Of a DNA stretch of 13,961 nt, positions 1 through 13,961 are shown in pieces (positions within the stretch are counted from its first letter, which is position 1; each line of letters starts with the position of its first letter). Below the pieces are notes generated by a model that did not search any database, was not told where the DNA came from, and was given only the letters and a program-made list of their open reading frames with translations. The stretch lies in the NCBI GenBank assembly GCA_018667995.1, contig JABIQT010000659.1:1-13961 (forward strand), given 5' to 3'. This DNA is from Candidatus Latescibacterota bacterium. GTDB taxonomy: Bacteria > JAAXHH01 > JABIQT01. The translations under genes and the position numbers were made by a program.

Positions 1-447
<447 letters not shown>

Positions 448-448
448 T

Positions 449-865
449 ATGGAGGATCGCGTCTTTTCCCTTGTAGTAGTAACGCCCGTTCGGCAGGTGT
501 TTGAAGGCCAAGTGCGCAGTCTGCAGGCACCAGGTACGGATGGCGACTTTGAAGTCCTGGTCGGACACATCCCTATGCTGACATCACTTCGGCCGGGCGT
601 AGTAACACTTCGAAATACGGATGGCAGGTCGATATATGCGATCAGTGGTGGCTTCGTTGAAGTCATGCGCCACGAGGCCACAGTCCTCGCAGAGACCATA
701 GAACGGGTAGACAGTATAGATGTCGAAAGAGCCCGTGACGCAGAGAAACGGGCCCAGGACCGGATTGAATCCGCGGCATCAACAAGTGTCGACATGTCCC
801 GCGCACAGTCAGCACTCGCTAGAGCTCAGAACAGATTGCGAGCAAGTCAACTCGCAAACAAATGA
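449..865 (+). CDS. atpC: ATP synthase F1 subunit epsilon
   Basis: Encodes 138 residues, the normal length for the epsilon subunit, which couples the gamma/c-ring rotor and regulates ATPase activity. The N-terminal beta-sandwich (about residues 1-85) contains FSLVVVTPVRQVFEGQV, GDFEVLVGHIPM and YAISGGFVEV, all at their family positions. An Arg/Ala-rich two-helix C-terminal region follows (about 88-138). I chose ATG 449 rather than an in-frame ATG at 407, because 407 lies inside atpD and adds 14 residues foreign to the family. An AAGGAG-like ribosome site lies in the last codons of atpD (430-435), and only one base separates the two genes, so translation is probably coupled. It is the last gene of the atp operon. 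Confidence 0.96.
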   Translation: MEDRVFSLVVVTPVRQVFEGQVRSLQAPGTDGDFEVLVGHIPMLTSLRPGVVTLRNTDGRSIYAISGGFVEVMRHEATVLAETIERVDSIDVERARDAEKRAQDRIESAASTSVDMSRAQSALARAQNRLRASQLANK

Positions 866-916
866 CTGAAATTAAAGGACTGATGTCAGAATCACCCGAT
901 TCCCCTCCAAAACCGA

Positions 917-938
917 CCACGGTCCAACCGTAGTTTTT
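917..938 (+). terminator. Possible weak terminator of the atp operon
   Basis: ACGGT (919-923) pairs with ACCGT (927-931) around a 3-nt loop, with C917-G933 as a possible extra pair, and TTTTT follows at 934-938. The stem is short, so efficiency is doubtful. Its position 50-70 bases after the atpC stop and just before a promoter suits an operon end. Confidence 0.4.
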
Positions 939-940
939 CC

Positions 941-970
941 TTGACAAAGGAATCAAACTCAGGTTATACT
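941..970 (+). promoter_or_regulatory. Sigma70-type promoter upstream of leader RNA / envelope operon
   Basis: TTGACA at 941-946 is a perfect -35 box. TATACT at 965-970 matches TATAAT at five of six positions, and the spacer is 18 nt. Transcription would start near 976-978. This is the best promoter-like sequence in the intergenic regions. It lies about 380 bases before the first envelope gene, leaving a long leader that contains the hairpin at 1024-1072. Confidence 0.7.
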
Positions 971-1023
971 CCGTCAAATTCTGCCAAGAAATAATGAATA
1001 GAAAAGGTACCGCCTTACCACTC

Positions 1024-1072
1024 AGAACCCCGGCACTTGGATCTTACCGAAGCGTGCCTATTGGGTTCTTTT
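1024..1072 (+). terminator. Leader hairpin with T tract: intrinsic terminator or attenuator
   Basis: AGAACCC (1024-1030) pairs with GGGTTCT (1063-1069) and, inside it, GGCAC (1032-1036) pairs with GTGCC (1054-1058). TTGG (1037-1040) can further pair with CCGA (1047-1050). The 3' arm runs into TTTT at 1069-1072. Placed about 50 nt after the predicted transcription start, it would release a transcript of roughly 95 nt. GGTTC (1064-1068) can alternatively pair with GAACC (1077-1081), which would break the terminator stem. Whether it is an attenuator, the end of a small RNA, or a passive terminator cannot be settled from sequence alone. Confidence 0.55.
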
Positions 1073-1353
1073 ATTCGAACCAACAATGCCAAACCTGAAT
1101 GCATACACGTTAAGAAACGTTGTGAATTTTGTGTTGTGTGGCGGAAAACCCTATTAACACGACTGAGCAGACGTTCACGCATTGTCAGATCATTACTTAC
1201 GGAATAACTACAATCAAGCTACCGAAATAGCTACGATAGCAATCCAGATAACCATAACGGTTCAAGCTCCGACTCAGGCGAACCGAACAAGATCAGGCGG
1301 TTGAATATGAAATTGCTCCTCACAACCATATCGGAATTCAGAGGGGGAAACCA

Positions 1354-2511
1354 GTGAGACGAATAGCAATATGTTTAATTGCCCTGGCGATATTATCGGG
1401 GTATCCACTACAAACTGCGCACGCAATAACGTATTACGGAAGCAATGGATTAGTCCGGGTCTCATCCGCCAATAATGTATTTCAAGGTGATCTTTGGGGA
1501 ACCTTCAATTTCTCATACAACCAAGGTGGATTCTCGGTCGGTACCTACAAGAATGCCAGAGGCGCGGTCAATCTGCTATATGGTATTCGCCAATACCTGG
1601 AATTAGGTTTAAGCCAGGTAGTTTACCAAGATCAGGCAATCTTTGGCAATCCCGGAGGCGGACCGCTACGTGTGAGTTTGAAGGGCTCTCTTCCGCGATA
1701 TGCTCCCTCGACTGCAAATATTGCTGCACAATTAATCGGATTGATACCTGTGGGCAGTATCAGTAACGTTGAGCACGAATCTTACTACTCTGACAAACCA
1801 TCGGTGGGGGGCATGATAGTCGTCTCATTTGATTCCAATCCTGTGGATCTGAGAAGATCAAAACGTCTCCACATCAATCTTGGCTATATGTACCACAATG
1901 ATAAGAGTTCCTTCGTGCCCTCACTCGCAGGCACATCTTCAGGAGGGAAGAATACCCAACAACTTCTGGTGGGCGTGGCTGCTCAAGTACCAATGCGGGG
2001 AGCAAACACACTATTCGCAGAAATCAGCGGTGAACACTATCTGTCTGAAAACCCCAATCTGTTAATCTCGCAAACGACAACAGGTGCGCCTGCTTTTTTC
2101 CGATTGACACCGGGGGTCCGTAGTCAATTCAACAAATTCTATGTACAAGCTGGCATTGATATCACGGTGTCCAGCAATGGGACCTATGGATCCGATGGTG
2201 ATTTCGTCACAATATACCCCAAATGGAAATTCTTTGCGGGTTTCCAATATCGCATATTCGAGGGAATTCCGCCGACCTACCGCCGTGGCCGGAGCATGAG
2301 GATATCGGGCCGGTCGTATTATGGCTACGGACGAAGTGGCACCACCGATTCTCGAGGCGTAGGATCGGGAGTAATTCAAAACATCGGGGAGCGTGAGGAG
2401 TTGTTAGACCAGGTCGAAAGAGACTTACAAGAAATTCGAGAGCAGAGAATTAGAGCGCAGCGTGAACTCGAGGAATTGAGACGAACTCTCGAAGAAGAAC
2501 CGGGCAGGTAG
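1354..2511 (+). CDS. Exported outer-membrane beta-barrel-like protein with C-terminal coiled coil
   Basis: Encodes 385 residues. The start is GTG at 1354, preceded by GAGGGGG at 6 nt spacing. Residues 1-24 are a clear signal peptide (MRRIA, hydrophobic core, TAHA cleavage). Residues 25 to about 302 alternate polar and hydrophobic/aromatic residues with Gly/Asn turns, as in outer-membrane barrels, and a final strand KWKFFAGFQYRIF (290-302) ends in Phe like a barrel C-terminal strand. Unusually, the chain continues through an Arg/Gly/Tyr/Ser-rich linker (about 309-340) into a charged coiled coil (about 345-385) that would sit in the periplasm. The opening pattern (GSNGLVRVSSANNVFQGDL) recalls proteobacterial and FCB barrel families whose function is often unassigned. 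The next gene starts one base after its stop, so it is probably the outer-membrane component of this operon. The specific family is unknown to me. Confidence 0.75.
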   Translation: MRRIAICLIALAILSGYPLQTAHAITYYGSNGLVRVSSANNVFQGDLWGTFNFSYNQGGFSVGTYKNARGAVNLLYGIRQYLELGLSQVVYQDQAIFGNPGGGPLRVSLKGSLPRYAPSTANIAAQLIGLIPVGSISNVEHESYYSDKPSVGGMIVVSFDSNPVDLRRSKRLHINLGYMYHNDKSSFVPSLAGTSSGGKNTQQLLVGVAAQVPMRGANTLFAEISGEHYLSENPNLLISQTTTGAPAFFRLTPGVRSQFNKFYVQAGIDITVSSNGTYGSDGDFVTIYPKWKFFAGFQYRIFEGIPPTYRRGRSMRISGRSYYGYGRSGTTDSRGVGSGVIQNIGEREELLDQVERDLQEIREQRIRAQRELEELRRTLEEEPGR

Positions 2512-2512
2512 A

Positions 2513-5500
2513 ATGATGGCAGTTCAACAATCTGGGATATTGAGGAGTCGTTCTGTGTTCAATTGGTATCGGTTGATTCCGGCACTGCTATTAACAATAG
2601 CAATGATCACGCCGGGTGCGGCAAATGCGCAAGATCAAACGCAAGGTGCACTGGAACCGCCCGAAGAGATACCTTCCAGCGCAGATCAGCGTCGCGTGAC
2701 GCAGTTAATGGAAAAGCAGACGGAATCGATAGATAAGCTGGTCGATAACGAAAAGCGGATAGCCGAGCATCTCCGTTCATTCCGTAGGCTGGCATCTGAG
2801 CGAGCCAATCTCGAAAGACGAATCGGACGCGAACGGCTCGTAATTGACCGACTCAACGGTCTATCGAACGTCGTCCGACAACAGATTATTGACACAGATC
2901 GCAGCCGCTTAAATCTACGTGCATCACGAAATCTGATGGAAACAACCCAGACAATGCTTCTGGATCAAGCCTCCCAGATGAATGATCCTACAAAGCGGGA
3001 TATTCGGCTTGCCCAAATTGAAGAAAATGTAGTCGCAATCCGCGATTCTATGATAGAAATAATAAGTCCTCTTGACGTGGACCAGTTGGCGGAAATTGAC
3101 TTCAATCTGGCACTGGACTGGTATCTGAAATCGCAATATGCGCTGGTTGAACCACTGTTAGATGATTTTATCGAAACGTATCCAACTTCAGTCTACCACG
3201 ATGAAGCCATCCTGATGGTCGGTGATATTTATCGATTCCAATCACGCTACACCGAAGCTGAAGATGTATTTACAACCTTGACCACAAGCGAAACAACTGT
3301 AAACGACATCCGGGTACTTGCCTACGCTCTACTCCAGGATATATTTTACCGGCAAGCTCGCTGGGATGAGGCAATCGCGATATATCACACAGTGGCCAAT
3401 GAATTCCTGCTTTTTCCAGAAGGCTATGATGGGGCTGTATACATAGGGGCGGACAGCTACTATATGAAAGCACTTTCGCTTTCATCCGGATCCTCAGACG
3501 GTAGTGACCGTCCAGCTCCTATGACAACGGCACAGATAGCCCTTATGGATTCTGCCGCGGTCATATTCGATCAGGTCACAGATGCAAGCCCAGTCTATAT
3601 CCTCGCCCAGCAACAGATCGCACAGACATATATAGAATCTGGCCGTCTCCAGGAGGCAATCGAACCACTATTAAACGCTGAAAGTGCGCGCCCCCCTTTG
3701 TGGGCGGACGACATCATTTTTGAGTCCATGTGGATCGCAATGGCAAGACTGGGCCACGTATATTTGGAATTGGCCAGAGAGGCCGACCAATCGGGTTCCA
3801 ATATAGATGATGTGTTACGCTATCGTAATTTGGCGATGGAACAATACAGTAAGGTACCCCAAGAGTCGGACGTATATGATGAGGTCCTCCTTGCACTCGC
3901 CTGGATAGAAATCGAAAAGAACAACACAGAAAATGCAGTGCGACTCTTAGAACACCTACTTGATGTTCGACCGGATAGCGAATACGCGTACGAAGCGTGG
4001 GCCACCCTAGGTGACGGATATACCCGGCTCCGAGACTACGAACAGGCTCATGAGGTCTTTTCCCAGTTAAGTGTCACGCAGCGTGCAATAGCATTAGTGC
4101 AGGCGAGCATCCAAGAATCCTCAGAATTGGACGCTGTAAAACGGGAGCTTTCACGAATTTCTGCGATAGTAGAAACCGAAGGTGATATCGAAGCATTGGA
4201 TCAGGTTGCTGACCAGTTGGAGAATATTGAAGATCGTAAATTGCGAGTGACTGACATCCATAACCGTCTGTTTGAGGCGGATCCACTAGCAATGGAATTA
4301 GTCAATTACGGCCGCATCCAGACTACTATGGCCAGCATGTCCGGATTGATTGCTGCTGAAAAGGCGGTTCTGAATAGAGTCGATTCCGATCTTAGCACCA
4401 TTGAACGCCAGGCGATTGCTAGTCTCAGAAACCGCGATGCCGCAGCTAAGATTCGAAGCGAAGAACGGGGCATCAATAAATTACAGGCCATGGCGACCGC
4501 TTTCGAACGAAATGTAGCAAAAGACTTAGATATCCTAAGAAGGCAGGCACCGCCGGCATATGACGAATGGCTAAAGGAAGTAGCGTTCGGCAAGGTAAAT
4601 ATCGAATTTACGAAATACCAGAGCTACAAAAGCGCGCTACTTGATCAATATGAAATGGTTGGTAATGTTCTACGGGAAATCGAAGACCTCCCTGAGGACA
4701 ATGCCGTTAGAATGGATACGGAAACTGTTTTGGGCGATCTGCAATCTCAGGCAGAAGCCCTGGAGGGATTACTATCTGAAACGCGAAGAGTACTTGTGGC
4801 AGAATTGAACAACGTTATTGCCAGATACCCGGAAAGCAATAGCATAGAACCAATGCTCTTCCAACTTGCAGATGTGCAGTACGATCAGACCGAACGTGAT
4901 TTTCTCGAATCGAATGAGCGGTTCTCAGCAGCCTTTGACCGAGGTGAAGATCCTGGCGAATCGCCCTTGGCGGACTATAACACGCCAATACGAAGCTATG
5001 ACCGACTTATAAGAGAGTTCCCGCAATCAGAATTCGTTGATCAATCCCTTTTCCAATTAGGTCATCTTTTGAGCGAACAGGGAGAACTCGAACGTTCCAA
5101 TAGGATGTTCGAGCGATTAATCAATGAGTATCCCGAGAGCCCTCTCGTGGCCGACGCATATCTACGTGTAGGTGATTTTTACTTCGACGCGCTATTTCTT
5201 GGCCTGACCAATCTAGGCGGAGAGGAATTGATGCGACGGGCTATCAACGCCTACGATAGCCTCCTTGATTATCCAGCGAACAAGAACTTCCAAAGTGCTC
5301 TATATAAATTGGGATGGTCGTACTATAACTTGGCTGCACCTGAAGAGCGTGAGCATTTCTATGACGACTCAGTCGAGTACTTTACCTATCTACTGCAGGA
5401 TTCCTTGAGGGTCGCCCAATACAACCACATGGCAGAGGAAGCCGGTATTGATCCAGTTGCACTTGATCCCGGATATGATCTAACTGGAGAGGCAATAAAA

Positions 5501-6349
5501 TATATCGCGATTAACTTCCGTGATCGTGTAGAAACAGGTCGAGAAGAGGAACGAAGGAATTGGGCCACCGCCCCCGCTTCAATGAAAACATATGTGGAAG
5601 GACTGGGAGTTGATCAACCCTACGCGAGGCCATTGATGATGGCCATGGCAGAGGTCTATGCGGAGACAGGGCAGGTCGAAGCCGAAGTTACGGCTCTTGA
5701 TTCAGCCCTCACCGTATTTCCCAACGATCCCAAAGCACCGCGCATCATGCAGCGGATCATTGACGGTTACGAGCGTATCCAAGATATGGCGATAGTCGAC
5801 CCGGAAGTCTGGGAGATGGCAGCCCATAACAATGAGACTCCCGAAGTTTATCTGAACCGAGCAAGAGAACGTCTATTTAGAGAATACGGAAGGAAATGGG
5901 CCGAAGCCTTAGAGGATACAACTGCGCGCCGCGAAGCATTGGTACTCGCCGAACAAGCCGGATGGCGTCTCGCTAACTACGTTGCATCACTTGCTGAAGA
6001 CGGAACTGACAGTCAGACCGCAGGAATCGACAGGGCTGCACAATACTTCAATGACTATATGACAGATTTTCCGGAGAGTGCAAACGCCTATACCGCGAGA
6101 TGGAACTACTCTCAGTATATGTGGCGTCTCGAAAGGTATGATGAGGCCTATGCCGAGTTCATCACCGTCAGTAGAGATGCAGAGAAAGACAAATACCGAG
6201 AACAAGCAGCGATAAACGCTATATTGGCCGCAGAAAAACTGCTGGAGCAGGAACGGCAGGCTGTTCCTGCAACCAGCCCAGGAACAAATGCATCCCCAGC
6301 GGAATTACCGACGCTAGCGGACCCTAATGATTCAGGGAATAACCTCTAA
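2513..6349 (+). CDS. Giant exported TPR / coiled-coil periplasmic protein (1278 aa)
   Basis: A signal peptide (residues 1-39, hydrophobic core about 20-32, cleavage after GAANA) exports it to the periplasm. In order it has a charged coiled coil (about 57-180), a TPR block (about 195-525, with units such as YLKSQYALVEPLLDDFIETY and AVRLLEHLLDVRPDSEYAYE), a second long helical/coiled-coil region (about 535-765) and a second TPR block (about 765-965). Units in the last block, such as RSYDRLIREFPQSEFVDQSL, resemble BamD/CpoB-type TPRs. A helical C-terminal part contains one more TPR-like unit (about 1170-1245) and ends in a Pro/Ser/Asn tail. There is no catalytic motif. The architecture fits a protein scaffold rather than an enzyme. 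It starts one base after the barrel gene stops (an ATG at 2516 is an alternative start) and overlaps the next gene, so the three are probably translationally coupled. It is far larger than CpoB or Myxococcus AglT-type TPR proteins. Confidence 0.85.
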   Translation: MMAVQQSGILRSRSVFNWYRLIPALLLTIAMITPGAANAQDQTQGALEPPEEIPSSADQRRVTQLMEKQTESIDKLVDNEKRIAEHLRSFRRLASERANLERRIGRERLVIDRLNGLSNVVRQQIIDTDRSRLNLRASRNLMETTQTMLLDQASQMNDPTKRDIRLAQIEENVVAIRDSMIEIISPLDVDQLAEIDFNLALDWYLKSQYALVEPLLDDFIETYPTSVYHDEAILMVGDIYRFQSRYTEAEDVFTTLTTSETTVNDIRVLAYALLQDIFYRQARWDEAIAIYHTVANEFLLFPEGYDGAVYIGADSYYMKALSLSSGSSDGSDRPAPMTTAQIALMDSAAVIFDQVTDASPVYILAQQQIAQTYIESGRLQEAIEPLLNAESARPPLWADDIIFESMWIAMARLGHVYLELAREADQSGSNIDDVLRYRNLAMEQYSKVPQESDVYDEVLLALAWIEIEKNNTENAVRLLEHLLDVRPDSEYAYEAWATLGDGYTRLRDYEQAHEVFSQLSVTQRAIALVQASIQESSELDAVKRELSRISAIVETEGDIEALDQVADQLENIEDRKLRVTDIHNRLFEADPLAMELVNYGRIQTTMASMSGLIAAEKAVLNRVDSDLSTIERQAIASLRNRDAAAKIRSEERGINKLQAMATAFERNVAKDLDILRRQAPPAYDEWLKEVAFGKVNIEFTKYQSYKSALLDQYEMVGNVLREIEDLPEDNAVRMDTETVLGDLQSQAEALEGLLSETRRVLVAELNNVIARYPESNSIEPMLFQLADVQYDQTERDFLESNERFSAAFDRGEDPGESPLADYNTPIRSYDRLIREFPQSEFVDQSLFQLGHLLSEQGELERSNRMFERLINEYPESPLVADAYLRVGDFYFDALFLGLTNLGGEELMRRAINAYDSLLDYPANKNFQSALYKLGWSYYNLAAPEEREHFYDDSVEYFTYLLQDSLRVAQYNHMAEEAGIDPVALDPGYDLTGEAIKYIAINFRDRVETGREEERRNWATAPASMKTYVEGLGVDQPYARPLMMAMAEVYAETGQVEAEVTALDSALTVFPNDPKAPRIMQRIIDGYERIQDMAIVDPEVWEMAAHNNETPEVYLNRARERLFREYGRKWAEALEDTTARREALVLAEQAGWRLANYVASLAEDGTDSQTAGIDRAAQYFNDYMTDFPESANAYTARWNYSQYMWRLERYDEAYAEFITVSRDAEKDKYREQAAINAILAAEKLLEQERQAVPATSPGTNASPAELPTLADPNDSGNNL

Positions 6350-9300
6350 GCCAATGAGAAATACTACAATGAAGACCGCCCCAAACGAACCTAAAGACAT
6401 AGTGACGAAAACCTTATTACACCCCCGCTTGTCGAATATGTTGATTGGCGTATGTGTCTGCTTATCGATATGGATAGTGGGGCTCAACCCTCAGGCCGTT
6501 GTAGCCCAAGATGGGGCGTCTCGCGATGTAAGCACCCTGTTGGAGGAACTGGAAAACCTCGAACCAAAAACCACAGATCTCAGAATACGACCAGCCTCAG
6601 GGAAAATAGTAATCGAAGAAGTCGTTGAAGAGGTCATTGAAGAAGAAACAGTCGCCGCACCTAGCACCGGCCTAATAGATTCATTAATCTTTAATAGACT
6701 ATCACCGGCCCAACAAAAACTCGTCGCAAGCTACGACAACTTCATTGGACTCTTCCCGGAGCACGAACGTGTGCCCGAACTACTCTATAATACAGGTTCT
6801 ACGTATTTCGAGAAGGAACAGTTTCCAACCGCTCGACTTGTATACGTTCGATTATTGGACAATTATCCCGAAAGCACTTGGTACATAGGTTCGCTCTCAA
6901 ATATTGTCGAAAGCTACCGATTGGAGAAGGATTACAAGAACCTTGAACAGTGGTCAGACCGTCTGCTAAACGACGACCGGGCACCTGACAGCCTCAAGTC
7001 AATGAGCGAAACATTGGCCATTGGCGCGATAACAAATGATGCACATGACAGTTTCGAATCGGCCAAGGAGAGCGGTGACATTACTGCTATGATCGCGTCC
7101 GCTGAAGAGTATATCCGCGGTGCGACAACCTATCCCAATTCAGACAATGCGCCTACTTCCTTATACAATGCTGGATTTGCCTACAAACAAGCAGCCGGGC
7201 GATACAAAGAAACCGGGATGGAGGGTGATGCCTCAGCCGCATACGATAAGGCCGCTCTCGTGTGGCTTGATTTAGTAAGCAGATATGAAGTAGGCTATGC
7301 AGATACAGCTATGTGGGAAGCCGCATTGGCCTATGATGAAGGTGAGAAATTCACCGAAGCTATTGGTGTTTATGATCGTTTCCTCGTTGAATTTCCCGAG
7401 TCAGATTTCAGGTTAGATGCTCTAAAGAACAAGATCTTTGACTATAACGAATTGCAGGATTGGCCCAATGCCGCAGGATCGTATCAGCAATATGCCACTG
7501 AATTCCCGGAAGATGCTGGAGATGATAGGTCATATAAGGTCGCACTAGCTTGGTTAAAAGCTAAAGAACTGGACAATGCTTCTGCGTCCTTTGATAGATT
7601 CGCCAATGAAGATCCACGCAATCCCCTAGTTAAAGAAGTCCAATTTGAAATGGGTCAAGCCTATATAAAAGGCGGCGATTTAATCAAAGCAAACGAACAT
7701 TTCGATAGATTCGCCAAGGAAAATCCGGAAAACCCATTGGCCGTGAAGATTCATTACGATATAGGTGAGTATTATTATACTCGCAGTCAGTTTGACGAGG
7801 CTCAAACTAAGTATCATGATACGGTTGAGACCAGCGAAGAGCTGCAGAAAAAGGGACTCGATGGAAATAACTTCTTCCGTGGCGAGGCCTACATGCGTTT
7901 AGCTTCCATGTTACATCCTACCTACGATGAGATCCGACTCGCACTCCCCAAGGCCGCACTTGACGCAAGTTTTGAAGCCAAAAAAGATATGGGTGCCAAA
8001 CTTGAAGAATACTATGACGGAGCAATCCTCAGTGGATCTGTCCGCGGAGCCGAAGCGGCCTATCACTTAAGCGAGACCTACGAGGAGATGGCTGAGGCAT
8101 GGCTCACGCAGGAAGCTCCGACCCCAGCGACGGATATCCTTAAGCGCCAGGAAGAAATCAAGGAGTTGAATGCCAGTGCCATCGGATTTCTAACTCAGGC
8201 AATTGGACCCCTGGAATTGGTCAATTTAAAACGTGCTGGCGAATACGCAGATATCAAATACGATACGACTTGGAACGCGACCCATGATAGTGTGCTCACA
8301 GTAACCCAGGTAGATTCGACCGAGAGCGAATGGGTCACGCAGGCAAAAAGTCGCGTCGTCGACCTTCAACTAGAAATTGCTGAATTGGTCGCTCAACCAT
8401 ACACATACTTTCTGGACAATTTTTACAATGTGCCCGTTCCAAGAGCTCCAAAGAATATCGTCGATCAGTTGGGACGGGAACTCGCAGACATCATTGTCCC
8501 GAACACATTTTACACGCAGGGCTTGCAGGCCGTAGACGGGCAAATAACGAGTGAAGTATTGTCGTCGTTTCAGAAAGCAATCGATTACCGAAAACCATTA
8601 CCCGAGGGATTCGGGCTCACGGGACCTTCGATTGAACGTGCCCAGACTGAAGCCCTCCAGATGTTGTTAAGGCCCATCCGGATCAATGAGGGACGAATCC
8701 CCGGCCTCTTGGCCAGCTTTGATCAAAAATTAAGAGAATGGGAGTCTCTCACCGATAGTTTGTCCTATAAGCCAGAAACTATCGCTGACACATTCAAATT
8801 TGGTGATCTTCTTTACGCCACGTTGGATGGCCAAACACTACCTACCTACAGTGACATCGCACTTGAAATCGCCCGTCAAATGTCGCTAAAATACGAAGCG
8901 GTGATTGAGACTGCTATCTCAATGGGAATCGATCAAACTAGAGTAGACGGCCTGAAGATCAATCTTGTTGAATTTCAGTATGAAACAGGCGTCCGCTATC
9001 ACGACATCGCCAATTACACAGAAAACATCTCAAATCGTTACTTCGAGCGTGTTGCACAGATAGATTCAATCGTTGCGGACGGCGGCGAAAATGCTGACGC
9101 CTATGCCAACGCCGAAGCCTCATTGGTGTTGAATGACATGTCAACGAGTCCAGGCGGATTTGACGACTTGAACTTCAACCTACGCAACGCCTCTCTTGAG
9201 GTCTACGAAACCGGGTTCGGATATGAAGAGATTTATCCAGAAACTGCGGAAGTTATACGCCGAATACGCACCAAGTTGACGGAATTGGATCCGCAGATGT

Positions 9301-9932
9301 ATCCGCCTCCCGCCGAAAACTTCTACTTTACATACGAAACAGATACCACATGGGAATTAAATACTGCACCAGACAGAAGTTGGTCAGAAAGCGAATTTCT
9401 ACCCCCAGGATCAAGTTGGGATGAAGCTCAAATGGCGTCATTTCCAACTTCAATCACCCGACTCAATGGTTTGGAGACTTCAAGTGCAATGCCAATCTGG
9501 GGCGCCGGGCCAGACTCGATGGGGATAAATGCAGATTCCTTGGTATACGTGCGCAAGGAGTTTATGGTATATGGTACACCGGATTCTATACAAGCAATAG
9601 TTGCGTCCACTTCACCTTACGAGATATTCGTGAATGGTTTTAGTGCCGGGAAGTCTGAGATTGTCGATCCAAATATACCCCAGACATATGATCTAACGAT
9701 AAACGTGCTGCCCGAATCCAAGAATGTGATAGGCATAATAGTCGAAGGTCGGAGTACAGGAGACGGTCTGGTAGTTGAATTCCGCGGGGTTGATCGTGTA
9801 CCACAATCGAGTGCGGCGTTGGAAACCGTAAGAGCGTTCTATAGGCTCCCTTCCAGCATGCGCCGAATCCCGACGTCGGAACCTATGTCTCCTACAGACG
9901 GAACCGCGCAACCAGAATCTACAATACCTTAA
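6327..9932 (+). CDS. Giant exported TPR protein with C-terminal jelly-roll-like domain (1201 aa)
   Basis: A hydrophobic segment (about residues 36-52) ending PQAVVA|QD is a signal peptide with a long N-region. In-frame ATGs at 6354 and 6369 are equally plausible starts, and no start has a strong ribosome site; 6327 overlaps the previous gene by 23 bases. An acidic stretch (about 97-108, EEVVEEVIEEE) precedes a TPR array (about 125-510, with units such as YDRFLVEFPESDFRLDALKN). A long mostly helical region follows (about 510-985). Residues about 993-1158 are beta-rich, with YVRKEFMV, YEIFVNGF and NVIGIIVEG spaced as in galactose-binding-like jelly rolls found at the ends of glycosidases. A Pro/Ser/Thr-rich tail closes it. 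It is probably a second periplasmic scaffold that may touch polysaccharide or peptidoglycan. Binding is inferred from fold resemblance only. Confidence 0.83.
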   Translation: MIQGITSKPMRNTTMKTAPNEPKDIVTKTLLHPRLSNMLIGVCVCLSIWIVGLNPQAVVAQDGASRDVSTLLEELENLEPKTTDLRIRPASGKIVIEEVVEEVIEEETVAAPSTGLIDSLIFNRLSPAQQKLVASYDNFIGLFPEHERVPELLYNTGSTYFEKEQFPTARLVYVRLLDNYPESTWYIGSLSNIVESYRLEKDYKNLEQWSDRLLNDDRAPDSLKSMSETLAIGAITNDAHDSFESAKESGDITAMIASAEEYIRGATTYPNSDNAPTSLYNAGFAYKQAAGRYKETGMEGDASAAYDKAALVWLDLVSRYEVGYADTAMWEAALAYDEGEKFTEAIGVYDRFLVEFPESDFRLDALKNKIFDYNELQDWPNAAGSYQQYATEFPEDAGDDRSYKVALAWLKAKELDNASASFDRFANEDPRNPLVKEVQFEMGQAYIKGGDLIKANEHFDRFAKENPENPLAVKIHYDIGEYYYTRSQFDEAQTKYHDTVETSEELQKKGLDGNNFFRGEAYMRLASMLHPTYDEIRLALPKAALDASFEAKKDMGAKLEEYYDGAILSGSVRGAEAAYHLSETYEEMAEAWLTQEAPTPATDILKRQEEIKELNASAIGFLTQAIGPLELVNLKRAGEYADIKYDTTWNATHDSVLTVTQVDSTESEWVTQAKSRVVDLQLEIAELVAQPYTYFLDNFYNVPVPRAPKNIVDQLGRELADIIVPNTFYTQGLQAVDGQITSEVLSSFQKAIDYRKPLPEGFGLTGPSIERAQTEALQMLLRPIRINEGRIPGLLASFDQKLREWESLTDSLSYKPETIADTFKFGDLLYATLDGQTLPTYSDIALEIARQMSLKYEAVIETAISMGIDQTRVDGLKINLVEFQYETGVRYHDIANYTENISNRYFERVAQIDSIVADGGENADAYANAEASLVLNDMSTSPGGFDDLNFNLRNASLEVYETGFGYEEIYPETAEVIRRIRTKLTELDPQMYPPPAENFYFTYETDTTWELNTAPDRSWSESEFLPPGSSWDEAQMASFPTSITRLNGLETSSAMPIWGAGPDSMGINADSLVYVRKEFMVYGTPDSIQAIVASTSPYEIFVNGFSAGKSEIVDPNIPQTYDLTINVLPESKNVIGIIVEGRSTGDGLVVEFRGVDRVPQSSAALETVRAFYRLPSSMRRIPTSEPMSPTDGTAQPESTIP
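7593..7717 (+). repeat. Near-identical tandem TPR units
   Basis: The 14-base sequence GATAGATTCGCCAA occurs at 7593-7606 and again at 7704-7717, 111 bases (37 codons) apart. The encoded neighbouring TPR units read FDRFANEDPRNPLV and FDRFAKENPENPLA. This suggests a fairly recent in-frame duplication of one helical repeat within the second TPR protein. Confidence 0.6.
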
Positions 9933-9983
9933 CAAGCAGACAAACCAACTTCAGACTTAGCTGAAGGAAACAGAGACCCATAT

Positions 9984-10370
9984 ATGTACAAATCACTCCA
10001 CGATACTTTAAAAACACTATTTGAAATTCGGCGAATAATAGCCTTCAGTATATTCCTGATAGCAGCTGTGACCAGCTCAACACAACAAACTTGGGCTCAG
10101 GCAACCGCTCCGGATTCGGCGCAAACCGCAGCCCAGGTTGGTGATGTAGAGGGAGAGGATCGCGAAGCTATATTGATGGCTCCCATAACCGCCGAACCAG
10201 CTAGACCACTGATACAGTTTACCAATACACGCCCCAATGTCAGTTTCACAGAAGTTAGGGTAGGCCCTTCCTCGCGAACGTTCTATCCAGAACTGAGATT
10301 AGGGAGTGAAATGGAGGTGGGATCACCAGCAATAGATATTTTGGTATTATTCCCCGGCATTATTCCTTGA
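9984..10370 (+). CDS. Small exported protein of unknown function (128 aa)
   Basis: Residues 1 to about 39 form a signal peptide (basic RR near 17-18, core AFSIFLIAAVTSS, cleavage near TWAQA). The mature part is about 90 residues: an Ala/Gln/Glu-rich unstructured start, then a beta-rich segment (LIQFTNTRPNVSFTEVRVG ... FYPELRLGSEMEVG) and a hydrophobic C-terminus LVLFPGIIP. There is no lipobox Cys and no recognised domain. It lies 51 bases after the second TPR gene with GAAGGA at 9963-9968 (rather far from the ATG), so it is probably co-transcribed with the scaffold genes. It could be a small periplasmic adaptor of the same machine; that role comes from position alone. Confidence 0.65.
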   Translation: MYKSLHDTLKTLFEIRRIIAFSIFLIAAVTSSTQQTWAQATAPDSAQTAAQVGDVEGEDREAILMAPITAEPARPLIQFTNTRPNVSFTEVRVGPSSRTFYPELRLGSEMEVGSPAIDILVLFPGIIP

Positions 10371-10399
10371 CGTCCTATTAGGATTGCTTAATGTTGTAA

Positions 10400-10435
10400 T
10401 CGGGTAGTATAGAAACACCTTTCTAAGCAACCCGA
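10400..10435 (+). promoter_or_regulatory. Strong hairpin between scaffold and motor genes, with competing upstream pairing
   Basis: The 16-nt arms TCGGGTAGTATAGAAA (10400-10415) and TTTCTAAGCAACCCGA (10420-10435) pair around the loop CACC with only two mismatches and one G-U. There is no good T tract after it, so it is not a standard intrinsic terminator. The segment GGATTGCTTA (10381-10390) can pair with TAAGCAACCC (10424-10433), nine of ten pairs, competing for the same 3' arm. It may be a processing or stability element or an attenuator adjusting motor-gene expression relative to the scaffold genes. Confidence 0.5.
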
Positions 10436-10529
10436 AATCGTTTCCACAAACCACAAAATGTACACCAAATAAGGCACGGACTCCCGTTTCATGCCTGCAT
10501 TCATGTAATCGCTTAATGGAGGAAAGAAA

Positions 10530-11198
10530 ATGTTTGCTGAGTTTATGGAATTCTTAAGGACCTATTCCGAGGGTTATATGCCCACCGAGGAAGGTTTTAT
10601 ATTTCTATGGATTACGCTTACTGCTGGTGTGATTGGCGTAGTCCTAATCTTTGAAAGATGGAATTACCTCATCAAGAGGGCAAGCGTAAATAGTCAACGT
10701 TTCATGTTAGAAATAACGAAAATGATTAGCACCAACAAAATAGACAAAGCCATTGAGCTCTGCGACGCAGAGCCAGATGGAGCATTACCTCGCGTGTGCA
10801 AAAAAGGACTGCAACATGCAGGTACCGATGCAAGAATGATCCAGACGGCCGTTGATGAAGCCACCTTGGAAGTTCTTCCGTTACTCAGCAAGCGTGTTAG
10901 CTTCATTGCCATGATTGGCCAGGTCGCTACGCTACTTGGATTGCTTGGAACTGTATATGGTCTGATTAAGTCATTTAGCGCACTTGGGTCACCGAATATT
11001 GACCCAGCTCTCAAGGGTGCTATGCTTGCAGGTGGAATCTCAGCAGCACTCCTCTGCACCATGACGGGATTGATGGTGGCTGTACCGATGATCATAGCAA
11101 ATGCTTCATTCCGTGAGAAAATCACAGAAATCACCGATGACATCGATGAATACTCTGTGAAATTGATCAACATGCTGGCTGCGCGTACGTCGAACTAG
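10530..11198 (+). CDS. MotA/TolQ/ExbB-family proton channel protein
   Basis: Encodes 222 residues, the usual TolQ/ExbB size. It forms the inner-membrane pentamer that, with ExbD/TolR dimers, converts the proton gradient into mechanical work. TM1 is about 22-44; a cytoplasmic domain follows; TM2 is about 122-148, with the family signature LLGLLGTVYGLIKSF; TM3 is about 165-190, GGISAALLCTMTGLMVAVP. Thr141 and Thr177 match the channel-lining threonines of TolQ/ExbB. The TM3 Glu common in ExbB/TolQ (GIAEAL) appears to be Ala172 here. The start is fixed by TGGAGGA (10517-10523), well spaced before the ATG. It heads a motor module with two ExbD-like genes and a TonB-like gene, 159 bases after the previous gene. 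It is not a flagellar MotA: it is too short, and no MotB or flagellar genes are nearby. Confidence 0.93.
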   Translation: MFAEFMEFLRTYSEGYMPTEEGFIFLWITLTAGVIGVVLIFERWNYLIKRASVNSQRFMLEITKMISTNKIDKAIELCDAEPDGALPRVCKKGLQHAGTDARMIQTAVDEATLEVLPLLSKRVSFIAMIGQVATLLGLLGTVYGLIKSFSALGSPNIDPALKGAMLAGGISAALLCTMTGLMVAVPMIIANASFREKITEITDDIDEYSVKLINMLAARTSN

Positions 11199-11210
11199 GA
11201 GATTCGCAGG

Positions 11211-11732
11211 ATGGCATTCAAACCTTCTAAAGCAAGAACACATACGGAAGAAGCCGACGAACTCGATTTGACGCCTTATATGAACTTCGTCATGATTCTG
11301 ATACCGGTCATTATGGCCTCTTCGGAATATACGAAGTTGGCGATGATACCGATTGATCTGCCTTCTACCGGACCATCCTCACAGGCTGGAGATCCAAATG
11401 CTCCTCCGCCTGAAGAGGTAGCGAAACTATCCTTAGCTGTGTCCATTACCTCGCAGGGATTTACCATAACCTCGGAAAAAGCCAGACTCCCTATTATACC
11501 GCTTAAGGGAACCGAGTTCGATTATGAAGATCTCACCGCAAAACTCTGGGCTCTGAAGCAACAAGTACGAGGTCAGTTTCCTGATGAGAATGACATAGTC
11601 ATCGCATCAGCCCAAGATGTAAAGTACGAGGTCATAATAAAGACGATGGATGCAACCAGGGTCTTCATGGAAGACGGAATAAGGCCCAAAATGATGTTTC
11701 CTAACGTATCCCTGTCTCCGGGTATCACCTAG
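11211..11732 (+). CDS. ExbD/TolR-family protein A, atypical: Asn in place of the proton-carrying Asp
   Basis: Encodes 173 residues with the ExbD/TolR plan: a short cytoplasmic N-terminus, one TM helix (about 23-38) and a periplasmic domain. The segment before and into the TM reads LDLTPYMNFVMILIPVIMAS. In the family this is typically LxLTPLIDVxLxLLIFFM, with the Asp binding the translocated proton; here the aligned residue is Asn25 (codon AAC, 11283-11285), and a Pro lies mid-helix. The periplasmic part (VAKLSLAVSITSQGFTI, then NDIVIASAQDVKYEVIIKTM) has the expected ExbD beta-alpha pattern. AGGAG (11197-11201) overlaps the stop of the channel gene, 12 bases apart, so it is coupled to it. Its N-terminus MAFKPSK resembles the next gene's MAFAPSK, suggesting a duplicated pair. 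Confidence 0.88.
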   Translation: MAFKPSKARTHTEEADELDLTPYMNFVMILIPVIMASSEYTKLAMIPIDLPSTGPSSQAGDPNAPPPEEVAKLSLAVSITSQGFTITSEKARLPIIPLKGTEFDYEDLTAKLWALKQQVRGQFPDENDIVIASAQDVKYEVIIKTMDATRVFMEDGIRPKMMFPNVSLSPGIT

Positions 11733-11794
11733 TATCGAAAACACCCCTGTGTCTGAAGGACAAATGACGACGCAGCGGGAAAGGAGGAAGACAC

Positions 11795-12304
11795 ATGGCA
11801 TTTGCGCCATCTAAAGGCAAAAAGCATCAGGGAGAGGCGGGGGGGGGCGGCAAGATGGACCTCAATATGACCTCGCTCATCGATATGTTTACCTGCCTAC
11901 TGGCGTTCCTGCTTAAGTCCTTCTCTGCAGAAGGGGCTCTGGTAACACCATCAGAGGGTCTCGAACTACCGAAATCAATTGCGTCAGAGAAGGCCCGACC
12001 AGGGCTCACAGTTGAAATCGGACGAAATGAGATCGTAGTTGAAGGGGATCACGTCGGACCTACAGACGTATTCGCTCAAACAGACTACCAATCCTTACTT
12101 TCTGGTCCTATGTTTAAGGCACTCGAATCTAGGGCCAATGCAGCAAAGGCAATGGAACAGTACGGAACCAAATTTGAAGGCGAAGTGATCATCCAGGGCG
12201 ATATTGAGGTTCCATTTTCCGCCCTGTATCGTGTGATGTATCTATGCGCGATGAATGACTATGGAAAGATGCGGTTAATCGTAACCAGTCTAGCTGATTC
12301 CTAG
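11795..12304 (+). CDS. ExbD/TolR-family protein B, Asp retained
   Basis: Encodes 169 residues: a short Lys/Gly-rich cytoplasmic N-terminus (MAFAPSKGKKHQGEAGGGGK), one TM helix (about 27-43) and a periplasmic domain ending in the ExbD-like segment GEVIIQGDIEVPFSALYRVM. The TM entry reads MDLNMTSLIDMFTCLLAFLL, so the conserved proton-binding Asp is present (Asp30, codon 11882-11884), although the usual Thr-Pro is Thr-Ser. AAAGGAGG (11780-11787), 7 nt before the ATG, is a near-perfect ribosome site. With the preceding Asn-bearing paralogue it would form a mixed ExbD pair inside the channel protein. Codons 15-19 lie in a run of nine G, a possible slippage site; an in-frame ATG at 11855 (Met21) could give a shortened product. 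Confidence 0.9.
   Translation: MAFAPSKGKKHQGEAGGGGKMDLNMTSLIDMFTCLLAFLLKSFSAEGALVTPSEGLELPKSIASEKARPGLTVEIGRNEIVVEGDHVGPTDVFAQTDYQSLLSGPMFKALESRANAAKAMEQYGTKFEGEVIIQGDIEVPFSALYRVMYLCAMNDYGKMRLIVTSLADS
11839..11847 (+). repeat. Run of nine G in the early coding sequence of ExbD-like B
   Basis: Nine consecutive G bases lie 45-53 bases after the start codon, encoding part of a Gly stretch just before the transmembrane helix. Mononucleotide G tracts of this length inside a 5' coding region are classic slipped-strand mutation sites. A change of one or two bases would shift the frame before any functional domain. Confidence 0.9.
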
Positions 12305-12354
12305 AAAACGTAACGAGCATGCTGATTGCCAAGAATCCAATAGCATGTTCATGA

Positions 12355-12361
12355 GGGGAGG
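12355..12361 (+). promoter_or_regulatory. Ribosome binding site deciding the TTG start of the TonB-like gene
   Basis: GGGGAGG lies 8 nt before TTG 12370. The ATG at 12363 and the TTG at 12366 are in other frames, and the reading frame has no ATG near its beginning, so TTG is the likely true start. Confidence 0.7.
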
Positions 12362-12369
12362 GATGTTGC

Positions 12370-13479
12370 TTGTCAACCCCAAAGTCGAACGTCAGTTTCC
12401 CGCGTGAGTTCAAAAAGAGCGGGATAGAACAGGTAGACTGGAAATTGGTTAGCTTCGGGGCCATCATATTTTTCTTGGCCTTCGGTAGCGTATCCTTCTT
12501 TGCAAGTCTAGCCGAACCGGAAGTAGATCTTGAGCGCATTGCCGAAATGCAGAAGAGAGTTGCTCAGATCGCAATGCCCGAAACACCACCCGAACCGCCG
12601 CCTCCACCACCCGAGTTGGAAGAGGCGCCGGTAGAAGTGGCGGAAGTACAGGAAGAAGTACCACAGGTCGCCTCAACGGAACAGGCACCACGACCGAGTC
12701 GCGCCCAACAGCGCGCTTCGTCCAGCGGTGGCGGCGGTGGGGGAACTCCGAGTCGTGCTGAGGCCCGTGCAAAACGTGGCCAGGCACGTGCGGCAGCAGC
12801 GCAAGCTCTGGCACAACAGGGCGTGTGGGCTCAATTGACCACCAAAAGTGGTACCGGCGGCGCAGCGGCCGGTAACTTTGGCGGAAACGTTGCCGATTTA
12901 GAATCCAGTTTGGGACAGGTAGGTGGGGTCAAACGAGGAGGCACTTCAACATTTGATGGATCGGGCTCTGGTGCCGGCGTTGGGGAAGGCGCGGTTGTTG
13001 GACCAGCAGGCGGCCGAAGCTCGAGAGGCGGCGGAGGCGATGGAATGGATGTTGGCTCACTACTAGGTGGTGGTGTTGGGGGTGGAGGAGCAACAAGTCT
13101 CGGTGGAGATGGTGACGGACCGGGTGGTGGTGTTGATATCGATCTGGGCGCCATAGCTGGTTCGGGTGGCGGCGGAGCACCCCGTGATGATTCGCGCTCT
13201 GGTGCCGCTCTACAGAAGGTAATGCGCCAGAATCTCGGACCTGTACGATTCTGTTACCAACGTGAACTAAAACTCAATCCGAATTTGCAGGGCAGTTTGC
13301 AGCTAAGACTAACGATCGCGCCGAATGGTCGAGTTACAAAGATCGACATGGTGCAGGACACCGTCGGAAGCCGCAATCTTGCCCGCTGTGTTCAAGGCCG
13401 GATACGATCTTGGCGTTTCGAACCAGCAACCGGTACGTCCATTGTACCGATCACTTTACCGTTCTCGCCAAATGCATAG
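12370..13479 (+). CDS. TonB-like energy-transducing protein with AgmX/PglI C-terminal domain
   Basis: Encodes 369 residues. A cytoplasmic N-terminus (1-26) is followed by one TM helix (about 27-47), then a Glu/Pro-rich segment (about 70-110, ETPPEPPPPPPELEEAPVEV) as in TonB. A very Gly-rich spacer (about 119-270) could span the periplasm. The folded C-terminal domain (about 278-366) reads VMRQNLGPVRFCYQREL, GSLQLRLTIAPNGRVTKIDM and ARCVQGRIRSWRF. This is the AgmX/PglI C-terminal domain known from Myxococcus gliding proteins, a TonB-C-like fold whose two Cys (295 and 340) may form a disulfide. It is expected to carry force from the ExbB/ExbD motor to periplasmic or outer-membrane partners. The TTG start is supported by the ribosome site at 12355-12361. 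It is the last gene of the operon, with a strong terminator downstream. The Gly-rich coding DNA is GC-rich and repetitive, so its length may vary between strains. Confidence 0.9.
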   Translation: MSTPKSNVSFPREFKKSGIEQVDWKLVSFGAIIFFLAFGSVSFFASLAEPEVDLERIAEMQKRVAQIAMPETPPEPPPPPPELEEAPVEVAEVQEEVPQVASTEQAPRPSRAQQRASSSGGGGGGTPSRAEARAKRGQARAAAAQALAQQGVWAQLTTKSGTGGAAAGNFGGNVADLESSLGQVGGVKRGGTSTFDGSGSGAGVGEGAVVGPAGGRSSRGGGGDGMDVGSLLGGGVGGGGATSLGGDGDGPGGGVDIDLGAIAGSGGGGAPRDDSRSGAALQKVMRQNLGPVRFCYQRELKLNPNLQGSLQLRLTIAPNGRVTKIDMVQDTVGSRNLARCVQGRIRSWRFEPATGTSIVPITLPFSPNA

Positions 13480-13494
13480 GTAATCATCTTAAGA

Positions 13495-13510
13495 GGGAAT
13501 TGGCATTCCC
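13495..13510 (+). other. Small hairpin after the TonB-like gene
   Basis: GGGAAT (13495-13500) pairs with ATTCCC (13505-13510) around a 4-nt loop. No T tract follows. It could protect the 3' end of the mRNA or be incidental to the terminator further downstream. Confidence 0.35.
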
Positions 13511-13537
13511 CTGCATCAAGCCATTTCATTATAGCAG

Positions 13538-13573
13538 AACAGGCCGTCAGAGATAATTCTCTGGCGGCCTGTT
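13538..13573. terminator. Strong bidirectional terminator between convergent genes
   Basis: A 16-bp uninterrupted stem (13538-13553 with 13558-13573, including one G-U) encloses the loop TAAT, with arms AACAGGCCGTCAGAGA and TCTCTGGCGGCCTGTT. T-rich flanks are short on the plus strand (GTTTCATGTTTC) and on the minus strand. It sits between the plus-strand TonB-like gene and the minus-strand gene ending at 13603, where one element can serve both. Confidence 0.8.
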
Positions 13574-13602
13574 TCATGTTTCGGACTCAAACTTTCTCCA
13601 TC

Positions 13603-13961
13603 TTACTGGTGCCGATGATGAGATAATATCACCATTGACAGTACAAGCAAGACGCCTGCCACCGAGATTACCAGTCCCCAAGTTACTGCCGCAGATTCGT
13701 AACGCATTACAACCTGATGTCTACCGCTTCTGAGAGCCACGGCCCTCATGGTATCGTTTGCCTTCAAAATCTCAACCTTCTCGCCGTCGATATAAGCTTT
13801 CCATGCTGGATAATAGACCTCGCCCAAAACCAGGATACCCGGCGAATCTAATGAGACATCCAAAGAAATTGAATTTGGGAGATGCTCGGTGATCACCGGG
13901 CTTTCCGCTTCCGTGACGGGGGAGTCCAATAGTAGCAGGCTAGGGTCATTACCCAGAATAA
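13603..13961 (-). CDS. YfhO-like membrane protein, C-terminal part (5' end outside window)
   Basis: The minus-strand frame is open from the window edge to a TAA at 13603-13605, giving the last 118 codons or so. The apparent TTG start near 13929 is internal, because the frame continues upstream (ILGNDPSLLLLD). The segment PGILVLGEVYYPAWKAYIDG followed by ILKANDTMRAVALRSGRHQV is the characteristic periplasmic/extracytoplasmic end of YfhO-family glycosyltransferase-like membrane proteins, ahead of a final TM helix (WGLVISVAGVLLVLSMVIL) and a short basic tail. These large multi-spanning proteins are linked to glycosylation of envelope polymers in Firmicutes; in Gram-negative phyla the role is mostly unknown. 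It is convergent to the envelope operon and separated from it by the terminator, so it is not part of that operon. Confidence 0.8.
   Translation of the reverse strand, partial: ILGNDPSLLLLDSPVTEAESPVITEHLPNSISLDVSLDSPGILVLGEVYYPAWKAYIDGEKVEILKANDTMRAVALRSGRHQVVMRYESAAVTWGLVISVAGVLLVLSMVILSHHRHQ

Follow-up and report, generated by a model that had tools for sequence, protein, structure and literature searches.

A probable branch of the Myxococcus gliding and spore-coat motor family encoded beside ATP synthase genes in several uncultured phyla

Results and Discussion

Gene content of the locus

The window, i.e., the whole stretch of DNA analyzed here, corresponds to one complete contig of 13,961 bp from a MAG with a size of 6.06 Mb. 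Eight ORFs, all on the + strand and located where the original prediction had placed them, form the co-directional block that it had described, with intergenic gaps of 1 to 159 nt and an overlap of 23 nt between the ORFs of the two large TPR proteins (TPR1 and TPR2). The block lies directly 3′ of atpDC. This linkage, which recurs in other phyla, had been overlooked in the original prediction, as had the fact that the convergent gene after position 13479 is of the YfhO type and truncated. The features of the window are the following:

88..865, + strand: 3′ end of atpD (from the window edge) and atpC; F-ATPase operon directly upstream, a recurrent neighbor given as context only, outside the machine
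1354..2511, + strand: predicted outer-membrane β-barrel, 385 aa, signal peptide, ~14 strands, C-terminal periplasmic coiled coil at aa 334–381 (AlphaFold2, Foldseek, homologues)
2513..6349, + strand: TPR1, 1278 aa, exported; aa ~165–760 GltC-like (FG1 family), aa ~728–1254 N-terminal part of a GltD-like giant (profile comparison)
6327..9932, + strand: TPR2, 1201 aa, exported; aa ~115–730 C-terminal part of the GltD-like giant; aa ~995–1170 predicted jelly roll, rhamnosidase/GH2/lectin sugar-binding-like (profile comparison, structure model)
9984..10370, + strand: small exported protein, 128 aa, GltF/CglF-like (position and weak profile match)
10530..11198, + strand: ExbB/AglR-like proton-channel subunit, 222 aa (Pfam, tree)
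11211..11732, + strand: ExbD (AglQ position), 173 aa, Asn (LTPYMN) replacing the proton-relay Asp (Pfam, residue comparison)
11795..12304, + strand: ExbD′ (AglS position), 169 aa, Asp kept (MTSLID) (Pfam, residue comparison)
12370..13479, + strand: GltG-like AgmX/TonB transducer, 369 aa; FPREF motif, one transmembrane helix, Pro-/Gly-rich stretch, AgmX C-terminal domain, no FHA domain (Pfam/NCBIfam)
13603..13929, − strand: YfhO-type membrane glycosyltransferase gene, truncated and convergent; context only (gene calls, neighbors)

The gap of 488 bp between atpC and the barrel gene (866–1353) contains no ORF of note and possibly harbors a separate promoter. Searches against Pfam and NCBIfam yielded matches to MotA_ExbB (4e-27), to ExbD for both paralogues (1e-11 and 5e-12) and to TPR families in both giant proteins, as well as to the AgmX/PglI C-terminal domain in the tail of the transducer (NF033768, 8e-24, 83.6 bits at a cut-off of 40 bits). 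The GltG profile also matched the transducer, at 4e-20 and below its equivalog cut-off. A cytoplasmic FP(R/K)EF motif preceding the transmembrane helix is common to the transducers of the window (12370–12460), L132, L161, L204, and L230 and is possibly a motor-docking element.

Distribution and conserved neighborhood

In the order to which the genome of the window belongs, the system was found in three of the 16 genomes examined, and gene order and orientation are common to three genera. The sister genome G011 shows an identical arrangement (atpHAGDC, barrel, TPR1, TPR2, small protein, ExbB, ExbD, ExbD′, AgmX, YfhO), with TPR2 spanning two contigs, and in G013 the order is identical from TPR1 onward, its barrel gene following atpC on another contig. 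In those other genomes of the order that were read around atpC, no cluster gene was found after it and YfhO/glycosyltransferase genes were located a few kb beyond, a picture that would fit a clean gain or loss of the block.

Across the domain, AgmX-domain genes above the cut-off are present in 80 of 384 genomes. Since a scan of the named genomes with the TPR1 sequence alone gave no matches, ExbB was taken as anchor there. Around the AgmX genes and 80 named ExbB relatives the same order recurs, namely a TPR gene (700–1000 aa), a giant TPR gene (1000–1900 aa), a small exported protein (80–170 aa), ExbB, ExbD, ExbD′, and AgmX. Among the 54 ExbB-anchored loci with at least 7 kb of upstream sequence, the giant TPR was found in 40 and atp genes in 17. 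Of the named loci, 43 combine giant TPR, two ExbD, and AgmX; in 42 of these a small ORF immediately precedes ExbB, and in 15 atp genes lie upstream. As the gene order is kept in two other genera of the order and in these 43 named loci, which were reached independently via ExbB, it is not a product of chance. An F-ATPase operon directly upstream was also observed in G359, G205, G230, G309, and G022. That barrel and TPR genes would fail to be co-conserved with the motor genes had been named in the original prediction as the finding that would speak against it; instead, they are co-conserved across phyla.

The carriers are labeled as Calditrichota, KSB1, LCP-89, Zixibacteria, Raymondbacteria (a Fibrobacterota group), Electryoneota (Tariuqbacter), Bacteroidota MAGs, and Myxococcota, and other loci from Fibrobacterota and Bdellovibrionota contain the motor genes in a different arrangement. 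The labels of several MAGs may be wrong. L203, L204, and L261, labeled Actinomycetota, Caldisericaceae, and Acetofilamentum, hold clusters resembling those of KSB1, Calditrichota, and other FCB bacteria and probably stem from mislabeled MAGs. A gene of ~590 aa following AgmX in Calditrichota was considered as a further component and dismissed, its start resembling, by eye, aspartyl-tRNA synthetase.

The TPR proteins correspond to GltC and GltD

The relationship of the two large TPR proteins to those of other phyla was examined with two families, FG1 (the upstream TPR family, 33 sequences) and FG2 (the giant TPR family, 37 sequences). FG1 matches TPR1 165–762 (HHalign probability 99.8% for TPR1 165–638). 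Columns 58–526 of FG2 match TPR1 741–1254, and columns 531–1506 match TPR2 115–1152. These positions imply a break in the giant gene near column 528 in the lineage of the window, with the leading third becoming joined to the gene upstream, and the summed TPR length is approximately equal in both arrangements (876 + 1558 aa in G359, 1278 + 1201 aa in the window). A sequencing frameshift as the origin of the split was rejected, given that the boundary is the same in three genera and that TPR2 possesses its own N-terminal hydrophobic segment. A giant GltD-like gene is also split in G296 (L297 with L163), into ORFs of 732 and 1345 aa which follow a GltC-like gene of 751 aa; fission has hence occurred more than once.

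FG2 aligned with delta-type GltD over 954 columns (E 2e-153). Successive parts of GltD were matched in HHalign by TPR1 728–1236 (1.6e-50) and TPR2 124–681 (1.4e-38), and the GltD of G043, whose gene adjoins a GltE scoring 772 bits, was matched by the TPR1 profile at 1e-26 and by the giant-TPR profile at 2e-105. Since similarity between TPR proteins can easily feign a deep relationship, the alignments were checked for colinearity and against off-register controls, the latter reaching 4e-21 or weaker. Generic TPR matching as the source of the similarity was rejected, the best alignments being colinear and the off-register ones roughly 20 or more orders of magnitude weaker. Judged by these profile comparisons, the C-terminal half of TPR1 together with TPR2 is one GltD split in two. 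The N-terminal half of TPR1 appears to be GltC-like by way of an indirect chain, with FG1 matching the delta upstream TPR protein (1.8e-22) and one such protein (L213) matching NCBIfam GltC (3.6e-16).

The locus has no gene for the TPR lipoprotein GltE, and in the genome of the window (G000), G011, G013, G359, and G342 the curated cut-off of 225 bits was not reached, compared with a score of 772 bits in G043. Because of this absence we regard the cluster as a variant, not a member, of the Agl-Glt/Nfs core complex.

Jelly-roll domain and small exported protein

The GltD alignment ends before the C-terminal part of TPR2, and the domain found there is absent from GltD. An alignment of 22 C-terminal sequences of the giant TPR family (A5) matched a rhamnosidase (3w5m, 2e-18) and a lectin (6kbj, 4e-14). 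Glyco_hydro_2_N or Bac_rhamnosid_N was matched in several family members, though not in the window member alone. In the AlphaFold2 model (pLDDT 77.9) the domain forms a beta sandwich, and the structures closest to it are GH2 enzymes, with the similarity lying over their sugar-binding-like accessory domain. By its predicted fold the domain would thus be a sugar-binding-like jelly roll; it may also be structural instead of sugar-binding.

A profile of the small proteins, built without the protein at the GltF/CglF position, matched the window protein weakly (E 0.0096), that of G011 at 0.0015, and the gene at the GltF/CglF position of L121 at 3.9e-6. The protein at this position in turn matches NCBIfam CglF (1e-19), and CglF equals GltF according to the literature. 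HHalign of the window protein against its family was not significant, so that the assignment relies on HMMER, position, and motif. With a weak match and a firm position in the window, the small proteins probably form one family with the GltF-position gene. GltF has been held to be restricted to Myxococcales and Bdellovibrionales, and the same paper describes an additional core gene that lacks homologues there (Luciano et al., 2011; PMC3169522). Our comparison suggests that GltF and this extra core gene belong to the same family.

The outer-membrane barrel

The first gene of the block matched no family in Pfam or NCBIfam, and hence no receptor or plug domain. An AlphaFold2 model of low confidence (mean pLDDT 58.6, from an alignment of three rows) shows 14 antiparallel strands and a C-terminal helix at 334–381. 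The top Foldseek matches of this model are exclusively outer-membrane barrels, with porin-like folds as the best PDB matches. The model is in line with the outer-membrane barrel bearing a coiled coil that had been predicted from the sequence. The view that the barrel is unique to the window was abandoned once homologues had been found: full-length ones (E < 1e-25) are present in 19 of the 384 genomes, from 14 families, and every one of these genomes is also AgmX-positive (80 such genomes in total; hypergeometric 2e-14, with no correction for kinship). The barrel gene adjoins the cluster in G011, G342/L230, G211, G335, and L247 and is unlinked elsewhere.

The charged coiled-coil tail of the barrel recurs in several distant copies. 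In addition, the small exported protein of G013 (L056:7369-7890) carries an added C-terminal tail near-identical to this coiled coil (GVIQNLEERQELLDRVEEEL...), which suggests a shared docking site. In G359, two tandem barrel homologues, one of them with an in-frame stop, are located far from the cluster (G359:C1:4418842-4421154).

An asymmetric ExbB/ExbD/ExbD′ motor

At the site of the transmembrane proton-relay Asp, the two ExbD paralogues differ. Of 76 named loci, 63 have Asn at this site of the first ExbD, nine Asp, and four Gly/Ser (89 Asn, 13 Asp, and six Gly/Ser if the loci of the G-numbered genomes are added), whereas the second ExbD has Asp in all 76. First ExbD proteins with Asp are mostly from Bdellovibrionota. 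Asp is present in both ExbD of the AglRQS-like motor of the Myxococcus-like G043, where their lengths (162 + 194 aa) equal those of AglQ and AglS, and also in both ExbD of a second locus in the genome of the window (G000:C251:2817-6437, L002; TPR-ExbB-ExbD-ExbD-TonB). Nine loci of the Fibrobacterota type (L199, L202, L205, L209, L224, L227, L233, L239, and L265) contain an ORF of ~430 aa between ExbB and the last ExbD which matches both the ExbB and the ExbD profile, apparently an ExbB-ExbD fusion beside a free ExbB.

The substitution D28N in AglQ abolishes proton conductance (PMC3858216), and the lineage of the window thus naturally carries this change at the AglQ position. In a 2022 review of 5:2 motors (PMC9389320), the question of whether AglQ pairs with AglS or each forms homodimers is described as unsettled. 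An Asn fixed in one paralogue across phyla, with the Asp kept in the other, is hard to explain unless the two form a heterodimer, and the simplest reading of the Asn/Asp pair would be a heterodimeric axle with one active acid. It is conceivable, and we put it forward tentatively, that a widespread 5:2 motor with an obligate heterodimeric axle and a single protonatable chain (five, not ten, protons per turn) is the usual form in the Agl-Glt-like family across several phyla, coupled to a barrel and to a scaffold that grips polysaccharide by means of a sugar-binding domain of its own.

Relation to known systems

The original prediction had recognized a resemblance to Agl-Glt while treating the cluster as a candidate undescribed system whose giant TPR pair and gene order match nothing known. 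Profile comparison and synteny support the former; the latter had to be given up, since the pair represents GltC and GltD with a shifted gene boundary and the genes are arranged as in the Agl-Glt/Nfs core complex (gltC, D, E, G and aglR, Q, S; PMC3169522) minus GltE. The window contains an aglR/aglQ/aglS-type trio of one ExbB and two different ExbD, a GltG-type transmembrane transducer with AgmX/TonB tail, exported TPR proteins of the GltC and GltD type and, with a conserved position but a weak profile match to the GltF family, a small additional exported gene, clustered together as in the core complex. It differs from the latter by lacking GltE and the FHA domain on the GltG-like protein, by the split GltD with its N-terminal part fused to GltC, and by the addition of the jelly roll, a dedicated barrel with coiled coil, and the F-ATPase linkage; furthermore, Asp is not found in both ExbD, the first one carrying Asn. 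Myxococcus AglRQS likewise combines one ExbB with two different ExbD to drive a GltG-type arm, but is encoded apart from its transducer. The recently described vWA force transducers (MBE 2025; PMC12204202) share with the window a TPR gene, one TolQ, and two heterologous TolR-like genes, yet end in a vWA fold, whereas the window transducer ends in an AgmX/TonB fold; the paper mentions neither AgmX/GltG nor Calditrichota. With regard to type IX gliding, no match to GldL/GldM was obtained, PorW/SprE being the only type IX match, via TPR repeats and far below the cut-off.

In Fibrobacter succinogenes, the cluster FSU_2396-2403 (PMC6851124; PMC4619616) encodes OmpA, TPR, TPR (84 + 147 kDa), ExbB, ExbD, ExbD, and TonB, a likeness based on published order and annotation. 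An OmpA-family protein takes the place of the barrel, and the TPR boundaries differ. These genes are upregulated on cellulose (PMC6851124; PMC4619616), and a complex containing cellulases and a fibro-slime protein was reported to include the OmpA protein and one TPR protein. In the rumen, expression of the eight-gene cluster is high (PMC8092306). The TonB-ExbBD genes were interpreted by the authors as serving cellodextrin import, with the adhesion complex as a separate entity (PMC6851124); our comparison by analogy suggests that the TPR and ExbBD-TonB genes might encode one machine.

Proposed function

The product of the locus is probably a PMF-driven transport machine that spans the envelope and represents a variant of the Agl-Glt/Nfs class, and the trans-envelope motor postulated in the original prediction is supported by parts of this type. 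In the mechanism that we envisage, an ExbB pentamer would surround one ExbD and one ExbD′ chain paired as a heterodimer. Protons would be taken up solely by the chain with the Asp, five per turn and not ten, and their flow would move the AgmX arm. Reaching across the peptidoglycan, the arm would exert a pull on the GltF-like protein and on the TPR scaffold. The scaffold in turn would engage the barrel, perhaps via the coiled coil of the latter, and polysaccharide via the jelly roll, and an adhesion or polymer complex of the outer membrane would thereby be transported or kept under tension. Agl-Glt and Nfs are PMF-dependent surface-transport systems for slime or spore-coat polymer (PMC3858216). 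This polymer transport, together with the cellulose data from Fibrobacter, favors gripping, moving, or tensioning of polysaccharide over gliding, nutrient import, and Tol-like constriction. By analogy, handling of, or traction on, surface or substrate polysaccharide appears to be the most likely output, and whole-cell gliding by this machine is possible.

That the cluster is a true gliding engine of the Myxococcus kind, in which substrate-anchored motor complexes propel the cell, might be assumed from the presence of GltC, GltD, GltF, GltG, and AglRQS homologues in one cluster. We consider this unlikely, as GltE was not found at the locus or, at the cut-off used, in the genome, the Asp on which AglQ depends is missing from the first ExbD, and the core genes alone are insufficient for gliding according to Luciano et al. 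(PMC3169522). A Ton-type importer, in which ExbB/ExbD/TonB energize the uptake of large sugars via the barrel (the role suggested for the homologues in Fibrobacter; PMC6851124), would account for the TonB_C domain, the outer-membrane barrel, the sugar-binding-like domain, and the induction of those homologues on cellulose. Ton systems, however, work with a plugged TonB-dependent receptor and do not need a giant TPR scaffold. The barrel of ~14 strands has no plug domain and no Pfam receptor match, the AgmX tail groups with GltG and not with TonB, and the genome has another ExbB-ExbD-ExbD-TonB locus, all of which makes an importer improbable.

Likewise improbable is a machine akin to Tol-Pal that constricts or maintains the outer membrane. 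Although TolQ is the best NCBIfam match of ExbB (7.7e-21, far below the cut-off) and the TPR proteins resemble YbgF/CpoB, the window ExbB does not group with TolQ in the tree, the genome has a separate TolQ-TolR locus elsewhere, TolB and Pal are absent from the cluster, and occurrence in three of 16 genomes of the order is unlike that of a housekeeping function. The exclusion of Ton, Tol, and flagellar roles in the original prediction is supported. A device for outer-membrane assembly or export, secreting polymer or lipid through the barrel without moving attached material, we regard as very unlikely: the barrel does belong with the system and a sugar-binding-like domain is present, but in a non-exhaustive look at the neighborhoods of the named ExbB loci no glycan-synthesis or export gene was recognized as recurrently traveling with the cluster, and polymers are still exported by Agl-Glt/Nfs mutants (PMC3858216).

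Taken as a variant of the Agl-Glt/Nfs class, the cluster is a previously unreported branch of the Myxococcus gliding and spore-coat motor family, located beside ATP synthase genes in several uncultured phyla, and the machine class now extends to Calditrichota, KSB1, LCP-89, and Zixibacteria. The distribution of the barrel ties it to this class of machines, and that of the small exported protein suggests that GltF was part of the ancestral core. Owing to the Asn fixed in the first ExbD, the number of protons per turn becomes open to direct testing, and a single machine would unite the cellulose-induced TPR and ExbBD-TonB genes of Fibrobacter.
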